DNA of 64,000 nucleotides from Acidisarcina polymorpha. GTDB taxonomy: Bacteria; Acidobacteriota; Terriglobia; Terriglobales; Acidobacteriaceae. Under the pieces are notes generated by a model. The model saw only the letters and a list, made by a program, of their open reading frames with translations, was not told the DNA's origin and did no database searches. Made by a program: the position numbers and the translations under genes. Position 1 is the first letter of the stretch; each line of letters opens with the position of its first letter. The stretch spans positions 3,224,001-3,288,000 of the forward strand of contig NZ_CP030840.1 of NCBI RefSeq assembly GCF_003330725.1, read 5' to 3'. Shown piece by piece: positions 1 through 64,000 of the stretch.

Positions 1-4
1 CACC

Positions 5-805
5 TTAGTTGGTTGTCGGCATCATGCCGCCATCTACGCGTAAGTTGGCACCTGTGATGAAGTCGGCCAGCGGACTTGATAAAAAAGCCACCATGTTCGC
101 AATGTCCATCGGCGAGCCGATCCTGCCGGCAGGCAAACGGGTTTGCTGCACATAGAACTGCTCGAACATGTCGAAGTTGTACTCCTGTCCCTGCGAGGTC
201 ATCATCTCCCGCGCCCCAGCTTCCATCCCCGGTGTTCGGATGGGCCCCGGGCTCACTGTGTTTGCAGTCACGCCGGTCCCGCCGAGTTCTTTTGCCAAAG
301 AAACCGCTTGGGCGATGTTGGCAGCCTTCGTTGTGCCGTAATTAGCCACAGGGGGACCCGGCATCGGGCCAAGGAAGCTGCCCAGCATCACGACCCGACC
401 CCACTTACGCTCCACCATCGAGGGAACAAGTTGCGTGACCAGCCGTACGACCGAGCCCACGTTCGCGTTGTACAGATCAAGCCACTCAGCTGCAGTCGAT
501 AGCAGCCATGGCTTCATCGGAAATGTCCCTGCGTTGTTGATGAGGATGTCGATACCGCCAAAGGCCGACAAGGAGACCTTCACGACCTCGGCCGTCTCCT
601 CATCGCTTCCAAGATCGCCGATGGCTGCCATGGCCGCTCCTCCACTCGCAGTGATTTCCTGCACTACGCGATCCGCTTCCGCCTTTCGCCTGCCATGAAC
701 AACAACCTGCACACCTTCCCCTGCAAGAGTCTTCGCGATCTGTTCCCCAATTCCACTTGTGCTCCCGGTGACCAAAGCACGCTTCCCGTTCAGTTCTAGA
801 TCCAT
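5..805 (-). CDS. SDR-family NAD(P)-dependent oxidoreductase
   Basis: Predicted cytoplasmic short-chain dehydrogenase of 266 residues. The cofactor motif TGSTSGIG lies near residue 12, the NNAG motif near residue 90, and the catalytic pair appears as YGTTKAA (Tyr-x-x-x-Lys) in the second half, so the Rossmann core is complete. The classical length of this family is about 250 residues. The ATG at 803-805 is chosen because GGAGG lies 5 nt upstream; an in-frame ATG at 815-817 lacks one. It is divergent from a TetR gene, and the shared 82-bp region holds two identical-geometry operators, so that regulator probably represses it. Substrate unknown. Confidence 0.9.
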   Translation of the reverse strand: MDLELNGKRALVTGSTSGIGEQIAKTLAGEGVQVVVHGRRKAEADRVVQEITASGGAAMAAIGDLGSDEETAEVVKVSLSAFGGIDILINNAGTFPMKPWLLSTAAEWLDLYNANVGSVVRLVTQLVPSMVERKWGRVVMLGSFLGPMPGPPVANYGTTKAANIAQAVSLAKELGGTGVTANTVSPGPIRTPGMEAGAREMMTSQGQEYNFDMFEQFYVQQTRLPAGRIGSPMDIANMVAFLSSPLADFITGANLRVDGGMMPTTN

Positions 806-816
806 CACTGCCTCCA

Positions 817-838
817 TTCCGTAATGAGCACTATGGAA
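817..838. promoter_or_regulatory. Operator 1, inverted repeat TTCCGTA-N8-TATGGAA
   Basis: Seven-bp arms at 817-823 and 832-838 are complementary except for one position and are separated by 8 nt. The site starts just upstream of the SDR ribosome-binding site. A near-identical site lies 55 bp away. The size and symmetry fit a TetR-family dimer; the binding protein is inferred from the adjacent divergent TetR gene. Confidence 0.7.
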
Positions 839-871
839 AGTATGCTTGGGTTGCGGAGTCTGGTCAAGGGA

Positions 872-893
872 TTCCATAATAGTTGCTATGGAA
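872..893. promoter_or_regulatory. Operator 2, inverted repeat TTCCATA-N8-TATGGAA
   Basis: Perfect 7-bp arms at 872-878 and 887-893 with an 8-nt spacer. It overlaps the start codon of the TetR gene (888-890), which suggests autorepression by blocking transcription. It shares arms and spacing with operator 1. Confidence 0.72.
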
Positions 894-1517
894 ACACTCG
901 ATCCTCCCGCAGCGAAACGTCTAGGTCGACCGCTCTCGTTTGATCGTGACAAGGCGCTGCATGCGGCCTTGTTGCAGTTCTGGCGGACAGGGTATGAGAC
1001 CACAAGCGTCGCTGAGCTCACCCACGTCATGGGCATTACCGCGCCGAGCCTGTACACCGCCTTCGGAGACAAGGAATCTCTCTTCCTCGAATGCCTGGAA
1101 AAATATGCGAACCCAGGACCGAAGACAACTCCCGAGCTGATTGCGGAGGCTCGCTCCGCTCGGCAGGCTGCGCAGCAGCTTCTTGAGCTTTCCGCGCGCT
1201 GGTTCACTCAACGGGACGCCCCTGCCGGGTGTCTGGTCGCAAGCGGTGCGTCCAGCGGGTCGGTCAATTCACAGCGCGTTCGAGCAGCCCTGAAGAATAT
1301 CCGCGACGCCAATCGCAAGGCTCTTCAAAAAAGGGCAGAACGGGACATCCGCGAGGGGCGCCTGCCCAGAACGGCAAACGCGCAGGCCCTCGCCTCCATG
1401 ACGATGGCTATCGTTCAAGGCATGTCGACGTTGGCAAGGGACGGGGTTGGTCAAAAGGCTTTAATGGACTTGGCGCGAACTGCAATGAATGCGTGGCCAA
1501 CGGATGAGTCCTCATAA
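888..1517 (+). CDS. TetR/AcrR-family transcriptional regulator
   Basis: A 209-residue regulator. The N-terminal helix-turn-helix runs from about residue 15 to 60 (segment GITAPSLYTAFGDKESLF is the recognition-helix region), followed by a TetR-type ligand-binding half with the signature GCLVASGAS. The ATG at 888 is preferred over an upstream TTG because homologous sequence begins there. It is divergent from the SDR dehydrogenase and its start codon lies inside operator 2, so it most likely represses itself and the dehydrogenase until an unknown ligand binds. Confidence 0.88.
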   Translation: METLDPPAAKRLGRPLSFDRDKALHAALLQFWRTGYETTSVAELTHVMGITAPSLYTAFGDKESLFLECLEKYANPGPKTTPELIAEARSARQAAQQLLELSARWFTQRDAPAGCLVASGASSGSVNSQRVRAALKNIRDANRKALQKRAERDIREGRLPRTANAQALASMTMAIVQGMSTLARDGVGQKALMDLARTAMNAWPTDESS

Positions 1518-1638
1518 ACGGCATTCGGTCTAAGTTTCGTTGGGATCATATGGGTGCCTGGTGGGTCCCGGACTCCTCGGAGAGCCCAATTGACGAGGTC
1601 AGATTCTTACCGAAAAATAGTGTTGAAGGAATCTACGT

Positions 1639-2334
1639 ATGCGGGGAGGAGGACATCACAACGAGAACGCAGCGGCGTTTGACGCGGAAGCCTATCTTGC
1701 CAGTGTTGGTATTGGCCGTCGAGTCGTTCAACTCAAGAGGAAGCGGGTCTTTTTTTCGCAGGGGGATCCGGCAGATGCTGTGTTCTATATTCGGAAGGGT
1801 TCCGCGAAGCTGACGGTTGTTTCGAAGGCCGGTAAAGAAGCAACGATTACGCTGTTGAATGCTGGCGACTTCGTTGGGGAAGAGGCCATCACGGCAGTGC
1901 TCGGTCGTCGTCTTGCGACTGCAACGGCAACCACCAACTGTATCGCTCTACGGATTCAGCGTGACGAAATGATCCGCGTTATGCATGAGCAGCACGATTT
2001 TTCAGACCTCTTCGTAGCATTTCTGTTGGCACGAAGTATGCGGACCCAGGCCGATCTTGTAGATCAACTCTTCAATTCAAGCGAGAAACGACTGGCGCGA
2101 ATTCTGCTTTTGATGGCAGAGGTTGGAAGACCTGGGGAACCGGAGATGTTGATCCCTCGGATTTCTCAGGAGACACTCGCGAACTTGATAGGAACAACGC
2201 GCTCTCGGGTCAGCTTCTTCATGAACCGCTTTCGGAAGCTGGGCTTCATCACTTACAACGGTCGCATTCATGTGAACAAGTCGCTCCTGAACGTGGTCCT
2301 ACACGACCACATATCGGGGACCAAATGCCATTAG
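1639..2334 (+). CDS. Crp/Fnr-family transcriptional regulator
   Basis: A 231-residue cytoplasmic regulator. Residues about 25-140 form a cyclic-nucleotide-binding-type beta-roll (FFSQGDPADAVFYI, then GDFVGEEA), and residues about 150-225 form a Crp-type winged helix with the recognition segment SQETLANLIGTTRSRVS. No cysteine cluster of the Fnr type is visible, so oxygen sensing by an iron-sulfur cluster is unlikely; the ligand is unknown. GAAGGA at 1625-1630 lies 8 nt before the ATG. It stands alone, downstream of the TetR gene, and no target could be assigned. Confidence 0.88.
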   Translation: MRGGGHHNENAAAFDAEAYLASVGIGRRVVQLKRKRVFFSQGDPADAVFYIRKGSAKLTVVSKAGKEATITLLNAGDFVGEEAITAVLGRRLATATATTNCIALRIQRDEMIRVMHEQHDFSDLFVAFLLARSMRTQADLVDQLFNSSEKRLARILLLMAEVGRPGEPEMLIPRISQETLANLIGTTRSRVSFFMNRFRKLGFITYNGRIHVNKSLLNVVLHDHISGTKCH

Positions 2335-2453
2335 CGCACCAATCATGGATGCTGCAGAAGAACGGTCTAAGGGTGCCCGCCGGCCCCTCTCTTCAGCGAC
2401 CTCTAGCGACCGGCACACGAAATAACTCGAATCCGCCTCATTCGGTACAGGCA

Positions 2454-3116
2454 TCAGTCTCGGAGCAGGTAACCGTTGAGAAAGAGATCGATCGTAGCGT
2501 CAGCCATGACCCTCGCTTCCGTGGCGGAACCTTTTTTACCAAGGGTCATCCAGGTGCGATGGAAAGAGGAACCCGCGATCATATTGCAAAATAGGAAGCC
2601 GGCCGTGACTGGATCGGTGATGCGAAGCTTCTTCTTCACCATCCACCCCTCTAGGAAGCGACCAACGATGCGCGCCGACGCTTGCGGACCCCGTACATAC
2701 CAAATTTCGGCGGCTTCAGGAAACCGAGCGGCTTCCGAGAAGATCAACCTGTTGAAAAGTTGATGTTGTGGGTCAAACATGGCATCGGTAAAGCCGTACG
2801 CAAACGTTCGCAGGCCGTCGATCAACGACAGGCCAGCGGTATCGATGGACTCCAACTCAATCTGGACTTTATCGCATAGATCGGACACAACAGCGATGAA
2901 GAGGCCACGTTTGCCGCCGAATTGGCGGTAGATGTGCGTTGTCGAGCCTCCCGCAACAGCGATGATCTCTTCGACGCTGACGTTTTGGTAACCCTTCTGT
3001 AGAAAAAGGGTTGTGGCCGCCCGCAGCACCTCGACAGTTCGCAGTTCGCCGCGGCTCTTCACTACGCTTTTAGGGCGACCCGCTGAACGTTCCTCCGAAA
3101 CAACTTTGCGCGCCAT
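2454..3116 (-). CDS. TetR/AcrR-family transcriptional regulator
   Basis: A 220-residue regulator. The helix-turn-helix occupies about residues 25-70 (NVSVEEIIAVAGGSTTHIYRQF is the turn and recognition helix region) and the C-terminal half has the aromatic-rich effector domain typical of AcrR-like proteins (SEAARFPEAAEIWY). The ATG at 3114-3116 is preceded by GGAGGA 10-11 nt upstream; a TTG 11 codons earlier is possible. A GTAAC-N4-GTTAC palindrome lies 54 bp upstream and is a candidate autoregulatory operator. No enzyme gene is directly linked, so the controlled genes are unknown. Confidence 0.87.
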   Translation of the reverse strand: MARKVVSEERSAGRPKSVVKSRGELRTVEVLRAATTLFLQKGYQNVSVEEIIAVAGGSTTHIYRQFGGKRGLFIAVVSDLCDKVQIELESIDTAGLSLIDGLRTFAYGFTDAMFDPQHQLFNRLIFSEAARFPEAAEIWYVRGPQASARIVGRFLEGWMVKKKLRITDPVTAGFLFCNMIAGSSFHRTWMTLGKKGSATEARVMADATIDLFLNGYLLRD

Positions 3117-3169
3117 CCAAGTGGGGTCCTCCTCATAAGTTGAACTCAACTCGACCCGGATGTGATAAT

Positions 3170-3183
3170 GTAACTGACGTTAC
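3170..3183. promoter_or_regulatory. Palindrome GTAAC-TGAC-GTTAC upstream of TetR gene
   Basis: Perfect 5-bp arms with a 4-nt spacer, 54 bp upstream of the TetR start at 3116. Position and symmetry suggest an autoregulatory operator. The arms are short, so chance is not excluded. Confidence 0.45.
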
Positions 3184-3316
3184 TGTTTCGTGAAGAACTC
3201 AAGAACGCCCTCCAATAGCTCCAAGGGGCACTAAGCACCGTGCAACGGACACACCCCCCGCGCAGCTCGCCACTCCCGCAGCTCCGAAGAGGGGCGAGAA
3301 ATGACCGGCACGTTCT

Positions 3317-3694
3317 ATGGAGAGAAATACTAAACTCGTCGAAACCTCTTGCGCGGAACAGATTTTATTAGGCATTGAATTGCTCCAAGGAAAATGGACG
3401 ATCCACATCCTTTGCGCAATGCGCGCTCGATCGGTACGCCTAAGCGAATTGAGGCGAGAGATTCCAACCGCGTCCAAGAAGGCTCTCACTTCCAGCTTGC
3501 GTTCTCTACAGGCGGCCCATGTCGTCATTCGAAGAGATCTGAGTAGTAACGTCCTCCATGTTGAGTATGAACTCGTTGATTCCATGCGGGCACCTCTTGG
3601 CACATTGCTAGATCTGCTCGCTGAATGGGGTGGAGCGTACACCTCACAAGACTCAGCACAGAAGCTCTTGTCAACAGAGACGCCGGAATCGTAG
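3317..3694 (+). CDS. HxlR-family winged-helix transcriptional regulator
   Basis: A 125-residue protein covering a complete HxlR (DUF24) domain: ILLGIELLQGKWTIHILCAM is the characteristic opening helix and the winged helix follows with LSELRREIPTASKKALTSSLR. HxlR proteins bind DNA as dimers and respond to aldehydes, quinones or redox changes in studied cases; the signal here is unknown. It ends 30 nt from the convergent histidine-kinase gene. The out-of-frame tail of the frameshifted kinase would run across this gene, which supports placing the true kinase end at 3725. No strong ribosome-binding site precedes the ATG. Confidence 0.82.
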   Translation: MERNTKLVETSCAEQILLGIELLQGKWTIHILCAMRARSVRLSELRREIPTASKKALTSSLRSLQAAHVVIRRDLSSNVLHVEYELVDSMRAPLGTLLDLLAEWGGAYTSQDSAQKLLSTETPES

Positions 3695-3724
3695 AAGAGC
3701 TGAATCCCTAGGTCAAGTTTTGCT

Positions 3725-5013
3725 CTAAGTGGTTGCATGGGTAGATTGAACCTGCGACCTCTGTTTATGAGATAGATTTTTCGGCAATCCGAAATCTGCT
3801 TGATGGGGTAGAACCGGCAAAACCAGTGAAAATGTTGTTCCTTGCGGACCTCTTGTGAGGGAACGCATACTGATGGAGCCGCCATGCTTTTCGAGGATCT
3901 GTTTGCAGACCCACAGTCCAAGCCATTTCCCGTAGAACCTTTGGTTGTGAAAAACGGTTGAAAGATCTTATGTCGTACCGCCGCATCGATACCTTGACCA
4001 TCGTCGGCGATAGTTATGCGGATGCGTAAACTACCGTCTAAGGGATTTCGCGATGAGGAAGCCCGAACCGATAACCTACCGCCCTCGCCAACTGCATCCA
4101 GACTGTTGAGCATTAGGTTCGAAATCACTTGCCGTAATTCGCCAAAAACTGCGGTGATTGGAAGGAGATCGTCGCACTGTCTATCCACCACGACCTGCGT
4201 AGACACCAACTTTGCTTGCAGAAGGTCGATGACGGAATCCAGCAGTGTGGCAGCGAGAAAAGTGGTGGGTTCGGATGACTCACGATAGAAGCCTAACGTC
4301 TGGCGCGTTATGTGTGCGATACGTTTCAACTCCGCATCCGCCATCTTTAAATACCGATGGACTGGCGCCGGTGTGTCGTCGATCGTTTGCGCCAAGAATA
4401 ATAGGTTCATTACAGCGGCGAGAGGGTTGTTGATCTCATGAGCGAGAACGGCAGCCATGCGTCCAGCCGACGCTAGTTTCTCGCTGACTATCAGGGCCTC
4501 TTCGGTTTTCTTTCCCAGAATGATGGCCGCCTGCAGTTGTACGTTCAAAAGCTCCCCTGCTTCCGTTAGCTCATGCTGACGAACTGAGCCCAGGAGTAAC
4601 GCCTGATTCATGGCGATCGCATCATCGTGCAAGCTTGCCGCTTCGGTCACCTGGACCATAATGCCGAGATGGCTGTGGTCCCGCCCGAGCAGCGGCCACA
4701 TCGCGTAGGACCAGTAGAGCGGATGAGTACCCTGCTCCTGCCCGATATGACTATCAGCCAACCCTGTCTCGGCAACCCGGTCCATCAGTATGGCGCATTC
4801 GTTTGTGCTAGGAGTAAGGCCGCAAAAAGCAGTCCCGACCAGTTCATCCTTTGATTTGCCGGTGAGCAGACAAAAAGCCAGGTTGACGTAGCGGAGGGTG
4901 TGTAAGGGACCGCTCAACGCGGCCATGGCCATTGCCGAAGCGTCGGCAAGGGCGCAGCAGAGCGTCGGTAGGTCCACTTCATGCTCGGCATTGTCGATCT
5001 GTTCGGTTGCCAA
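3725..5013 (-). pseudogene. PAS-domain sensor histidine kinase with a one-base frameshift
   Basis: Reconstructed length 429 residues. A PAS-like sensor domain covers about residues 20-125, a HisKA dimerisation domain holds the phospho-acceptor His192 in LAHEINNPLAA, and the HATPase domain shows the N box (NLMLNSLDA), DDGQGID and FFTTKGSTG. Right after the last motif the frame changes: the expected GLGL-type G2 box is read only if one G is restored at about 3918-3919. With that base the protein continues to a stop at 3725. No transmembrane segment is visible, so it is cytoplasmic. It starts at TTG with GGAG 5 nt upstream, 12 nt behind the kaiC-like gene, so it is probably the partner kinase of that ATPase. 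Confidence 0.85.
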
Positions 5014-5025
5014 CTTAGCTCCGTG

Positions 5026-6531
5026 TCAAATCTTCTTGTTGAGTAGCAGCTCTTCCGAGCGCAAGACCGAAACCGGTTGTGGGATTCCAGTGATGAGGTC
5101 AACATAGTTCTTCAAGCGATCCCCAATGACGATGCCGTCGGTGGTGATCTGATACTTTCGGATTTCCCGGCTGTGGGCGGTTCTGCGCATCTTCACCACC
5201 ATCATGATCTGGCAGAGTTCACCATCGATCTCTACATAACGCATTCTGATGATGTCGTCGGTGAGGAACGAGATCGAATAGCTGCTGAAGGACAGCTCGG
5301 TAAAGGTCTCCGGCATCTCCAGGGTGCTCAGGATCGTTATGCCGATAGCGGTAAGGGCGAAGATCATGCGGTAGAGCGATTCGCGGAAGTCGGTGCGGAA
5401 GGAGGGCGCCAGGGCCATCTCGAAGCCGGCCAGGGAATCGATCACCAAACGCTTTGCGCCTGTCCTCTTCACGGCGTCAAGAATCTCCTGCATCATCTCA
5501 TCCACCGACAAATCCAGAGGCCGGAGGTAAATGACTTCCAGGCTTCCTTTGGTAAGCGGCGTCTGGAGGTCAAGTCCAAATTCAGCGGCGCGTGCGGTGT
5601 ATTCGTTCGGTCGCTCCTCAAAGACCGCGGCTATGCCCGGTTCGCCCGCGCGTATGCCCGCAGCAAGGAATTGCGTCGCCATCAGCGATTTGCCAGTTCC
5701 AGAGGAACCAGCGATCAGCAGGCTGTCCCCCTCCGGAACGCCTCCGCCCATCATCTCGTCCAGTGCCGGTATACCCAGGGAAAGACGCCTTACGGTGCTA
5801 TATGTCTTTCTCTGGCCAACCAGGCCAAGAGTTCGCGAAAAGGCCTGCAGACCGGCTTCCGTGATACGGAAGGTGTGCAGCCCCGGAACAGAAGCCTGTC
5901 CGCGCAACTTCATGACCTGCATCTTGCGAACGACGGAGTTCCGGTCCACTTGCTGGAAGAGCCAGAACAGACCGTCAGCGACGGTGAAGACGGGATTGTC
6001 GCGCACCTCCGACTCGGAATACTCGCCAATCAGGAACGTGGTCGCCTCCCAACTGGTGAGCAGAAGCGCCAATTGCTGCACGAACGTTTGGACAGCCATA
6101 TTCTTGCCTTCGTGCATCTCGCTGCGTAGCACGGTACGGAAGGAGTCCACCACAACGATGCTCGGGTTGGCGGCTTCCACCTGTTTAGAAACCTCTTCCA
6201 GTACGCCCTCTAGCCCGCGCTCGACGAGCTCCTGACTCAAGTTCACGAAGCGCACAGCATTGTTAAGCTTGGCTGCGTCAAAGAAGGAGAATTGCTGCTG
6301 ATATCGCAACATCTTCAGCGCCGGTTCCCCGAGCACGGTGAAGTAAAGCGCAGGCCGCTCGACGGTGGCATTGGCGAAGATGAACTGGTGAGCCAGGGTG
6401 GTCTTGCCGCATCCAGGTGCGCCGGCGATGATGTTGAACGAAAACTCAGGCAACCCGCCGCCGAGTATCTCATCGAGCCCAGGTACTCCTGTCGGCAACT
6501 GGTTGATCTTGACCCTATTTGGTTCATTCAT
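5026..6531 (-). CDS. kaiC: KaiC-like double P-loop ATPase
   Basis: A 501-residue protein with two RecA-like KaiC domains. CI has Walker A GAPGCGKT at 37-44 and Walker B ending in VVVDS near 126-130; CII has Walker A GSSGTGKS at 275-282, the catalytic pair EE at 305-306 and Walker B RLVIDS. CI has only one acidic residue (E69) where clock KaiC has a pair. The segment matching the clock phosphorylation loop reads SISFLTD at 419-425, so the position of Ser431 is Ser but that of Thr432 is Phe. No kaiA or kaiB is present. The gene overlaps the upstream small gene by 4 nt and precedes the kinase by 12 nt. Likely a signalling ATPase rather than a full clock; substrate unknown. Confidence 0.9.
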   Translation of the reverse strand: MNEPNRVKINQLPTGVPGLDEILGGGLPEFSFNIIAGAPGCGKTTLAHQFIFANATVERPALYFTVLGEPALKMLRYQQQFSFFDAAKLNNAVRFVNLSQELVERGLEGVLEEVSKQVEAANPSIVVVDSFRTVLRSEMHEGKNMAVQTFVQQLALLLTSWEATTFLIGEYSESEVRDNPVFTVADGLFWLFQQVDRNSVVRKMQVMKLRGQASVPGLHTFRITEAGLQAFSRTLGLVGQRKTYSTVRRLSLGIPALDEMMGGGVPEGDSLLIAGSSGTGKSLMATQFLAAGIRAGEPGIAAVFEERPNEYTARAAEFGLDLQTPLTKGSLEVIYLRPLDLSVDEMMQEILDAVKRTGAKRLVIDSLAGFEMALAPSFRTDFRESLYRMIFALTAIGITILSTLEMPETFTELSFSSYSISFLTDDIIRMRYVEIDGELCQIMMVVKMRRTAHSREIRKYQITTDGIVIGDRLKNYVDLITGIPQPVSVLRSEELLLNKKI

Positions 6532-6947
6532 TTTGATTCATCCTTTTCAACCTTCACTTCGGAGTCGGGCAGGTCTAGCCACACATCATTCACCAGCCGG
6601 AGGGTGAGAGACTCGCCGATAAATGTAATCATCAGCCCAATCAAATGCGCAATGAGCACGGAACCCGATTGCTCCGCTTCGCCATTCTGACTCTCCAGCG
6701 AACCGTCCGCGTTGACTTGCCACGCGCCGAGCGCTGGAGACTCCTGCTTTGCAAGGGTCAGTGCGCGCGCCAGGAGCGAACGGAACCCCGCTGCCCCAGC
6801 CAGCGTGGTTAGAGAACGCCGAAGCTTGTTGCACACGCGAGATACCGCATGAGTGCCCGCATTCAACGTCTCTGCCTCCGCAAGTTCATAAGCTAGAAGC
6901 CGTTCGGCGAGTTCGCGTGTTGTAGAAGTATCTGCGCTTCGCATCAT
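6528..6947 (-). CDS. Conserved protein of unknown function, first gene of the kaiC operon
   Basis: A 139-residue protein of no family recognised here. It appears soluble and alpha/beta, with an acidic C-terminal tail. It is paralogous to the divergent protein starting at 7304: both share an F-x-x-L-x-x-RAL-x-x-AK segment, then P-x-LGA-x-x-V, a G-x-x-LI helix and GE-x-x-T-x-RL. Its stop overlaps the kaiC-like start (ATGA at 6528-6531), which indicates translational coupling and equal stoichiometry. It is probably an adaptor or regulator of the ATPase, by context only. Start is one of two adjacent ATG codons at 6942-6947. Confidence 0.75.
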   Translation of the reverse strand: MMRSADTSTTRELAERLLAYELAEAETLNAGTHAVSRVCNKLRRSLTTLAGAAGFRSLLARALTLAKQESPALGAWQVNADGSLESQNGEAEQSGSVLIAHLIGLMITFIGESLTLRLVNDVWLDLPDSEVKVEKDESK

Positions 6948-7303
6948 CTGTTTTGGACGTCCGGGCCGTCACCCTCCTACCGAGCTTACGCTGTTGCCAA
7001 CGTACTGATTGGCCAAAGGAGAACGCCTCTATCTGAAAGCTTCTATTTGTTCTTCAAAGGCGAGATCGGCAACTTCCGCCGCCGCTTTTGTGCGATGACC
7101 CTGGAAGTAGACGAACACTGACTGCGAAAGCTAGCTGGTCAATAATGCTCGCCTTTCAGCAAACAATCCAATTAGCATTCCCAACAGGGACACATAGGGA
7201 CCGGATGAAGAGTGAAGGAAGTCTCATCCCTAATGCAACCCGCGAAACCTCAGATAGTGGTTACGATCCTCATCAAACTGGGCTTCGCGTGCAAGGAGAA
7301 CCG
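6948..7303. other. Divergent intergenic region of the kaiC locus
   Basis: About 356 bp between the two divergently transcribed paralogous genes. It must hold both promoters. No convincing palindrome, hairpin or small gene was found. AAGGAG at 7293-7298 is the ribosome-binding site of the rightward gene. Confidence 0.5.
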
Positions 7304-7984
7304 ATGAATCCTCCACCACGAATTAGTGAATGGGCCCGCAAGCTGATTGCTTCCGAGATTGATCATGATTCGAACGCCGCACAGACCGAGCTTGCAACAC
7401 TTCGGGTCTATGAGCGACTTCGCCTCCGGTTCAGAGCCCCGGTGGGAGTGGACGCATTTCAGGCTCTAGCTTCTCGTGCCTTGTCTGTGGCCAAGTCGCA
7501 GTTTCCAAGCCTCGGTGCCGTGTGTGTCGCCTCCAATGGCGACTTGCGTGTTCTGGACGAGATTGAAGCGCCGCCAAGACTAGGTGAGGACGGCGAGGTC
7601 GGAGTCATTCTAATTTCACAGATGCTTAGACTATTCATATCCCTCCTTGGAGAGCCCGCAACGGTCCGCTTAATAGAAGATGCGCCTCTTAGGATTGAAC
7701 CCCAGGCGGACCCGGAGACGACAGGAACAAACATCTCGAAGACGGGTACGAACTACTTAGGGCCCTTCAAAGATATTTCTTTAGAGGCTGACCAGTTAAG
7801 GCAGGTGAGCGAACGTCTTGAAACACTGACAGACACACACACCGGTATCGACGAGCTAATGAGCGTGGCTGGAAACATCCGTAGCATTGCCTCGGTTTTG
7901 GACGTATTTACACTCATCCGAAGCAAAGCTGGCGGCTCACAAGATAGCGTACTTGTTCCACCAACGAACGGCTATCTTAATTGA
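7304..7984 (+). CDS. Conserved protein paralogous to the kaiC-operon leader gene
   Basis: A 226-residue protein without a recognised family. Residues about 1-135 correspond to the whole 139-residue product of the gene at 6528-6947 (shared RAL-SVAK, P-SLGA, GVILIS, GEPATVRLIED blocks). The C-terminal 90 residues are an extra helical, polar extension with possible coiled-coil character and no partner in the paralog. The ATG at 7304 is chosen because AAGGAG lies 5 nt upstream; longer in-frame sequence has no such signal. It diverges from the kaiC operon, an arrangement suggesting common control and a shared complex. Confidence 0.75.
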   Translation: MNPPPRISEWARKLIASEIDHDSNAAQTELATLRVYERLRLRFRAPVGVDAFQALASRALSVAKSQFPSLGAVCVASNGDLRVLDEIEAPPRLGEDGEVGVILISQMLRLFISLLGEPATVRLIEDAPLRIEPQADPETTGTNISKTGTNYLGPFKDISLEADQLRQVSERLETLTDTHTGIDELMSVAGNIRSIASVLDVFTLIRSKAGGSQDSVLVPPTNGYLN

Positions 7985-7985
7985 G

Positions 7986-9011
7986 CTACGTCGCCTCAGA
8001 TCGCAGACTGCTCAATGGCTGACTACTCTCGAGAAGATCCCGAACGTAGGTGTTCCATACTTCGGCTTTGGCCAATGTCTTGTGACCGACTGCGCGTGCA
8101 CCAGCATCGATTAAAACGGCGGATCCCCGTCGAACCCTTTGCATTGTTGCACCGAGATCTGAGAATCCCGAAGCGTTGATCAGGTCATCGGCGAAGTTCA
8201 CGGCTAGCAGCGGAGCGACGATCTTTTCCAGATCTTCATACGGATCGTAATCGCTGGAAGCAAGAAATTCCCAGACCGCATCGCGTGAGTGTTGCGATTC
8301 GTTGGCCTTCTTGGCGACATCCGCCAAGTGCTGGTCTGCCGCCGCCGGGGTTAATAGATTGTGTGCAAGTTCGGCTTGGCCCGAGGTCATCAGCGTGAAA
8401 ACGTTCCACGCCATCCCGATGCCTTTAGACGATGGATTGGCCGCAACATCATTATAAGAAGGATCGTTCTCAATCAACGCAAGCATCAATCGGCGAAAGA
8501 GCAGATTCATTCCGCGAATGCTGCTTGGAAGGCATGCTATAGGCATCAGCGCGTCCATCATGTGCGGAAACGCTATACCCCACATCCAGGTGTTCATTCC
8601 GCCCATGCTAGTCCCGAGCACTAACCGCAAATGATGTATACCAAGCAACTCGTTCACGACAAGATGCTGGGCTCGAACGATGTCGGCGTATCCATAATGT
8701 GGAAACACTTCCTGCGCGTCGCTAGGCTTACTGGAGTTTCCATGCCCGATCGCATCCGGCAGGACGATAAAGAACTGACTAATATCAAGGGGCTGTCCTG
8801 CTCGAAACAGAAAGTCGGCAGTGTCGGCCTCAAGGAACTGTGCGCCGCTACCGGTCGTTCCATGGAGAAGGAGAACGGCGTTGTTCCGCGCCGCGTTGAG
8901 CGAGCCGAGGGTCCGGCAGTGCAACCTCACCGTCTTCGATTCCCCACTCTCAAAGTGGAATTGAGGTACTTCCATCTCATGCGCTTGCGCGCATTGCTTC
9001 CAGTCAGTCAT
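7986..9011 (-). CDS. Alpha/beta-fold hydrolase, homoserine O-acetyltransferase-like
   Basis: A 341-residue alpha/beta hydrolase. The oxyanion region LLLHGTTGSG lies near residue 48, the nucleophile elbow is GTSMGG near residue 135, a distal Asp follows in NFADDLINASG, and the His is in the C-terminal GHKTLAKAEVW. The order and the PDAIGHGNSSKPSD segment resemble MetX-type acyltransferases, but similarity to MetX hydrolase relatives of unknown substrate is equally possible. No signal peptide is visible. It is the last gene of a leftward operon, 23 nt after the propeller gene, and is convergent with the paralog gene ending at 7984. Confidence 0.82.
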   Translation of the reverse strand: MTDWKQCAQAHEMEVPQFHFESGESKTVRLHCRTLGSLNAARNNAVLLLHGTTGSGAQFLEADTADFLFRAGQPLDISQFFIVLPDAIGHGNSSKPSDAQEVFPHYGYADIVRAQHLVVNELLGIHHLRLVLGTSMGGMNTWMWGIAFPHMMDALMPIACLPSSIRGMNLLFRRLMLALIENDPSYNDVAANPSSKGIGMAWNVFTLMTSGQAELAHNLLTPAAADQHLADVAKKANESQHSRDAVWEFLASSDYDPYEDLEKIVAPLLAVNFADDLINASGFSDLGATMQRVRRGSAVLIDAGARAVGHKTLAKAEVWNTYVRDLLESSQPLSSLRSEAT

Positions 9012-9034
9012 CGAGCAGCCTCCCTGTCGCTGGT

Positions 9035-9994
9035 CTAGTAGAACGACAAACTCTCAACACCAGTTCCCGCTTTAAGCGTTTTCATGACCTCAGCCTTTCG
9101 CAGGTTAACGACGGTGATGGTGCCATCGTCTTGGTTTGCAATTAGAACCGTGTCTCCATCCGAGTGAAAGGCCATATCCATGGGGCCCTTCCCAAGCTTT
9201 AGCTTCTTCTGGTTCTCCAGGTTGCGATCCAGAATGGTGCCCAGCGGCTCCTCGTGGCTCGTCACAACGATGAACTCTCCACTCGGGCTATACCGAACGA
9301 TTTGAGCAGCCTTTTTGTGGTGCTCAAGCGCTATTACAGTTCGCAGACTGTCCGTTGTGGGATCGACCACATATAAGCGGGGAGACTCGCCATCCACAAC
9401 CAAAATTGTCCCGCCGTCCGGAGACATCCCCAAGCCGTCCAACTCACTGGGTAGGGCCAGCTTCTTCGGTCCCGCTTGAGAACTCAGATCAAGAATAGCC
9501 AGGAAAGCATCTTCCTCCGTCTCGCTGTAGAGCTTCGACCCATCTGGCAGGACCTCGATACGATGGCCCTTATTTGACCCCACCTCAAAAACTTGGACAA
9601 TGACGCCGGTATCAGGATTCATTTCAACCACTACGCCGCTGTTCTCGCAGATGCAGTAGAGCTGTCCTCGTGAGCCCCAGCGCATACCGTGGGGAGCTTC
9701 GTAGGGTGCAACACTGAAATCCCCGACATGGCGTTTCTGGATGAGGTCGATTACAGCAATCAGGTGGCCCGGGTTGGGATTATTACCATGTATGCCGTCG
9801 CCGTAAATCGGAATGAATGCACGGGTGTGATCTTCAGAAATCAGTAGTTCATGAACCCGAAGAGCGAAGCCTTTGATCGAGGCGACCACGTTGTAGGAGT
9901 CCGGATCAAGAAAAAGGACCTCATTGCCTATCTTGTCCACGGCGATCAATCCGCTGGTACCCGTCGTAAAATTTCGGTCTGAATAGCGCTTCAT
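9035..9994 (-). CDS. YncE-like beta-propeller protein
   Basis: A 319-residue protein made of YVTN/YncE-type beta-propeller repeats (for example LDPDSYNVVASIKG, then VDPTTDSLRTVIAL, then ANQDDGTITVVNLRK), each about 40-45 residues, filling the chain. Such proteins act as binding scaffolds or lactonase-like enzymes, usually outside the cytoplasm, but no signal peptide is seen here, so this copy may be cytoplasmic. It lies between the hydrolase and the bicupin gene (66 nt gap) in the same operon. Its role is unknown. Confidence 0.8.
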   Translation of the reverse strand: MKRYSDRNFTTGTSGLIAVDKIGNEVLFLDPDSYNVVASIKGFALRVHELLISEDHTRAFIPIYGDGIHGNNPNPGHLIAVIDLIQKRHVGDFSVAPYEAPHGMRWGSRGQLYCICENSGVVVEMNPDTGVIVQVFEVGSNKGHRIEVLPDGSKLYSETEEDAFLAILDLSSQAGPKKLALPSELDGLGMSPDGGTILVVDGESPRLYVVDPTTDSLRTVIALEHHKKAAQIVRYSPSGEFIVVTSHEEPLGTILDRNLENQKKLKLGKGPMDMAFHSDGDTVLIANQDDGTITVVNLRKAEVMKTLKAGTGVESLSFY

Positions 9995-10060
9995 GCATCC
10001 TCTTTTCTCACGTGAACGACGGCTGATTCCGGTATAGACTCCGCACGTCGGACTTACACA

Positions 10061-11275
10061 TCAACCAACGATTTTGTTAGCTGTGGGCGGTATCCCGGCG
10101 ATCTCTTCAGGCGAAAGCTTTGTATGTGCGGCTGCCACCTGCGCGGGCATCGACCGAAGCCAATTATTCAAAGAAATCTCTTCAAAGAAGGGGCAGGCAA
10201 AGAGTTCGAGAAAAACTAGATCTTCTTCGCCGGTGTTCTCGATGCAGTGCCCTGCCATCGCCGGAACAAAGCCGACATCGTTGGCGTGGAAATCCATCGT
10301 TCGGGCGTTTTGTTGTGCACCGAAGACTGTCATGCGTCCCGTGCCCTGAATCCAGTACTGCCATTCGCTTACCGTGGGGTGCCAGTGCAATTCGCGCAGG
10401 CCACCTGGTTTCAAGGTCACGATGCCGGCAGAAATCTTTGAAGAGGCGGGGAAGTTTCGCGAGTCCACAATCCTTACCTCTCCAAACTGGTTGATGTGGG
10501 TCGGCTTCATGTCGCTGGCCTTGAATGAGTAATTCAACTTTGGCAGAGTTGCATGCTTCGAAACTTCGGCAAGGTCTTCCGACAGCGAATTTTTGGGTAG
10601 GGCACTCGCGAAAATGTACAAAGGATCTTCTTTGGGAAGCTTCGCCGTCGAGGCTGGCCCTAAGCCGAAGTTCTTCTGCAGGAGCTCGGGTGGAGTATGC
10701 TTCAGCCAGTCGGAGAGGAGAAAAGTGCTCTCCTCCGAAAAGCTACCTTCGTTAAAGACCAACAGAAACTCGCAGCCCTCATCACCAAGACCTTGAATGG
10801 AATGTGGCAGACCGGCGGGAAAGTTCCAGAGGTCGCCGGCCTGAATATCGTCAATGAACATCGAACCGTCTGCGCCGAAAAGGGTAACGCGCGCGGAGCC
10901 GGTAAGCATATAGGCCCATTCGTCGGCTGTATGCCAATGCAGCTCGCGAAAGGCGCCGCTGTCGATACGCATGTCTACACCCGCGATCTCTGTTGAAAGT
11001 GGGATCTCGCGTTGGGTCACCTGATGGGTCCATCCGCCTTCTTGAACACGCCGATGTGTCATATCGAAGGAATGCCAAATCGAACCCACGGACCCCTGGT
11101 CCGTTGGCGGCGGTCTGTCGCTGTTCGAATTCAATCGAACAAGTCCAAGGTTCTGCGGACCTGGGTCGCTCACGGAGTGATCCTTTTGGGCTTGCGCAGT
11201 GTTCAGCGCGGTCGATCCGAATTGGGAGTTCATTGCCTCATCACCTTGTGCAGCGCGAGCTTTCCGAAAGAACAT
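10061..11275 (-). CDS. Bicupin, oxalate decarboxylase family
   Basis: A 404-residue protein with two cupin domains, at about residues 75-195 and 255-375. Each has the Mn-binding pattern: RELHWHTADEW in the first and RELHWHPTVSEW in the second, followed by later His ligands (LPHSI and AGHCI). Oxalate decarboxylase converts oxalate to formate and CO2. The lid that separates decarboxylase from oxidase activity reads SEES in the segment EGSFSEEST, against SENS in Bacillus OxdC; the key Glu is kept. AGAGGA precedes the ATG at 11273-11275. It sits 26 nt downstream of a VOC gene in an operon. Activity on oxalate is likely but not proven. Confidence 0.87.
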   Translation of the reverse strand: MFFRKARAAQGDEAMNSQFGSTALNTAQAQKDHSVSDPGPQNLGLVRLNSNSDRPPPTDQGSVGSIWHSFDMTHRRVQEGGWTHQVTQREIPLSTEIAGVDMRIDSGAFRELHWHTADEWAYMLTGSARVTLFGADGSMFIDDIQAGDLWNFPAGLPHSIQGLGDEGCEFLLVFNEGSFSEESTFLLSDWLKHTPPELLQKNFGLGPASTAKLPKEDPLYIFASALPKNSLSEDLAEVSKHATLPKLNYSFKASDMKPTHINQFGEVRIVDSRNFPASSKISAGIVTLKPGGLRELHWHPTVSEWQYWIQGTGRMTVFGAQQNARTMDFHANDVGFVPAMAGHCIENTGEEDLVFLELFACPFFEEISLNNWLRSMPAQVAAAHTKLSPEEIAGIPPTANKIVG

Positions 11276-11301
11276 GCGTAATCCTCTCTAAAGAAGCGGG
11301 T

Positions 11302-11820
11302 CTAGCCTTCATCCGCCCAAGAATCGTTCGGTTGGTGAAGGCGGAACGGAGTGTGGTTTTCATACGGGAGTTCATCCGGCCTCCATAGAATCTCCATAAA
11401 GGCGCCCCATGGCGTCTTGAAGTACCAGATCTCTTCGCCCTTCTTGACGTCACCCTTGGCCTTGATCGGCCCCTTCAGTAACTCCGCGCCGTTTTCACGC
11501 AGGGACCGTGCGGCCGCCTGAAGGTCGTTGACGAAGAACGCTATGTGCCCAGCACCGATATCGATATTGCTCGGGGCGTCTTTGCGCTGAGTTTCTGCAA
11601 CAAAGACCTGCAGCTCCACGTTCAAGTTGGGTCCGAGTCGAAGCATTGCCACGCTTACGTTGTCGATCGGAACTCCCGTTGGCGTCTCTTCGAAGGGTCC
11701 GACCCGCCACAGCAGTAGAGCGCCCAGCGCCTGTTCAAAGAAATGGATAGCGGCGTCTAGATCAGGAACCACCAGACCAACGTGATCTACATGCCGTGCG
11801 GAAACGATCCCCATTTGCAT
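11302..11820 (-). CDS. VOC-superfamily (glyoxalase/dioxygenase-like) protein
   Basis: A 172-residue protein with a full vicinal-oxygen-chelate module: DHVGLVVPDLDAAIHFFEQALG at the start, GAGHIAFFVNDLQAAARSL in the middle and FKTPWGAFMEILWRP at the end. His near residue 13, His near 105 and the terminal Glu are candidate metal ligands. These enzymes act on lactoylglutathione, methylmalonyl-CoA or aromatic diols; the substrate is unknown. AAGGAGG lies 4 nt upstream of the ATG, a very strong signal. It follows the XapX gene by 19 nt in the same operon. Confidence 0.85.
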   Translation of the reverse strand: MQMGIVSARHVDHVGLVVPDLDAAIHFFEQALGALLLWRVGPFEETPTGVPIDNVSVAMLRLGPNLNVELQVFVAETQRKDAPSNIDIGAGHIAFFVNDLQAAARSLRENGAELLKGPIKAKGDVKKGEEIWYFKTPWGAFMEILWRPDELPYENHTPFRLHQPNDSWADEG

Positions 11821-11839
11821 AGTTCCTCCTTGTTGCTAC

Positions 11840-12004
11840 TTAGTGAACGTGCATCTTGATCCACGCGTACCCGCCTTCGCCCAGTACCATGCCGAGGAGC
11901 CCAAGCAGAGCGATAATGGGCGGCGCGGGGCTCTTGACGCGGCACAGGCTGTAGAGCACGCCGACGGCGCACCCGAGCAGGAAAGAAAACAGATAGGTTT
12001 TCAT
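11840..12004 (-). CDS. XapX-domain small membrane protein
   Basis: A 54-residue protein beginning MKTYLFSFLLGCAVGVLYSL and ending in GGYAWIKMHVH. It has two hydrophobic helices (about residues 4-20 and 30-48) around a short VKSPAPP loop, which is the pattern of the XapX (DUF1427) family of two-helix inner-membrane peptides. The start codon overlaps the stop of the upstream hydrolase (ATGA at 12001-12004), so translation is probably coupled, and the next gene follows after 19 nt with a strong signal. It is shorter than many gene-finder cut-offs. Function of the family is unknown; it often accompanies small-molecule catabolic genes. Confidence 0.82.
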   Translation of the reverse strand: MKTYLFSFLLGCAVGVLYSLCRVKSPAPPIIALLGLLGMVLGEGGYAWIKMHVH

Positions 12005-12864
12005 GATTTAGCAGACTCCACGCGCTCGAAGAATTCGAGCAAGCGGCTTGACACCGCTTCGGGTTGCTCCTCCATGACATAGTGGCCGCAATCCTCAATT
12101 GCGCCACCTTCAACGTGGACTGCGAGCGCCTCCATCGACTTGCGTAAACGATCTCCCATGGCAATTTGTCCCCCAAGCGCGAGCACTGGCATCCCCAGTT
12201 TTGTCTTGGCAAATTCGATATTTTGAAGCGCACTCTTAGCGGCTTCCCGGTAGTAGGCGAAGCCTCGAGTCATTGCCCCGGGTTTGGAGTAGCACTCCAC
12301 GTAATGGTCGCGCTTGGCCTGCGTAATCCGTTCCGGGTGTTGAGCCTTGTGCTGGATGAGCCACTCGAACAGTTCCCGCTCGCGGCCCTGGGTGAGTACC
12401 TCTGGCAGCTCTGGCAACGTGTTGAAGCAGAGTTGCCAGAGTTTTATGTTGACCTCGGGCGGGAGAGGAAAGCTCTGCGGTGGGGTCAGACCTGGGAGAG
12501 CGGAATCGAGCAACGTCAGGCTGCGGATGCGCTCGGGAAATTGCGCTGCCCAGGCGTAAGCAATCCAGGCTCCGACATCATGGCTGACGAGGTGAATCGA
12601 TTGCGGCATGAACGAGCGGACTGCATTTTCGAGCTGCCTGCTGATGCTGCCGGTGTCGTAGCCTTGGGTCGACTCGACAGAGTCACCCAGTCCGGGAGGG
12701 CCAACTGCGAGTACATGATGCCTCGCCGCGAGGAAAGGTAGGACTTCGTCATAGGCCCTGGCCGATTCAGGCCAGCCGGGCACCAGGACCACTGGAGTGC
12801 CCGAACCGGCAACAAGTGCATGAGATCCATTTCCAAGTGTCATTCGTTGTGAAGTCTGTGTCAT
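12001..12864 (-). CDS. Alpha/beta hydrolase, epoxide hydrolase/haloalkane dehalogenase-like
   Basis: A 287-residue alpha/beta hydrolase. The oxyanion motif is VLVPGWPES near residue 30, the nucleophile segment is VSHDVGAWIAY, where the central Asp is the one used by epoxide hydrolases and haloalkane dehalogenases instead of Ser, and the catalytic His is in EDCGHYVMEEQPEAV near the C terminus. The ATG at 12862-12864 has no clear ribosome-binding site. It is the first gene of the tightly packed leftward operon ending at 7986 and overlaps the XapX gene by 4 nt. Substrate unknown. Confidence 0.83.
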   Translation of the reverse strand: MTQTSQRMTLGNGSHALVAGSGTPVVLVPGWPESARAYDEVLPFLAARHHVLAVGPPGLGDSVESTQGYDTGSISRQLENAVRSFMPQSIHLVSHDVGAWIAYAWAAQFPERIRSLTLLDSALPGLTPPQSFPLPPEVNIKLWQLCFNTLPELPEVLTQGRERELFEWLIQHKAQHPERITQAKRDHYVECYSKPGAMTRGFAYYREAAKSALQNIEFAKTKLGMPVLALGGQIAMGDRLRKSMEALAVHVEGGAIEDCGHYVMEEQPEAVSSRLLEFFERVESAKS

Positions 12865-13018
12865 ATGGAGACCAGCTTTCTTTTGGTTGACTTGCGTCTT
12901 CGGTTTATTCCGCTCCGCCAATGCCGGGGTGCCGGCCGGATACCCTTGCGTTGCGCGGTTCTGAGCGACGCATTCGCTGCTCCCCCAGAACTTCGAATTT
13001 ACAATTGTTCGGTTCGAA

Positions 13019-13777
13019 CTACAGCATGCCGTTCTTGTTTTTCGATTCCTTTTCAGGCGGAATCTCTTCGAGGAATCCCCATCGCTCAGCGATCTTCCCC
13101 TCTTCAACTCGATATAGGTCGATGTAGACGCAAGGGGTGCTCTTATGCGATCCCCTGGCGGCTATGAAAACGAAGTCTCCCTGTCCAAGCAAGAACCTGA
13201 TCTCGTCGATGCTTCTGTGTTTAACGAGTTCTTCCAGGTCACGTTTGAAGTTTTCGACTCCATCGCGAACGCCGGGCTCGTGGCGGATGCAATGATCTCC
13301 AGAAAAATACTGAGGAATTTTACTGTGATCGCCAGAGACGTGAATGGTCTCGTAGTATTCCCGGACAATCGACTTGCTCTTGTCGGTGTCCTCGGACAGT
13401 TTTACCTCAGTGGGCCCGTCGGTCTGAGTATGTCCGCTGCAGTTGGGTGGAGCGTCCATGGTGGAGAAAGCCCAGTGCTCGACAACCAAGCCGTCCTCAA
13501 ACCTGAAAATGTCGAAGAAGACGTTCCGTCCGGATCGCTCCCCCTTAGCCTGGGTAACGACATAGGGGCCATCCTGGAATGCCCGCACCACGCTCAGTTG
13601 CAGTTGGTCACGCGGCGACTGACTGATGAATTGCACCAGTCCGTCCACACCGTCGGTCGCATACGGATTGTGTTGCACAAATCGCTTGTGGTCGATGCGC
13701 TGCGTCGCGAGGTTTACATCCCCGGCGCTGATGCCGCGAAATATCGTCAAAACTTTCTCGATGTCCGTTTCCGCCAT
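13019..13777 (-). CDS. Tandem SnoaL-like (NTF2-fold) protein
   Basis: A 252-residue protein consisting of two related NTF2/SnoaL-type domains, about residues 1-115 and 130-245. Both halves contain a DG-V-x-x-F helix after an H-P block and end with a FRFEDGLVVEHWAF or YRVEEGKIAERWGF strand. Single SnoaL domains are polyketide cyclases or small hydrolases; a fused pair could act as an internal dimer. AGGAG lies 8 nt upstream of the ATG at 13775-13777. It is 154 nt upstream of the hydrolase operon and may belong to it. Confidence 0.82.
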   Translation of the reverse strand: MAETDIEKVLTIFRGISAGDVNLATQRIDHKRFVQHNPYATDGVDGLVQFISQSPRDQLQLSVVRAFQDGPYVVTQAKGERSGRNVFFDIFRFEDGLVVEHWAFSTMDAPPNCSGHTQTDGPTEVKLSEDTDKSKSIVREYYETIHVSGDHSKIPQYFSGDHCIRHEPGVRDGVENFKRDLEELVKHRSIDEIRFLLGQGDFVFIAARGSHKSTPCVYIDLYRVEEGKIAERWGFLEEIPPEKESKNKNGML

Positions 13778-14080
13778 TGTCTTATCTCCTTTAGCCAAGG
13801 ACTGGGGACCCTCGGCGGTGATGGTTTATGTCCCCATGTTGGCAGTATCCGCATTGTGGCCGGACTTCCCCACTAATCCTGCGCTTGTCGGACAGTCAAA
13901 GTTGTGCAGTTTCGTACACATCTTGATGATGTTCCGCCTATACCGCACCTGCGGCTGGACCGTTTCGGCGTACATGAATCGAAATGCGTGAAGACCCACG
14001 CGAGCATGTGTGTGCAATGGAGCACAGTTTTCGAAATACGGACAGGGAAAGCTGTGCACTGTGCGGCGGAGGCGAGCGGA
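13778..14080. other. Divergent intergenic region
   Basis: About 300 bp between the SnoaL-like gene and the quinone-reductase-like gene. Weak imperfect dyads with 4-bp arms occur (for example GTGC-N6-GCAC near 14010-14030), but nothing convincing as an operator, and no small gene was recognised. Confidence 0.4.
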
Positions 14081-15100
14081 ATGCCAACAAAATTGATGAA
14101 GGCGGTTCGGCAACACGAATCCGGCGGGCCTGAGGTACTGTGTTACGAGGACGCACCGATCCAGAGCTGAAGCCGGGTGAGTTGCTTGTCCACGTTCATG
14201 CGGTGGGCATGAACCCCCCGGACTGGTATCTGCGCGATGGATATAAGACGCTTCCTCCTGAGTGGCAGCCGAAGGTGTCCTTTCCGCTCATTGTTGGAAC
14301 GGACGTGTCCGGTGTTGTCGAGGCGGTTGCTGGTAATGTGAACGGCTTCTCCATCAGTGACGAGGTTTACTCCATGGTCCGCTTTCCCAGCGGCTTTGCT
14401 GGGGACAGTAAGGCCTATGCCGAGTTCGTCACGGTGTCAGCGTCGGAAGTTGCGCTGAAGCCGGAAGGCATCGACCACGTACATGCTGCTGGAGCGCCGA
14501 TGTCGTTGCTCACTGCGTGGCAGTACATGATCGAACTCGGGCACGATGTGAAGAACCCGCTTCAGCTGCACAAGCATGAGCCGGTACCACTTGAAGGCAA
14601 GACTGTTCTCGTCAACGGGGCCGCAGGCGGCGTGGGTCACTTCGCAGTGCAACTAGCGAAGTGGAAGGGCGCGAGAGTCATCGCAGTAGCGTCCGGCAAG
14701 AACGAGAAATTCCTGCCGCGAACTCGGCGCGGACAAATTCATCGACTACACCAAGATCAGGCCCGAAGATGTTGTCCGTGATGTCGATCTCGTGATCGAC
14801 GCGGTGGGTGGCTCAACCTCAGGCCGTTTCCTGCGCACTCTTAAGCGTGGCGGCGCTCTCTTCCCAATCTTTCCGTTGGGTTTTTCTGGGGCGGAGGAAG
14901 CCGAAAGGCTGGGTGTCACGGTCTCAGCGACTCAAGTGAACTCGAGCGGGTCGCAGCTCACGGAACTCGCGCGCCTGCTTGATGCCGGGACGGTTCGCGT
15001 CGCGATCGACAGCACTTATCCACTTGCCGAAGCCCGCAAGGCGCACGAAAAGGCCGCGCGTGGGCACACCCAGGGGAAGATAATCCTCACTGTCGCATAA
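14081..15100 (+). pseudogene. Zinc-type alcohol dehydrogenase/quinone reductase family, frameshifted twice
   Basis: The three reading-frame pieces join into a 339-residue MDR-superfamily oxidoreductase: MKAVRQHESGGPEVL opening, the GroES-like part with VGMNPPDW and GTDVSGVV, the nucleotide-binding motif VNGAAGGVGHFAVQLAK, then VIDAVGGSTSG and a normal C terminus. A base appears missing near 14157-14160 (after the YEDAP segment) and an extra C present near 14717-14719, so the final frame is restored. No structural zinc cysteines are visible, which fits the quinone-reductase branch. GGAGG lies 8 nt before the ATG at 14081. Could be a real pseudogene or sequence error. Confidence 0.8.
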
Positions 15101-15185
15101 AGACGATCGAAATACCCGCTAGGTCGTGGAAGTTTTAGGCGTACCGAGTACAAACCGGAGGGAAGAATGAAAGTTGCATTCTCTT

Positions 15186-16172
15186 TTAGTCCGCTCCGCC
15201 GATACCTGGGTGCCGGCCGGGTATCCATTGCACGCGCACGACCAGCTTGTTTCCTTGAGGACGATTGAGCGCCCCGAACTCGTGATAACCGTTGACATAG
15301 AACATCGTTTGCCCATGATCCCAGACAAGGCCCGGACCGAGCGAACCGACCTGTTCGGGCGATCCGTGTAGTTTGGCACCGTCGAGCTTGGGATCAGTAA
15401 ATTGTTTCAGGAAGTAACCATTGGCGCCAAGCCAAAGGCCATGAGCCAGCCCAAAGGCAACGGTCGCATTAAAGTGGGCGGCTTGTCCCGCCTGGGTCGA
15501 ATGAGCCTTGGTTTGGATAGGTGGCGAGTTATTCACTCCGTTGTAGAGATAGTGCGTCCGCCAGCTCGTCTCGATCCTGCGCACGGGGAAATATGTGAAG
15601 GCATAATAAGGATGGACGGTAAAGGCATGACTGCTAAGGCTTGTGGGAAGCGTCTGACTGTATTCTCCGACGGGAACTTCGAAGTCTAGAACAAAGCGTT
15701 GGTTCAGCAGCGTGGGGCCGAACTTCTGCTGTTTCCATTGCAGAATGAGCGGTGAAAGGGTCAGGTCACCGAAGCCACCAATAGCGCCGGGTGCTCCCCC
15801 ATTCACGTGAGCAGCGGTAACGATGACTTCGGTGCCATACCACGCACCGAGTAAATGGTGCTTCGTGAGTACAATTCCGTGGGTTAAGCTGCTGATGCTG
15901 TTTACAGCAGGTGCTGTGCCGAGAGCCTGGCCCATTCCGTTGGTAGTTAAACCGCTATGGTAGGCATCGCCGATTTGCTCAAGCAGGACACCCGGCCCTC
16001 CCAAGGCATCTAGAAAACTCGTGTCGCCAAGATTCACCGTTGGCTCCGGTGGATGCATTTGGGCGAGGCCTGTGCCCGATGAAAGCAGTAGTACCATGAA
16101 AACGTTCTTGAGCACAGACTTCAATGCAGACTCGCCTTTCTCTTCTACAGCTTCACCGGCCCTACCGGTCAT
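15186..16172 (-). CDS. Outer-membrane channel-like protein, phenol MetA pathway family
   Basis: A 328-residue exported protein. An N-terminal signal peptide (SVLKNVFMVLLLSSGTGLAQ) ends near residue 38, and the mature part shows alternating strands with aromatic ends, as in the Phenol_MetA_deg/SphA family of putative outer-membrane transporters (motifs GDLTLSPLILQW, FVLDFEVPVGEY and GLWLGANGYF). It ends in aromatic and polar residues rather than a classic terminal Phe. The start is uncertain: the ATG at 16172 lacks a ribosome-binding site and an internal TTG about 16 codons later may be used. It follows the monooxygenase-like gene by 51 nt, so it may take up the substrate of that operon. Confidence 0.75.
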   Translation of the reverse strand: MTGRAGEAVEEKGESALKSVLKNVFMVLLLSSGTGLAQMHPPEPTVNLGDTSFLDALGGPGVLLEQIGDAYHSGLTTNGMGQALGTAPAVNSISSLTHGIVLTKHHLLGAWYGTEVIVTAAHVNGGAPGAIGGFGDLTLSPLILQWKQQKFGPTLLNQRFVLDFEVPVGEYSQTLPTSLSSHAFTVHPYYAFTYFPVRRIETSWRTHYLYNGVNNSPPIQTKAHSTQAGQAAHFNATVAFGLAHGLWLGANGYFLKQFTDPKLDGAKLHGSPEQVGSLGPGLVWDHGQTMFYVNGYHEFGALNRPQGNKLVVRVQWIPGRHPGIGGAD

Positions 16173-16223
16173 TCGTTGCGCGTGCCATTCGAGTACTGGG
16201 GTTCAAGGACTTCCGGTCGGAGG

Positions 16224-16655
16224 TTATGGGGCAATCTGTTGCCCGATTCGCTCGTCGAAAGGGCTGGCAAGCGTTGGCAAAAGATCACTGCGAAACCGCT
16301 TGTACTGCGCACCATTTCTGAAAGCACTCAGCTCTTCGGCACTACGCCAGACCTCGACAAGCATGAGGTGGTTTGGTCGTCCTTCTTCCCTTACCAAAAC
16401 CGATTCCATGCAGCCAGGTTCCCGTCTCGCAATCAAGGCTTCTTTGACAAGCAATGACGTCCCGCCAGCTGAGTTAGTTGGATCTAAATCGACGTAAATC
16501 ACGACGTGAGACTCGACAGTAGATGCCCATGATTTCTGCGCCTGTGAGAAGAGAGGAACCAGCAAAACGACCGGCATGACAGCAGCGATGACGCGCTTCG
16601 TCCGCTCACCGCACAAAACCCGAACAAGCAGGAGAGCAGTCGCGGATGTCTTCAC
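16224..16655 (-). CDS. Antibiotic-biosynthesis-monooxygenase (ABM)-type protein with signal peptide
   Basis: A 143-residue protein. The first 40 residues form a basic then hydrophobic export signal (RVIAAVMPVVLLVPLFSQAQ), followed by one ABM dimeric alpha/beta-barrel domain (VVIYVDLDPTNSAGG, REPGCMESVLVREEGRPNHLMLVEVW, FRNGAQYKRF). The ABM fold oxygenates quinol-like substrates without cofactor in characterised cases. It starts at GTG and overlaps the amidohydrolase stop by 4 nt (GTGA at 16652-16655), so it is translationally coupled. Export of an ABM domain is unusual but seen in acidobacterial proteins. Confidence 0.78.
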   Translation of the reverse strand: MKTSATALLLVRVLCGERTKRVIAAVMPVVLLVPLFSQAQKSWASTVESHVVIYVDLDPTNSAGGTSLLVKEALIARREPGCMESVLVREEGRPNHLMLVEVWRSAEELSAFRNGAQYKRFRSDLLPTLASPFDERIGQQIAP

Positions 16656-17593
16656 GCAACACCTGAGCTGAACCGTGGGATCATGACAGCGGCATTCCTG
16701 TTGATAGCCTGAAGCAGATCCGCTTTACCTGCTGCGGATTTGTCAAGGTTGGCGGTGAAGGTTTTACATACCTTTTCGGATGCATATGGGTAGTCTGTGC
16801 CAAAGACTATATGTTCGGAAGGAATCACACTAAGGAGACTCGGGAGACCGCTTGGAGCGACAAGAGCCGTGTCGTAGTAGAAGCTTCGAATGTCAGTCAT
16901 AAAGTCTTCCGCGTCTCGGTCTTTGGATAAAGAGGCACTCAATTCCGCGAATCGAGTCGCGGCAAAGGCAAGATACCCTCCACCATGAGACAGGATGACC
17001 TTCGTCGAGGCGAACCGTTTGCGGTGCCCCTTCAAGACCAGATCGAGGGCAGAACGTGTGGTGTCCGCTGGATAGTCAGCAAGGGGACTCGGCGCGCCTG
17101 GAAGTACGGGCATTGGTGGGCGTGTGGGATGCAGGAAAACGGTCGCCGAGCGGCGCTCTAACTCTTCCCAGATGGGCTCAAAGCGCGGGTCGGAAATATA
17201 GATACCATCGTAATTACTGTGCAGTGTTACGCCGTCGACGTGAAGCTCATCGTAGACTCGCGTTATCTCCGAAAGAGCGGCGTCTGTGTCCGGCAACGGA
17301 AGCGTTGCGAAGTAGCCGAATCTCTTCGGGTTTTGCGCCATCAGGTTTGCGCCATAATCATTGACGCGACGAGTCATCTCGGTTCGGTCGTCTCCCTTCC
17401 ATCCCTCCACACCAGGTGCCGTGAGCGAAAGCACAGAAACAGCTATATCCTCTTCATCCATAAAGCGAAGGAGCTGTTCAGGACTCCATTCAGGAGAACC
17501 CCATCCGGATGGATCTCCACCATGTGTCTTAAGTTCTTCTGCCCAGAACGGCGGAATCAGATGAGTGTGAACATCAATTCGTGTGCGCGACAT
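16652..17593 (-). CDS. Amidohydrolase, ACMSD-like family
   Basis: A 313-residue metal-dependent TIM-barrel hydrolase. It shows the HxH pair near the N terminus (RIDVHTHLIPP), a central His in VFLHPTRPP, another in VILSHGGGYL and the catalytic Asp in VFGTDYPYAS, matching the ACMSD/amidohydrolase-2 family, whose members decarboxylate or hydrolyse aromatic acids. GGGAG lies 6 nt before the ATG at 17593. It heads a three-gene leftward operon with the ABM protein and the channel-like protein. A CGAGT-N8-ACTCG dyad lies 48-65 bp upstream. Likely aromatic catabolism. Confidence 0.88.
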   Translation of the reverse strand: MSRTRIDVHTHLIPPFWAEELKTHGGDPSGWGSPEWSPEQLLRFMDEEDIAVSVLSLTAPGVEGWKGDDRTEMTRRVNDYGANLMAQNPKRFGYFATLPLPDTDAALSEITRVYDELHVDGVTLHSNYDGIYISDPRFEPIWEELERRSATVFLHPTRPPMPVLPGAPSPLADYPADTTRSALDLVLKGHRKRFASTKVILSHGGGYLAFAATRFAELSASLSKDRDAEDFMTDIRSFYYDTALVAPSGLPSLLSVIPSEHIVFGTDYPYASEKVCKTFTANLDKSAAGKADLLQAINRNAAVMIPRFSSGVA

Positions 17594-17640
17594 TTGCTTC
17601 TCCCAAGGATCAAATTTGCTAACCCGTTCCTATACTGCAA

Positions 17641-17658
17641 CGAGTCCGTACGAACTCG
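17641..17658. promoter_or_regulatory. Dyad CGAGT-N8-ACTCG upstream of the amidohydrolase operon
   Basis: Five-bp perfect arms with the same 8-nt spacer seen in other operators of this window, placed 48-65 bp upstream of the amidohydrolase start. It may be an operator, but the arms are short. Confidence 0.35.
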
Positions 17659-17840
17659 AACTGCCATCATGTTCAGCTGAAACGGGGGGCGGTACTGACC
17701 AATGCGATACACATAACGAGACAAACTTAGAAAAGGAGGCATTTTCCAGAGCTTGGACTTGGCCGACCGGAGGGATCGCTACAACACTCGTAACTGTAGA
17801 TCCCGCCCGGTGCCGCAGCGTATCGGTACTCCGGCTGTCA

Positions 17841-18557
17841 TTACACGATCTGGCGAACCGTATCTTTCGCTGCGGTGAGAGCGATCCTGATGCGGTTTGG
17901 CTCACCCTTTGCAAGGGCTTCGGAGAACTTGATTGCTTGATCCGCCTTGATCTTTGCGGGAAGCATCGCGGTGAATTGGTCGACGACCGCCTCGATAATG
18001 ACGGGGCCAGGCATAGCAAGGGCTTCATCGAACTTCGCGCCCGCCGTCCGTGGATCGTCCATGCGGATTCCCTTTGCGCCAACTGCTTCGGCAAGCGCCA
18101 CAAAGTCGATCGGGAAGAGATCGCATTGATACTCAGGATTGCCTTGGAAGACCATCTGTTCCCACTTGATTTGGCCAAGCGTATTGTTCTTGATGATCAC
18201 GAGCTTGATGGGGAGGTTATAAGCGACAGCGGTGATGATCTCCCCCATCAGCATCGTGAACCCACCGTCGCCGATCACGGCGATGACCTGACGATCTGGG
18301 AAGGCTATTTGCGCGGCGATGGCGTAAGGCATGCCACAGGCCATGGTGGCGACCCGTTCGTCGCTTGACTCATGATGTTCCACCCCTCCCCCCTTGGTAA
18401 AGTCGCTGGCGGCGACCAAGAACGTGTAGTGGTCATAATGTTCAGCCCCGAACAAGGCGTGAGCTTCGGCTTCCAGCTTCGTATACTTAGCGAGAACGTC
18501 CGGGGCAACGTCAACGGAGTCTTGGCTGTCTCCCGCTATATCAAGATCCTCCTTCGT
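17841..18557 (-). pseudogene. C-terminal remnant of a pyruvate oxidase-like thiamine-diphosphate enzyme
   Basis: The open frame encodes only the C-terminal third (about 230 residues) of a TPP enzyme. It contains ATMACGMPYAIAAQIAFPDR and the TPP-binding motif GDGGFTML...NN, followed by GQIKWEQMVFQGNPEYQCDL, which matches pyruvate:quinone oxidase (PoxB)-type proteins. The Pyr and central domains are absent and the frame opens directly after a stop at 18558-18560, with no start codon. Its upstream edge abuts the truncated M61 peptidase fragment, so a deletion or rearrangement joined the two. Confidence 0.75.
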
Positions 18558-18574
18558 TTATTCGCTGAAGAGAT

Positions 18575-19202
18575 GCGGTAGCTCTTGTAGTACTCACCAG
18601 TTAAGAGGGGCGAGTCGAGCAATTTGTCCAGCGTGACTTCCTGAAATGTCACCGATTGGTTTATGTTTCTCAAGGTTTGAAGTGCCGAGCCAAAATCTCC
18701 AGCCGGCCGGCAATCGAACTTTAGGTATGATCCTAAGCCTGTCTGTGCGAACACCGGCGGGATAAAGGACGACGTGATTCCATCGCAGCATCAACAGCTT
18801 TGCTGAGGCGTCGTTATACATCGACATGCCCGCCATGCCGAAGATGTAAGAAAACCCGGCCTGTAAAGTGCTTACACCTGCCGGAATTAGTAAATGAAAA
18901 CTGTAGCCATCCTTCAAGTCTCGCCTCCAGTGCAGTTCACGTCCAGCCGCTGTGAAGTGGAGGTCGGCGATACCTTCGACTCGCCCAGACGGAGCGTGCT
19001 CCCCCGGAGTCCACTTTGGAAAGTAGAGCGTCAAGGGGCCGGCATGTACGGGCAATTCAAGCTCGGCCTTCAACTCACGTGCGGACGCGTTTGTGGCGTC
19101 TACAGATAGGACGATCGGAAGGGATTGACGGTAAGATTGCGCCGTCATTGCGGACGACGCTAGCAACGCATACGTTAGGGCGATTAGCTTTGCTCTCTTC
19201 AA
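18575..19202 (-). pseudogene. N-terminal remnant of an M61-family peptidase
   Basis: This fragment encodes a signal peptide (KRAKLIALTYALLASSAMTAQS) and the N-terminal beta domain of an M61 glycyl-aminopeptidase-like protein (LPVHAGPLTLYFPKWTPGEHAPSG is recognisable, written here in parts, then LHWRRDLKDGYSFH and VVLYPAG). A one-base insertion in a T run near 18700 shifts the frame; beyond it the family sequence continues (VTLDKLLDSPLLTGEYYKSY) and then stops. The catalytic HExxH and PDZ domains are missing. A TTG at 19200-19202 with AAAGGA upstream is the likely start. It is not functional. Confidence 0.75.
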
Positions 19203-19501
19203 AGCAGAATCCTTTACTTGTTCACGAATCGGGCTTCCTAATGATGGACCAACAATTCGGATCCTTATATTCACGCTAAATGCATTCATCCTAGTTTCCG
19301 GCTGTGTGAGATCGCGCGGATACCGGGCGATCATGCGAGATGTGGCGCGGCATTCGCTTCAGTGCGCATTGTGGTTAGCCTCACATCGCCCTGACACGTG
19401 GTTTGTAAAGCATGAGATCAAGCGAAAACGAATAGCCACAGCACAAGACGGCGTATAGGGGGAAGGCCCCAGTCACCGCTTTTTCTTTCGCCGGTATCAT
19501 C

Positions 19502-20581
19502 TCAGTTGCCGGGTAAGTTCTTGATGTCGTCAAAGAACAATTCGTGCCAGTTGGTCGGCTTCGTCGAGATGAGCCCGGTCCGGTGCATGAACGTTGCGAA
19601 GTCTATGAATTTTTTGGGTGTCATCGTCCACTCGTTTTCCGGATTGCGAATGATCCCTTCTACCTGCGTAGCCGACAAAGCCCTGACGTTCTCGACATGA
19701 AGGTAGAAAGCCGCCGCAGCGGCTGGATCATCCCTGATTTCATCAAGAGCCTCTTGAAGTGCGCCGACGAATGCCGCGACTATCTTCGGATTCGCGTCGT
19801 GAAACGTGGCGGTTGTCCATACGGCGTTGTGCGTGTGCGGGCCGCCGAGGACCTCGTAGCTGTCGAGGACTTTGTGAATCCTGGGATTCGCTAATTCCTC
19901 ATACATGAACGGCGCCGAGGCGACATGAGCATCCACGTCCGAGTTGCCGTCGAGGAGTGCCTGCACTGCCTCCGGATGACCGAGGGATACGGTGAGTGGG
20001 TCGACCTGGTTGGTGTGGCCGCTCCCAAACACCTTCTCTGCCGCCATCGCCAGCACGACTGCTTCGATCGAAGTGCGCACAGCAGGCAACGCGATCCTAT
20101 CCTTCGACGTGAAGTCGGCAATCGTCTTCGCTTTTGGGTTCGAGGTAACAAGATAGAGCGGCATCGCGTTTAATGCGGCGACGCCCTTGACTTGGACATT
20201 TGGGTCCGTGCGCGTCTTATCCCAGCTTGTCAGTAACTGAGTGACGCCGCCCGATGCGAAAGCGATCTTGCCGGACAACAGCGCGTTGTACATCGGCGCG
20301 GAGGTCGGAAAGTGCTGAAACTTCATGGTAGCGTTGATCCCCAGCGCCGCCGCATGTTTCTCCAGTAGTCTGTGCTCTTCCATGATTGTCAACGGCAAAT
20401 ATGAGAGGCCGAGCCCCGTTGACGCGCCGATCACGACAACAATTCTGTGTTGAGCGTTGACTATTGACGCTCTCTCGGGCACGGTCGCGCGGTCGCCAGA
20501 ACTGTCGTTTTGAGCAAATGCGATGGTAGGCGCGCATGCGGTTGCGACAAGTACGACCCAAACGATTTTTCTCAATGACAT
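19502..20581 (-). CDS. ABC-transporter substrate-binding protein, NMT1/SsuA-like
   Basis: A 359-residue periplasmic binding protein. The signal peptide MSLRKIVWVVLVATACAPTI ends at AFAQ near residue 24. The mature part has the NMT1/THI5-like fold, with the early GLGLSYLPLTIMEEHRLLEKHA segment and FASGGVTQLLTSWDK in the ligand cleft region, as in nitrate, sulfonate and taurine binders. AGGAG lies 8 nt upstream of the ATG. No permease or ATPase gene accompanies it in the window, so it is an orphan binder whose ligand cannot be named. Confidence 0.85.
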   Translation of the reverse strand: MSLRKIVWVVLVATACAPTIAFAQNDSSGDRATVPERASIVNAQHRIVVVIGASTGLGLSYLPLTIMEEHRLLEKHAAALGINATMKFQHFPTSAPMYNALLSGKIAFASGGVTQLLTSWDKTRTDPNVQVKGVAALNAMPLYLVTSNPKAKTIADFTSKDRIALPAVRTSIEAVVLAMAAEKVFGSGHTNQVDPLTVSLGHPEAVQALLDGNSDVDAHVASAPFMYEELANPRIHKVLDSYEVLGGPHTHNAVWTTATFHDANPKIVAAFVGALQEALDEIRDDPAAAAAFYLHVENVRALSATQVEGIIRNPENEWTMTPKKFIDFATFMHRTGLISTKPTNWHELFFDDIKNLPGN

Positions 20582-20646
20582 ATCCAGTTCTCCTGTAACC
20601 TTCCGGTGCTATATCGGGCGTACGAATCTACTTTTACGATTGAAGA

Positions 20647-21177
20647 TCACTCGCATTCCAGGCTTGGCTTGAGGGTTCCATCGTCTGCGTTGTCAGTGTG
20701 CTGGTAGCGGGCAGGCTGAGGATAGCTCTCGACGCGAATGGGGCAGAGGACAGGCGCGGCCCCATCGCCTAGGCCTTCGCATGAAAGTTCAAAATGAGCA
20801 GTGTCGACTGTGGCACTATGGGCAGAAAATAGCCGCTGAGGGGAGGGGCTTGAGAAGGCAAGCTCAACGCCGAAATTTGGAAACGTAATTAGCCTCCCGT
20901 CTCGCAACTCCTCAGGAGTTGCCTTCGTATGATCGTCCACATGGCGTGGAAATCCGATGAAGGCGCGACCCGACAGCGTAATCCCAATTGCGGAAGGGAC
21001 CGGATCTGTGAACGAAGCAACGACCTCAAGAGCTCCGCTTGGTGACAGCCTCGAATCGGCATTTTTCGCTCGTTGTGCAGGCGCGGTTATCGAAGGTTCA
21101 CCGCACATAGTTGAGCTCAGCAGTACATCAGTCAAGCCAGCGAGCATACTACGGCGATGTAATTTGAGATTGACCAT
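20647..21177 (-). pseudogene. N-terminal fragment of a major-royal-jelly/yellow-like exported protein
   Basis: After an export signal (HRRSMLAGLTDVLLSST) the sequence GALEVVASFTDPVPSAIGIT followed by GRAFIGFPRHVDD and EELRDGRLITFPN matches the first blade of MRJP/yellow-type beta-propellers, which are normally over 350 residues long. From about residue 100 the similarity disappears and the frame ends in unrelated residues after 176 codons. It is therefore a truncated remnant, although a short secreted protein cannot be fully excluded. The ATG at 21175-21177 has GGAGG only 2 nt upstream. Confidence 0.55.
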
Positions 21178-21302
21178 AGCCTCCCACGCCAAATAGCCAC
21201 CGTTCTGCGAATCGATTGTGAATAGCTTCCGAATTGATCGTCCGGGGCTTCTTGAATGGCAGCGCGATAGCCAATCTCAACGTACTGGCTCCGCGACGGC
21301 GG

Positions 21303-21345
21303 CGTCTAGAACGATTTTGCGCTGACCGCTGTACAGCGCGCCGCA
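21303..21345 (+). repeat. Dispersed repeat copy 1 (GTCTAGAACGATTTTGC core)
   Basis: Core CGTCTAGAACGATTTTGC at 21303-21320 recurs, with changes, at 25867, 27980 and in reverse at 30044. Copy 1 and copy 2 share the following GCGC-GACCGC stretch. It lies between the royal-jelly-like remnant and the DUF885 gene. Nature unknown. Confidence 0.6.
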
Positions 21346-21406
21346 AACATGGAACGTGTTCAAGAGCGCAGCTTCGTCAATCTGTTACGAGGCTGATCGG
21401 TCAAAA

Positions 21407-23146
21407 TCACTCGTGGGAGAGCTCTTCGGCTATCCAGGCCTCTAGATGGGCGCGCAGTTCGCCAAGTGGAACAACTCCCTCGTCTAGCACCGCCCGATTG
21501 AAGCGACGCAGGTCAAAGCGAGCTCCCAGCTTCAGTTGCGCTTCGGTCCGAAGCGCCTTTATTTCCAGTCCACCAGAATCGTACGAGCTAAGCTGGCCTG
21601 GCATCACCGCGATGCGATCAACATAATCGTTGGCCGCGTCCGCAGAGAAATGGCCTGAAGAGACCATGTAGTCCACTGCCTCCTGTCGTGTCCAGTGAAA
21701 TGCATGGAGACCAGGGTCAACGACCATGCCGCGCGCCGGCCACAACCTCCGCATCACGGAAGCGTCCTCTGTATCGTAGATCTTGGCCTCGTCGCCCATA
21801 GCCTCCGCATAACGTGCCCAGCCCTCTGCATAGGCGTCATTGTCGATGAGCTTCGACAGGCGCGTAGATGCTTGCAGTTCACGCGCCAGGGTCTTTTGTA
21901 AATAGTGCCCAGGTACTGCTTCATGTACCGTAATGATTTCCGCGTCGGAGCGCGTCTCGGTTTGCCAGTCACCGAGCTTGATCAGAAAAATGGCGGGTTT
22001 GCTAGGATCGGGCTGTCCTTGAAAGCGAGATCCGACACCCGCATTTTCTTCGAAAGCTGAGAGCGGCCGAATAACAACGTCTTGTTGTAGCATCCGGGTG
22101 ATGAGTTTCCCGGCCGTCATGTCCTTTGCTCGTTGCAGGAACTGCTGCGAAAACCCAAGCAGATCTTCTTTCGATCGGAAGTGTTCCGCGGGACTGCTTT
22201 TTATCCTTGCCACAATGGTCGGAAGGTCTGCGCTTTGGTACTTCGCCTCTCCGATCTTCGCAATCTCCGCTACATTCTCGCGCACTGTCTTCCGACCCAG
22301 ATCGAAAATTTGCTGCGGGGTTCGCTCAAGCGTGGTACTGGAGCGAAGAAACGCCTGGTAGCAAACGGCTCCATTAGGCAGATCGGAGATCGCGATGCCT
22401 TCCCTGGCCTTAGGCAGATAATCCGCTTGCAAGAAGTCGCGGTACGACTTCAAAGCCGGGTTGATATTGTTCAGGATGAGCTGTCGGAATGCATTTTGAA
22501 AGGTGGCATCTGCACTGCGTTTCGCAGGCGAGTAGAAGACCGATTGCTCCGGATTCATGGTCGCTAGGTCATCCATCTGCCGGATCACTCTGCGCACGAT
22601 GGACTGGGGCGCAGAGTATCCTCGCGCAAGACCTAGCCGAAGGTTGGCAATTTCGACATTCAAATACTCTGGCATGCTGCCCCAACGTTGAAGAGCCTGC
22701 TTCCGTTCCTCGGCTGAGCCCACGGGTTGTCTTTCAGCCACCTCCGCGAGTTCGGACTGCCAGCCGTCAAAGTGGTTCACGTTCCAAAGCTCAGTCCTGC
22801 ATACTCGAAGCTGGAGATCGGACTCCAGGCGCTCACGCAGATTTGCATAAGTTACACGGTCGGGTTGAGTCAATCTAGCGATTGGCAAAGCGAGAAGCGC
22901 TTTGAGATCCTCTCGTTCTTCTTGGTCGTGCATCGAAAGCGCCTTGGGGCTTCGGTCGCGAAAGCGGCTGTGGTCACGGGTGGGCAGGCCAGTCGAATAC
23001 GAGAGTGTCGGATCATATTGCAGTTGCTGATCTACAAAGCGATCGGCGAGTTTGTTTAGCTTCACGACCGTCGTCTGGCAGTGACCATTCGCGGATGCGA
23101 TCATCATGGCGAGCAGTGCAGCTGTGGCATTCAAACTAAAGTCCAT
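21407..23146 (-). CDS. DUF885-family exported metallohydrolase
   Basis: A 579-residue protein with a signal peptide (MDFSLNATAALLAMMIASAN to about residue 23). It is a full-length DUF885 protein, a family of zinc-dependent carboxypeptidase-like enzymes common in soil bacteria. The family motif HEAVPGH lies near residue 408, with the second part EGWARYAEAMGDE about 40 residues later, providing the metal ligands. The C-terminal block RIAVMPGQLSSYDSGGLEI is also typical. It is probably periplasmic and degrades peptides. Upstream signal GGTGAG is weak. Confidence 0.87.
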   Translation of the reverse strand: MDFSLNATAALLAMMIASANGHCQTTVVKLNKLADRFVDQQLQYDPTLSYSTGLPTRDHSRFRDRSPKALSMHDQEEREDLKALLALPIARLTQPDRVTYANLRERLESDLQLRVCRTELWNVNHFDGWQSELAEVAERQPVGSAEERKQALQRWGSMPEYLNVEIANLRLGLARGYSAPQSIVRRVIRQMDDLATMNPEQSVFYSPAKRSADATFQNAFRQLILNNINPALKSYRDFLQADYLPKAREGIAISDLPNGAVCYQAFLRSSTTLERTPQQIFDLGRKTVRENVAEIAKIGEAKYQSADLPTIVARIKSSPAEHFRSKEDLLGFSQQFLQRAKDMTAGKLITRMLQQDVVIRPLSAFEENAGVGSRFQGQPDPSKPAIFLIKLGDWQTETRSDAEIITVHEAVPGHYLQKTLARELQASTRLSKLIDNDAYAEGWARYAEAMGDEAKIYDTEDASVMRRLWPARGMVVDPGLHAFHWTRQEAVDYMVSSGHFSADAANDYVDRIAVMPGQLSSYDSGGLEIKALRTEAQLKLGARFDLRRFNRAVLDEGVVPLGELRAHLEAWIAEELSHE

Positions 23147-23382
23147 GCACTCACCATATCAAGCAGAAAGATGCCCATCGACGAAACCCTCCCCTCCTTA
23201 ATTCATCCGAAGCAAGCCACCATGCGACATGAACGCGATGGCCTACTGGCCGCCACCTATGGGAAACAAATCAATTTCGGTTGACGAAAGCAAGTTGAAT
23301 TGGAGCGAGTCGAAGCTACTTCTAGCAGACGCATACGGTGGAGTTGCCAGACGCTGTGAGCTCGAGTGTATTGCCTGTCGTT

Positions 23383-23934
23383 TCAGCCGATCTGTTCTTT
23401 TATCCAGGCGACATACTTATTCATCCAATTTTGCAGGAATGCCTTGCCATCGGGACCAATATTTCCGGCGCTATCAAACAAGCCGTCTTTGGCATGAATG
23501 AATGCTTCCGGCTGACCAAGTGTTGGCACATCCAGGTAGGCGAGAACATTGCGCAAATGCTGTTGCGCCATGGCCGTCCCGATGGAACTGATTGATGCAC
23601 CCAACAGCCCGGCAGGTTTACCGGCCCATGCGCTCTGGCCATATGGGCGGGAAGCGTGATCGATGGCGTTCTTGAGTACGCCCGGGATAGAGCGGTTGTA
23701 TTCAGCCGTGACGAAGAGTAGACCTTGGGCATCTGCGATCTCTGCCTTCAGGCGCTTCACAGGGCCGGCCTGGTGTGCATCGTCATCCTGGTTATAGAGC
23801 GGCAAGTCACCGATCTCTAGCTGGTTGAATGAGAATTCCGATGGTGCCAGATTCACAATCGCGTTCGCTAATTGGCGATTGAATGAATCCTTGCGGAGAC
23901 TGCCGACTAGCACAGCGATTCGGTATTGAGTCAT
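23383..23934 (-). CDS. NADPH-dependent FMN reductase family protein
   Basis: A 183-residue flavodoxin-fold protein. VLVGSLRKDSFNRQLANAI is the FMN-phosphate-binding loop, and FVTAEYNRSIPGVLKNAIDH followed by GKPAGLLGASISSIGTA are the signature segments of NADPH:FMN/quinone reductases such as ChrR/SsuE relatives. It likely reduces quinones, chromate or azo dyes with NAD(P)H in the cytoplasm. AAGGA lies 8 nt before the ATG at 23934. It is monocistronic. Confidence 0.9.
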   Translation of the reverse strand: MTQYRIAVLVGSLRKDSFNRQLANAIVNLAPSEFSFNQLEIGDLPLYNQDDDAHQAGPVKRLKAEIADAQGLLFVTAEYNRSIPGVLKNAIDHASRPYGQSAWAGKPAGLLGASISSIGTAMAQQHLRNVLAYLDVPTLGQPEAFIHAKDGLFDSAGNIGPDGKAFLQNWMNKYVAWIKEQIG

Positions 23935-24138
23935 GTCGTTGTTCCTTTCGTCTGAGGGTAAAACTTAGCGAAGGCCTATGGCGAACGATTCGCTGCAAAG
24001 TGGGAAAATTCCCTGACGGCTTATCGTGAACCTGTTGACGTGCAAGCATCTTCGCCTATTAACTGATGAGCTGCTTCCAGTGCCACGAGCAAAGAGCTCT
24101 CGTGCTTCGGAGATAGAACTGCTCCACGCGGTTGTGAT

Positions 24139-24720
24139 CTACGCACGGGCGAGGGGGACGGCTGCATCCCAACGGCCCTGGGCCTTAAGGATGAGTTCAA
24201 CTACTTCCCGCGCCGTCCCACGTCCTCCAAGAGCAGAGGTAATGTAATGACACTTCGCCTTAAGCTCTTCCGCCCCATCCGCAACACAGACCGCAAGACC
24301 TGCTCGCTCAGCAAGAGGGATGTCCGGGAGATCGTCTCCCATATACGCTATTTCCTCATCGCTTACGCCAGCTTTCTGCATGCAATCGAGATAGGCGTCG
24401 GTTTTTGTTGCCTGCCCAAGATAGACGTAAGTCACATGAAGTTCTTTCGCGCGCTGGGACACGGCTGGAGACCGACGGCCTGTAATGAAGCCGGTTTTCA
24501 GCCCCATAGCGTGGGCCAGGGACAGCCCAGGGCCGTCTTTCGCATTGAAGGCCTTTGTCTCTGATACCGCGGACAGCGTCTGGTCTTCTTCGGATAACGT
24601 CGATGTAAGGTAAAGGGCACCGTCTGTCAGAGTTCCGTCTACGTCCATCAGGAAGAGTTTGATCTTGCGAGCACGGTCAAGTATCTCTGCGGACGGGACT
24701 ATTAGTGATTTTTCAGCCAT
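24139..24720 (-). CDS. HAD-superfamily phosphatase, KdsC-like
   Basis: A 193-residue HAD IIIA hydrolase. The catalytic loop is FLMDVDGTLTDGALYLT near residues 21-37 (DxD nucleophile and acid), motif II is GFITGRRSP, motif III Lys is in YLGQATKTDAYL, and motif IV is YMGDDLPDIPL. The DGTLTDG form and the absence of a cap domain match KDO-8-phosphate phosphatase, which completes KDO synthesis for lipopolysaccharide. No other KDO gene is near, so related sugar-phosphatase activity is possible. The ATG at 24718-24720 is favoured over longer versions by AAAGGAG upstream. Confidence 0.87.
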   Translation of the reverse strand: MAEKSLIVPSAEILDRARKIKLFLMDVDGTLTDGALYLTSTLSEEDQTLSAVSETKAFNAKDGPGLSLAHAMGLKTGFITGRRSPAVSQRAKELHVTYVYLGQATKTDAYLDCMQKAGVSDEEIAYMGDDLPDIPLAERAGLAVCVADGAEELKAKCHYITSALGGRGTAREVVELILKAQGRWDAAVPLARA

Positions 24721-24805
24721 CTCGGTTAGTGCTCCTTTTCGTGGATTTGGTGTGCGAAACGGCGTTGCTATGGTCAGTCTCGCCTGGTCGAGGTTTGAAC
24801 AGAGA

Positions 24806-25258
24806 TCACGGTACAATTCTCCCGTCTGTGCGCTCGTGCCGGACGTAGGCAACTCTGACCTTTTCGTAAGTGGCCTGTAGCGCATCCAATTCAAGATCGC
24901 TCAGGTTTTCGATATCGATCATCTTATTGCGAGCCTTGTCGATAGCGCGGATCAGCTCGTTGAGCTTGAGGTTGATCGCCTTCGCGTCACGGTTCTGCGT
25001 GTTCTGAATCAAGAACACCATCAGAAACGTAACGATGGTTGTGCCCGTATTGATGATGAGTTGCCAAGTGTCTGAGAAGTGGAACAGAGGACCAGTGGCA
25101 CCCCAGATCACGATGATTGAGCCTGCTCCAGCAAAGGCCCATTTCGAGCCAAGGCAGCTCGAGGTGTGCGCTGCAAGGCGTCCGAACCAATCATTTGTGG
25201 TGCGCGACGTAACCTCACGTGGCGTTTCGCTCTTCATCGGTCGCTGAGAATCGCTCAT
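24806..25258 (-). CDS. Low-affinity iron permease family membrane protein
   Basis: A 150-residue inner-membrane protein of the low-affinity iron permease (Fet4-like, PF04120) family. Two helices are visible, WAFAGAGSIIVIWGATGPLF and IINTGTTIVTFLMVFLIQNT, followed by the conserved NTQNRDAKAINLKLNELIRA and a helical tail with DIENLSDLELDALQ. Bacterial members are half-length relatives of the yeast protein and iron transport by them is not shown. AGGAGG lies 3 nt upstream of the ATG. It is 85 nt from the KdsC-like gene and may be co-transcribed. Confidence 0.88.
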   Translation of the reverse strand: MSDSQRPMKSETPREVTSRTTNDWFGRLAAHTSSCLGSKWAFAGAGSIIVIWGATGPLFHFSDTWQLIINTGTTIVTFLMVFLIQNTQNRDAKAINLKLNELIRAIDKARNKMIDIENLSDLELDALQATYEKVRVAYVRHERTDGRIVP

Positions 25259-25394
25259 AAGCCTCCTCTATCCGGCGTTACTGAAAGAGTCACGCGTGCG
25301 AGTCCGTTCCATCAGGGCTTGAGAGCCGTCCGGACTGCGTCAGCTTCCAATGGTTCAGACACGGCTGTCAGGGCGGAACAGCTTCCGGCCCCTC

Positions 25395-25610
25395 TTAAAC
25401 TCGGTCGCGCCCCGGCGCAGATGAATATACCGACGAAGTCGTTGGCGTCGCCGTCTTCGGGGTTCCATGTTTCTTTGCGAAGAACAGAAAATACAACACG
25501 AAAAGCACTACCAAGATTAAGGCGGCGATACAAATACCAAAGAAGAACTTGTTGAAGTTTTTTGTTATGAAAGGACTTCCGGCGGCTGGCGGTAGCTTGT
25601 CTTTGGGCAT
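25395..25610 (-). CDS. Small single-pass membrane protein of unknown function
   Basis: A 71-residue protein with a single strongly hydrophobic helix at about residues 25-47 (FFFGICIAALILVVLFVLYF), a short charged N-terminal part and a Thr/Ser-rich C-terminal tail. No family is recognised. The ATG at 25608-25610 has AAGGAG 6 nt upstream, which supports this start over a longer frame. Site A of the TATCGTA-N8-TACGATA operator family lies 148 bp upstream, so it may be under that regulator. Confidence 0.65.
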   Translation of the reverse strand: MPKDKLPPAAGSPFITKNFNKFFFGICIAALILVVLFVLYFLFFAKKHGTPKTATPTTSSVYSSAPGRDRV

Positions 25611-25757
25611 TGAGCACTCCTTCGGTTCGCATTCTTCATGTTGTGGAGAAGCGCACAACGCGCTCCACTGCAGATCGCAGATGGGGTCCGAACTCAATGT
25701 GCACCACTCGACCTCGATACCGATCCTCGCCCCGCGTCTGCAATCGACCCAATTCAT

Positions 25758-25779
25758 TATCGTACTTGACGTTACGATA
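25758..25779. promoter_or_regulatory. Operator family TATCGTA-N8-TACGATA, site A
   Basis: Perfect 7-bp inverted arms at 25758-25764 and 25773-25779 with an 8-nt spacer. It is one of five sites of the same kind (25758, 27709, 30295, 55738, 55823). It faces the small membrane-protein gene ending upstream promoters at 25610 and lies about 760 bp before the TetR gene at 26540. Confidence 0.75.
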
Positions 25780-25866
25780 TGGTGAGCATATAACATACCC
25801 CGGAACACGTCTATGCGTGAATCGAGATGAGGTGACCCGTCTCAAAGTACGGGCCCAGTGAGGCGA

Positions 25867-25893
25867 CGTCTAGAACGATCTTGCGCCGACCGC
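25867..25893 (+). repeat. Dispersed repeat copy 2
   Basis: Core CGTCTAGAACGATCTTGC at 25867-25884 followed by GCCGACCGC; one base differs from copy 1 in the core. It lies in a gene-poor stretch between site A and the TetR remnant. Confidence 0.6.
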
Positions 25894-26019
25894 CGAAACT
25901 AGCCGATCTAACCGGAAGTTTGTTCAATTTGGGGTGACCACAGCAAACGTCGAAAATCGTACGCTAGCAACCTGTGACAATGCGGGGCGGATTGGCTAGA
26001 AGCGCGCTTAGCACCTATC

Positions 26020-26300
26020 CGCCACGAACAAGAAGAGGATGCTAAATCCTCCATGAATCCATGCCAGAGCGCCACGGTGCTCCGTAGGTTCGCGAGGGAC
26101 ACGCCATCTTTCGTCTGAATGGGAAGACCGTGCAGAAGAGCGGTATAGAACTCCGCCGCTGTTCTGCCGGTGCGTCCCCGGGCGCGTCGCCATCGACCTG
26201 TCCCCGCTTTAACCTTGCTTCGATCGCCTGCGCTGTCTCCAGACGAATAGCTCGCAAATCCTCCTGGATGGACCGGCGCTCTTTTCCGACATTGATCGCA
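26020..26300 (-). pseudogene. C-terminal remnant of a TetR-family regulator
   Basis: On the minus strand, two frames joined at about 26150 give SIQEDLRAIRLETAQAIEAR, then KRGQVDGDAPGDAPAE, then EFYTALLHGLPIQTKDGVS. This matches the C-terminal ligand-binding half of the TetR subfamily represented intact at 888-1517 (there: ALASMTMAIVQGMSTLARDG). The DNA-binding half is absent and one base is missing at the junction of frames, so the fragment is not functional. Confidence 0.55.
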
Positions 26301-26539
26301 CTGAGGTCGATCAGGCATCCAGAGGGTGTTCTGGTGTGGTGACCCCAATTTCGCGACTCCGTTACGGAAAGATTTGCAAGGGCTCACGGGGAAGTCAAGA
26401 CGCGAATCGAGTCCTGGAATAAAGCCAAGAACGAAAGAAAATAGTACCGGCAGATCAAATATGCGGGAATTGCGGGTTCCGGTTCTGCCATACGTACGGG
26501 ACGCTTGGCGCGGTCCGCCGGAAATCGTAATCTATAGAA

Positions 26540-27262
26540 GTGAAGAGACCGAAGAAAGCTCTAAAAAGACGTCATGCAGGCCGCCCCGCCGCGAGTGAAA
26601 CCGATGCGCATAAGGAACTCATCCTCGATGTGGCGACGCAGGTGTTTCTGGACAAAGGTTTTTCAGCCGCCAGCATGGCGGAGATTGCCGAGCGTGCCGG
26701 CGCCTCGAAAGGCACGCTGTATGCTCTTTACCCAAGTAAGATGGAGCTTTTCATAGGGCTCTTTCGCCGAAGGCTGGCGGCAAGAATCAGTTCGTCAGAT
26801 CGCGAGAAGATGGTGCTGCCTGACCGCCCAATCGAGGAGTCCCTCGAGTTGATAGGCATGAAGTTTCTCAGCTGGGTAGGAAGCGAAGAAGGAAGCCGCT
26901 GGCAGCGTCTCGTCATGTCCGAGTCTGAGAGGTTTCCTGAACTCGGCCGATTGTTCTGGGACAGCGGGCCTGGGATCGGAGCCAGGAACCTAATCCAATA
27001 CCTAGATGCGGCGGCTGAAAAGGGATTTATTGAAATTAGAAATGCCGAGGAAGCAGCCAATCACTTCTTGGGGATCACGTTGGGCGTTTTCTATCTCCGT
27101 AACAGTTTCGGTTTACCACCAATTGTGACTGGCGACGCACAAACTAGAGCGTGGGTCCGTGGTGCTGTTGCCGTATACCTGGACGGGTATCGGACAAAGC
27201 TGCCAACGAGGTCATCCAAGAAGCGTTCTGTCGATGGGCTTTCTTCGCGGAAAGGACTTTGA
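26540..27262 (+). CDS. TetR/AcrR-family transcriptional regulator
   Basis: A 240-residue regulator starting at GTG. A Lys/Arg-rich N terminus (KRPKKALKRRHAGRP) precedes the helix-turn-helix at about residues 28-72 (SAASMAEIAERAGASKGTLY followed by ALYPSKMELF). The C-terminal half has the AcrR-type effector domain with ESERFPELGRLFWDSGPG, the same family signature as the regulator at 35879. It lies between operator sites A and B and is the best local candidate to bind them, but this is inference. Ribosome-binding site is weak, so the start may be a few codons off. Confidence 0.87.
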   Translation: MKRPKKALKRRHAGRPAASETDAHKELILDVATQVFLDKGFSAASMAEIAERAGASKGTLYALYPSKMELFIGLFRRRLAARISSSDREKMVLPDRPIEESLELIGMKFLSWVGSEEGSRWQRLVMSESERFPELGRLFWDSGPGIGARNLIQYLDAAAEKGFIEIRNAEEAANHFLGITLGVFYLRNSFGLPPIVTGDAQTRAWVRGAVAVYLDGYRTKLPTRSSKKRSVDGLSSRKGL

Positions 27263-27283
27263 GAGACACATACCGGCACATCG

Positions 27284-27661
27284 TCAGGCCTCCGTCATTT
27301 CTCGAAGGTTCTTGAGTAGGTCCGTTGGGTGGACGGGCTTAGAAAGAAGACGGAATTGATGTCCTAATCCGCTCGCCTTGATCAGCAGTTCTGCTGCGGA
27401 GGCGGCGCCAGAGAAAAGCAGGATCTTGCAGGACGGATACCTCTGCTTGATCTGGACAGCCAAGTCAACGCCAGAAAGCCCCGGCATCATCACATCCGAG
27501 ATCACGACGTGAGGCATCTCCTCGTCTAATTGTTCTAACAATTCCAAAGGATTCTTGAAAGAGGAGACCGCAAAGCCGTCCTGACGAAGAATGACCTGGA
27601 GTGTGCGTGCGATGATAGGCTCGTCATCCACAACGAAGATTCTAATCTCAGCAGTGTTCAT
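27284..27661 (-). CDS. Single-domain response regulator (CheY-like)
   Basis: A 125-residue receiver domain without an output domain. The acidic pocket is VVDDEP near residues 9-14, the phospho-acceptor Asp is in VISDVMMPGLSG near residue 55, the switch Ser is in LLFSGAAS and the conserved Lys is in LLSKPVHPTDL. Such proteins relay phosphate to partners or allosteric targets. GAGGA lies upstream of the ATG at 27659-27661, and site B of the operator family lies 48-69 bp upstream. No kinase is adjacent; the KaiC-locus kinase is 22 kb away. Confidence 0.88.
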   Translation of the reverse strand: MNTAEIRIFVVDDEPIIARTLQVILRQDGFAVSSFKNPLELLEQLDEEMPHVVISDVMMPGLSGVDLAVQIKQRYPSCKILLFSGAASAAELLIKASGLGHQFRLLSKPVHPTDLLKNLREMTEA

Positions 27662-27708
27662 CGCGCATCCTCACAGTTTGGTAAGGCGTATAAGCTAGAT
27701 CGAGATGA

Positions 27709-27730
27709 TATCGTACGTGGTATTACGATA
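27709..27730. promoter_or_regulatory. Operator family TATCGTA-N8-TACGATA, site B
   Basis: Perfect 7-bp arms at 27709-27715 and 27724-27730 with an 8-nt spacer, 48-69 bp upstream of the response-regulator start. This is promoter-overlapping spacing. Confidence 0.78.
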
Positions 27731-28047
27731 ACGTAGATACATAACATGTTCATGGACGCAGCCACGCGGTTTCTAGCGTCTATGGAAGAAAATCGGATTC
27801 TTAGGGCGGCGGCCTGCCCTCCCGTGAAGACAATGCGAACGCGTTGTCTTCGCTAACGACCTTCCCGTTACACGTGCATTGGCAGAGCTTAGCAAACGCG
27901 TTCGTCGCTTTCGATGAGTTGATCCGATAGATCAGACACTATTCGACGATGCTTCAGTATTAAGTCGAGACTGGGGAAACGTATAGAACGATTTTGCTGT
28001 AAACCGTGCCGCACAGACTCGCATGAGCAGAAGGTTTCCCGCGCGGA
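27731..28047. other. Intergenic region between response regulator and GH13 gene
   Basis: About 315 bp with no recognisable gene. It contains dispersed repeat copy 3 at 27980-28013, adjoining the 3' end of the GH13 gene. No clear terminator was seen. Confidence 0.5.
27980..28013 (+). repeat. Dispersed repeat copy 3, left inverted arm around the GH13 gene
   Basis: CGTATAGAACGATTTTGC at 27980-27997 continues TGTAAACCGTGCCGCA. The reverse complement of 30027-30061 matches it at all but three or four of about 33 positions, so copies 3 and 4 form inverted repeats enclosing the GH13 gene. Confidence 0.7.
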
Positions 28048-29715
28048 TCAAAAGTCCGAGAGGTGGCGTAAGAAGCCGAGATCCTTCGGACGGAACCAAC
28101 GATAGCCGTACGGCTCGAGCAGAATACAGTGGTTTGCATCTGCACCAGGGTGGCTATGGTCATCGGAGATCAGGTTGATCAATGGTTTTGGCTCCGCTTC
28201 CGGATTCGGATCTGGACGGAAGTTGATCTCGATGGGATCACCTGCCAGGTTGTGAATGGTTAGAAGGGTGCTGTTGCGCCATTTGTAGCGAAGGATCAGG
28301 ATCTCATTTCGCCCACTGGGCAGAATGTCGAAGTCGCCCCATCCAACCTCAGGCGTTTCCTTCCGCATCCGGATCATGCGTTCCATCCAATTCATCAGGG
28401 CGTCCGGATCGCGGCGCTGAGCTGCGACATTTACATGCTCGTAGCCGTACGGGCCGCCGCCGATGACCGGGTTCTTGGGATGCGGATGGTCGGTGAAGCC
28501 GCCGTTTACCTCATCGGTCCACTGCATGGGAGTGCGGGCGCAGGTCCGCTCGGGAAGGGCCAGGTTGTCGCCCATTCCGATTTCGTCGCCGTAACGCAGC
28601 ACGGGCGTGCCGGGCATCGAGAACATCAAGCTGTAGGCAAGTTCAATCCGACGACGATCGCCGTGCAACATCGGCACCAGGCGACGACGGATGCCCCGGC
28701 CATAAAGCTGCATGGTCGGGTCGGGCGCAAAAGCCTCGAAGACGGTGGCTCGCTGCTCGTCTGTCAAGCGGCCCAAGTCGAGTTCGTCGTGATTGCGGAG
28801 GAAATGGCTCCATTGTGCGCTGGAAGGACGCGGCTTCGTTTCGGTAAGCGCCTCCTGGAGCGGTCGGCTGTCACAACTGGCTAGAGCGTAAAACAGGCGC
28901 TGATTGACGGCGAAGTTGAACATCATTTGCAGACGCTCCCCCACATCGCCGAAGTAATTAAGATCGTCGCCGGGTAGCACGTTCGCCTCGGCCAGCACGA
29001 TAGCATCTCCCTTGCGCCATGAGAGGAATTGGGAGAACACCCGAAGCATGTCGTACTGCTCAATCGGTGTTTCGATTTCAGCGCCCTTGGTTGAGATCAC
29101 AAACGGAACTGCGTCCATGCGAAATCCTGCGACGCCGAGCTGCATCCAGAAGCCCATGATCTTTAGAATTTCCGCCTGCACCGCGGGGTTGGCGGTGTTC
29201 AAATCGGGCTGAAAATCATAGAAGCGATGGAAGAAGTATTCGCCGGATGTTTTGTCCAGGGTCCAGGTGGACTCTTGTACGCCGGGAAAAACCACACCGG
29301 ACTCCGCGTTTTTCGGCTTGGTCTTCGACCAGACGTACCAGTCGCGATAGGACGAATCTTTGCTTTTGCAAGCTGCTTGAAACCAAGGGTGCTGGTCTGA
29401 GGTGTGATTGACGACCAGGTCAATGAGAACTCGAAGACCGTGCTGTTCGCAGGCGTTGGTGAACTCAACAAAATCGCCGAGTGTGCCATAACGGGGATCG
29501 ACATTGTAGTAATCCGCAATATCATAACCGTCGTCCCTACCCGGCGAAGGTTGGAACGGCATGAGCCAGATGCAAGTGACGCCGAGCCCTTGGAGGTAAC
29601 TCAACCGGCGCATTAGACCGCGGAAATCCCCGATACCGTCGGCGTTGGTGTCGAGGTAGCTGCCTACGGAGACGCAATAGATAAAGGCATCTTTGTACCA
29701 AAGATCAATAGTCAT
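28048..29715 (-). CDS. GH13 alpha-amylase-family enzyme, trehalose synthase-like
   Basis: A 555-residue cytoplasmic glycoside hydrolase 13 protein. It begins with WYKDAFIYCVSVGSYLDTNA, close to the trehalose synthase (maltose alpha-D-glucosyltransferase) opening WYKxAVFYE. Family regions are complete: DLVVNHTSDQHPWF, GFRMDAVPF with the nucleophile Asp near residue 203, VLAEANV with the acid Glu near 245, and RNHDELDLGRL with the third carboxylate. A C-terminal beta domain follows. Trehalose synthase interconverts maltose and trehalose for osmoprotection. The gene is alone and bracketed by inverted repeats. Another GH13_16 activity is possible. Confidence 0.87.
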   Translation of the reverse strand: MTIDLWYKDAFIYCVSVGSYLDTNADGIGDFRGLMRRLSYLQGLGVTCIWLMPFQPSPGRDDGYDIADYYNVDPRYGTLGDFVEFTNACEQHGLRVLIDLVVNHTSDQHPWFQAACKSKDSSYRDWYVWSKTKPKNAESGVVFPGVQESTWTLDKTSGEYFFHRFYDFQPDLNTANPAVQAEILKIMGFWMQLGVAGFRMDAVPFVISTKGAEIETPIEQYDMLRVFSQFLSWRKGDAIVLAEANVLPGDDLNYFGDVGERLQMMFNFAVNQRLFYALASCDSRPLQEALTETKPRPSSAQWSHFLRNHDELDLGRLTDEQRATVFEAFAPDPTMQLYGRGIRRRLVPMLHGDRRRIELAYSLMFSMPGTPVLRYGDEIGMGDNLALPERTCARTPMQWTDEVNGGFTDHPHPKNPVIGGGPYGYEHVNVAAQRRDPDALMNWMERMIRMRKETPEVGWGDFDILPSGRNEILILRYKWRNSTLLTIHNLAGDPIEINFRPDPNPEAEPKPLINLISDDHSHPGADANHCILLEPYGYRWFRPKDLGFLRHLSDF

Positions 29716-29824
29716 TAAGCGTTGCGGGCGACCCCTCTTGTGAATGTATAACGTCTGCTGAGAACCCAGCCTGGAAATGCATTGTCGAGTACCTTCTCCT
29801 GCGAAGTCAGACTCGCATGATGAC

Positions 29825-29854
29825 GACGTGACATGTATGTCGGCATGTCACGTC
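29825..29854. promoter_or_regulatory. Perfect 11-bp inverted repeat GACGTGACATG-N8-CATGTCACGTC
   Basis: Arms at 29825-29835 and 29844-29854 are perfectly complementary with an 8-nt spacer and no following T run, so an operator is more likely than a terminator. It lies 110-139 bp upstream of the GH13 gene start and is the longest perfect dyad noticed in the window. Confidence 0.65.
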
Positions 29855-30026
29855 TGCCGATTCTCAGGTCTTACCAGAGTGTCACGGCGGATATCGTCGG
29901 CGTCTGAAATTTCCTCCGCAGCCTTCGAGCATACGTCCCTGTCAAACACGGCCGTGTTTTTGAGGACCAGAGAATCTATGAAGGAAAACAGGGCTTCTTT
30001 GACTGCAAGTTCATCCCGGAACCTTT

Positions 30027-30061
30027 TTGCAGCATGGTCTACAGCAAAATCGTTCTATACG
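30027..30061 (-). repeat. Dispersed repeat copy 4, right inverted arm around the GH13 gene
   Basis: Reverse-strand copy of the CGTATAGAACGATTTTGC core at 30044-30061, extended to about 33 nt of near identity with copy 3. The distance between outer ends of copies 3 and 4 is about 2.08 kb. Confidence 0.7.
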
Positions 30062-30294
30062 CCGTCGAGCGGGAGATTTGATACTGAAGCACCGTCGAGA
30101 ACCGTGCGGAGTGAAGGTTCGGCAAGCCGCATGAAAATACAGCATACCTTTACGGGCGGGCTGTAGACCTGTTAAATCCGGAAGCTGTGGATTACAAAGC
30201 GAAGAAGTGGGCCCTCCGTTCCTTGGTAATTTCGCTTCCGCTTCCTGCATCAGCCAATCAGGCGGCCTTGGCGGTCGAAAGCACACACATATGC

Positions 30295-30316
30295 TATCGT
30301 AACCGTGAGTACGATA
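30295..30316. promoter_or_regulatory. Operator family TATCGTA-N8-TACGATA, site C
   Basis: Perfect 7-bp arms at 30295-30301 and 30310-30316 with an 8-nt spacer, 54-75 bp upstream of the FAD monooxygenase start. Confidence 0.78.
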
Positions 30317-30369
30317 ACGGAGACTATAGCACGTGGTGAGTAGGTAACCAGGCAACATAAGGAGCCGGG

Positions 30370-31836
30370 ATGGAACAGGTACTAGTCATAGGCGCGGGGC
30401 CAGTGGGTCTTACATGCGCGGCCAAGCTTGCGAGATATGGGGTGCACGTGCGGATCATTGACAGAAGCCCGCACCAATCCACTGAATCTAAAGCTCTCGC
30501 CATCTGGAGCCGCACGCTTGAGTTGATGGACCGGATGGGCTGCACACCCGCTTTTCTCGAGAATGGTCTTCATTGTCACGGTGCCTCCTTCCATAACGGC
30601 AAGACTGTTCTGGGGCATCACAGGTTTGATAATGTCGCAAGTCCCTACAACTTCGGTCTTATGATCCCCCAAGTCGACACGGAACGACTTCTGATCGAGC
30701 ACCTTCAGTCTTTTGGGGTCACGGTGGAGCGACAAGTAGAGCTGACCCTCTTCGGGGAGGCGCCGGACCACGTAGAAGCGCGGCTGAAGCATGCTGACGG
30801 TCATGAGGAGGCTGTGCAGACGTCATGGTTGATTGGCTGTGACGGTGCGCATAGCACGCTGCGGAATGGATTGGGTTTTTCATTCGAAGGCGTGACCGAC
30901 CCTAGCGACTGGCTGCTTGCCGACATCCGCCTGGAGGGCGATCATCAAACGCCAAGCGATCAAATCGCAGCGTTCCTGCATCCCGATGGACCGTTTGCTT
31001 TGTTTCCAATGGCCAAAGGACGAACGCGGATCATTGCCGGTTTTTCCAAGTCATCGGGGGGCAAATCCAAGCCGAATCCGACATTGCAAGACGTACAAGA
31101 CTTGACAGATAAGCGCGTAGGACGCGGCTGGCTCGTGACCGATCCCGTCTGGCTGGCCAACTTCTACATCAATGAACGCAAAGTGTCTGAATACTCGAAA
31201 GGGCGCATTTTTCTGGCCGGCGACGCCGCTCACATACACAGTCCTGCGGGCGGCCAGGGCATGAACACCGGTATGCAGGACTCAATCAATTTGGCCTGGA
31301 AGTTGGCGTTGGTTGTCCGGGAAGAGGCGTCTCCTCGATTGCTCGATACTTACACACCGGAACGGAGCGAGGTCGGCGCAAAGGTCCTGCATAATGCCAC
31401 ACTAATGACGGAACTGGGCACGCTCAAAAGCCCGATTGCACAGGCTACGCGTGATGCGGTCATGCGCTTCATGTTCGGCTTTCACAGCGTACAGGAGCGG
31501 GAGGCGACGTCCTTTACCGAAATTGAGCTCGATTACAGCCAAGGCCTCCTGACGGTCGGCGCTCGTGCGGGCGGACGCTTCTCGCCGCGATACTATGATG
31601 GTCCGCCTCCGGGAATAGGGAACAAACCTCGTTTTGTTCTGTTCACGTCCGACTATGAGCAGGGAGCGGCATTTGCATCCCGCTTTCCCGGCCTGCTAGA
31701 CCCGACACCGCGCATATCCCCTGATCGGAAGAGGCTGCTGTTGGTCAGGCCCGATGGCTATGTCGGCCTGTCCGCGACGGACAACGATTGGGCGGCTGCT
31801 GAAGAATATCTCCGCCAGCTGGTAATCACAGGGTAG
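30370..31836 (+). CDS. FAD-dependent aromatic monooxygenase (PheA/TfdB family)
   Basis: A 488-residue flavoprotein. The FAD-binding motif VLVIGAGPVGLTCAAKLARYG is at the N terminus (first 25 residues), the DG motif is LIGCDGAHSTLRN near residue 158, and the second FAD motif is IFLAGDAAHIHSPAGGQGMN near residue 280. The C-terminal thioredoxin-like domain is present in short form (LLLVRPDGYVGLSA). These enzymes hydroxylate phenols and related aromatics using NAD(P)H and O2. AAGGAG lies 5 nt before the ATG. The promoter region carries operator site C, so it is probably inducible by the unknown ligand of that regulator. Confidence 0.9.
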   Translation: MEQVLVIGAGPVGLTCAAKLARYGVHVRIIDRSPHQSTESKALAIWSRTLELMDRMGCTPAFLENGLHCHGASFHNGKTVLGHHRFDNVASPYNFGLMIPQVDTERLLIEHLQSFGVTVERQVELTLFGEAPDHVEARLKHADGHEEAVQTSWLIGCDGAHSTLRNGLGFSFEGVTDPSDWLLADIRLEGDHQTPSDQIAAFLHPDGPFALFPMAKGRTRIIAGFSKSSGGKSKPNPTLQDVQDLTDKRVGRGWLVTDPVWLANFYINERKVSEYSKGRIFLAGDAAHIHSPAGGQGMNTGMQDSINLAWKLALVVREEASPRLLDTYTPERSEVGAKVLHNATLMTELGTLKSPIAQATRDAVMRFMFGFHSVQEREATSFTEIELDYSQGLLTVGARAGGRFSPRYYDGPPPGIGNKPRFVLFTSDYEQGAAFASRFPGLLDPTPRISPDRKRLLLVRPDGYVGLSATDNDWAAAEEYLRQLVITG

Positions 31837-31913
31837 TGAACTGCGGATTCGTCGGGGCTACTTTACGAATCTGGTCATTTTAATTTCGCTCATCTCGAGC
31901 ATAGGAGAACCCA

Positions 31914-32183
31914 ATGGATTCGAAACCGCAGCTGAGCGTCGGCCAACGATTTGCCTGGGTGTTGGTCGGAGATAGCAGTGTTCATGGTCAAGGTATCGTA
32001 GAAAAGATCCGGACCGATCGAGATGAAGGCCTCTCCCCTGAGACGGCGGATTACGCTTCGCTCTGGATCGAAGCGAGGGGAATCAGCGGAACTCGCGGCA
32101 CCGAAACCTATACGGTCATGTTCAGTTCGGACTCTAAGAGCTACATCGACGGTAAAGAGATCACGGTTTCAAATCCTTCGTGA
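31914..32183 (+). CDS. Small protein of unknown function
   Basis: An 89-residue protein, soluble by composition, with beta-rich sequence (QRFAWVLVGDSSVHGQGIVE, then ETYTVMFSSDSKSYIDGKE). No family is recognised. AGGAG lies 6 nt upstream of the ATG, which supports a real gene. It follows the FAD monooxygenase by 77 nt and could be co-transcribed with it. Confidence 0.65.
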   Translation: MDSKPQLSVGQRFAWVLVGDSSVHGQGIVEKIRTDRDEGLSPETADYASLWIEARGISGTRGTETYTVMFSSDSKSYIDGKEITVSNPS

Positions 32184-32340
32184 ATCGATAACAACATGCT
32201 GATCGACGGCCGCTCGACCTCCCTGAAGAGCGGTTGATTGCTCAAGCCGTTAGTCGACTTTACTCAACGTCATCCGACGGGCATCGCTGGAAGACCGGAT
32301 GGAGCCTGAACGATAAGGAATGAAAACGAAAGGGAGATCA

Positions 32341-32385
32341 CGTGAAACTCGTCGCGTTAGAGGAACACTACTGTCCGCCAGCGGT
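32341..32385 (+). pseudogene. 5' fragment of an amidohydrolase gene
   Basis: A GTG start with AGGGAG upstream opens MKLVALEEHYCPPAV, the standard first residues of ACMSD-type amidohydrolases (compare MKIICVEEH in the intact gene at 41333). After about 13 codons the similarity stops because the sequence becomes the 3' end of the convergent exported-protein gene. It marks a rearrangement junction. Confidence 0.6.
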
Positions 32386-33445
32386 CTGCATGAGGATAAT
32401 AGGCATTCGAGAGAGCGCCGGAAGTCATAGTCCCAAGGAGATACGAATAGTTCGGCATCGACTTTCCGCTATCGCTGCGTGCGACAAAGGCACTGCTCAA
32501 GGCGTGATACAAACGCGATTTCGTCGTACCAGTTCCCTGGTAGAAGTAGCGCGGGTCTTGATGAAGCATGGAAGCGAACACCGCGTGGCTTAGAAAATCA
32601 CTGGAACGTCCATCGCCGAACAATGCCGCCCAACGCTTGCCGTAGCCAGCGGCGCCTTGTCCGTATCCACGAAAGCTATTGTTTGCTTGTTCGATGCCCG
32701 CACCTATACTGACCCCGATATAGGTAGACCAATCAAGAGTGTCATGCGCGGCAAGGGAATACTTCTGCTTTGTCGTCATTGGAGCTGCATCAAGAACATA
32801 GCTAACGTAGAAAGCGGGCGCAAAACCGAGAATACGCTGTTTCTCTTCTTGCTTAATTTGATCGGCAGCAATCTCATCCGTCGGTCGGACCTCTATCGAT
32901 GTGCTCGTTGAGGCAATTGACAGCAGTGTTCTCGGGACGTTATAGACCTGCCCAGCCGTCAGAACGATAGGAGCAGAGGTAAACGGACCGAGTCCGTCAG
33001 CATTGATCTCGACCGTGTACGAACCGGGTGGGACCGCGGAGAAAACAAAAACACCGTCTGGCTTCGACTTCATCGCGCGGACCTGCACTCCGTCAGTGGT
33101 ACTTAGCGTTACCTGGGCGCCTGCGACGCTCGCTCCGCTCACATCAAGCACCAGGCCCGAGATGGTTCCTTGCTCTCCTGTTTGAGCTGTGGATGCTGCG
33201 CTTTCTCGAACTTGGGGTTGCGGAGCATCCGGCAGATCAGTTATTACCGCCGCAGTTGTAGCTGTTAGTTGTTGAGCATTCGCGGGGATGAAAGAAGCAA
33301 GGACGAACAAAGGAAGGCTGTAGAAGACGATCAGGATTCGTAGCCGCCCATTTTCGACGGAAGGAGCGTACGCTTTGATTTGAGCATCACGGTTCGGCTT
33401 TGGCAGCGCTAACCTTGATTCCTCATGTTCGTGCAGAGTCTTCAT
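32357..33445 (-). CDS. Exported carboxypeptidase-regulatory-like protein, C-terminally truncated
   Basis: A 362-residue protein. A long N terminus precedes a hydrophobic export segment (ILIVFYSLPLFVLASFIPAN near residues 38-57). Residues about 92-165 form one carboxypeptidase-regulatory-like beta-sandwich (GTISGLVLDVSGASVAGAQV, GVFVFSAVPPGSYTVEI), a domain abundant in Acidobacteriota. The C-terminal part (YVLDAAPMTTKQKYSLA, QDPRYFYQGTGT, SNAYYPHADR) belongs to a conserved acidobacterial outer-envelope family, but it ends abruptly with WRTVVFL where the amidohydrolase fragment begins, so the last few dozen residues are lost. Function unknown. Confidence 0.75.
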   Translation of the reverse strand: MKTLHEHEESRLALPKPNRDAQIKAYAPSVENGRLRILIVFYSLPLFVLASFIPANAQQLTATTAAVITDLPDAPQPQVRESAASTAQTGEQGTISGLVLDVSGASVAGAQVTLSTTDGVQVRAMKSKPDGVFVFSAVPPGSYTVEINADGLGPFTSAPIVLTAGQVYNVPRTLLSIASTSTSIEVRPTDEIAADQIKQEEKQRILGFAPAFYVSYVLDAAPMTTKQKYSLAAHDTLDWSTYIGVSIGAGIEQANNSFRGYGQGAAGYGKRWAALFGDGRSSDFLSHAVFASMLHQDPRYFYQGTGTTKSRLYHALSSAFVARSDSGKSMPNYSYLLGTMTSGALSNAYYPHADRWRTVVFL

Positions 33446-33611
33446 TTCCCGGCGGTAGCCTCCAAGCGGGAGGTATGCGGTCAGACTTCGTGTGTTCGTG
33501 TAAGGAAATGTAGGGAGTTGAGTTGGAGAGCCAGTTGAAGTGTCTGTGCTTCTTTACGAATCCATACTATTCCTGACTGCACGCCGGTCTAGGGGAAGCT
33601 ACGTTAGCTAA

Positions 33612-34097
33612 ATGGAAACCGGTGAACCGTTCAGAACGCTCCGTCAACTGGGTAGCGACGCGACAGAGGCCGTCCCTAACTCAAGGGTCCCGCGGTCAAC
33701 AGTGAAGCGCCTATCTGCCGCTTCAGCCCGTTATCTGCTTGGCTTCCTCATGACGATCGGTGGCTTCAATGGTTTACTCCATTTTGCCCACCATCCTTTG
33801 CCCGTTCCATTGCTTGCGAAGCAATACATGGAGGCCCTGCTCAACTCCCGCTATATGATGGGAGTTGCCTTCGTACAGGGCGTGGCCGGCATACTGCTGC
33901 TTGCTAATAGGTTTGTGGCTTTGGCGCTGACGATCTTGGCAGCAATCCTCTTCAATATCTTGCTTTATCACGCCACCCTGGACGCAGCGGGTACCGGGGC
34001 AGCCATTGTCGTTTCTTTGCTTTGGATCATTGTGTTTATCACGCACCGTAGTTCCTTTCGAGAACTCTTCACGGGTATTCCGTTGACGCTGCGCTGA
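33612..34097 (+). CDS. DoxX-like integral membrane protein
   Basis: A 161-residue inner-membrane protein with about 45 polar N-terminal residues and four hydrophobic helices: YLLGFLMTIGGFNGLLHFA, MGVAFVQGVAGILLLANRF, ALALTILAAILFNILLY and AAIVVSLLWIIVFITHRSSF. The helix pattern and the LLANRFVALAL segment resemble DoxX-like proteins. Biochemical role unknown. No ribosome-binding site precedes the ATG at 33612, so the start may be internal. Confidence 0.7.
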   Translation: METGEPFRTLRQLGSDATEAVPNSRVPRSTVKRLSAASARYLLGFLMTIGGFNGLLHFAHHPLPVPLLAKQYMEALLNSRYMMGVAFVQGVAGILLLANRFVALALTILAAILFNILLYHATLDAAGTGAAIVVSLLWIIVFITHRSSFRELFTGIPLTLR

Positions 34098-34390
34098 TCG
34101 TCCGATGTTTCGTTGAATCCTCAGCAGGCGCTTTGAGTCAGCGACGGCGGCCCGCGTCGCGTCGAGGGCACCCTCGCGGCTTGCTAGCAGGCATCTCGAC
34201 TCTATAGCGTTGTCCACGAAGCTTACGTTCTTTAAACTGCTTATATGTAATCGGGTCCTCCGCAAGCTCGGCAGCGGTAACCGTCGCGTGCGAAATTCAA
34301 CTTCCCCTAGGCCGCCAAAATGTTCCTCAACCCGTTCCTTCGCGGGTTAACCGTTCATATATGAGGATGCTGTTGCTTCCGATATTGCGT
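34098..34390. other. Intergenic region upstream of the duplicated segment
   Basis: About 290 bp with no supported gene. A minus-strand open stretch encodes a basic sequence (ITYKQFKERKLRGQRYRVEM) of about 50 residues without a start codon. A hairpin AACCCG-N8-CGGGTT occurs at 34329-34348. Confidence 0.4.
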
Positions 34391-34399
34391 GCCGCCGGG

Positions 34400-35370
34400 A
34401 TTGAACAACCGGCCCACTTCCGACAAGATCTCATACGTCGAATAACTTTTGCGCGTTGGTATGCGCAATCTTACTTTTCCCCCTGCCTGGTTGGCAGCGT
34501 CTCCAGGAAGCGTCGTGCCCCTGCCAGCGTCAAGTGTGAGTAATCGACGGAATACAGAATACGATCCTCTCCAAGCACCTTGCGAATGAACTCAAAGTGG
34601 GGCAAATACATCATGCCGCTAGGAGTGACATAAACATGCTGCTTGAAGGTTTCGGAGATTGTCCTAGACAACTCTGAAATCTGACCCGGAATCATGTCAT
34701 CGAGCCGTTGCAAATAGAACGGGGCCATCCGCCCCCAGTGGCCGCTGATGACCTGCAGGTTTGGAAAGCGATCGAAGGCGCCAGACAGCAGCACTCTCAG
34801 CAGTTGCACGCCGGCTTCATTGTGCCAACCCCAGCCGAAGAGCGAGAGTCGTGCGGTAACTTCTTTCTTGAGGCTGCCATAGTAAGGCTGTTGGATCTGT
34901 TGAAGTGGATATCCCGGGGTGAATATAAATTGGCACACGAAGCTCATCTAACCAGGCAAGTATAGGATCGAAGCGGTGGTCATCGAAAAAGTCTTTCCCA
35001 GGGCGATCCAGCAGCATGGTCCCTACGAACCCCAGCTTCTTGACGGTACGTCCAACTCCTCGACTGCAGCCTCTGGATGTTCCCAGGGCAATGAGGCGAA
35101 GGCGGCAAAGCGCGTAGGATTAGCCTTTACCATTATCGCAAGTTTGTCGTTAACCGCTCGCGTAAGTTCGAATGCCTACTCGGGCGGCGCGTTCTGGGGG
35201 AATTGCTGCAGAAGAGAATCTGCATGTCGATGCCGTGCTTATCCATTTGCGCGATACGTTCCGCGCCTGCCTCTGCAGCGAGCTTAGAGTCATCGAAATG
35301 TCCATTGGCAATGGGCGCTGCTCGTCGCCATCTTCCATCGCACCCCTCTCGCCGGAGCCGAGCTCAGTGA
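34400..35370. repeat. Decayed inverted copy of the 41.4-42.4 kb amidohydrolase segment
   Basis: The reverse complement of this stretch aligns along its length with 41435-42400, including bases beyond the stop codon (for example GGAAGTGGGCC shared downstream). It is therefore a DNA-level duplication of about 1 kb in inverted orientation, not just two related proteins. The two copies flank the efflux operon. Confidence 0.8.
34471..35370 (-). pseudogene. Amidohydrolase pseudogene (ACMSD-like)
   Basis: Pieces in several frames match the intact gene at 41333: LGSGERGAMEDGDEQRPLPM, MLLDRPGKDFFDD, LDELRVPIYIHPG, QQPYYGSLKKEVTARLSLFG, NLQVISGHWG and DRILYSVDYSHLTLAGARRF. There are at least three frameshifts, the first 30 or so codons are missing where the frameshifted ABM gene begins, and the last codons are altered by small deletions. 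It is clearly inactive. Confidence 0.85.
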
Positions 35371-35381
35371 ATTCACTAACT

Positions 35382-35683
35382 ATGAGCAAAGAAGACAAAG
35401 TGACCATCATTATGGGTTGGGCCATGTGAACGCGTCCGACGACACTGAGTTTCTTGCCCATATCGAAGTAATCGACCCTTGCACGAGACGAGACAGGGGC
35501 CTCTTCAATGCCGTCACGCTGGAGGACGCGAGCACCGGCCGCATGCTCGTAGCGGAACGCTGGCAGGATCAGGAATCGTTGACCGCCAATCTGCAAGGAC
35601 AACAGGCCGTGGCATTTCAGAAGTGGGCGAATAGAATCAGGGTCGACATTTTACAAAATGACGCCTTGAACGAACGACTTTGA
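35382..35683 (+). pseudogene. ABM-type monooxygenase with a one-base frameshift
   Basis: Restoring one base near 35413-35416 gives a 100-residue protein, MSKEDKVTIIMGWA then HVNASDDTEFLAHIEVI and MLVAERWQDQESLTANLQ, which is a complete ABM alpha/beta-barrel domain of normal length. It is divergent from the amidohydrolase pseudogene. ABM and amidohydrolase genes also pair at 16224-17593, which hints at a shared pathway. The lesion may be a sequencing error. Confidence 0.7.
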
Positions 35684-35878
35684 AAGACTGCAAGACATCG
35701 GCCGGGAAACCCCAAGACAAACAGAATCTTATCCGTGCCGCCAGGTTCGAGCGAAGAGAATGCTTCTGGAAGATGTCGGTAGAGTAACGGGAAGCGGCAA
35801 AAGTTCTGCTTTCGAAAGTCGCCCCCGGGTTTCGCTCTAATAACGCAGCAAGCATCCCGTCAACAGCCTCTGCTCGAG

Positions 35879-36535
35879 TTAGACAATCAGGTGGGCACGA
35901 AGAAACCAATCTACAGTCTTTTGCACCCAGACTTGAACAGCCTTCGGATTTGGGAGATAGGCAGGCATTGCAAGATTTCTGCGCAGTGCAATGCTCCCTA
36001 CCAGAGCCCCAAGGAATTGCTCCGAAGCAAATTCAATGTCTTCCTTTCGCATTTGTCCTTGCTTCGCCAGTCGTTTGAAGTAGGCCCTAAGCAACTCCCG
36101 ACCAAGACCTGGTCCCTTATCCCAGAACGCGGCAGCGAGCTCTGGAAATTCGCTCGATTCCGCAATTACAACTTGAAGTAAACGTTCCGATTCTGGGTTC
36201 ATCAAGACTGTCAGAAGACGTTCGCCAAACAGGGTGAGTACCTTATAAGGATCTTTTTCTTCCTCTAAAGCGTGCGCAATCGGGCAAAGCAATCGATCAG
36301 ATTGTCGTTCGATCAGCGCAGCAAAGAGAGATGCCTTGGATGGGAACCGCTGATAAAAGGTCTCCTTCGAGGCTCCAGCGTTGCGTGCGATCTCTCGGGT
36401 ACTGGCCTTCGCATATCCATGCTCCATGATCACCTTTGTTGCTGCGTCCAAGATGGCCTCGATGCGGTCATCGACGGCGACACGCTTCGACACCAAACTT
36501 GGACACTTACTCCGCATCTCGGCTTTCAGCTTCAT
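35879..36535 (-). CDS. TetR/AcrR-family regulator of the efflux operon
   Basis: A 218-residue regulator. The helix-turn-helix is at about residues 18-62 (AKASTREIARNAGASKETFY followed by QRFPSKASLF) and the effector domain carries ESSEFPELAAAFWDKGPG, like the TetR at 26540. It is divergent from the MFS-TolC-EmrA operon and a long perfect palindrome lies between them, so it is the likely repressor of that operon. The ATG at 36533-36535 has GGAGG only 1 nt upstream; an ATG six codons later is an alternative. Confidence 0.85.
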   Translation of the reverse strand: MKLKAEMRSKCPSLVSKRVAVDDRIEAILDAATKVIMEHGYAKASTREIARNAGASKETFYQRFPSKASLFAALIERQSDRLLCPIAHALEEEKDPYKVLTLFGERLLTVLMNPESERLLQVVIAESSEFPELAAAFWDKGPGLGRELLRAYFKRLAKQGQMRKEDIEFASEQFLGALVGSIALRRNLAMPAYLPNPKAVQVWVQKTVDWFLRAHLIV

Positions 36536-36584
36536 ACCTCCAGAATACAGGACAGATTCTTTGAGAGCAGGCATGTTGCAATGC

Positions 36585-36606
36585 CAGCGTACCGCATGGT
36601 ACGCTG
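36585..36606. promoter_or_regulatory. Perfect palindrome CAGCGTACC-GCAT-GGTACGCTG
   Basis: Nine-bp perfect arms with a 4-nt spacer, 50-71 bp upstream of the TetR start and about 160 bp upstream of the MFS start. TTGCA/TGCAA flank it. Best read as the TetR operator controlling both directions. Confidence 0.75.
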
Positions 36607-36766
36607 CAAGCATTCGGCGAAATGCGCCGTTACGAGAGGGCCAACCAGCTTTTTGCAACTGCGCTTCAGTTCCTGATCTGAAGGGAACATTGGCTGATCC
36701 TTTGTTCGGCGAGAACTCACTTTAGTTGCCTCTAACTTTCTTAGGAGTCAAAGGTGCGCACAAATC

Positions 36767-38359
36767 ATGCCTGAAGATCAAGGAAGGCCGAAACACAATC
36801 CGTGGGTGATTGCGGTAACTGTGACGCTAGCGACCATCATGGAGGTACTTGATACTTCCATTGCCAACGTCGCCGTTCCACATATCGCGGGAGGGCTTGG
36901 TGCAACACAGGACCAGGCAACCTGGGTGATTACCTCGTATCTTGTGTCGAATGCAGTTGTTCTACCAGCAGCCGCATACTTTTCCTCGATTGTTGGGCGG
37001 AAGCGCTTTTACATGAGCTGCGTCGCGCTCTTTGGCATCAGTTCTATTCTCTGTGGGCTCGCACCAAGCCTGCCGCTCCTACTGTTCTTCCGAGTGCTGC
37101 AGGGGATAGGAGGTGGCGGCTTGGCGCCATCCGAACAAGCGATCTTAGCTGACACCTTTCCGCCAGAGAAGCGGGGACAAGCCTTCGCTGTTTATGGCTT
37201 GGCCGTTGTAACCGCCCCGGTGCTGGGACCGACGCTTGGCGGTTGGATCGTGGATAACTATGACTGGCGTTGGATCTTCTTCATCAACGTTCCAGTAGCC
37301 CTCATCTCGCTTTTTCTTACGTCCCGTCTCGTGGAAGATCCGCCTCACGTAACCGAAGAGGTAGAGAAGGTAAAAAAAGAAGGCTTCCGCATGGACAAAC
37401 TGGGTTTCGGGTTTGTTGCGCTTGCGTTCGGCTGCCTCGAAGTGATCTTGGACAAGGGGCAAGAGGACGACTGGCTGAACTCCGACTTCATTCGCTTCTT
37501 TCTTCTACTGACAGTCATCGGGTTTGTGGGCATGATCACATGGGAGCTTTACATTGCCCGCAAAGGTGAGAAGCCTATTATTGATCTGCATCTTTTCGGA
37601 AATCGAACCTTCGCGATTGCCTTTATGATGATGCTGCTAGTCGGCTTCGCACTTTATGGCGCGAACATTGCCATGCCGCAGATCTTGCAACAGCTCATGG
37701 GATATACAGCCGGCGGGGCCGGGGAGGCGCTTTCCACCGGAGGGCTGGCTACGATTCTGATGATGCCGCTCGTGGGTTTTCTCATGGGCAAGGTTGATCC
37801 GAGAAAGCTGGTCGTGTGTGGATACCTCCTGATGGGCTTCGGACTGTTCTACGTGGCCCAGATATATCTTGGTGTCAGTTTTGCATGGGTTGCCAAAGCG
37901 AGATTTATACAATCGCTTGGACTTGCCTTCCTCTTTGTGCCTATCTCGACGTTGGCTTACGTCGGAACACGTCCGGAACAAAGCAACGATGTCTCCGGCA
38001 CGACCAATTTGGCGCGGAATGTTGGAGGTTCAATCGGAACCTCCTTTGTCACAACGTTCGCTGCCCGTTGGGGCCAAACGCATCAGGCGTATCTGGCGCG
38101 ACACGTCAACGCTGGAAATGTGGCCTGGGTCGGACGCCTGAACGCTTTGACGCAGCAATCAAAGGGTGTACTTTCGTCGACGGCGGACGCTCAGCATAGA
38201 GCAATGGCGCAGTTTTATCAGCAGAGCCTTTCTGCGCAAGCAAGCATCCTTGCGTACAAGGACATTACTCACTTTTTCGCGATTGCCATGTTTGTCATGG
38301 CGCCTTTGGCGTTACTGATGACGCGCCCACCCAAAGGCACGGCGGCAGCAGCGCATTAG
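36767..38359 (+). CDS. DHA2-family MFS drug:H+ antiporter (EmrB/QacA type)
   Basis: A 530-residue inner-membrane transporter with 14 predicted helices. It starts WVIAVTVTLATIMEVLDTSI, the conserved helix 1 with the DTSIANVAVPHI motif D1 of DHA2 proteins, followed by GGLGATQDQATWVITSYLV and motif C VTAPVLGPTLGGWIVDNYDW. It exports hydrophobic toxic compounds using the proton gradient. It is the first gene of an operon with TolC and EmrA-like genes (12 nt and 2 nt gaps), together forming a tripartite pump across both membranes. Divergent TetR likely represses it. Confidence 0.93.
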   Translation: MPEDQGRPKHNPWVIAVTVTLATIMEVLDTSIANVAVPHIAGGLGATQDQATWVITSYLVSNAVVLPAAAYFSSIVGRKRFYMSCVALFGISSILCGLAPSLPLLLFFRVLQGIGGGGLAPSEQAILADTFPPEKRGQAFAVYGLAVVTAPVLGPTLGGWIVDNYDWRWIFFINVPVALISLFLTSRLVEDPPHVTEEVEKVKKEGFRMDKLGFGFVALAFGCLEVILDKGQEDDWLNSDFIRFFLLLTVIGFVGMITWELYIARKGEKPIIDLHLFGNRTFAIAFMMMLLVGFALYGANIAMPQILQQLMGYTAGGAGEALSTGGLATILMMPLVGFLMGKVDPRKLVVCGYLLMGFGLFYVAQIYLGVSFAWVAKARFIQSLGLAFLFVPISTLAYVGTRPEQSNDVSGTTNLARNVGGSIGTSFVTTFAARWGQTHQAYLARHVNAGNVAWVGRLNALTQQSKGVLSSTADAQHRAMAQFYQQSLSAQASILAYKDITHFFAIAMFVMAPLALLMTRPPKGTAAAAH

Positions 38360-38371
38360 ACAAGGACAAGC

Positions 38372-39937
38372 ATGAAAAGAATTGTCAAAACTCGGCGTAG
38401 TCTGTTTGTCTTCTTCTTGATGAGCAGCTTGTCTCTGGGCGGTCTCTGTCAGTCTTCCCCTTCCGGTCAGGGTAGTAGCAGCCAGCCAACCAGGGCGCAG
38501 CAGGTCCCTCTTTCTGGACGGCAAGCGTCAAGCACAGTGACTTCTCAGCAGACGGCGGTCGGAGGAGGCTCAACTTCCACTGCGAACACGATCAATACCA
38601 GCATCAGCGCTCAAGGCAACTATCAATCGAGTGTTCTTGATCCACATGCGACCGGAAACCCATTGGGTCTGACGCTTGGGGACACGATCCGGCGGGGTTT
38701 GCAGTTCAACCTGGGAACAATCAACGGAAACAACTCGCTACGACAAGTACGCGCGCAGCGCCTTGCGGCCTTAAGTGTTCTACGTCCAGACCTGACCGCC
38801 AGTCTCAGCTATACGGACCAAAAAAGCGATCTACAGGCGATCGGTCTTAGCGCAAGCACGGTCCCTAGCTTCGCAAGCTTGCTGCCGAAGGTCGTTGGTC
38901 CATACCACTACTACGATGCGCGTGGAAGCGCCTCACAGAGCCTCTTTGACAGGACGGCGCTCGGGAACTACCGCGCAGCAAAAGAGCTCGAACAGGCTTC
39001 GGACCTAAGTCTGAAGGATGCCCGAGAATTGGTAATTCTCGCTGTCAGTGGCGAGTACCTGCGCAATCTCTCTGAGGTGGCTCTCGTCCGATCGCAAGAG
39101 GCGCAGGTTCAGTATGCCCAGGCAAGCTACGATCAGGCGCTTGCTCAGGGTCGCGCAGGAACGAAGTCGCGGGTCGATACACAGCGCAGCCTGGTGCAAT
39201 TGCAGACAGAACAGCAGCGGCTCTCATCCAACCAGGCAGATTTAGCGAAGGAGAAACTGACATTGCTCCGCATGATCGGCGTACCTCTTCGTACCCAAGT
39301 AACCTTCCAGGAAGTACTACCCTTTCGGCAGGTAGCGACAATGCCTCTCGAAGAGGCCATCCGAGTAGCGGAATCAGAGCGGAAGGACCTTCAGGCCGAT
39401 GCCGCACAGGTTCGCGCCGCGGAGCAAGCGCTTCGAGCTTCTCGCGCAGAGCATCTTCCCTCGGCGTCTGTATCCGGTTACTACGCGATCGAAGGCGTGA
39501 ATCCCAACTCTGGCAATGGCATCTTCAGTGTGGCCGGAAACGTCAACATCCCAATTTTCGATGGAGGCCGAACTCGATCGGACATTGAACAAGCCCAAGC
39601 GGCACTGGATGAGCGGCGAGCTGAATACCAGGATCAGGAGCAGGCCGTCGAGCTTGATCTCCGCACCGCGTATCTCAACCTGGATGTCGCTACGGCACAG
39701 GTCAAGGTGGCCGAGAGCAATCGTAATCTCGCACTTGACACGTTGAAGCAGTCGCAGGACCGCTTCGCGGAAGGTGTGACCGATTCTGTGGAGGTTGTTC
39801 AATCCACCGAGACCCTTGCCGCCGCAGAGCGTGACTATATCAGCAGCCTTTATTCCCACAACGTTGCAAATCTTAGCGTGGCCCGTGCTTTAGGTCAGCT
39901 GGAGCAAGTCGCACCAACTCTTCTCGAGGTTCAATAG
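38372..39937 (+). CDS. TolC-family outer-membrane efflux protein
   Basis: A 521-residue outer-membrane channel. The signal peptide RSLFVFFLMSSLSLGGLC is at residues 9-27, a Ser/Gln/Thr-rich linker runs to about residue 90, and two outer-membrane-efflux repeats follow, each with long helical hairpins (ALSVLRPDLTASLSYTDQKS; GVTDSVEVVQSTETLAAAER). The NIPIFDGGRTRSDIEQAQA motif is typical. It forms the trimeric exit duct for the pump. AAGGA lies 5 nt before the ATG, 12 nt after the MFS stop. Confidence 0.92.
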   Translation: MKRIVKTRRSLFVFFLMSSLSLGGLCQSSPSGQGSSSQPTRAQQVPLSGRQASSTVTSQQTAVGGGSTSTANTINTSISAQGNYQSSVLDPHATGNPLGLTLGDTIRRGLQFNLGTINGNNSLRQVRAQRLAALSVLRPDLTASLSYTDQKSDLQAIGLSASTVPSFASLLPKVVGPYHYYDARGSASQSLFDRTALGNYRAAKELEQASDLSLKDARELVILAVSGEYLRNLSEVALVRSQEAQVQYAQASYDQALAQGRAGTKSRVDTQRSLVQLQTEQQRLSSNQADLAKEKLTLLRMIGVPLRTQVTFQEVLPFRQVATMPLEEAIRVAESERKDLQADAAQVRAAEQALRASRAEHLPSASVSGYYAIEGVNPNSGNGIFSVAGNVNIPIFDGGRTRSDIEQAQAALDERRAEYQDQEQAVELDLRTAYLNLDVATAQVKVAESNRNLALDTLKQSQDRFAEGVTDSVEVVQSTETLAAAERDYISSLYSHNVANLSVARALGQLEQVAPTLLEVQ

Positions 39938-39939
39938 CG

Positions 39940-41241
39940 ATGGCCGATCAAACACAGGTACAGGACGGACAGGAACAAAAGAGCGATTCCTCAAGCCAGA
40001 ATAGCTCTGGAGATCAGGGCGAGAATCAGCCTCAGAACAACCAGGAGAATAAGGAGAAGTCCTCGCCCGATCCCGCAAAGAAAAGACGAAACCTCGTTCT
40101 CGGAATTGTGGTCGTCGTCGTGTTGCTCGTTGGAGCTTGTTTGTGGTGGCTGCATTCCAGGACCTATGAGACGACCGATGACGCCCAGATTGATGGTCAC
40201 CTGCATCCGCTTTCGTCGAGGGTAGATGGAACGGTGCTGGCAGTGGGTGCTGAGGATAATCAGAAGGTGAACGCCGGTGATTTATTAGTACAGCTCGATC
40301 CGAAGGACTACCAGGTTGCGCTGGATCAGGCACAAGCTTCCTTCGAAGGAGCTAACGCGCAGACGGCGACGCAACGACCTAACGTTCCGATTACTCAATC
40401 CTCAAACACCAACACTTTTGAAACAGCAAACGCTTCTGTCGCAAATGCGGAAGCGACTGTGCTAGCTGCTCAACAGGATGAGAAGAGCACAGCTGCGCAA
40501 CTTCGACAGAGTCAGGCAAATAACGAAAAAGCTCAAACGGACTTGCAACGGTATACTCGGCTGTTGCAGAAGCAGGAAGTCGCGCAATCGGATTACGATC
40601 AATATCTGACTACTGCGAGAGCGCAAGCAGCAAGCGTGGATCAGCAGGAAGCGGCTTTGCGATCCTCCACCCAGAAGGTTGCAGAAGCGGAAGCGCAACT
40701 GGAACAGCAGCAGAGCAGACTGCGGCAAGCCGTTCGCGATGCTCCGCGTCAGCTACAGATTCGGAAGGCGACCGTTGAATCCCAACAGGCGAGTGCTAAC
40801 TCGGCGAAGGCACAAGCGGAGACTGCGCGTCTTCGCCTCAGTTACACCCGAATTTACGCACCGGTGTCCGGGATTGTGACCCAACGGAGCGCCGAAGTTG
40901 GGGAACAGATCACGACGGGACAACAGCTACTCGTCATCGTTCAGGTGGATAATCTCTGGGTTACAGCAAACTTTCGCGAGACCCAGCTGAAGAAGATTCG
41001 TCCTGGACAAAAAGTCAGGATCGAAGTGGACTCCCTCGGAAGAGACTTTGATGGATATGTCGAAGCCATGCCGGCTGCATCGGGAGATCGAACGAGTGTT
41101 CTTCCCCCGGAAAACGCGACCGGTAATTTCGTCAAGATCGTGCAGAGATTGCCTGTTCGCATTCGATTCGCGGCAAATCAAGCTGGTCTTGATCTCCTGA
41201 GACCTGGCATGTCTGTCGAACCGAAGGTAGACCTACGCTGA
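39940..41241 (+). CDS. HlyD/EmrA-family membrane fusion protein
   Basis: A 433-residue periplasmic adaptor. After about 60 polar residues a single helix (LVLGIVVVVVLLVGACLWWL) anchors it, then DAQIDGHLHPLSSRVDGTVL forms the first half of the lipoyl domain, a long coiled-coil hairpin follows (about residues 150-300), and RIYAPVSGIVTQRSAEVGEQ completes the lipoyl domain before the beta-barrel. It bridges the MFS pump and TolC channel. The gene starts 2 nt after the TolC stop codon, so translation is coupled. Confidence 0.92.
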   Translation: MADQTQVQDGQEQKSDSSSQNSSGDQGENQPQNNQENKEKSSPDPAKKRRNLVLGIVVVVVLLVGACLWWLHSRTYETTDDAQIDGHLHPLSSRVDGTVLAVGAEDNQKVNAGDLLVQLDPKDYQVALDQAQASFEGANAQTATQRPNVPITQSSNTNTFETANASVANAEATVLAAQQDEKSTAAQLRQSQANNEKAQTDLQRYTRLLQKQEVAQSDYDQYLTTARAQAASVDQQEAALRSSTQKVAEAEAQLEQQQSRLRQAVRDAPRQLQIRKATVESQQASANSAKAQAETARLRLSYTRIYAPVSGIVTQRSAEVGEQITTGQQLLVIVQVDNLWVTANFRETQLKKIRPGQKVRIEVDSLGRDFDGYVEAMPAASGDRTSVLPPENATGNFVKIVQRLPVRIRFAANQAGLDLLRPGMSVEPKVDLR

Positions 41242-41332
41242 ATACCCCGTGACATGACCTCGCATTAGGCGGTGATGTATGCCGAAGGCCGTGTGTGCCA
41301 TGAACCCACAACTTCTGCTTTTGGAGTTATCA

Positions 41333-42364
41333 ATGAAGATCATTTGCGTTGAAGAACACATCATCGATCAGGACCTTGCGAGGGCGGGACAACCAAGACG
41401 ACAGGCGGACGCACCGTATCTCACAGAAGTTGGTTCCGGCGATAGTGGCGCGATGGAAGATGGCGACGAGCAGCGCCCATTGCCAATGGACATTGCCGTG
41501 ACGCTGAAGCTCGCTGCAGAGGCAGGCGCGGAACGTATCGCGCAAATGGATAAGCACGGCATCGACATGCAGATTCTCTCCTGCAGCAATCCGCCCCAGG
41601 ACGCGCCGCCAGAGAAGGCATTAGAGCTTACGCGAGCGGTTAACGACAAACTTGCGGCGATGGTAAGGGCTAATCCGACCCGCTTTGCGGCCTTCGCCTC
41701 ATTGCCCTGGCAAACTCCAGAGGCTGCAGTCGAGGAGTTGGAACGGATCGTTAAGAAGCTGGGGTTTGTAGGAACCATGCTGCTGGGTCGCCCTGGGAAC
41801 GACTTTCTGGATAACCCCCGCTTTGAACCGATCCTTGCCAAGTTAGATGAGCTTCGTGTGCCAGTTTACATCCACCCGGGCTATCCGCTTCCTCAGGTGC
41901 AGCAGCCCTACTATGGCAGCCTGAAAAAAGAAGTGACTGCACGACTCTCGCTCTTCGGCTGGGGTTGGCACAACGAAGCCGGTGTTCAACTAATCCGAGT
42001 CCTGCTATCGGGTGCCTTTGATCGCTATCCCAACCTGCAGGTCATCAGCGGCCACTGGGGGGAGATGGTCCCGTTCTATTTGCAACGGCTCGACGACATG
42101 ATTCCGCCTCAGATTTCAGGGTTGTCTAGGACAATCTCCGAAACCTTCAAGGAGCATGTTTATGTCACTCCTAGCGGCATGATGTATTTGCCTCACTTTG
42201 AGTTCGTTCGCAAGGTGCTTGGAGAGGATCGTATTCTGTATTCCGTCGATTACCCATACTTGACGATGGCAGGGGCACGACGCTTCCTGGAAACGCTGCC
42301 AACCAGCCAGTGGGGAAAAGATAAGATTGCGCATACCAACGCGGGAAAGTTGTTCGACATATAG
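41333..42364 (+). CDS. Amidohydrolase, ACMSD-like family
   Basis: A 343-residue TIM-barrel metal-dependent hydrolase. The N-terminal metal site is reduced to VEEHIID rather than HxH, as in the branch of gamma-resorcylate-like decarboxylases that keep a single His here. The other ligands are in YIHPGYPLPQ, VISGHWGEM and SVDYPYL. The ATG at 41333 has GGAG 6 nt upstream. It is 91 nt after the efflux operon and may be co-transcribed. A decayed inverted copy lies at 34400-35370. Probable substrate: a hydroxybenzoate-like acid. Confidence 0.87.
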   Translation: MKIICVEEHIIDQDLARAGQPRRQADAPYLTEVGSGDSGAMEDGDEQRPLPMDIAVTLKLAAEAGAERIAQMDKHGIDMQILSCSNPPQDAPPEKALELTRAVNDKLAAMVRANPTRFAAFASLPWQTPEAAVEELERIVKKLGFVGTMLLGRPGNDFLDNPRFEPILAKLDELRVPVYIHPGYPLPQVQQPYYGSLKKEVTARLSLFGWGWHNEAGVQLIRVLLSGAFDRYPNLQVISGHWGEMVPFYLQRLDDMIPPQISGLSRTISETFKEHVYVTPSGMMYLPHFEFVRKVLGEDRILYSVDYPYLTMAGARRFLETLPTSQWGKDKIAHTNAGKLFDI

Positions 42365-42400
42365 ATCGTCGGAAGTGGGCCAGCTATCAAATGCTGGCGG
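41435..42400. repeat. Intact copy of the inverted 1-kb duplication
   Basis: DNA similarity with the reverse complement of 34400-35370 begins near codon 33 of the amidohydrolase gene and runs past its stop codon. The pair encloses about 6 kb with the TetR gene and the whole efflux operon. Confidence 0.8.
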
Positions 42401-42622
42401 TACGCGTCTAGGATGAAGCAGCTTTCGGGATGTGGATCGCTAAGTCTACAGCCCGATGGTTAGGCAAAACGTTCGGTGGTCGATACGAAGCGCAAAGGCG
42501 ACGCGACTTGGTTCAAGGGCTAGGAAAGCTCAGAAAGGGCTATTTCGATCTGAGTTCTCCTGGCGCGGTTCTTAGCTGCGTTGCGAAGTGGCGTATCAAA
42601 CTCTGATATGTCTCGCAGCTGA

Positions 42623-42712
42623 ATGCTCGTATTTCTTGTATCCGACGAAGCCAGCTTCATCACAGGACAAATTCTCCATGTGGATGCCGGCTCCACGAGA
42701 ACCGGGGTCTAA
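42623..42712 (+). pseudogene. C-terminal remnant of an SDR oxidoreductase
   Basis: The last 29 codons of a classical SDR are preserved: VFLVSDEASFITGQILHVDA then GSTRTGV and a stop. This is the standard end of SDR proteins (LASDxASFITGxxLxVDGG). No upstream SDR sequence is left in any frame. A 58-codon open frame at 42430-42606 precedes it but resembles no family. Confidence 0.65.
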
Positions 42713-42765
42713 GCTCGACTCCACTATTCACCAGTTTGGCAGATCAAAATAGGAACGATGCAGCC

Positions 42766-43752
42766 ATGACGACAATTTATCTTGCAACGGTTGGCGGAGT
42801 CTCGATCGTAAGAGAAGCCGACGGAATCTGGTCCGGATCGACGCAGTTGAAAGATCAGCCCATTGAGTGTGTTCTGGTGGATGTGCGAAAGCCGAACATT
42901 GCTTACTGCGGAACACTTGGTTCAGGCCTCTACAAGACCAAAGATGGAGGATTGAACTGGGTCCCATGCGTAAACCTTGCATCTCGCAAAGTGACCGCAT
43001 TGGCAATGAATGCGTCCGGCATTCTCTTCGCCGGCACGGAGCCCAGCGAGATCTTCCGTTCGGAGGACGGCGGTGCCACATGGACCGCTTTATCGGCACC
43101 GACGCAACTTCCTTCATCAGCCAAGTGGAGCTTTCCGCCACGCCCCCACACCCACCATGTGAGGGCGATTCTGCCCGACCGCAATCATCCCTGTGGCCTG
43201 CATGTTGCTGTCGAGGCGGGCGCGCTGGTGCGAAGCTATGACGAGGGCGCGCATTGGCTTGACCGTGTTCCTAGCGCGCCAAAAGATACACATTCGCTCG
43301 TAGCCGACCCGCTTGATCCCTGCAAGTTCCTCTCAGCCGCGGGCGATGGGTTCTTCCAGAGTGATGACAAGGGAGAGACATGGAAGCGTTTCGAAGAAGG
43401 ACTTGAAGAAACCTACTGCTGGAGTCTGGCGATAGCTTCAGGACCTACCACAGTGCAACTCATGTCTGTGGCAACAGGAGCCTACGGCGCGCACTATGAA
43501 CAGATGTCGAACTCTTTCATGTATCGCCGTGAAGGAGACGGTGCATGGCAGAAGATTTGTCGTGGGTTGCCCGCAGCACACCGTCATCGAGCCGCGGCGA
43601 TCGCGGAAAATGTAAGCGAGCCAGGGGTGTTCTACCTGTCAACTGAGGGCTTAGTCTTCCGCTCCCTTGATGGAGGCTCGAGTTGGAAGGAGCTGCTGAT
43701 CAGTTGGGTGAATGGGATGTCGAAGCACGCGGTGCAGATTGCGGCAATCTGA
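42766..43752 (+). CDS. BNR/YCF48-like beta-propeller protein (sialidase-fold)
   Basis: A 328-residue propeller with repeated Asp-box motifs: SGLYKTKDGGLNWVPC, IFRSEDGGATWTAL, SYDEGAHWLDRV, QSDDKGETWKRF and FRSLDGGSSWKEL. These S-x-D-x-G-x-T-W repeats mark sialidase-fold propellers such as YCF48-like and VPS10-type proteins. No signal peptide is seen. The ATG at 42766 is preferred over one 10 codons earlier because AGGAA precedes it and the first strand begins there. Not a sialidase by motif, as catalytic Arg triad positions are not recognisable. Function unknown. Confidence 0.83.
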   Translation: MTTIYLATVGGVSIVREADGIWSGSTQLKDQPIECVLVDVRKPNIAYCGTLGSGLYKTKDGGLNWVPCVNLASRKVTALAMNASGILFAGTEPSEIFRSEDGGATWTALSAPTQLPSSAKWSFPPRPHTHHVRAILPDRNHPCGLHVAVEAGALVRSYDEGAHWLDRVPSAPKDTHSLVADPLDPCKFLSAAGDGFFQSDDKGETWKRFEEGLEETYCWSLAIASGPTTVQLMSVATGAYGAHYEQMSNSFMYRREGDGAWQKICRGLPAAHRHRAAAIAENVSEPGVFYLSTEGLVFRSLDGGSSWKELLISWVNGMSKHAVQIAAI

Positions 43753-43815
43753 CCTGTGCGCTATCGCGCGAGGCGTTTTCAAGATAACGCTGACAGAAGC
43801 GATAGGTGGCCTGTC

Positions 43816-44661
43816 TTATTGTTGGAGCAGATTAGCAATACGTTCCGCCTCGCCTCTGCTGGCTGGAAGGAACACCATCATCGTGAGGTCCTGTCTTCCG
43901 TCTACTCCGAAGATGGAAACTTCGAAGTTGATTGTTCCAAGCACCGCATGGCGAAGCTCCTTCATGGCGTGAGCACTGTCCGACACATCGTTTTCTTGCC
44001 ACATTGCTTTGAACGCCGGGCTGGAGCGCGAAAGTTCATCCACCATTGCGGCCACCTCTGCCATTGCACCTGCCCGCGCCACGTCAGCACGAAAACCCGC
44101 AACAGCCATTCGTGCCGCAGCCTCCCAATCGGGATAGAGCGTCTGGGCATTCGGGTCAAGGAAAACCATTCGCAGTGTGTTACGCCCGTAGCCCGTCTCC
44201 TCTCCCATGTTTGGCCAGATGACCGCTGCTGCCTGGTTCCACGCGACGACATCCCAGGTCGCGGTCTTTATCAATGCCGGAGCGGGGCTGAGCTTATCCA
44301 ATACACGCTGGAGTCGTGGTTCGATGCCGTCGGGCTGCTTGTAATGGCTTTCCGGCGCTCTGCCCAGCCCGATCAGAAACAGATGCTCGCGCTCCGCATC
44401 AGTCAACAGCAGCGCCTTCGCCAGGTTGTCGAGCACTTCAGCCGACGGTGCTCCACCTCGGCCTTGCTCCAGACACATGTACCATGCCGAGCTGATGTTG
44501 GCTCGTTGAGCAACCTCTTCACGTCGCAAGCCGGGCGTTCTGCGGCGTGAAGACTTATATCCAAGAGACGCAGGATCGAGCTTAGCCCGCCGGTCTCTGA
44601 GGTATCGTCCGAGAGGGAGGCTGACCCTGTCAGCGGCATCTAGCGTGGTAGCTGTGTTCAT
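43816..44661 (-). CDS. XRE-type regulator with MmyB-like ligand domain
   Basis: A 281-residue regulator. The XRE helix-turn-helix lies at about residues 15-85 (TPGLRREEVAQRANISSAWY followed by MCLEQGRGGAPS), and the rest is a MmyB-like sensor domain (ATWDVVAWNQAAAVIWPNMG, TLRMVFLDPNAQTLYPDWEA). This architecture is frequent in regulators of adjacent SDR or NAD-epimerase enzymes. It is divergent from the NAD(P)-dependent epimerase-like gene at 44735, its probable target; the 73-bp gap contains a TACGATA half-site at 44683-44689. Confidence 0.88.
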   Translation of the reverse strand: MNTATTLDAADRVSLPLGRYLRDRRAKLDPASLGYKSSRRRTPGLRREEVAQRANISSAWYMCLEQGRGGAPSAEVLDNLAKALLLTDAEREHLFLIGLGRAPESHYKQPDGIEPRLQRVLDKLSPAPALIKTATWDVVAWNQAAAVIWPNMGEETGYGRNTLRMVFLDPNAQTLYPDWEAAARMAVAGFRADVARAGAMAEVAAMVDELSRSSPAFKAMWQENDVSDSAHAMKELRHAVLGTINFEVSIFGVDGRQDLTMMVFLPASRGEAERIANLLQQ

Positions 44662-44734
44662 AGGATAAACTGTCGTCTTTACTACGATAAAGGATTTAAC
44701 GATCATAGATCAAGGGTCGTGGAGGACCACAATC

Positions 44735-45624
44735 ATGCGCATATTTGTCACGGGAGCAACAGGATTCATCGGGACGGAGTTAGTAAAGGAACTCATCGAA
44801 GCTGGGCACAAGGTGCGCGGGCTGACGCGCAGCGACGCTGGCGCAGAACAGCTGAAAGCAGCCGGAGCCGAGATTCATCGCGGGGATATGCAGAACTTGG
44901 ACAGCCTTCGCAACGGAGCGACAAGCATGGATGCCGTAATCAACCTGGCGTTCGATCACGATATGTCCAACTTCGCGCGAAATGCGGAGAACGAGATGAA
45001 AGCAATCGAAGCGCTAGGTTCGGCTTTGGAGCCCGGGAAAGTCCTGCTGGTGACCTCCGGTGTCGCCATTACAAGTGGCGGTCCGGGCCCCACTTGCGGA
45101 TAGAGACGGATCCCGCGATCGACTCACCGGAGATCCCGCGCAAGGGGGAACAAACGGCGGGTACGGTCGCCGAGCACGGTATACGCGTAGGGGTATTACG
45201 CATGTCGCAGGTGCATGACGCGCAAAAGCAAGGGCTTGTTACCTTTCTGATTCAGATTGCGCGCGAGAAGGGCGTTTCGGCTTATGTGGGGGACGGCGGA
45301 TTCCGGTGGTCGGCGGTTCCCGTGAAGGACGCGGCGCATCTCTACCGTCTGGCGGTCGAGAAAACGGGGCCAGGCCTGTCCACCTACCACGCGGTGCAGG
45401 AAGAAGGCGTTTCGTTGCGGGAGATCGCGGAGACAATCGGCGCAGGACTCAAGGTACCGGTTGTTTCGATCCCTCCGGAGAAAGCTCAGGAGCACTTCGG
45501 AACATTCGCGCATTTCGCGACCTTGGACATGCCGGCTTCGAGCGAGTGGACGCGCAAGACTCTAGGATGGGATCCTACCGGGCCCGGCATCATTGAAGAC
45601 TTGAAGAAAATGAAATATTTCTGA
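44735..45624 (+). pseudogene. NAD(P)-dependent epimerase/dehydratase-like protein with one-base frameshift
   Basis: The two frames join into a 296-residue atypical SDR: MRIFVTGATGFIGTELVKEL with the Rossmann motif, VLLVTSGVAITSG, then after the shift ETDPAIDSPEIPRKGEQ, GIRVGVLRMSQVHDAQKQGL and TLGWDPTGPGIIEDL at the end. One base is missing near 45085-45100; with it the length is normal for the NmrA/epimerase-like family. The usual Tyr-x-x-x-Lys is replaced in this branch. The adjacent divergent XRE/MmyB regulator probably controls it. Confidence 0.8.
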
Positions 45625-46302
45625 GGTGCCCTCAGGAACATCAGCTCGCCATGATTTGGCTAAGGCGAGCATCAGAGATTTCGCTCTTAGGCTAAGTAAG
45701 CCGCATGGCGAGTACCAAATTGGAAAGGGTTTCCCGCTTCAGGCCGGGGCAATCGCAGGAGACCAATTCTCATTTAGCCGGAGCAGCCGTGATACTGGAA
45801 TGGTCCGTGTGCGCCGTGAAAGGCGTTTATCGGGTGCAAGTCCCGCCCGGGAGCTGGTTCGTTCCGCCCGGTAGCAATCGGAGCAGCGGCAGAGGTAACG
45901 AAGCTGCTGAAGCCTCCGGTGGAAGAGGGTCGTAAAGGCGACTCTGCAAGCGTGCAGGCCGTAACGTGAGTGAACGCTGAGCAAGCCTCGAAATCCATGA
46001 TGCAGGAGCCGACCCGCCGCGGACTTGGGGAAGGCCGATGAGGGGGAAGAGTATGAGCGAACAGCTTCCTTCAACCTGCCGGGGTAGTGGCGACGGCATG
46101 TAAGCAAAGGGGACTGAAGGCAACACGGGAAGCCCCAGCGGTGATTGTGGTTGGATCAACTGGCAGCTCGCGAGAGACAGGCCGGGCCGTTTGGGGTGGC
46201 GGAGAGGCCTGTAGTACCGATGAAGCCGGGTAATGCCGGTGGAGGGAAGAGGCCTCAGTTGAAGGCGAACGTAATAAACGACGAGGGACAACGGGATTGG
46301 TG

Positions 46303-47628
46303 ATGAACCTAACAACCCTGATAAGCGTTCAGAAGTTGCAGATGGCGTTACACGCAAAAGCGAAGGAATCGCCCTACTTTCGTTTCCACGCGTTGTACGA
46401 CAAGGTGTACCGCGCGGATGTTCTGGTGTATGCCTACAAACGCTGCAAAGCCAATGGCGGGGCAGCGGGAGTGGACAATCAGACATTTGAGGACATCGAG
46501 CAGTACGGTGTGGAGCGGAGGTTAGACGAACTGGCGCAAGAACTGAAAAGTCGAACGTATCAACCGCAGCCTGTGCGGCGGGTATACCTACCCAAGCCGG
46601 ATGGGAAGCAGAGGCCGTTAGGGATACCAACAATCTGGGATCGGGTTGTGCAGACGGCGGCAATGTTGGTGCTCGATCCAATCTTCGAGGCCGACTTGCA
46701 ACCTGAGCAGTATGCCTATCGGGCAGACCGCAGCGCATTGGACGCAGTGCGGCATGTCCACAAGCTGATCAACACTGGCCATAGAAGGATTGTAGATGCG
46801 GATCTCAGCAGCTACTTCGATAGCATTCCACATGCCGATCTTATGAGGTCGGTCGCTCGAAGGATCGTCGACGGAGCGATGTTGCATCTGATCAAGATGT
46901 GGCTGGAAGCTCCGGTTGAGGAAACCGATGAACGCGGGAATAAACGTCGGAGCCTGCGCAATCGGGACGAAGGTCGGGGCACTCCACAAGGAGCTCCGAT
47001 CAGCCCGTTGCTCAGCAATCTGTATATGCGCCGGTTTGTGCTCGGGTGGAAGGAACTTGGGCATGAGGCGCGTTGGGAAGCGTATATCGTGAACTACGCC
47101 GATGATCTTGTCATCTGCTGTCGGATGGGGGCGGAACAAGCTCTAGCCACAATGCGGAAGATGATGTCGAAGCTGAAGTTGACGGTGAACGACTCGAAGA
47201 CGCGGGTCTGCTCTGTGCCGGAAGAGAAGTTTGATTTTCTTGGATACACGTTTGGTCAATGCTACAGCCCCAAAACTGGACGGGCCTATCTTGGCACCGT
47301 TCCAGCGCGAAAGCGGGTGCAACGCATCTGCCGGGAGATACGCGAAATGACCGGACGGAGTACAACCTCGTTGGATCCAGCGACAATAGTGACGAAGCTC
47401 AATCGCACAATGTGCGGATGGGCGAACTACTTTTGTCTTGGGCCGGTCAGTACAGCCTATCGTGCTGTAGATGGTTACGCGACGATGAGGCTGCGTCTGT
47501 GGTTGCGAACGAAACATAAGGCCTCTGGACGTGCAAACGGGATGTTTCCGGATACATATCTTCATGGAGCCTTGGGTCTCGTTCGTCTGGACAAACGGAC
47601 ACGCAACTTTCCGTGGGCGAAAGCGTGA
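46303..47628 (+). CDS. ltrA: Group II intron reverse transcriptase/maturase
   Basis: A 441-residue intron-encoded protein. The reverse transcriptase domain has the RVYLPKPDGKQRPLGIPTI motif, VDADLSSYFDSIPHADL, GTPQGAPISPLLSNLYM and the catalytic YADD box (VNYADDLVICC). The maturase (GIIM) domain follows with TKLNRTMCGWANYF. No HNH endonuclease domain is present, as in several bacterial classes that use nascent strands for priming. It is intact, so the intron may be mobile. ATG at 46303 is preceded by in-frame TTG and GTG codons. Confidence 0.92.
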   Translation: MNLTTLISVQKLQMALHAKAKESPYFRFHALYDKVYRADVLVYAYKRCKANGGAAGVDNQTFEDIEQYGVERRLDELAQELKSRTYQPQPVRRVYLPKPDGKQRPLGIPTIWDRVVQTAAMLVLDPIFEADLQPEQYAYRADRSALDAVRHVHKLINTGHRRIVDADLSSYFDSIPHADLMRSVARRIVDGAMLHLIKMWLEAPVEETDERGNKRRSLRNRDEGRGTPQGAPISPLLSNLYMRRFVLGWKELGHEARWEAYIVNYADDLVICCRMGAEQALATMRKMMSKLKLTVNDSKTRVCSVPEEKFDFLGYTFGQCYSPKTGRAYLGTVPARKRVQRICREIREMTGRSTTSLDPATIVTKLNRTMCGWANYFCLGPVSTAYRAVDGYATMRLRLWLRTKHKASGRANGMFPDTYLHGALGLVRLDKRTRNFPWAKA

Positions 47629-47639
47629 GTCTTCTCCGA

Positions 47640-47672
47640 GAGCCGGATGCGGGAGATCCGCCTGTCCGGTTC
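47640..47672 (+). ncRNA. Group II intron domain V (catalytic hairpin)
   Basis: A 33-nt hairpin with the outer pairs GAGCCGG and CCGGTTC, the AGC triad and a GAGA-type loop closed by GCGG/CCGC. It lies just after the maturase stop, where domain V is expected. Part of the catalytic centre of splicing. Confidence 0.8.
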
Positions 47673-47836
47673 GATGAGCGGGATGTGGAAACGGAGCAAG
47701 GTGAACCTAGTGAGGCACCGGCAGACGAAAGAGCCGGAAACAGATAGGGATCACCTAAACCACCGCGCCACATCTCGACTCTACCGCCTTCCAAAGGCTT
47801 TTATGAAAAGCTAGGAGCCAGGAAAGGGGGGTTCTC

Positions 47837-48857
47837 ATGAAAGCACACGTTTGCGGTATCGATTTGGGTAAGACAGTCTTCACCTGATTGGGCTGAGCAA
47901 GGAAGGCCAGATCGTCATCAAGAAGCGCTTTAGCCGGAAGCAGCTGATCACCTTCACCGTGAACATGCCCTCCTGCTTGATCGGGATGGAAGCTTGTGCA
48001 GGTGCCCACTTTCTCGCACGAGTTCTCCAACAACAAGGCCACGAGGTGAAGCTCATGCCTGCCGAGTACGTGCGGCCCTTTGTAAAGTCGAACAAGAATG
48101 ACTATGTTGACGCTGAGGCGATTGCCGAAGCCGTGCAGCGGCCGACGATGCGCTTTGTCCCGATCAAAAGTGAAGCGCAGCTGGATCTCCAGGCTCTCCA
48201 CCGCGTGCGAGACCGCTAGATGGGTCGAAGGACAGCACTCATCACCAGGTCCGCGGATTTCTCATGGAACACGGCATTACGGTTCCCGCAGGGCCAGCTC
48301 ACCTGAAGAAACAGATTCCTTCTCTTCTCGAAGACGCTGCGAACCTTCTGTCGGCACGTATGCGAGCACTTCTTGTCGAACTCAGAGATGAATGGAAAAA
48401 GCTCGAAGAGCAAATCGAGGGAATCGATCAGGAGTTGGCCCAAACGGCAACGAAAGAAGACAACTGCCGGCGCCTCCTCACGATCCCGGGGATCGGGCCG
48501 CTGACCGCAACTGCACTGAGCGCTGCAATCGGTAATGGGACAGCGTTTCACCAGAGCCGAGATCTCGCGGCGTGGCTCGGCCTGGTTCCCCGTCAGCACT
48601 CGACCGGAGGGAAATCAAGGCTCCTGGGGATTAGCAAACGCGGCAATCCCTATCTAAGAAAACTCTTCATCCACGGCGGTCGTGCGGTAGTCGCGCGGGT
48701 CAACCGTGGCAACCACCAATTTGGCAGTTGGCTCACTCGCCTCGAGGCCCGATCCCCGCGCAATGTTGTCGTGGTTGCCATGGCAAACAAGCTTGCACGG
48801 ATTGCCTGGGCAGTACTGACGACAGGACATGTCTACTCTGCGGCTGCTTGCACGTAG
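47837..48857 (+). pseudogene. IS110-family transposase, broken
   Basis: Restoring two single bases gives a 340-residue IS110 transposase: KAHVCGIDLGKTVF (DEDD RuvC-like start), KNDYVDAEAIAEAVQRPTMR, RLLTIPGIGPLTATALSAAI, AAWLGLVPRQHSTGGKSRLL and GISKRGNPYLRKLFIHGGRA. Lesions are a missing C near 47880-47883, a TAG codon at 48217-48219 and a missing base near 48243-48246. The right end continues with the usual GATTGACATC-like sequence after the stop. IS110 elements insert without terminal repeats by a RuvC/Tnp enzyme. Confidence 0.85.
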
Positions 48858-49236
48858 AAAAGATTGACATCTCCTTAAAACGTCCACTTTGCACGAGATG
48901 ACGACTCAAGTTCTCACCAGGTTTGCACGCAGATTCGCCGATGGCAAAACAGGTCTCACCGGCCCACCTCGAACCTTAAGTACCCTACGGTCTGCTGCTA
49001 AGACCGTCCTGATAGTTAGGAGAAGGCGGGCGCGGATTCCATCATGGCTCGGAGCAGACACATCGCTCCATCAGAAGCCGAATAGATAGAAGCAGACCGC
49101 TCTTGTCATCCAACGATTTTTTGCTTGCAATCAGGCGACGGACCATGCATAGGGTACTAACGTTTAGCAGGATTGATCCGCGGGTGAATCATCTTAAGGG
49201 TTCATTGGACTTTTAGGTGGGTTAGAATACCGGGTC
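48858..49236. other. Right end of the IS110 copy and intergenic DNA
   Basis: About 380 bp without a supported gene. The first 200 bp or so are probably the non-coding right end of the IS110 element; the rest precedes the alpha/beta hydrolase and should hold its promoter. No dyad or hairpin of note. Confidence 0.45.
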
Positions 49237-50171
49237 ATGTCGCGCACGGACGAAGAACTGATCCTTCCTGATGGTCGACGACTCAGCTATGCGGAGTATG
49301 GCGATTCTAATGGCTTGCCAGTGCTTTACTTTCACGGCTCGCCCTCATCTTGTCTTGAACCTGCAATGTTTGGAGATGAACTGGCTGCAACCGGTCTCCG
49401 TATCATTGCGCCGGACCGACCGGGGATTGGCCGTTCTGACTGGCAAGCGTCCCGGACGTTTACCGATTGGGCGAAAGATACCGCTTACCTCGCTGATCAT
49501 TTAGGTTGGCAGCGCTTCGCTCTGCTGGGCAACTCTGGCGGTGGACCCTATGTTGCTGCCTGCGCGGCTTTGTTGCCTGAAAGAGTCACCGTTGCTGTCG
49601 TCGTTTCAGGAGCATGGCGAATGGATGCGACTGAGGTTAAAGCCAACCTCCCGTTTGTGAATCGGCTGTTCTGGATTATGGCGCGCCGCTTTCCTCCGGG
49701 TCTAAAACTGATGTTATCGACCATGCGGAATCAGAGTCAGAGACCGTCCCGAAACCCGAAACTGTTTCGCAGAGCGACCTGAAGAAGCTGCAAATGATGT
49801 TGCCTCCTCCAGACGTTGAAGCGCTTTCACTCCCGGGCCGTCTCAAGGCAACGTCCGCTAGTGTTGCAGAAGCCTTGCGCCAAGGGACAACTGGGGCTGC
49901 TTGGGACGCACGTATGTTCGTTCGCCCCTTCGGTTTCGACCACACCAGCATTCGTGTGCCGTTTCGGGCGTTGCATGGTGCATTGGATCGTAGTGTGCCG
50001 GTGGCTCTGGTGAAGGCATACATCGCTGAAATTCCCGGGGCTGCGCTAAGGATATGGCCCAACGACGGACACGTGTCTGCTCCATGCAACCACATCGCTG
50101 AAATTGCCGATGCCCTCAAAGATAGCTCGTCGGATTGGGGCGATTTTCACCCGTCGCAGAATCTGTCCTGA
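49237..50171 (+). pseudogene. Alpha/beta hydrolase with one-base frameshift
   Basis: Restoring one base around 49705-49715 gives a 311-residue alpha/beta hydrolase. The oxyanion segment is VLYFHGSPSSC, then APDRPGIGRSDW, the nucleophile elbow is LLGNSGGGPYVAA (Ser), the acid is in ALHGALDRSVPV and the catalytic His in PNDGHVSAPCNH. The middle helical cap is only readable in the second frame (ESETVPKPETVSQSDLKKLQ). Length is normal for the family. Lies between the IS110 and IS66 remnants. May be a sequencing error. Confidence 0.8.
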
Positions 50172-50221
50172 TAAATGGGATGAGCGGTATAGTATCCGGC
50201 TCACCACGCTGAGGTCAGTCC

Positions 50222-50724
50222 TCAGGATCGTGGTGAATGCTGTGCTGCGCATAGCGGTTCCTTCGAACAGCTCATGAGCTCGGGCGTAAGCACCTCGCGC
50301 AGTGCGTTCAAAGCGTCGGCTTCTAGGTGCGGCCGATACCCCTGTACACAATCCCACGAGCTGGAGTCGCGCTCGAAGACTTCGACAACTGACTGCACCT
50401 CCGCCTGCGCGGTTGCGCTCTCTTCGAGTTCAAGCTCAAACTGTTCTAACCGGATGATGATCTTTCGCTTTTCGTCCCAAAGATCATGTGTCGGAACTTA
50501 TCGACCATAAGCTTGAGGTGTTCGATGTGTTCGCTACGCGAACGCAACCCATCGGCTTGTTGAGAGAGCATGTGGCGATGTGCATCAAATTCAGCTTCGA
50601 GCAATCGAAGCTCTAGATCACGCGCTTTGATCAGGGCTGTGAGCGTTGCCTGATGTTCAAGGACCAAAGCCACTAATCGCTCGCGATCCAGACTATCGAG
50701 ATCACCAACGGAGGGCTGATCCAT
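50222..50724 (-). pseudogene. IS66-family transposase (TnpC) N-terminal remnant
   Basis: The N terminus RLVALVLEHQATLTALIKAR with a coiled-coil and the block HLKLMVDKFRHMIFGTKSE is the classic start of IS66 TnpC. A base is missing from an A run near 50463; in the next frame the protein continues (IIIRLEQFELELEESATAQA) to about residue 165. The zinc-binding and catalytic regions of the roughly 500-residue protein are gone. Confidence 0.75.
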
Positions 50725-50798
50725 GTGCGAAGTATGCCATCACGAATGCGAAATGCATCCAGAAAAGGCGCATGAACACAGGAGAATCAGCATAATCA

Positions 50799-51116
50799 TC
50801 ACATTGCAATTTCGGGTGTCCATGTCCTCTCCACTCTTCTCCAATCGATGCCTTCAAGCAGCATCGACAACTGCGCGCGTGAGGGTGAAACAGTGCCACT
50901 GCGGGCCTTCGGCCACACAAAGCTTCCCTTCTCCAGACGCTTGGCGAGAAGACGCAAACCGTCGCCATCAAACCGCAGGCATTTGACGATGTCGCCTCCC
51001 CGACCGCGGAAAATAAAGACGTGACCTGAGTACGGCTGCTGCTCCAACACAGTCTGCAAATGCGCACTCAGCCCGGGAAAGCCGCGGCGCATACCGGTCA
51101 CGCCTGTGCCAGCCAT
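50799..51116 (-). pseudogene. IS66-family TnpB, N-terminally truncated
   Basis: A 105-residue frame covers nearly all of IS66 TnpB (Orf2): TGVTGMRRGFPGLSAHLQTV, SGHVFIFRGRGGDIVKCLRF, LAKRLEKGSFVWP and SRAQLSMLLEGIDWRRVE. The first 8-12 residues of the family are missing because the 157-bp inverted-repeat element begins 7 bp upstream. TnpB is an accessory protein of IS66 transposition. Confidence 0.8.
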
Positions 51117-51122
51117 ATCCTA

Positions 51123-51279
51123 GGTAGTGTCCTAATTTGATTTGGTCATTCTTTCCCATATTCTGCGTATAGTCTGCGATACCAAAACTCCCATGCTGAA
51201 CCACAAGGCCGCATCTGCCAGAGAATGTCTGCAAGGTTGCATAAATCACGCCTCCACGAATCCAAATTAGGACACTACC
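51123..51279. mobile_element. 157-bp MITE-like element with 17-bp terminal inverted repeats
   Basis: GGTAGTGTCCTAATTTG at 51123-51139 is repeated in perfect inverted orientation as its complement at 51263-51279. The interior has no open frame of note. It interrupts the upstream edge of the IS66 TnpB gene. No target-site duplication is evident. It could be a MITE or the fused ends of an insertion sequence of unidentified family. Confidence 0.65.
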
Positions 51280-51406
51280 GTTTCCCGAGCAAGCTGGACA
51301 GGGTGGGGTTTGAGAGTGTAAGACGAAAATCGAATCTTAGACTTTCCTACTGTTTTAGTAATGCGGCAAAGGTCTTCCGCTTTTTGTCGCGCTTGCTGAG
51401 CTCGCT

Positions 51407-53800
51407 CTATTGGGTAGGCCAGGTCCAGTTGGTGATCTCTGGTTTATCGATGCCCTCGCTGTACGCGTGACTCAGGCTCTCAGTGATCTGATCACGCAGC
51501 CATTCCTTCACCGAAGCACCGGTCTTCTGTAGCTCGGGAACGCGATCGATCACATCCATACACAGGTGGAAGCGATCGATAGTATTCAGAATTGCCAGTT
51601 CCATGGGCGTGTCAATGTTGCCTTTTTCGCGATAGCCATGCACGTGCATATTCTCGTGGTTTCGACGTTTGTAGCAGAGCTTGTGTATAAGTGTCGGATA
51701 GCCATGGAAGTTGAAGATAACGGGCTTATCAACCGTAAAGAGCGTGTCGAAGTCGGCGTCGGTCAATCCATGAGGATGTGCGGCAGCAGGCATCAGCTTG
51801 AAGAGGTCCACAACATTCACAAAACGTACCTTCAAATCCGGGAACTTGTCGCGGAGGATCGCTGCTGCAGCCACGGCTTCCATCGTTGGAATATCGCCCG
51901 CGCACGCAAGCACCACATCTGGCTCGACACCTTTATCGGTGCTCGCCCAGTCCCAGAGGCCTATTCCCTTGGTGCAGTGCTTTACTGCGGCCTCCATGTC
52001 GAGAAAGACAAGGTGGGGTTGCTTGTCGGCCACAATCACATTAACGTAATCCCGCGAACGCAAACAGTGGTCTGCCACCGAAAGCAGACAGTTTGCATCG
52101 GGTGGAAGGTAGATTCCCGTGACCTCAGGACTTTTGTTGGTAACGACGTCAAGAAAGCCGGGATCCTGGTGTGAAAAGCCGTTGTGATCCTGGCGCCAGA
52201 CCAAAGAGCTGATGAGTAAATTGACGGAGGGCACAGAGGCGCGCCAGCCGAGTTCCTTCTTCGATTTCTCCAACCATTTTGCGTGTTGGTTGAACATGGA
52301 ATCGATAATGTGGATGAAGGCTTCGTAGGAATTAAGGAGGCCGTGGCGGCCGGTCAGCGTATATCCCTCGAGGCACCCCTCAAGTGTGTGCTCGGATAGC
52401 ATCTCCATCACACGGCCATCCAGTGCAATCTCCGTACCGTCCACATCCTCCGGCAAATAGGTCTCTAGCCAAACCTTCTTCGAGGCGGCATAGACACCGT
52501 CGAGCTTGTTCGAGGCGGTCTCATCTGGTCCAAAAACTCGGAAGTTTGTCATGTTGCGTCTCATGACCTCGCAAAGGAAGGTCGCGAGTGTGCCCGTGGG
52601 AGATTCGTACGTTGCTGCTGGCGACGCGATTTGAACTCCATAGTTCTCGAAAGACGGGAGGTCCAACGGCTGCATAAGGTTACCGCCGTTCGCGTGCGGA
52701 TTGGCGCTGATGCGGCGATCTCCTTTCGGAGCCATTGCTTGCAGTTCCGGAATCAGCGTGCCGCCTTCGTCGAACAGTTCTTCCGGCCTGTAACTGCGTA
52801 ACCAGCCTTCCACCAAGGCCAGCGATGTGGGATCAGTTTGTGGATCGAGCACTGGGACCTGATGAGCGCGCCAGAAATTTTCAACTTTATGACCGTGTAC
52901 TTTTTTCGGTCCGGTCCAGCCCTTGGGAGAACGTAGCACGATCATGGGCCAGCGAGGTCGTTCCACGTGCGTGGCTCCCGCCTTACGTGCCTTGCTTTGG
53001 ATCTCGCGGATGGCGAGAACGCACTCTTCCATTACCGCTGCCATAGCTTGATGCATCTCCATGGGATCTGAACCCTCGACAAAGTGCGGCACGTAGCCGA
53101 AACCTAAGAAGGTATGCTCCAGTTCTTCGTCGCTCATGCGTCCAAGAATGGTGGGGTTCGCAATCTTATACCCATTCAGATGAAGGATCGGCAGCACGGC
53201 GCCGTCGCGAGCGGGATTGAGGAATTTATTGCCGTGCCACGATGTCGCCAAGGGACCGGTCTCCGCCTCGCCATCTCCTACCATCACAGCTACGATCAGG
53301 TCCGGGTTGTCAAACGCCGCCCCGAAGCCATGCGAAAGACTGTAGCCGAGCTCACCACCCTCGTGAATAGAGCCCGGGGTCTCCGGCGTGCAATGGCTGC
53401 CGAGGGCTCCTGGAAAACTGAACATCTGAAATAGCCGAAGCATACCGGCTTCGTTATAACTGCGATCCGGATAAATCTCCGAGTAGTGTCCTTCGAGAAA
53501 TCCGTTGGCGAGAGTAGCCGGGGCTCCGTGGCCTGGGCCGGCAATGTACAACACGCTGAGATCGTATTTCTTTATGAGCCGGTTCAAGTGGACCCAGGTG
53601 AAGGATTGTCCCGGATCGGAACCCCAATGGCCCAACAGTCGCCGTTTGATGTGTTCCGGCCGCAGCGGCTCACGCAGTAAGGGATTAGCCCGAAGATAAA
53701 TCATGCCCGCCGACATGTAGTTGCAAGCTCGCCAGTAGGCGTCCATCTTGCGGATTTCGTCGGGATCGAGGGGATGTAGGTTCTGCGAATTGGCCACCAT
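51407..53800 (-). CDS. xfp: Xylulose-5-phosphate/fructose-6-phosphate phosphoketolase
   Basis: A 797-residue TPP enzyme, the normal length for Xfp. It has the opening [15 protein letters not shown], the [17 protein letters not shown] motif, the TPP-binding block [30 protein letters not shown], and the C-terminal transketolase-like region with [11 protein letters not shown] and [15 protein letters not shown]. It cleaves xylulose 5-phosphate or fructose 6-phosphate with phosphate to acetyl phosphate plus a shorter sugar phosphate. No acetate kinase is nearby. It is divergent from the Dps gene. The ATG at 53798-53800 lacks a clear ribosome-binding site. Confidence 0.95.
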
Positions 53801-53917
53801 TCGGCAAGACTAAGTGAAGCGCAGCTATCAAGCAAGAACGAAGCAACCCGCTCACACATAAATGTACTCAAAATTACTATTATCGTGTTCAGACGGACGA
53901 GGAGACGAGGAACCCTT

Positions 53918-54496
53918 ATGCCCACATTGACGAGTAAGGAACAGCGACTCAACACGAACGGAGCCAAGAAGACTGTGGTCCCAACATCGTTTCCAGCACC
54001 AGCGAACCTAGCGACACCGACAGACCTCACCCCCGATGATGTGAGCGCAGTCACAGCAGCAGTGAATCCGCTGATTGCTGACTCTTTCGCGCTCTATACA
54101 AAAACAAAGAATTTCCACTGGCATCTGTCTGGTGTCCATTTTCGCGACTTCCATCTTCTTTTCGACACGCAGGCTGACGAGATTCTGGAATCCATCGACA
54201 TCCTGGCGGAGCGGGTTCGTCGGATCGGTGGCACGACGATTCGCAGCATTACCCATGTAAGCCAGTTGCAGACAATTCAAGATGACAATGACGACTTCGT
54301 CGAGCCTTTGACTATGATTCAACGGCTGCGGGACGATAACCGTCATATCGCGCAGATGCAACGCGCGGCCATAAAGGTGTGTAACGACCACAATGATTCA
54401 GCAACCAGCAATCAGCTTGAATCGATTTTGGATGAAACAGAGAAGCGCACCTGGTTCCTGTATGAGATTAGCTTGGGTGCCGTAGGCGGAGTTTAG
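53918..54496 (+). CDS. Dps-family ferritin-like DNA-protection protein
   Basis: A 192-residue member of the Dps/ferritin superfamily. After a 45-residue polar tail, the first helix region contains the intersubunit ferroxidase pattern KNFHWHLSGVHFRDFHLLFD followed by TQADEILESIDILAER, giving His, Asp and Glu ligands. The C-terminal helices have HNDSATSNQLESILDETEKR and WFLYEISLG. It stores iron using peroxide and shields DNA in stress. GAGGAA lies about 7 nt before the ATG at 53918, chosen over an earlier in-frame start. Divergent from the phosphoketolase gene. Confidence 0.9.
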   Translation: MPTLTSKEQRLNTNGAKKTVVPTSFPAPANLATPTDLTPDDVSAVTAAVNPLIADSFALYTKTKNFHWHLSGVHFRDFHLLFDTQADEILESIDILAERVRRIGGTTIRSITHVSQLQTIQDDNDDFVEPLTMIQRLRDDNRHIAQMQRAAIKVCNDHNDSATSNQLESILDETEKRTWFLYEISLGAVGGV

Positions 54497-54805
54497 TGTT
54501 GAACGACAAGCCTCGGGAGCAACCCCGAGTAGACAAGCTTCCTCGCGCTTAAATGGCCGTTGACTCAACTGCTAAATACCTGTGCACGGCGTAGACAGCT
54601 TCAGGCGTCGAAGGAGTTCGGGATGGAAAGCACATCGGTTACGTAAGGAATCTTCGACCCCACACCACGGTTCCCTCGCGACCAGCAGCAGCGAAGACAA
54701 ATTGCAACCGCGCTCACAAGGCCTTTCAGTCCCTTTTTTCAAGGAACACTAGCCGAGGCATGAAGCTACAATCGCTGGGGCATCTCGGGAGCGGAAGGCA
54801 CCAGC
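54497..54805. other. Convergent intergenic region
   Basis: About 309 bp between Dps and the DUF6629 gene. A 6-bp stem CTCGGG-AGCAAC-CCCGAG at 54512-54529 just after the Dps stop may act as a weak terminator, though no T run follows. Nothing else is recognised. Confidence 0.4.
54512..54529 (+). terminator. Hairpin downstream of Dps
   Basis: Six-bp GC-rich stem with a 6-nt loop, 16 nt after the stop codon. There is no U tract, so rho-independent function is doubtful. Confidence 0.3.
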
Positions 54806-55468
54806 CTAAATTGCTTCGGAATACGAGTACGGCCGAGCCGTCCTGCTGCTGCGAAGACCAAACCATAGGAGAACGCTCGCGATCGCCGCATAGGCGCACC
54901 AGACCGACGTGAAAGCGTAGCGCTTCACGGCCAGGGTGATGAGCAGGATGATCATGTTGGCGATGCCGAACAGTAGCATGGGACGAATCCGAGAGAAGAA
55001 TAACGCTCCACATGTAACGATGACGTAAAGAATGGCCACGGCTGTCTCATTTGTCGCAGGATTGATGTACACAATGCTGTTATTTCTGACGTACACCTGC
55101 GTAGAAAAGGCAGAGAGTGCCCACAAGGTGTAGATGGTAAGGGCACCCCCAAGAACGGCAAAGGGAAGCATTGCACGACGACGCGGGGCTGTGGGCTCGA
55201 AGAGAAGAACTCCGAGCGGAAGTAGAAAAGGCAACAGACCTTGAGCGTAGAGCATGAACGCGGCGCCGGCATCGTGGGCGACTGCTGGCGACATTCGACC
55301 ATCGAGACCAAGCCAGACGAAGCCCTCGGTGAACTGATGGATCGCAAAAAGAAGTGGCAGTGAGGCGAAGAGAAGTTCTCTGGGATGTCTCACTTCCTTG
55401 ATCGTCGCCACGCCGATGGCGCCGAGCGCGGCGCTACCCACGAAATTAGCGGCTGCTGAAAAGCACAT
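54806..55468 (-). CDS. DUF6629-family integral membrane protein
   Basis: A 220-residue inner-membrane protein. It begins MCFSAAANFVGSAALGAIGV, and the MCFSA start is diagnostic of the DUF6629 family. Six to seven hydrophobic helices follow, with the conserved segments ELLFASLPLLFAIHQFTEGF and WLGLDG between helices and a basic terminal tail. The function of the family is unknown. It is monocistronic and convergent with Dps. Confidence 0.82.
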   Translation of the reverse strand: MCFSAAANFVGSAALGAIGVATIKEVRHPRELLFASLPLLFAIHQFTEGFVWLGLDGRMSPAVAHDAGAAFMLYAQGLLPFLLPLGVLLFEPTAPRRRAMLPFAVLGGALTIYTLWALSAFSTQVYVRNNSIVYINPATNETAVAILYVIVTCGALFFSRIRPMLLFGIANMIILLITLAVKRYAFTSVWCAYAAIASVLLWFGLRSSRTARPYSYSEAI

Positions 55469-55737
55469 GTATTGCGGTCCTTTTCATTTTTGATTTCCAA
55501 CACTTCTGCAATCGGCCTACCGACCCCTCTGACGCTTGGTGGCAGATGGACCGGACGATTGGATCGCTATCAGGAACAAGCCGCACCAACAGCCTTCAGA
55601 ATGGCTGTATAAGCCTGTGGCTGTGGCAATCCGCTATCCTGTTGCACCTCCAAAACGACCACTCACAACGCCTGCGAGAGCCGATAAACTCTTCTCTTCG
55701 ACAACCTTTGTTGAAGCAGAAGCCGGCATCTTGCGCT

Positions 55738-55759
55738 TATCGTAATTGCTAGTACTATA
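55738..55759. promoter_or_regulatory. Operator family TATCGTA-N8-TACGATA, site D
   Basis: Arms TATCGTA (55738-55744) and TACTATA (55753-55759) with an 8-nt spacer; one mismatch in the right arm. Site E follows 85 bp later. Confidence 0.6.
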
Positions 55760-55822
55760 TCCCATTGGAAGGTTTCCACGCTATCGAAGCCCGTTCGAAA
55801 GCTGATGCGGTGGTGTTGCCAA

Positions 55823-55844
55823 AATCGTAATAGCGAGTACGATA
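55823..55844. promoter_or_regulatory. Operator family TATCGTA-N8-TACGATA, site E
   Basis: Arms AATCGTA (55823-55829) and TACGATA (55838-55844) with an 8-nt spacer; one mismatch at the outermost left base. Its spacer shares the GAG end with site C. Confidence 0.65.
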
Positions 55845-56161
55845 TATTGTTAGATGTTCATGACGGACCTGGGCTTGCAAAGAGAGTTGGTGCGGTGCAC
55901 GTCTACGTTCGATATCTATCATTAGCCGTTTCTGCGATTTTTCGGAGAACGGTTTGGATATGCCTCGAACAACCTTCATCTCCCATGGACGATACCCAGA
56001 CGCCATGGACATGGAAATACGCAAGAAGACGGCCTGCGAAAAAGCCAAAGGCTTGTTTATGCAATGACTCAAAGTTCAAAGATGACGAGAGATTACAGAA
56101 GAAGGCTCTTGCCACCTAGGGAGATGGCTTTGGACCAGAGCAAAATTGAGCCCGGTGAATG

Positions 56162-56377
56162 AGTGGGTGTGCACAAGTGTCGAAGTGCGGTTTCACGCGT
56201 AACCTCAACAAGCTCGATCTTCAAGACGCGACAACTGGCATCGCGCATTGTCCTCGATGCGAGTCATCCGCGGAGGTCACTGAAGGAGACGACACTTGCA
56301 AGAACGGGCCAAAGTCGAGAACAGTCAGTGGGAGAGCGTACACAAATGCCCTAGGTGCGGTTTCACGCGCAACCTGA
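56162..56377 (+). pseudogene. Zinc-ribbon microprotein, first tandem copy, frameshifted
   Basis: From a GTG start the sequence reads GVHKC, then after one missing base (near 56177-56184) KCGFTRNLNKLDLQDATTGI, AHCPRCESSAEV. This is the same CxxC-x19-20-CxxC zinc-ribbon fold as the copy that follows 171 bp later. With the base restored the first CxxC is intact. Both copies are unlike any family recognised here beyond the zinc-ribbon pattern. Confidence 0.55.
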
Positions 56378-56450
56378 ACATGCTGAATCTGCGGGAAGTG
56401 ACTACTGGAATCGCATCTTGCCCTCGGTGTGAGCTATCCGCGCAGGTCGA
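56185..56450 (+). repeat. Tandem duplication, 171-bp period, of the zinc-ribbon coding segment
   Basis: GCGGTTTCACGCG begins at 56187 and again at 56358 and the similarity spans about 100 bp each (GGCATCGCGCATTGTCCTCG vs GGAATCGCATCTTGCCCTCG). The protein level is better conserved than third positions, so the duplication is old and both copies were under selection. Confidence 0.7.
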
Positions 56451-56487
56451 TCTGCAAATTATCCCTCGGAGTGAATCCAACGGGTAG
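56296..56487 (+). CDS. Zinc-ribbon microprotein, second tandem copy
   Basis: A 63-residue protein with HKCPRCGFTRNLNMLNLREV and GIASCPRCELSAQV: two CPRC knuckles about 21 residues apart, a four-Cys zinc ribbon. It starts at TTG with AAGGAG 7 nt upstream. The core region repeats the preceding copy at a 171-bp period. Zinc ribbons of this size bind nucleic acid or proteins; the target is unknown. Confidence 0.65.
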   Translation: MQERAKVENSQWESVHKCPRCGFTRNLNMLNLREVTTGIASCPRCELSAQVDLQIIPRSESNG

Positions 56488-56521
56488 CATGAGGGCAAGC
56501 CACGATGTCGGCTTCGAGCTT

Positions 56522-56764
56522 TCAAAGGTTCCAACTGTCGATCGGTTCTCGCCAGATCGTCATCCGATCAACAAACCGCTGACCTTGCTTTTTAATCCAC
56601 TGTTCCGACAACAAGAATATCGGAATAGAAATGGCGATCAGCAGCACCGCACAGAGCACATTAGTCGCAATTTCACCTGGCGTGGTCCGGAGCGTAGAGA
56701 GGCTTCCTCCGCAGCATTTGCAAACCCTCTCTGTAGCTGCTTCTTCATCTTTCTGATTGTTCAT
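56522..56764 (-). CDS. Small CxxC-containing single-pass membrane protein
   Basis: An 80-residue protein. The N-terminal part has a VCKCCGGS knuckle, and a single helix follows (NVLCAVLLIAISIPIFLLSE, about residues 35-54) with a basic C-terminal tail. No family recognised. The ATG at 56762-56764 lies inside the 3' end of the upstream HTH gene (20-nt overlap, different frame), with GGAAGAG upstream, which suggests translational coupling. Confidence 0.6.
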   Translation of the reverse strand: MNNQKDEEAATERVCKCCGGSLSTLRTTPGEIATNVLCAVLLIAISIPIFLLSEQWIKKQGQRFVDRMTIWREPIDSWNL

Positions 56765-57521
56765 CCAACTCTTCCAGGTCTTCGAGACTCGGGCCGAACT
56801 CCGCTTCATCCTGATCATCTTCGTCCTCCTCATCTTCCACCGCGTCACTGTTTCCCGCGTTCGCAGCGGCAAACGCAGCCCTCTCCCGCTTGTCGCGACG
56901 AACATCCAGCAGTTGTTCTCCAATCGTGTGCTTCGGCGAAAAGCAGTACTGAAGGTATGCTTCAAACAGGGCTTGATTACGAATGCCGCGTTTCAGCAGG
57001 TCCTGTTGATGCAGCTTGTAGAGCTTGGTCAGAGCTTCCGGCGTGATGATGTAGAAGTGTCGTTTTCCCCGATCCCCAACGCTCGCCTCGAGCCACCCTT
57101 GTTCTATCCAGTGGACAATCTCGCTTTTGCGAACGCGAAGAATGGTAGCCAAAGTCTCAACAGAGAACAGGTCGCAACGAATATCCCGCAGGCTGAGGTG
57201 ATTCCGCCGCAACATGTTGCGAACCGCCTTCGGAGTGCGATTAAGCTTCTTGGCAACCTGCTCGACCGTGCCTTTAACGAGCTCCTCTCGGACCAAGTCG
57301 AATTCAGGGTCAGTCCATCGTCGGTAATCTGGCTTTTGTTTAATGCCGTACTGAATCACGAAGCGCCAGCAGGTTTCTTTCGGACGACCCGTGTGTCGTT
57401 GAATGCGGATGACCAGTTGCTCGAGCTTGTTACCGGTAAGGACCTTGGCCTCGGCAGCCATTTCCTTTGCCTTGCGGCTCCAATCGGGAAAGCTCTCAGC
57501 GGAATTGTGGATGGTTGCCAT
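56745..57521 (-). CDS. Putative DNA-binding HTH protein
   Basis: A 258-residue protein. Residues about 85-115 have a SANT/sigma-like helix-turn-helix (LVKGTVEQVAKKLNRTPKAV), followed by an excisionase/MerR-type helix with a wing (LATILRVRKSEIVHWIEQGW then LEASVGDRGKRHFYIITPEA). The C terminus is a long acidic tail (EDEEDEDDQDEAEFG). It is probably a DNA-binding protein of a little-known soil-bacterial family; no function is assigned. AAGGA lies 6 nt before the ATG at 57521. Overlaps the small membrane-protein gene by 20 nt. Confidence 0.72.
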   Translation of the reverse strand: MATIHNSAESFPDWSRKAKEMAAEAKVLTGNKLEQLVIRIQRHTGRPKETCWRFVIQYGIKQKPDYRRWTDPEFDLVREELVKGTVEQVAKKLNRTPKAVRNMLRRNHLSLRDIRCDLFSVETLATILRVRKSEIVHWIEQGWLEASVGDRGKRHFYIITPEALTKLYKLHQQDLLKRGIRNQALFEAYLQYCFSPKHTIGEQLLDVRRDKRERAAFAAANAGNSDAVEDEEDEDDQDEAEFGPSLEDLEELDEQSER

Positions 57522-58077
57522 AGGAGTCCTTCGTCACCCAAACCGCTCTCAGATCGGCGTTCGTCTGCTGCCAACGGATAGAATCGGCCATAAGCACCGG
57601 CTGTGAGGAAGGGGGGTGAATCGAAGCTTCGTGGCGTGGGGACATGAGACTCCTCCAGGGGGGATGGCGAAGGGCCGAGCATTACTCTGTTTCGGAACGC
57701 CTCCACCGAACACTTTGAAGAGGCCGATTCTTTAGCAACAGACCCTACCGCGCTCTATTCCAGATACGATTCGCCTTCGAAGCGTGAAAGTCCAATACGG
57801 AATCGTAGGTTCGTTATAGCGAAATAGCATAAGAGAGCCAACGGCATAAGAGGAGTCCGGAGACGGCACGAATGCGTCTAAAACATATGGCATCAGACGA
57901 TGGGATGACCTTTGTCTTCGAAAACCGACAGTACTGGCCGACGGTTCGCTGTGCACTGTGAAAGACCCTTCACGCGCCGATCTGTTTCTACGAAACAGAA
58001 GGTCCTGAGGAGACTTCGACAAAGTAACTCATTACGTCCCATCCCACAACTCGCAAGGCAACAACGGGAGCTGGGTT
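57522..58077. other. 556-bp divergent intergenic region
   Basis: No gene is supported. It must hold promoters for the HTH gene and for the LysR gene. TACGATTC (57765-57772) and GAATCGTA (57800-57807) form inverted arms, but with a 27-nt spacer unlike the N8 operator family. Confidence 0.45.
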
Positions 58078-59013
58078 ATGGCGCGCAACGAAACGAAGCA
58101 CTTGGAGTCGGTAGTCGCACTTTCGGAGGAGCTGAACTTCACCTTGGCGGCCCAGAAACTGCATGTCAGCCAACCGGTCGTCTCGCGGAATCTCGCGGAG
58201 ATTGAATCTAGACTTGGCGGCAGGCTTTTTGACCGAGATAGAAAGAATGTGCGACTGAACAAGGCCGGACGAGCATACGTCGATCGGGCGAGGATGGCCC
58301 TTCTGTACGGTGATCGAGCATTCGACGCGGCAAAAGCTGCGATGCACGATACAGATACGATTGTTCATGTGGGCAAGTCGCCGTATGTCGATCCTTTCTT
58401 GCCGTCCACCTTGGTCTCAGTGCAGAGATCTCGGTTTCCCCACATGAGGCTTGAGCTGTCAAGCCAGTACTCGTTCGATTTGGCTCATGAAATCATTGCG
58501 GGAGAGCTGGATCTTGCGATTGCGAATGACCCTCCCGAATCTCCCTCGCTAACGACGGTGAAGATAGCGGAGGCACCGTTCTACATAGCGATGTCGGACA
58601 CGGATGATCTTACGCGAAATCCGTCAGTCACTCTGAACGATCTGGCAGACCGCTGCTGGATTACGTTTGAGCGACGCCTACATCCCACCCTCTATGACAA
58701 CGTTCTCGCAGTTTCTCAGGCAAAGGGAGTTGCAGCCTCACGAATCCAACATGTCAGAGGGCCTGAGGAGGCTTTCCCATCTGTGGCAGAAGGAGGATGT
58801 ATTGCCTTCGTCGTCAAAGCTGGGGCGCTTCGCATTGCTCGAGACGGCGTCACCGTCCGTCCTCTTGCGGAGGGCTCTCTATCACTAAAGACCTATTTAG
58901 TCTCCCGTTCGGACAATGACTCTAAGACCTTGAGTGCCTTGGTTAGGTGTTTCATCCGCCAGCTTGAGGGCGCCACGCGTGATATATCAAGGGATGGTCT
59001 CACCTCAGCGTAG
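58078..59013 (+). CDS. LysR-family transcriptional regulator
   Basis: A 311-residue LysR regulator. The winged helix is at residues 5-65 (VVALSEELNFTLAAQKLHVS then QPVVSRNLAEIESRLGGRLF), and the substrate-binding domain runs from about 90 to 300 (VHVGKSPYVDPFLPSTLV, ISDLDLAIANDPPES-like segment). LysR proteins usually activate a divergent gene when a co-inducer binds, but no divergent enzyme lies here. Starts at ATG 58078; target unknown. Confidence 0.88.
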   Translation: MARNETKHLESVVALSEELNFTLAAQKLHVSQPVVSRNLAEIESRLGGRLFDRDRKNVRLNKAGRAYVDRARMALLYGDRAFDAAKAAMHDTDTIVHVGKSPYVDPFLPSTLVSVQRSRFPHMRLELSSQYSFDLAHEIIAGELDLAIANDPPESPSLTTVKIAEAPFYIAMSDTDDLTRNPSVTLNDLADRCWITFERRLHPTLYDNVLAVSQAKGVAASRIQHVRGPEEAFPSVAEGGCIAFVVKAGALRIARDGVTVRPLAEGSLSLKTYLVSRSDNDSKTLSALVRCFIRQLEGATRDISRDGLTSA

Positions 59014-59102
59014 TGTCTCGTACAGAAGAGTTCATCTGTAACTAGCCGGAGATGCGGTTTCCACGGCGACTAATTTAGCCAACCGCTCCACCGCAGCTTC
59101 GA

Positions 59103-59387
59103 TCACAAGCTTCTTCGACCGGAATCGGCGAGGATGAAGTGCCTTGTGTTGTCCAAATCCCATCGCTTCAGATCAACGCGGGATCGTAGCCGTGTAATCT
59201 CGGAGAACAGTTGGCTCGCCGCTTGGTCATGAATGTATCTTGCCTCAATGGAGACGTTGGTTTTCAGACAGGCGGAGAAAGTAGTGCCGTCGGTGAATTC
59301 AATATGCACTTCCGGACCATATGTGCCGTCTTCATAGATGGTCAGTAGTCGAACGACCTTATCGCTGAGTTCTTTACAATGAATCAT
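59103..59387 (-). CDS. Small conserved-looking protein of unknown function
   Basis: A 94-residue soluble protein with alternating beta strands then helices (VVRLLTIYEDGTYGPEVHIE, DGTTFSACLKTN, FSEITRLRSRVDLKRWDLDN). No family recognised. GGAG lies 5 nt upstream of the ATG, which supports expression. Monocistronic. Confidence 0.6.
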   Translation of the reverse strand: MIHCKELSDKVVRLLTIYEDGTYGPEVHIEFTDGTTFSACLKTNVSIEARYIHDQAASQLFSEITRLRSRVDLKRWDLDNTRHFILADSGRRSL

Positions 59388-59619
59388 CGCTTCTCCATTT
59401 TTAGCAGAGCGTGGACCTCAGTTGGCGACTGCTTTTTGTTTCGTCATTCCCAAGGATTTTCGGACTTGGAGCTTTGTTTCGCTGGCCTGACAGGATCGTT
59501 TACCGCCAGCGGACTATTCTGTCTTCCAGCGACGCCCCGGCGGCGTGGCCCGCAGCCCGTTTTGACCGGGAGAGTGCATCCACTAAATATAGTGCTTCCA
59601 CTAAGTCAATGCTGGATGA

Positions 59620-59844
59620 ATGGACCCCGATGTTTGCATCCAGGTTGGCGACCGAATTCGGCAGCTCCGCAAGAAGCGAAGCTGGCGACAAATCGACCTT
59701 GCCGAGCAGTCTGGGATTCACGAGGTCCACATCTCCGATCTTGAACGGGGCGCGCGCGAAGTTGGGCTTCGCCATCTTGCGGCTCTTGCGGCCGCCTTCG
59801 AAATGTCCCTCAGCGAATTCCTGAGGGGTGTGAAGGGCAGATAG
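59620..59844 (+). CDS. XRE-family small HTH regulator
   Basis: A 74-residue Cro/CI-type domain: QVGDRIRQLRKKRSWRQIDL, AEQSGIHEVHISDLERGARE and LRHLAALAAAFEMSLSEFLR give all five helices. Such single-domain proteins regulate mobile elements, restriction systems or stress genes. The ATG at 59620 has a GGATGA element close upstream, and the exact start is uncertain. Target unknown; it lies upstream of the DNA-repair group. Confidence 0.82.
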   Translation: MDPDVCIQVGDRIRQLRKKRSWRQIDLAEQSGIHEVHISDLERGAREVGLRHLAALAAAFEMSLSEFLRGVKGR

Positions 59845-60291
59845 GGCTATAGTTGTTCTCGCTTACGCCGCGCTCGAGCGATTCGTCCGCAAGGTGTACG
59901 TTCGCCATCTATAAAGCGGATTTGGAGTGAGTCGAGAACCGGTGGGATCCATTGCATCACTAGGTCGCACACCTCGCACAAACCTTCAGGGCTCTGATCG
60001 GTACCGATTCTTGGTAGAACGTGTGATTTAATTCATCATCGCAAAGATGGAAGTGGAAATTTCGTTTCTCCTGCCTTCAGAGCACGGTGGACCAATAGCA
60101 AGTCGTGGCTCAAGCGCTCCGCAAGAAGTTTGCCTATTTTCGCGCTCCATCTGCCCCCTAAACAGCAGAGTGCCCGCCTTGGGTCCGGCGAAGGGATGTG
60201 ACGCAAGCCTGCCCGAGCGGGCGGGAAGACAGTTAAAGAACTGACGGCGGGCTAGGCGAATACAAGGCGAACATGAAACAATGGTTATCGA
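59845..60291. other. 447-bp intergenic region before the DNA-repair group
   Basis: No gene is supported. GGCGAA-type direct repeats occur just before 60292 (GGCGAATAC then GGCGAACAT at 60256-60274), which could be a regulator-binding site, but no known LexA box could be recognised with confidence. Confidence 0.4.
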
Positions 60292-60555
60292 GTGGACGGC
60301 GACGAGTTTATGACGAAGAGGATTTCTCAAGACGGCTTGGACCGGAGGCTGGGAGCCCTGTTCGAAGTAGACGAAGGACTTCCTTGCCCGGTAGGCACAA
60401 CTCTCCTTCGTGCCCTTGCTAGCGCTCGACTCGCTGAGTTCAGCTTCCTGAAGCCTGGTGATTTGATCGACCTGCACAACTCCGCTTTCGCGGGAATTCC
60501 TGAATGGGACGCTTTCTCTCAGCATTACGGCTCTTGGGAGTCCTGCAATGCCTGA
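60292..60555 (+). CDS. Small protein upstream of DNA polymerase IV, function unknown
   Basis: An 87-residue soluble protein (DGLDRRLGALFEVDEGLPCP, LRALASARLAEFSFLKPGDL). No family is recognised. It overlaps the dinB start by 8 nt, which suggests co-translation and a repair-related role. The start may be GTG at 60292 or the ATG at 60310; neither has a strong ribosome-binding site. Confidence 0.5.
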   Translation: MDGDEFMTKRISQDGLDRRLGALFEVDEGLPCPVGTTLLRALASARLAEFSFLKPGDLIDLHNSAFAGIPEWDAFSQHYGSWESCNA

Positions 60556-61699
60556 GACCACTCACCCCGTGGTAACCGTGACGCACGCCGAACTTGGATC
60601 GCGCAAGATCGTGCATGTCGATATGGATGCCTTCTATGCGTCTGTCGAACAGCGTGACGAGCCATCGTTACGCGACAAACCAGTCGTGGTCGCCTGGAAA
60701 GGCAAGAGATCCGTCGTCTGCGCCGCGTCCTATGAGGCGAGAAAGTATGGAATACGCTCTGCGATGCCTGCGGTAACAGCGGCGCGCCTTTGTCCGGAAG
60801 CCGTATTTGTGCCTCCGGACTTTACGCGTTATAAGGCCGTGTCAGAAGCTGTGCACGAGATCTTTGGCAGGCACACTGACTCGATCGAACCCCTCTCCCT
60901 TGACGAAGCGTATCTCGACGTAACTAAGAACAAATTGGGTTTGCCGACCGCGACTCTCGTGGCAAAGGCGATACGGCAACAGATTCGAGAGGAGCTCAAT
61001 CTCACAGCTTCGGCAGGCATCGCCCCGAACAAGTTCTTGGCAAAGATCGCCTCGGATTGGAGGAAACCGAATGGACAATTTGTCATTCAGCCACATGAAG
61101 TCCAAGCATTGCTTCTGCCTTTGCCGGTGGGTCGTGTTCCTGGGGTAGGAAAAGTGACGGAGGCTCGCATGGCGCAAGTTGGGATAAAGACCGTCGGCGA
61201 TATCTTTGCGATGATGATGCCCACTCTCGAAGAGCACTTTGGCCGATATGGTCAACGGCTTTACGAATTGGCACGCGGAATCGATCATAATCCGGTGGTA
61301 TCAGATCGTGTTCGCAAACAAGTCTCCGCGGAGGATACATTCCCGGATGATCTTCTTCTCGATCAATGCGAAACCCACATTCGTCGTCTCGTTGAGAAGG
61401 TTTGGAATGCCTCGCACCACAATGCGCGAGCAGCGAAAACCATCGGGTTAAAGCTGAAGACGAAAGAGTTTACTTCTCTTACTCGCAGCATCACTCCGCC
61501 TGTGGCGCCGGTTTCCCTTGAGGAGTTCACGAAGATCGCCCTCTCATTGCGCGAGCGAGTAGGTTGCGCCCCGGACCAACTGTTTCGCTTAGTCGGCGTA
61601 GGCCTGAGCAATTTTCAGATAGACGCCGAACCGGTGCCGCCGCTTTTCGAAGATGCTGCGCCGAATGACCAATCAGCCTTTCTGGCATCCAACGGATGA
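60548..61699 (+). CDS. dinB: DNA polymerase IV (Y family)
   Basis: A 383-residue error-prone translesion polymerase. The catalytic carboxylates lie in KIVHVDMDAFYASVEQRD and PLSLDEAYLDVTKN, the finger has AWKGKRSVVCAASYEARKYG, and helix-hairpin-helix and little-finger domains follow (GRVPGVGKVTEARMAQVGIK; LSLRERVGCAPDQLFRLVGV). It bypasses damaged bases under stress. GGGAG lies 7 nt before the ATG. It is followed after 4 nt by a small gene and then exonuclease III, so this is a DNA-damage cluster. Confidence 0.94.
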   Translation: MPETTHPVVTVTHAELGSRKIVHVDMDAFYASVEQRDEPSLRDKPVVVAWKGKRSVVCAASYEARKYGIRSAMPAVTAARLCPEAVFVPPDFTRYKAVSEAVHEIFGRHTDSIEPLSLDEAYLDVTKNKLGLPTATLVAKAIRQQIREELNLTASAGIAPNKFLAKIASDWRKPNGQFVIQPHEVQALLLPLPVGRVPGVGKVTEARMAQVGIKTVGDIFAMMMPTLEEHFGRYGQRLYELARGIDHNPVVSDRVRKQVSAEDTFPDDLLLDQCETHIRRLVEKVWNASHHNARAAKTIGLKLKTKEFTSLTRSITPPVAPVSLEEFTKIALSLRERVGCAPDQLFRLVGVGLSNFQIDAEPVPPLFEDAAPNDQSAFLASNG

Positions 61700-61703
61700 C
61701 TCT

Positions 61704-62081
61704 ATGCCCACAAAAACGACCACAAACTCCCACCGTCGCACAAAGCCCGTCTCCGCGCCACCATCTACCGCTTACCACAGGCTCGACGCACTGCTTCAAA
61801 CGGTGCGCTGTATCGCGCAACACGAGGACGCCCTGTGCGAACTCTCCCATGAGCTGAAGCGAACAGGTCAGTTATCTCCGGAGTTACGCGACGAGGTCGG
61901 AGATCTCCTCGATAAGATTCCCTTTCACGATTTCCAACTGGATCTCGACGCTGCAAGAGGAGAGCTCAACGTATGGCGTGCGTCGACCTCCTCCCATGCC
62001 AAGAAGTCCGCCAAATCGCTCACAAAACGCAAGCGTCCCATGATTGCCAAGAAGAGATCCGGGAGGGCGTCATCGAAATAG
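61704..62081 (+). CDS. Hypothetical protein between dinB and exonuclease III
   Basis: A 125-residue protein with a basic Lys/Arg/Ser-rich N and C terminus (HRRTKPVSAPPSTAY; KKSAKSLTKRKRPMIAKKRS) and a helical middle (TVRCIAQHEDALCELSHELK). Unlike any family recognised. Its composition suggests nucleic-acid binding. It is 4 nt after dinB and overlaps exonuclease III, so it is part of the repair operon. Confidence 0.6.
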   Translation: MPTKTTTNSHRRTKPVSAPPSTAYHRLDALLQTVRCIAQHEDALCELSHELKRTGQLSPELRDEVGDLLDKIPFHDFQLDLDAARGELNVWRASTSSHAKKSAKSLTKRKRPMIAKKRSGRASSK

Positions 62082-62836
62082 CTAGCTGGAACGTAAATTC
62101 GATTCGCGCACGTGCGGAACACGTCAAAGCGTGGCTGGAGGCGAAGAAGCCCGACGTACTCCTGCTACAGGAACTGAAAGGCACGGAGTTTCCCTCTGCC
62201 CTGTTCAAGGAGCAGGGATACTATTCGGCGTCCGTCACACAGAAGACTTACAACGGTGTCGCGATCCTCTCGCGCAGCCCTATCGAGACTTTGAGCACCA
62301 CATTGCTTGGAGATGAATCGGACAGTCATGCTCGCTTCCTCGAAGTGCTCATCGAGGGCGTACGGATCGTAAACATCTATCTGCCGAACGGAAACCCGAT
62401 CGGAACAGCAAAGTTCGACTACAAGCTGTCCTGCATGGATCGTCTTACGCAGCAGATGAAGCACTGGTTGAAAAGCGATGTTCCGACAGTCATTGGCGGC
62501 GACTTCAACGTCATTCCAGAGGACATCGATTGCCATAAACCGTCATCCTGGATTCACGACGCCCTCTTTCAACCAGAACCGCGCGCCCGTTACCGAGCGA
62601 TGCTTGAGCTTGGCTACATTGACACGTTCCGATCCTTGCATCCGGGCGAAGGAGGCCAGTTCACTTTTTGGGACTACTTCCGTCAAGCGTTCGAACATAA
62701 TCGCGGTATTCGGATTGACCACTTCCTTGTCACCCCAGACCTGCTGAAGCGGCTCGAAGGTTGTGAAATCGATAAAGGACCTCGAGCTTTAGAGAAACCT
62801 TCAGACCATACTCCGATCGTGCTGCACCTGGAGTAA
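61973..62836 (+). CDS. xthA: Exodeoxyribonuclease III
   Basis: A 287-residue EEP-family enzyme if read from the first ATG. The core starts IEIASWNVNSIRARAEHVKA near residue 34, with the metal-binding LLLQELKG, FLEVLIEGVRIVNIYLPNG, IGGDFNVIPEDID and the catalytic SDHTPIVLHLE at the end. It removes abasic sites and 3' blocks. The N-terminal 33 residues are not typical. A strong GGGAGGG lies 5 nt before an ATC codon at 62072, which suggests rare ATC initiation or a start upstream, so the exact start is uncertain. Confidence 0.85.
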   Translation: MACVDLLPCQEVRQIAHKTQASHDCQEEIREGVIEIASWNVNSIRARAEHVKAWLEAKKPDVLLLQELKGTEFPSALFKEQGYYSASVTQKTYNGVAILSRSPIETLSTTLLGDESDSHARFLEVLIEGVRIVNIYLPNGNPIGTAKFDYKLSCMDRLTQQMKHWLKSDVPTVIGGDFNVIPEDIDCHKPSSWIHDALFQPEPRARYRAMLELGYIDTFRSLHPGEGGQFTFWDYFRQAFEHNRGIRIDHFLVTPDLLKRLEGCEIDKGPRALEKPSDHTPIVLHLE

Positions 62837-62849
62837 CCGTCCTGTCCGC

Positions 62850-63329
62850 TCATTTAGTGAGGTTCGGGACAAGTGACTTCACTGTTTCCAATAATGGTAT
62901 TTGTTCAGCGCGGATCGACTCCCGGGCACGATCTAAGCGGAACCATTCTCCACGATCAATCTCAGGAATCTCGATGCGTTTTCCTGAATGCGGCGGCCAT
63001 TCGATCTCACAGGTGTTGCTAACGAGTCCCGCAGGGTCGCAGTCGCCCTCGAAGGCCCACGCTACGATAACCTTGCCGCTCTTCTGCCTCACTGAGCCAA
63101 GCTCTAAGAACGGGCCGGCTACTTCGAATCCGGTTTCCTCGCGGAATTCACGGATGGCTGCCTCGAGCGGCTCCTCAGAGGAATCGTACTCGCCTTTCGG
63201 GATGGTCCAGGAACCTTCGCTCTTCTTTGACCAGTATGGTCCGCCGGGATGAACGAGGAAGACATTCAAGTGCCCATCACGAATTCGATACATGAGGAGG
63301 CCCGCGCTCCGCTTCGACATCGACCTCAT
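62850..63329 (-). CDS. NUDIX hydrolase
   Basis: A 159-residue NUDIX protein. The NUDIX box reads GEYDSSEEPLEAAIREFREE then TGFE (consensus GX5EX7REUXEEXGU), preceded by the opening AGLLMYRIRDGHLNVFLVHP. Such enzymes hydrolyse nucleoside diphosphates linked to X. The PYWSKKSEGSWTIPKGEYDS segment resembles the DIPP/MutT-like group that uses long-chain NTPs. It is convergent with exonuclease III and 3 nt downstream of the SRAP gene, so it belongs to the leftward repair operon. Confidence 0.88.
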   Translation of the reverse strand: MRSMSKRSAGLLMYRIRDGHLNVFLVHPGGPYWSKKSEGSWTIPKGEYDSSEEPLEAAIREFREETGFEVAGPFLELGSVRQKSGKVIVAWAFEGDCDPAGLVSNTCEIEWPPHSGKRIEIPEIDRGEWFRLDRARESIRAEQIPLLETVKSLVPNLTK

Positions 63330-63332
63330 CTC

Positions 63333-64000
63333 TTAGGCAGCGACCTGATGCACGTAAAAGGGAGTTTCCTTGTCCGATAGAATCTGGTCCAATCGCTCTC
63401 TACTAAGGTGCGTCGGGGAAAGCCATTCGGACAAAAAGCGTTCTTGAAGAGTGATCACAGTGCGCTGATGTCCGGTAGCCGCGACTTCCGGCGTCGGTTC
63501 ATCGGTGATTGCCGCGAAAGAGTACAAATCGGGAGAACCTGGTCTGCTCCATCTGTCCCACACACATGCAACAAGCATGTCTTGCGACGGATACGGATCG
63601 AATTCAAGCACAAGGTTCCTTTCCTTCTCGTCTGCCGAGAGTTCACGGTGCTCGTACAGGTGGAGCGGTACGTTCTCATAAAAGCCGCTACTGACCATGA
63701 CAGCGTGGTTCCGACCGTACACCTTGCTCCAGTAATCATCGAGGCTGTCACGGCGGGCGTTGTAGGTCCCCGGGTAACGTCTGTCATATTCCGCTGGCTT
63801 GCCGGCGAGGCGGCACGTGTAGCGCATCGGACGAATGATTGTCTTTCCGTTTTCTGAAATAAGAACCGGCGCGTACATCATCGGAAAGATGCGCGCATCT
63901 TCGTTATTCGGCTCCGTCCTTCGAAGGTCAGCGAGCCGGTCCAGAAACATTTGGCTCTTGTTCGTGGCAATGCGGACGTCTTCTTTGGCCTTCTTGGTTT
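63333..64000 (-). CDS. SRAP-domain protein (YedK/HMCES family), partial at window edge
   Basis: The frame runs off the right end of the window, so the true N terminus (normally Met-Cys) lies beyond it. The visible 222 residues contain TYNARRDSLDDYW, HAVMVSSGFYENVPLHLYEH and ATGHQRTVITLQERFLSEWL, all SRAP family blocks. SRAP proteins form a covalent link to abasic sites in single-stranded DNA. The gene precedes the NUDIX gene by 3 nt, so they are co-transcribed. Confidence 0.82.
   Translation of the reverse strand, partial: TKKAKEDVRIATNKSQMFLDRLADLRRTEPNNEDARIFPMMYAPVLISENGKTIIRPMRYTCRLAGKPAEYDRRYPGTYNARRDSLDDYWSKVYGRNHAVMVSSGFYENVPLHLYEHRELSADEKERNLVLEFDPYPSQDMLVACVWDRWSRPGSPDLYSFAAITDEPTPEVAATGHQRTVITLQERFLSEWLSPTHLSRERLDQILSDKETPFYVHQVAA

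Follow-up and report, generated by a model that had tools for sequence, protein, structure and literature searches.

Tiny zinc proteins acting on the transcription of mobile elements are known from P2/P4-type phages, as the Ogr/Delta zinc-finger activators. LysR-type regulators have been described on ICEs. In the Tn4371 family (ICEKKS102Tn4677), TraR is associated with a T-N11-A interrupted inverted repeat immediately before the -35 box of xis and with a further site near the transfer genes, and its overexpression raised xis 80-fold and increased both excision and transfer (PMC11448139). TciR, a LysR-type activator, is the main switch of the ICEclc core genes (PMC4063739), and ICEs have been noted earlier in Acidobacteria (PMC3158045, PMC7661733).

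The window analysed here is a stretch of 64,000 nt of the Acidisarcina polymorpha genome (NZ_CP030840.1, positions 3,224,001 to 3,288,000) in which a preliminary description, made from the sequence alone, had reported tandem zinc-ribbon genes. These ribbons are probably relics of a two-gene module, composed of a LysR regulator and a ribbon microprotein (ZnR), which would control integrative, partly conjugative islands located at tRNA or tmRNA genes of Acidobacteriaceae, with LysR firing excision and transfer and ZnR as its partner. No description of a LysR-ribbon module was found among the titles and abstracts listed in searches of open-access literature, and a mobile-element control module was absent from the preliminary description.

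An intact and a broken ribbon gene in the window

The ORF list and an alignment locate the reported ribbon repeat at 56.12-56.49 kb, in two copies (Table 1). Two tandem CPRC-x20-CPRC genes had been claimed, which holds for copy 2 and not for copy 1. Copy 2 opens with a TTG, ends at a stop at 56487, contains both CPRC motifs, encodes MQERAKVENSQWESVHKCPRCGFTRNLNMLNLREVTTGIASCPRCELSAQVDLQIIPRSESNG and is preceded by the one strong ribosome-binding site that had been announced. Copy 1 is broken: a TGA (56160-56162) replaces a conserved Trp codon and, in the first knuckle, one base is deleted between the Cys codons TGT 56178 and TGC 56186 (8 nt instead of 9). A 72-aa ORF opening at ATG 56159 in this copy lacks the first CxxC and re-enters the old frame by chance. 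The copies are spaced by 169-170 bp, and not by 171 bp as first given. Because dS (0.86) exceeds dN (0.26) over their 105 comparable nt, they appear to derive from an old duplication that was selected for a time, in agreement with the past selection already read from the synonymous changes.

Table 1. Location of the ribbon copies, of the relic LysR locus and of the small protein family upstream of transfer operators (window positions unless a locus is named)
Feature	Position	Strand	Evidence
Ribbon copy 1, pseudogene	56124..56295	+	By-eye alignment to copy 2, ORFs, partial profile match
Ribbon copy 2, intact 63-aa zinc-ribbon microprotein	56296..56487	+	ORF, profile, alignment, AAGGAG at 56283-56288
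ATTGGAC box, 27 bp from operator centre	57790..57796	-	Sequence scan
Imperfect predicted LysR-type operator of the relic LysR, TCTTATGCTATTTCGCTATAACG	57812..57834	-	Operator scans
LysR regulator, not adjacent to the ribbons	58078..59013	+	Pfam HTH_1 and LysR_substrate; tree
94-aa homologue of the small ICE gene preceding the transfer operator in relatives	59103..59387	-	Homology; no Pfam match
Small-family members	L068: 640-858; L073: 7765-7995; L233; L234; L235; L237; L239; window 59103-59387		

Two operator sites had also been placed upstream of the ribbons. The palindromes are real (55739 and 55824), but they do not resemble the LysR operator linked to ribbons elsewhere and instead belong to a TetR-like set of form ATCGTA-N8-TACGAT, with further members at 25759, 27710 and 30296. 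Four of the five are perfect, including these last three, which surround an AefR-like TetR gene (26540-27262), and one has one mismatch; a related pattern matched once in the genome outside the window.

A ribbon microprotein family

The alignment of 26 members defines the signature H-x-C-x2-C ... Gly ... C-x2-C (G-x3-C-x2-C) followed by a G-P-[LI]-N-like tail. The window's own genome (7.6 Mb, hereafter G000) has eight matches at E <= 1e-3, several of them broken; matches also occur in 19 of 150 genomes of the same taxonomic family, and in at least 12 of 396 genomes drawn from the phylum, a count that is too low since no more than 15 candidates were scored in each genome. Among 84,980 named species genomes, short peptide patterns, which reach close relatives of one subgroup only, recovered 25 ribbon loci, all from Acidobacteriota by record title; the cysteines and neighbours are conserved at these loci, as a check proposed in the preliminary description had sought. 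Among the searched genomes the family was seen only in Acidobacteriota. Searches of plasmids, phages and viral contigs gave zero homologues, so the idea of a phage or plasmid gene was dropped.

Selection on the family is purifying: dN/dS, computed for the 54 pairs whose dS falls in the range 0.05 to 1.5, has a median of 0.32 and never reaches 1. That the protein matches no recognised family was borne out, as the window protein passed no curated Pfam cut-off among the best 25 of the 32 families listed, the Elf1 zinc ribbon (PF05129) reaching 22.1 bits, below its gathering score of 29.8. Sequence searches against NCBIfam, PHROG, Pfam and PDB gave weak matches spread over many different ribbons, and the list of Pfam families for the 26 members did not include Ogr/Delta. 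AlphaFold models of two of the proteins form beta-ribbons (pLDDT 79.1 and 80.5) that, with the two aligned CxxC knuckles, indicate a zinc ribbon with predicted zinc binding. Foldseek returned no significant match for either model, the best for the second being YdjO in the YdjO-SigA model (E 0.26, prob 0.93). The ribbon represents a real microprotein family with past selection, outside assigned families.

Gene order and host islands

At the 25 named-genome loci, a full LysR gene lies tail-to-tail with the ribbon in 20 and a tyrosine-type integrase within about 3 kb of it in 19; a tRNA (Ala, Gln, Met, Asp) or tmRNA was detected beyond the integrase in 13, gene calls being ORF-based, many genomes being drafts and some contigs stopping before the tRNA. 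When neighbour ORFs were grouped by single linkage, 21 loci had a member of a LysR cluster, 16 a member of an integrase-containing cluster that also took in some unrelated ORFs, and 9 an HTH_17 gene. The module order is tRNA 3' end - int - xis - (operator) - LysR - ZnR - cargo.

Direct repeats of 43-47 bp derived from the tRNA were found in three of five islands and one of 22 bp in the fourth, with none in the fifth; the recurring unit corresponds to tRNA positions 33 to 75-79. The second copy is located 38 kb away in G116, 26.7 kb away in G140 (with another 23.6 kb further) and about 98 kb away in G031, where it directly follows the integrase of a second module; the tmRNA of G047 has a 22-bp stretch repeated at 62 kb. 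For locus L066 of the window's genome, no far att repeat was detected within 80 kb, nor genome-wide at up to 3 mismatches, and when the tRNA-Met repeat was searched for in this genome, nothing matched besides the tRNA itself. The G116 island encodes a TrwC relaxase, TrwB and VirB4/6/8/9/10, and that of G140 encodes VirB6/8/10/11 and a TrwC-like fragment (tblastn), the type IV secretion (T4SS) content having been established over the whole island for these two and only near the second operator (see below) for the others. Because they contain type IV secretion genes, both islands are ICE-like.

A converse search showed similar integrases to be common, with 75 of 150 genomes having one at E <= 1e-40, and most of them to lack the module. 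Twenty int loci were fetched, several as short stretches: LysR and ribbon occur together in one (L207), a related LysR without ribbon in L206, a LysR interrupted by a stop or frameshift in L201, a related LysR on the same strand as xis in L219, distant LysRs in L210, L211 and L218, and none in the remaining 13. The LysR-ZnR pair is an optional control cassette of such integrase elements.

In Acidobacteriaceae dw_441 (L045; G129 C4:10000-29900), four ribbons occur in about 15 kb, one directly after a phosphoketolase-length ORF, and one complete LysR lies near xis and int; this region looks like stacked island remnants.

Predicted operators

The stretch separating LysR from xis contains a 23-bp LysR-type palindrome of T-N11-A form, for example CGTCATTCCAAAAAGGAATGACG, and in most modules an ATTGGAC box is found 27 bp from the operator centre, with the operator first. 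This box may be the promoter box of xis, because the three int-xis elements whose LysRs are distant (L210, L211 and L218) have it too. Five stretches have a good palindrome without the box (L057, L058, L065, L115, L124), the dyads of L050, L052, L066, L206 and L207 are poor or displaced, that of L055 is regular, and neither palindrome nor box occurs in L219 or at the second LysR of L052. Among 27 distinct operators, hand-chosen as good dyads, the half-sites compensate each other, 218 of 243 mirrored cells pairing vs 163.5 +/- 6.2 when the right halves were dealt anew. From its T-N11-A dyad and divergent promoter, the site before xis is a predicted LysR-type operator.

Perfect matches to the degenerate operator are often paired, 25-58 kb apart on one contig; among the matches listed for the 19 genomes searched, this applies to G527, G526, G522, G047 and G129. 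The second operator is built in the same way. Of the 12 sites examined, 11 have VirB4/VirB9/VirB10 or other T4SS genes after them, one of these sites, in G140, being a weak dyad below the search threshold, and the twelfth (G129 C4) is followed by a relaxase fragment. Because the xis-side and transfer-side operators match within an island beyond those of other islands (12 mismatches vs 34.2 expected in 8 islands; 0.0003 of 20,000 permutations), one LysR plausibly reads both.

For ZnR itself, a conserved promoter was sought in 16 modules and none was found. Control by a LysR operator of its own found no support, as a second site, sought in the loci of 25 operators, occurs only in L125, with 3 mismatches and far upstream; read-through from cargo found weak support, with 18 of 26 modules co-oriented (3 of 29 not scored).

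An unassigned small protein family (ELSGKxIxxLxIYxD...ExxDGTxFS) is encoded just before the transfer operator (Table 1), and in L241 and the window its member lies tail-to-tail with LysR, in the position of the ribbon. Downstream of the transfer promoter, two distant islands, L068 (480-660, minus strand) and L083 (5860-6010), have leaders that resemble each other, with GCGCCAT..GCTGACA..GAGTCAGCGGAGGTGCAA, possibly an RNA hairpin.

A relic LysR locus in the window

In the tree, the window LysR falls within the one clade of module LysRs, next to L052 and L066. The ribbons are 1.6 kb away from it, in another relative orientation and not tail-to-tail, which speaks against the module reading, and because of this layout a rearrangement is possible, as are two overlapping relics. 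Since no int, xis, att repeat or transfer genes were found beside the ribbons (ORF list and Pfam of adjacent ORFs), the window would hold a decayed element of which only relics are left.

A 258-aa HTH_17 protein is encoded at 56745-57521, with a 59% identical second copy at G000:C1:6730120. Its homologues, present in 10 of 100 genomes of the family, are linked elsewhere neither to LysR nor to int, and it was rejected as xis since, of 8 loci with the protein or a homologue, only that of the window adjoins a module LysR.

Most solitary ribbons of this genome are located within 200 kb (G000:C1 3.08-3.28 Mb; L042, L043, L044 and the window), several being broken and some lying beside LysR 3' remnants. 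This region is a graveyard of such islands.

Co-evolution and alternative explanations

Of the 41 LysRs gathered, 33 are paired with a ribbon and 28 of these modules also have a long integrase match. Over these 28 modules, the Mantel correlation is 0.876 for ribbon and LysR (0 of 5000 permutations), 0.310 for LysR and integrase (permutation fraction 0.0008) and 0.157 for ribbon and integrase (0.054), the last turning to -0.25 as a partial correlation given LysR; the integrase has the opposite orientation in 5 of 28. Ribbon and LysR co-evolve, and integrases are swapped. The H-C-C-C-C motif is intact in 33 of 33 LysR-paired ribbons vs 11 of 17 solitary ones (Fisher p 7.8e-4), the solitary set having been obtained with fragments merged by hand and both window copies counted, and the comparison being biased because the search started from ribbons and broken ones beside LysR are harder to find. 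The 11 intact solitary ribbons, as well as LysRs of the wider clade without a ribbon (L206, L201, L241), count against the module reading, and so do the failure to find a far att repeat for L066 and a LysR operator for ZnR.

These data bear on what else the ribbon might be. Persistence of intact solitary ribbons, and the co-orientation of ZnR with the nearest cargo ORF in the 18 modules mentioned above, would suit a cargo or host gene that merely sits beside the element end without a control role; this is improbable, as ZnR stays constant while cargo differs between islands and its motif is kept throughout the LysR-paired set. It is also unlikely that ZnR is a restriction-alleviation (Lar-like) or other entry or defence-evasion protein, near LysR only through a shared core end: PHROG 6422 is matched by 8 of 26 members (best E 1.6e-4) and NCBIfam Lar by 2 of 26 (best E 0.0078), but many other ribbons were matched equally weakly, and ZnR co-evolves with LysR and not with the integrase 1.5 kb away. 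A DNA-binding accessory of recombination, such as a second directionality factor, is quite improbable as well: the ribbon-integrase correlation is weak, and negative given LysR, and the integrases that the module works with vary in type and orientation. In favour of it, int and xis are no more than about 2 kb from ZnR, and a short zinc ribbon could bind DNA. Finally, a broken copy 1 and a TTG start in copy 2 might suggest chance open frames, a notion that can hardly be entertained and is refuted for the ribbon family by homologues in many genomes with invariant H, C, C, G, C and C and by the dN/dS values given above.

The preferred reading, the LysR-ZnR control module, is built on gene order, att repeats, T4SS genes, co-evolution and two operators, all as read from sequence. 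From LysR biology and TraR of Tn4371, LysR would bind the operators before xis and before the transfer operon and, by analogy with TraR and TciR, would act as an activator that switches on excision and transfer together. We infer that ZnR is a dedicated protein partner of LysR because it co-evolves with it, though without a LysR operator or conserved promoter; it would most likely act on LysR or RNA polymerase/sigma and so gate promoter activation. A more specific picture, possible rather than probable, makes ZnR the dedicated gate of an ICE switch operated by LysR: the 60-aa ribbon would bind LysR, or the RNA polymerase sigma at the two ATTGGAC promoters, and time joint excision and conjugation, and LysR and ZnR would form a portable cassette that has come to sit with different integrases, tRNA sites and cargo in the ICEs of Acidobacteriaceae. 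An orphan ribbon microprotein family hereby gains a concrete, testable context, and one type of integrative island found in abundant soil bacteria gains a readable circuit of control, with two co-varying operators, one regulator and one microprotein partner.

Comparison with known systems

Ogr/Delta and ZnR are alike as tiny zinc proteins of mobile elements, and differ in the spacing of their cysteines. YdjO of Bacillus (PDB 9a6i, YdjO-SigA model) is similar in size to ZnR, with a Foldseek similarity that is non-significant. TciR of ICEclc resembles the module in being a LysR-type regulator on an ICE (PMC4063739); tciR belongs to an mfsR-marR-tciR operon with no ribbon protein, zinc having 0 mentions in that source (PMC4063739), whereas the module described here has a ribbon. 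The likeness to TraR of Tn4371 extends from a LysR regulator on an ICE to a T-N11-A site upstream of xis. There, traR is located downstream of cargo and mpf genes and the main text of the corresponding paper leaves zinc unmentioned (PMC11448139), whereas here, in another phylum, LysR and xis are divergent and a ribbon microprotein accompanies LysR.
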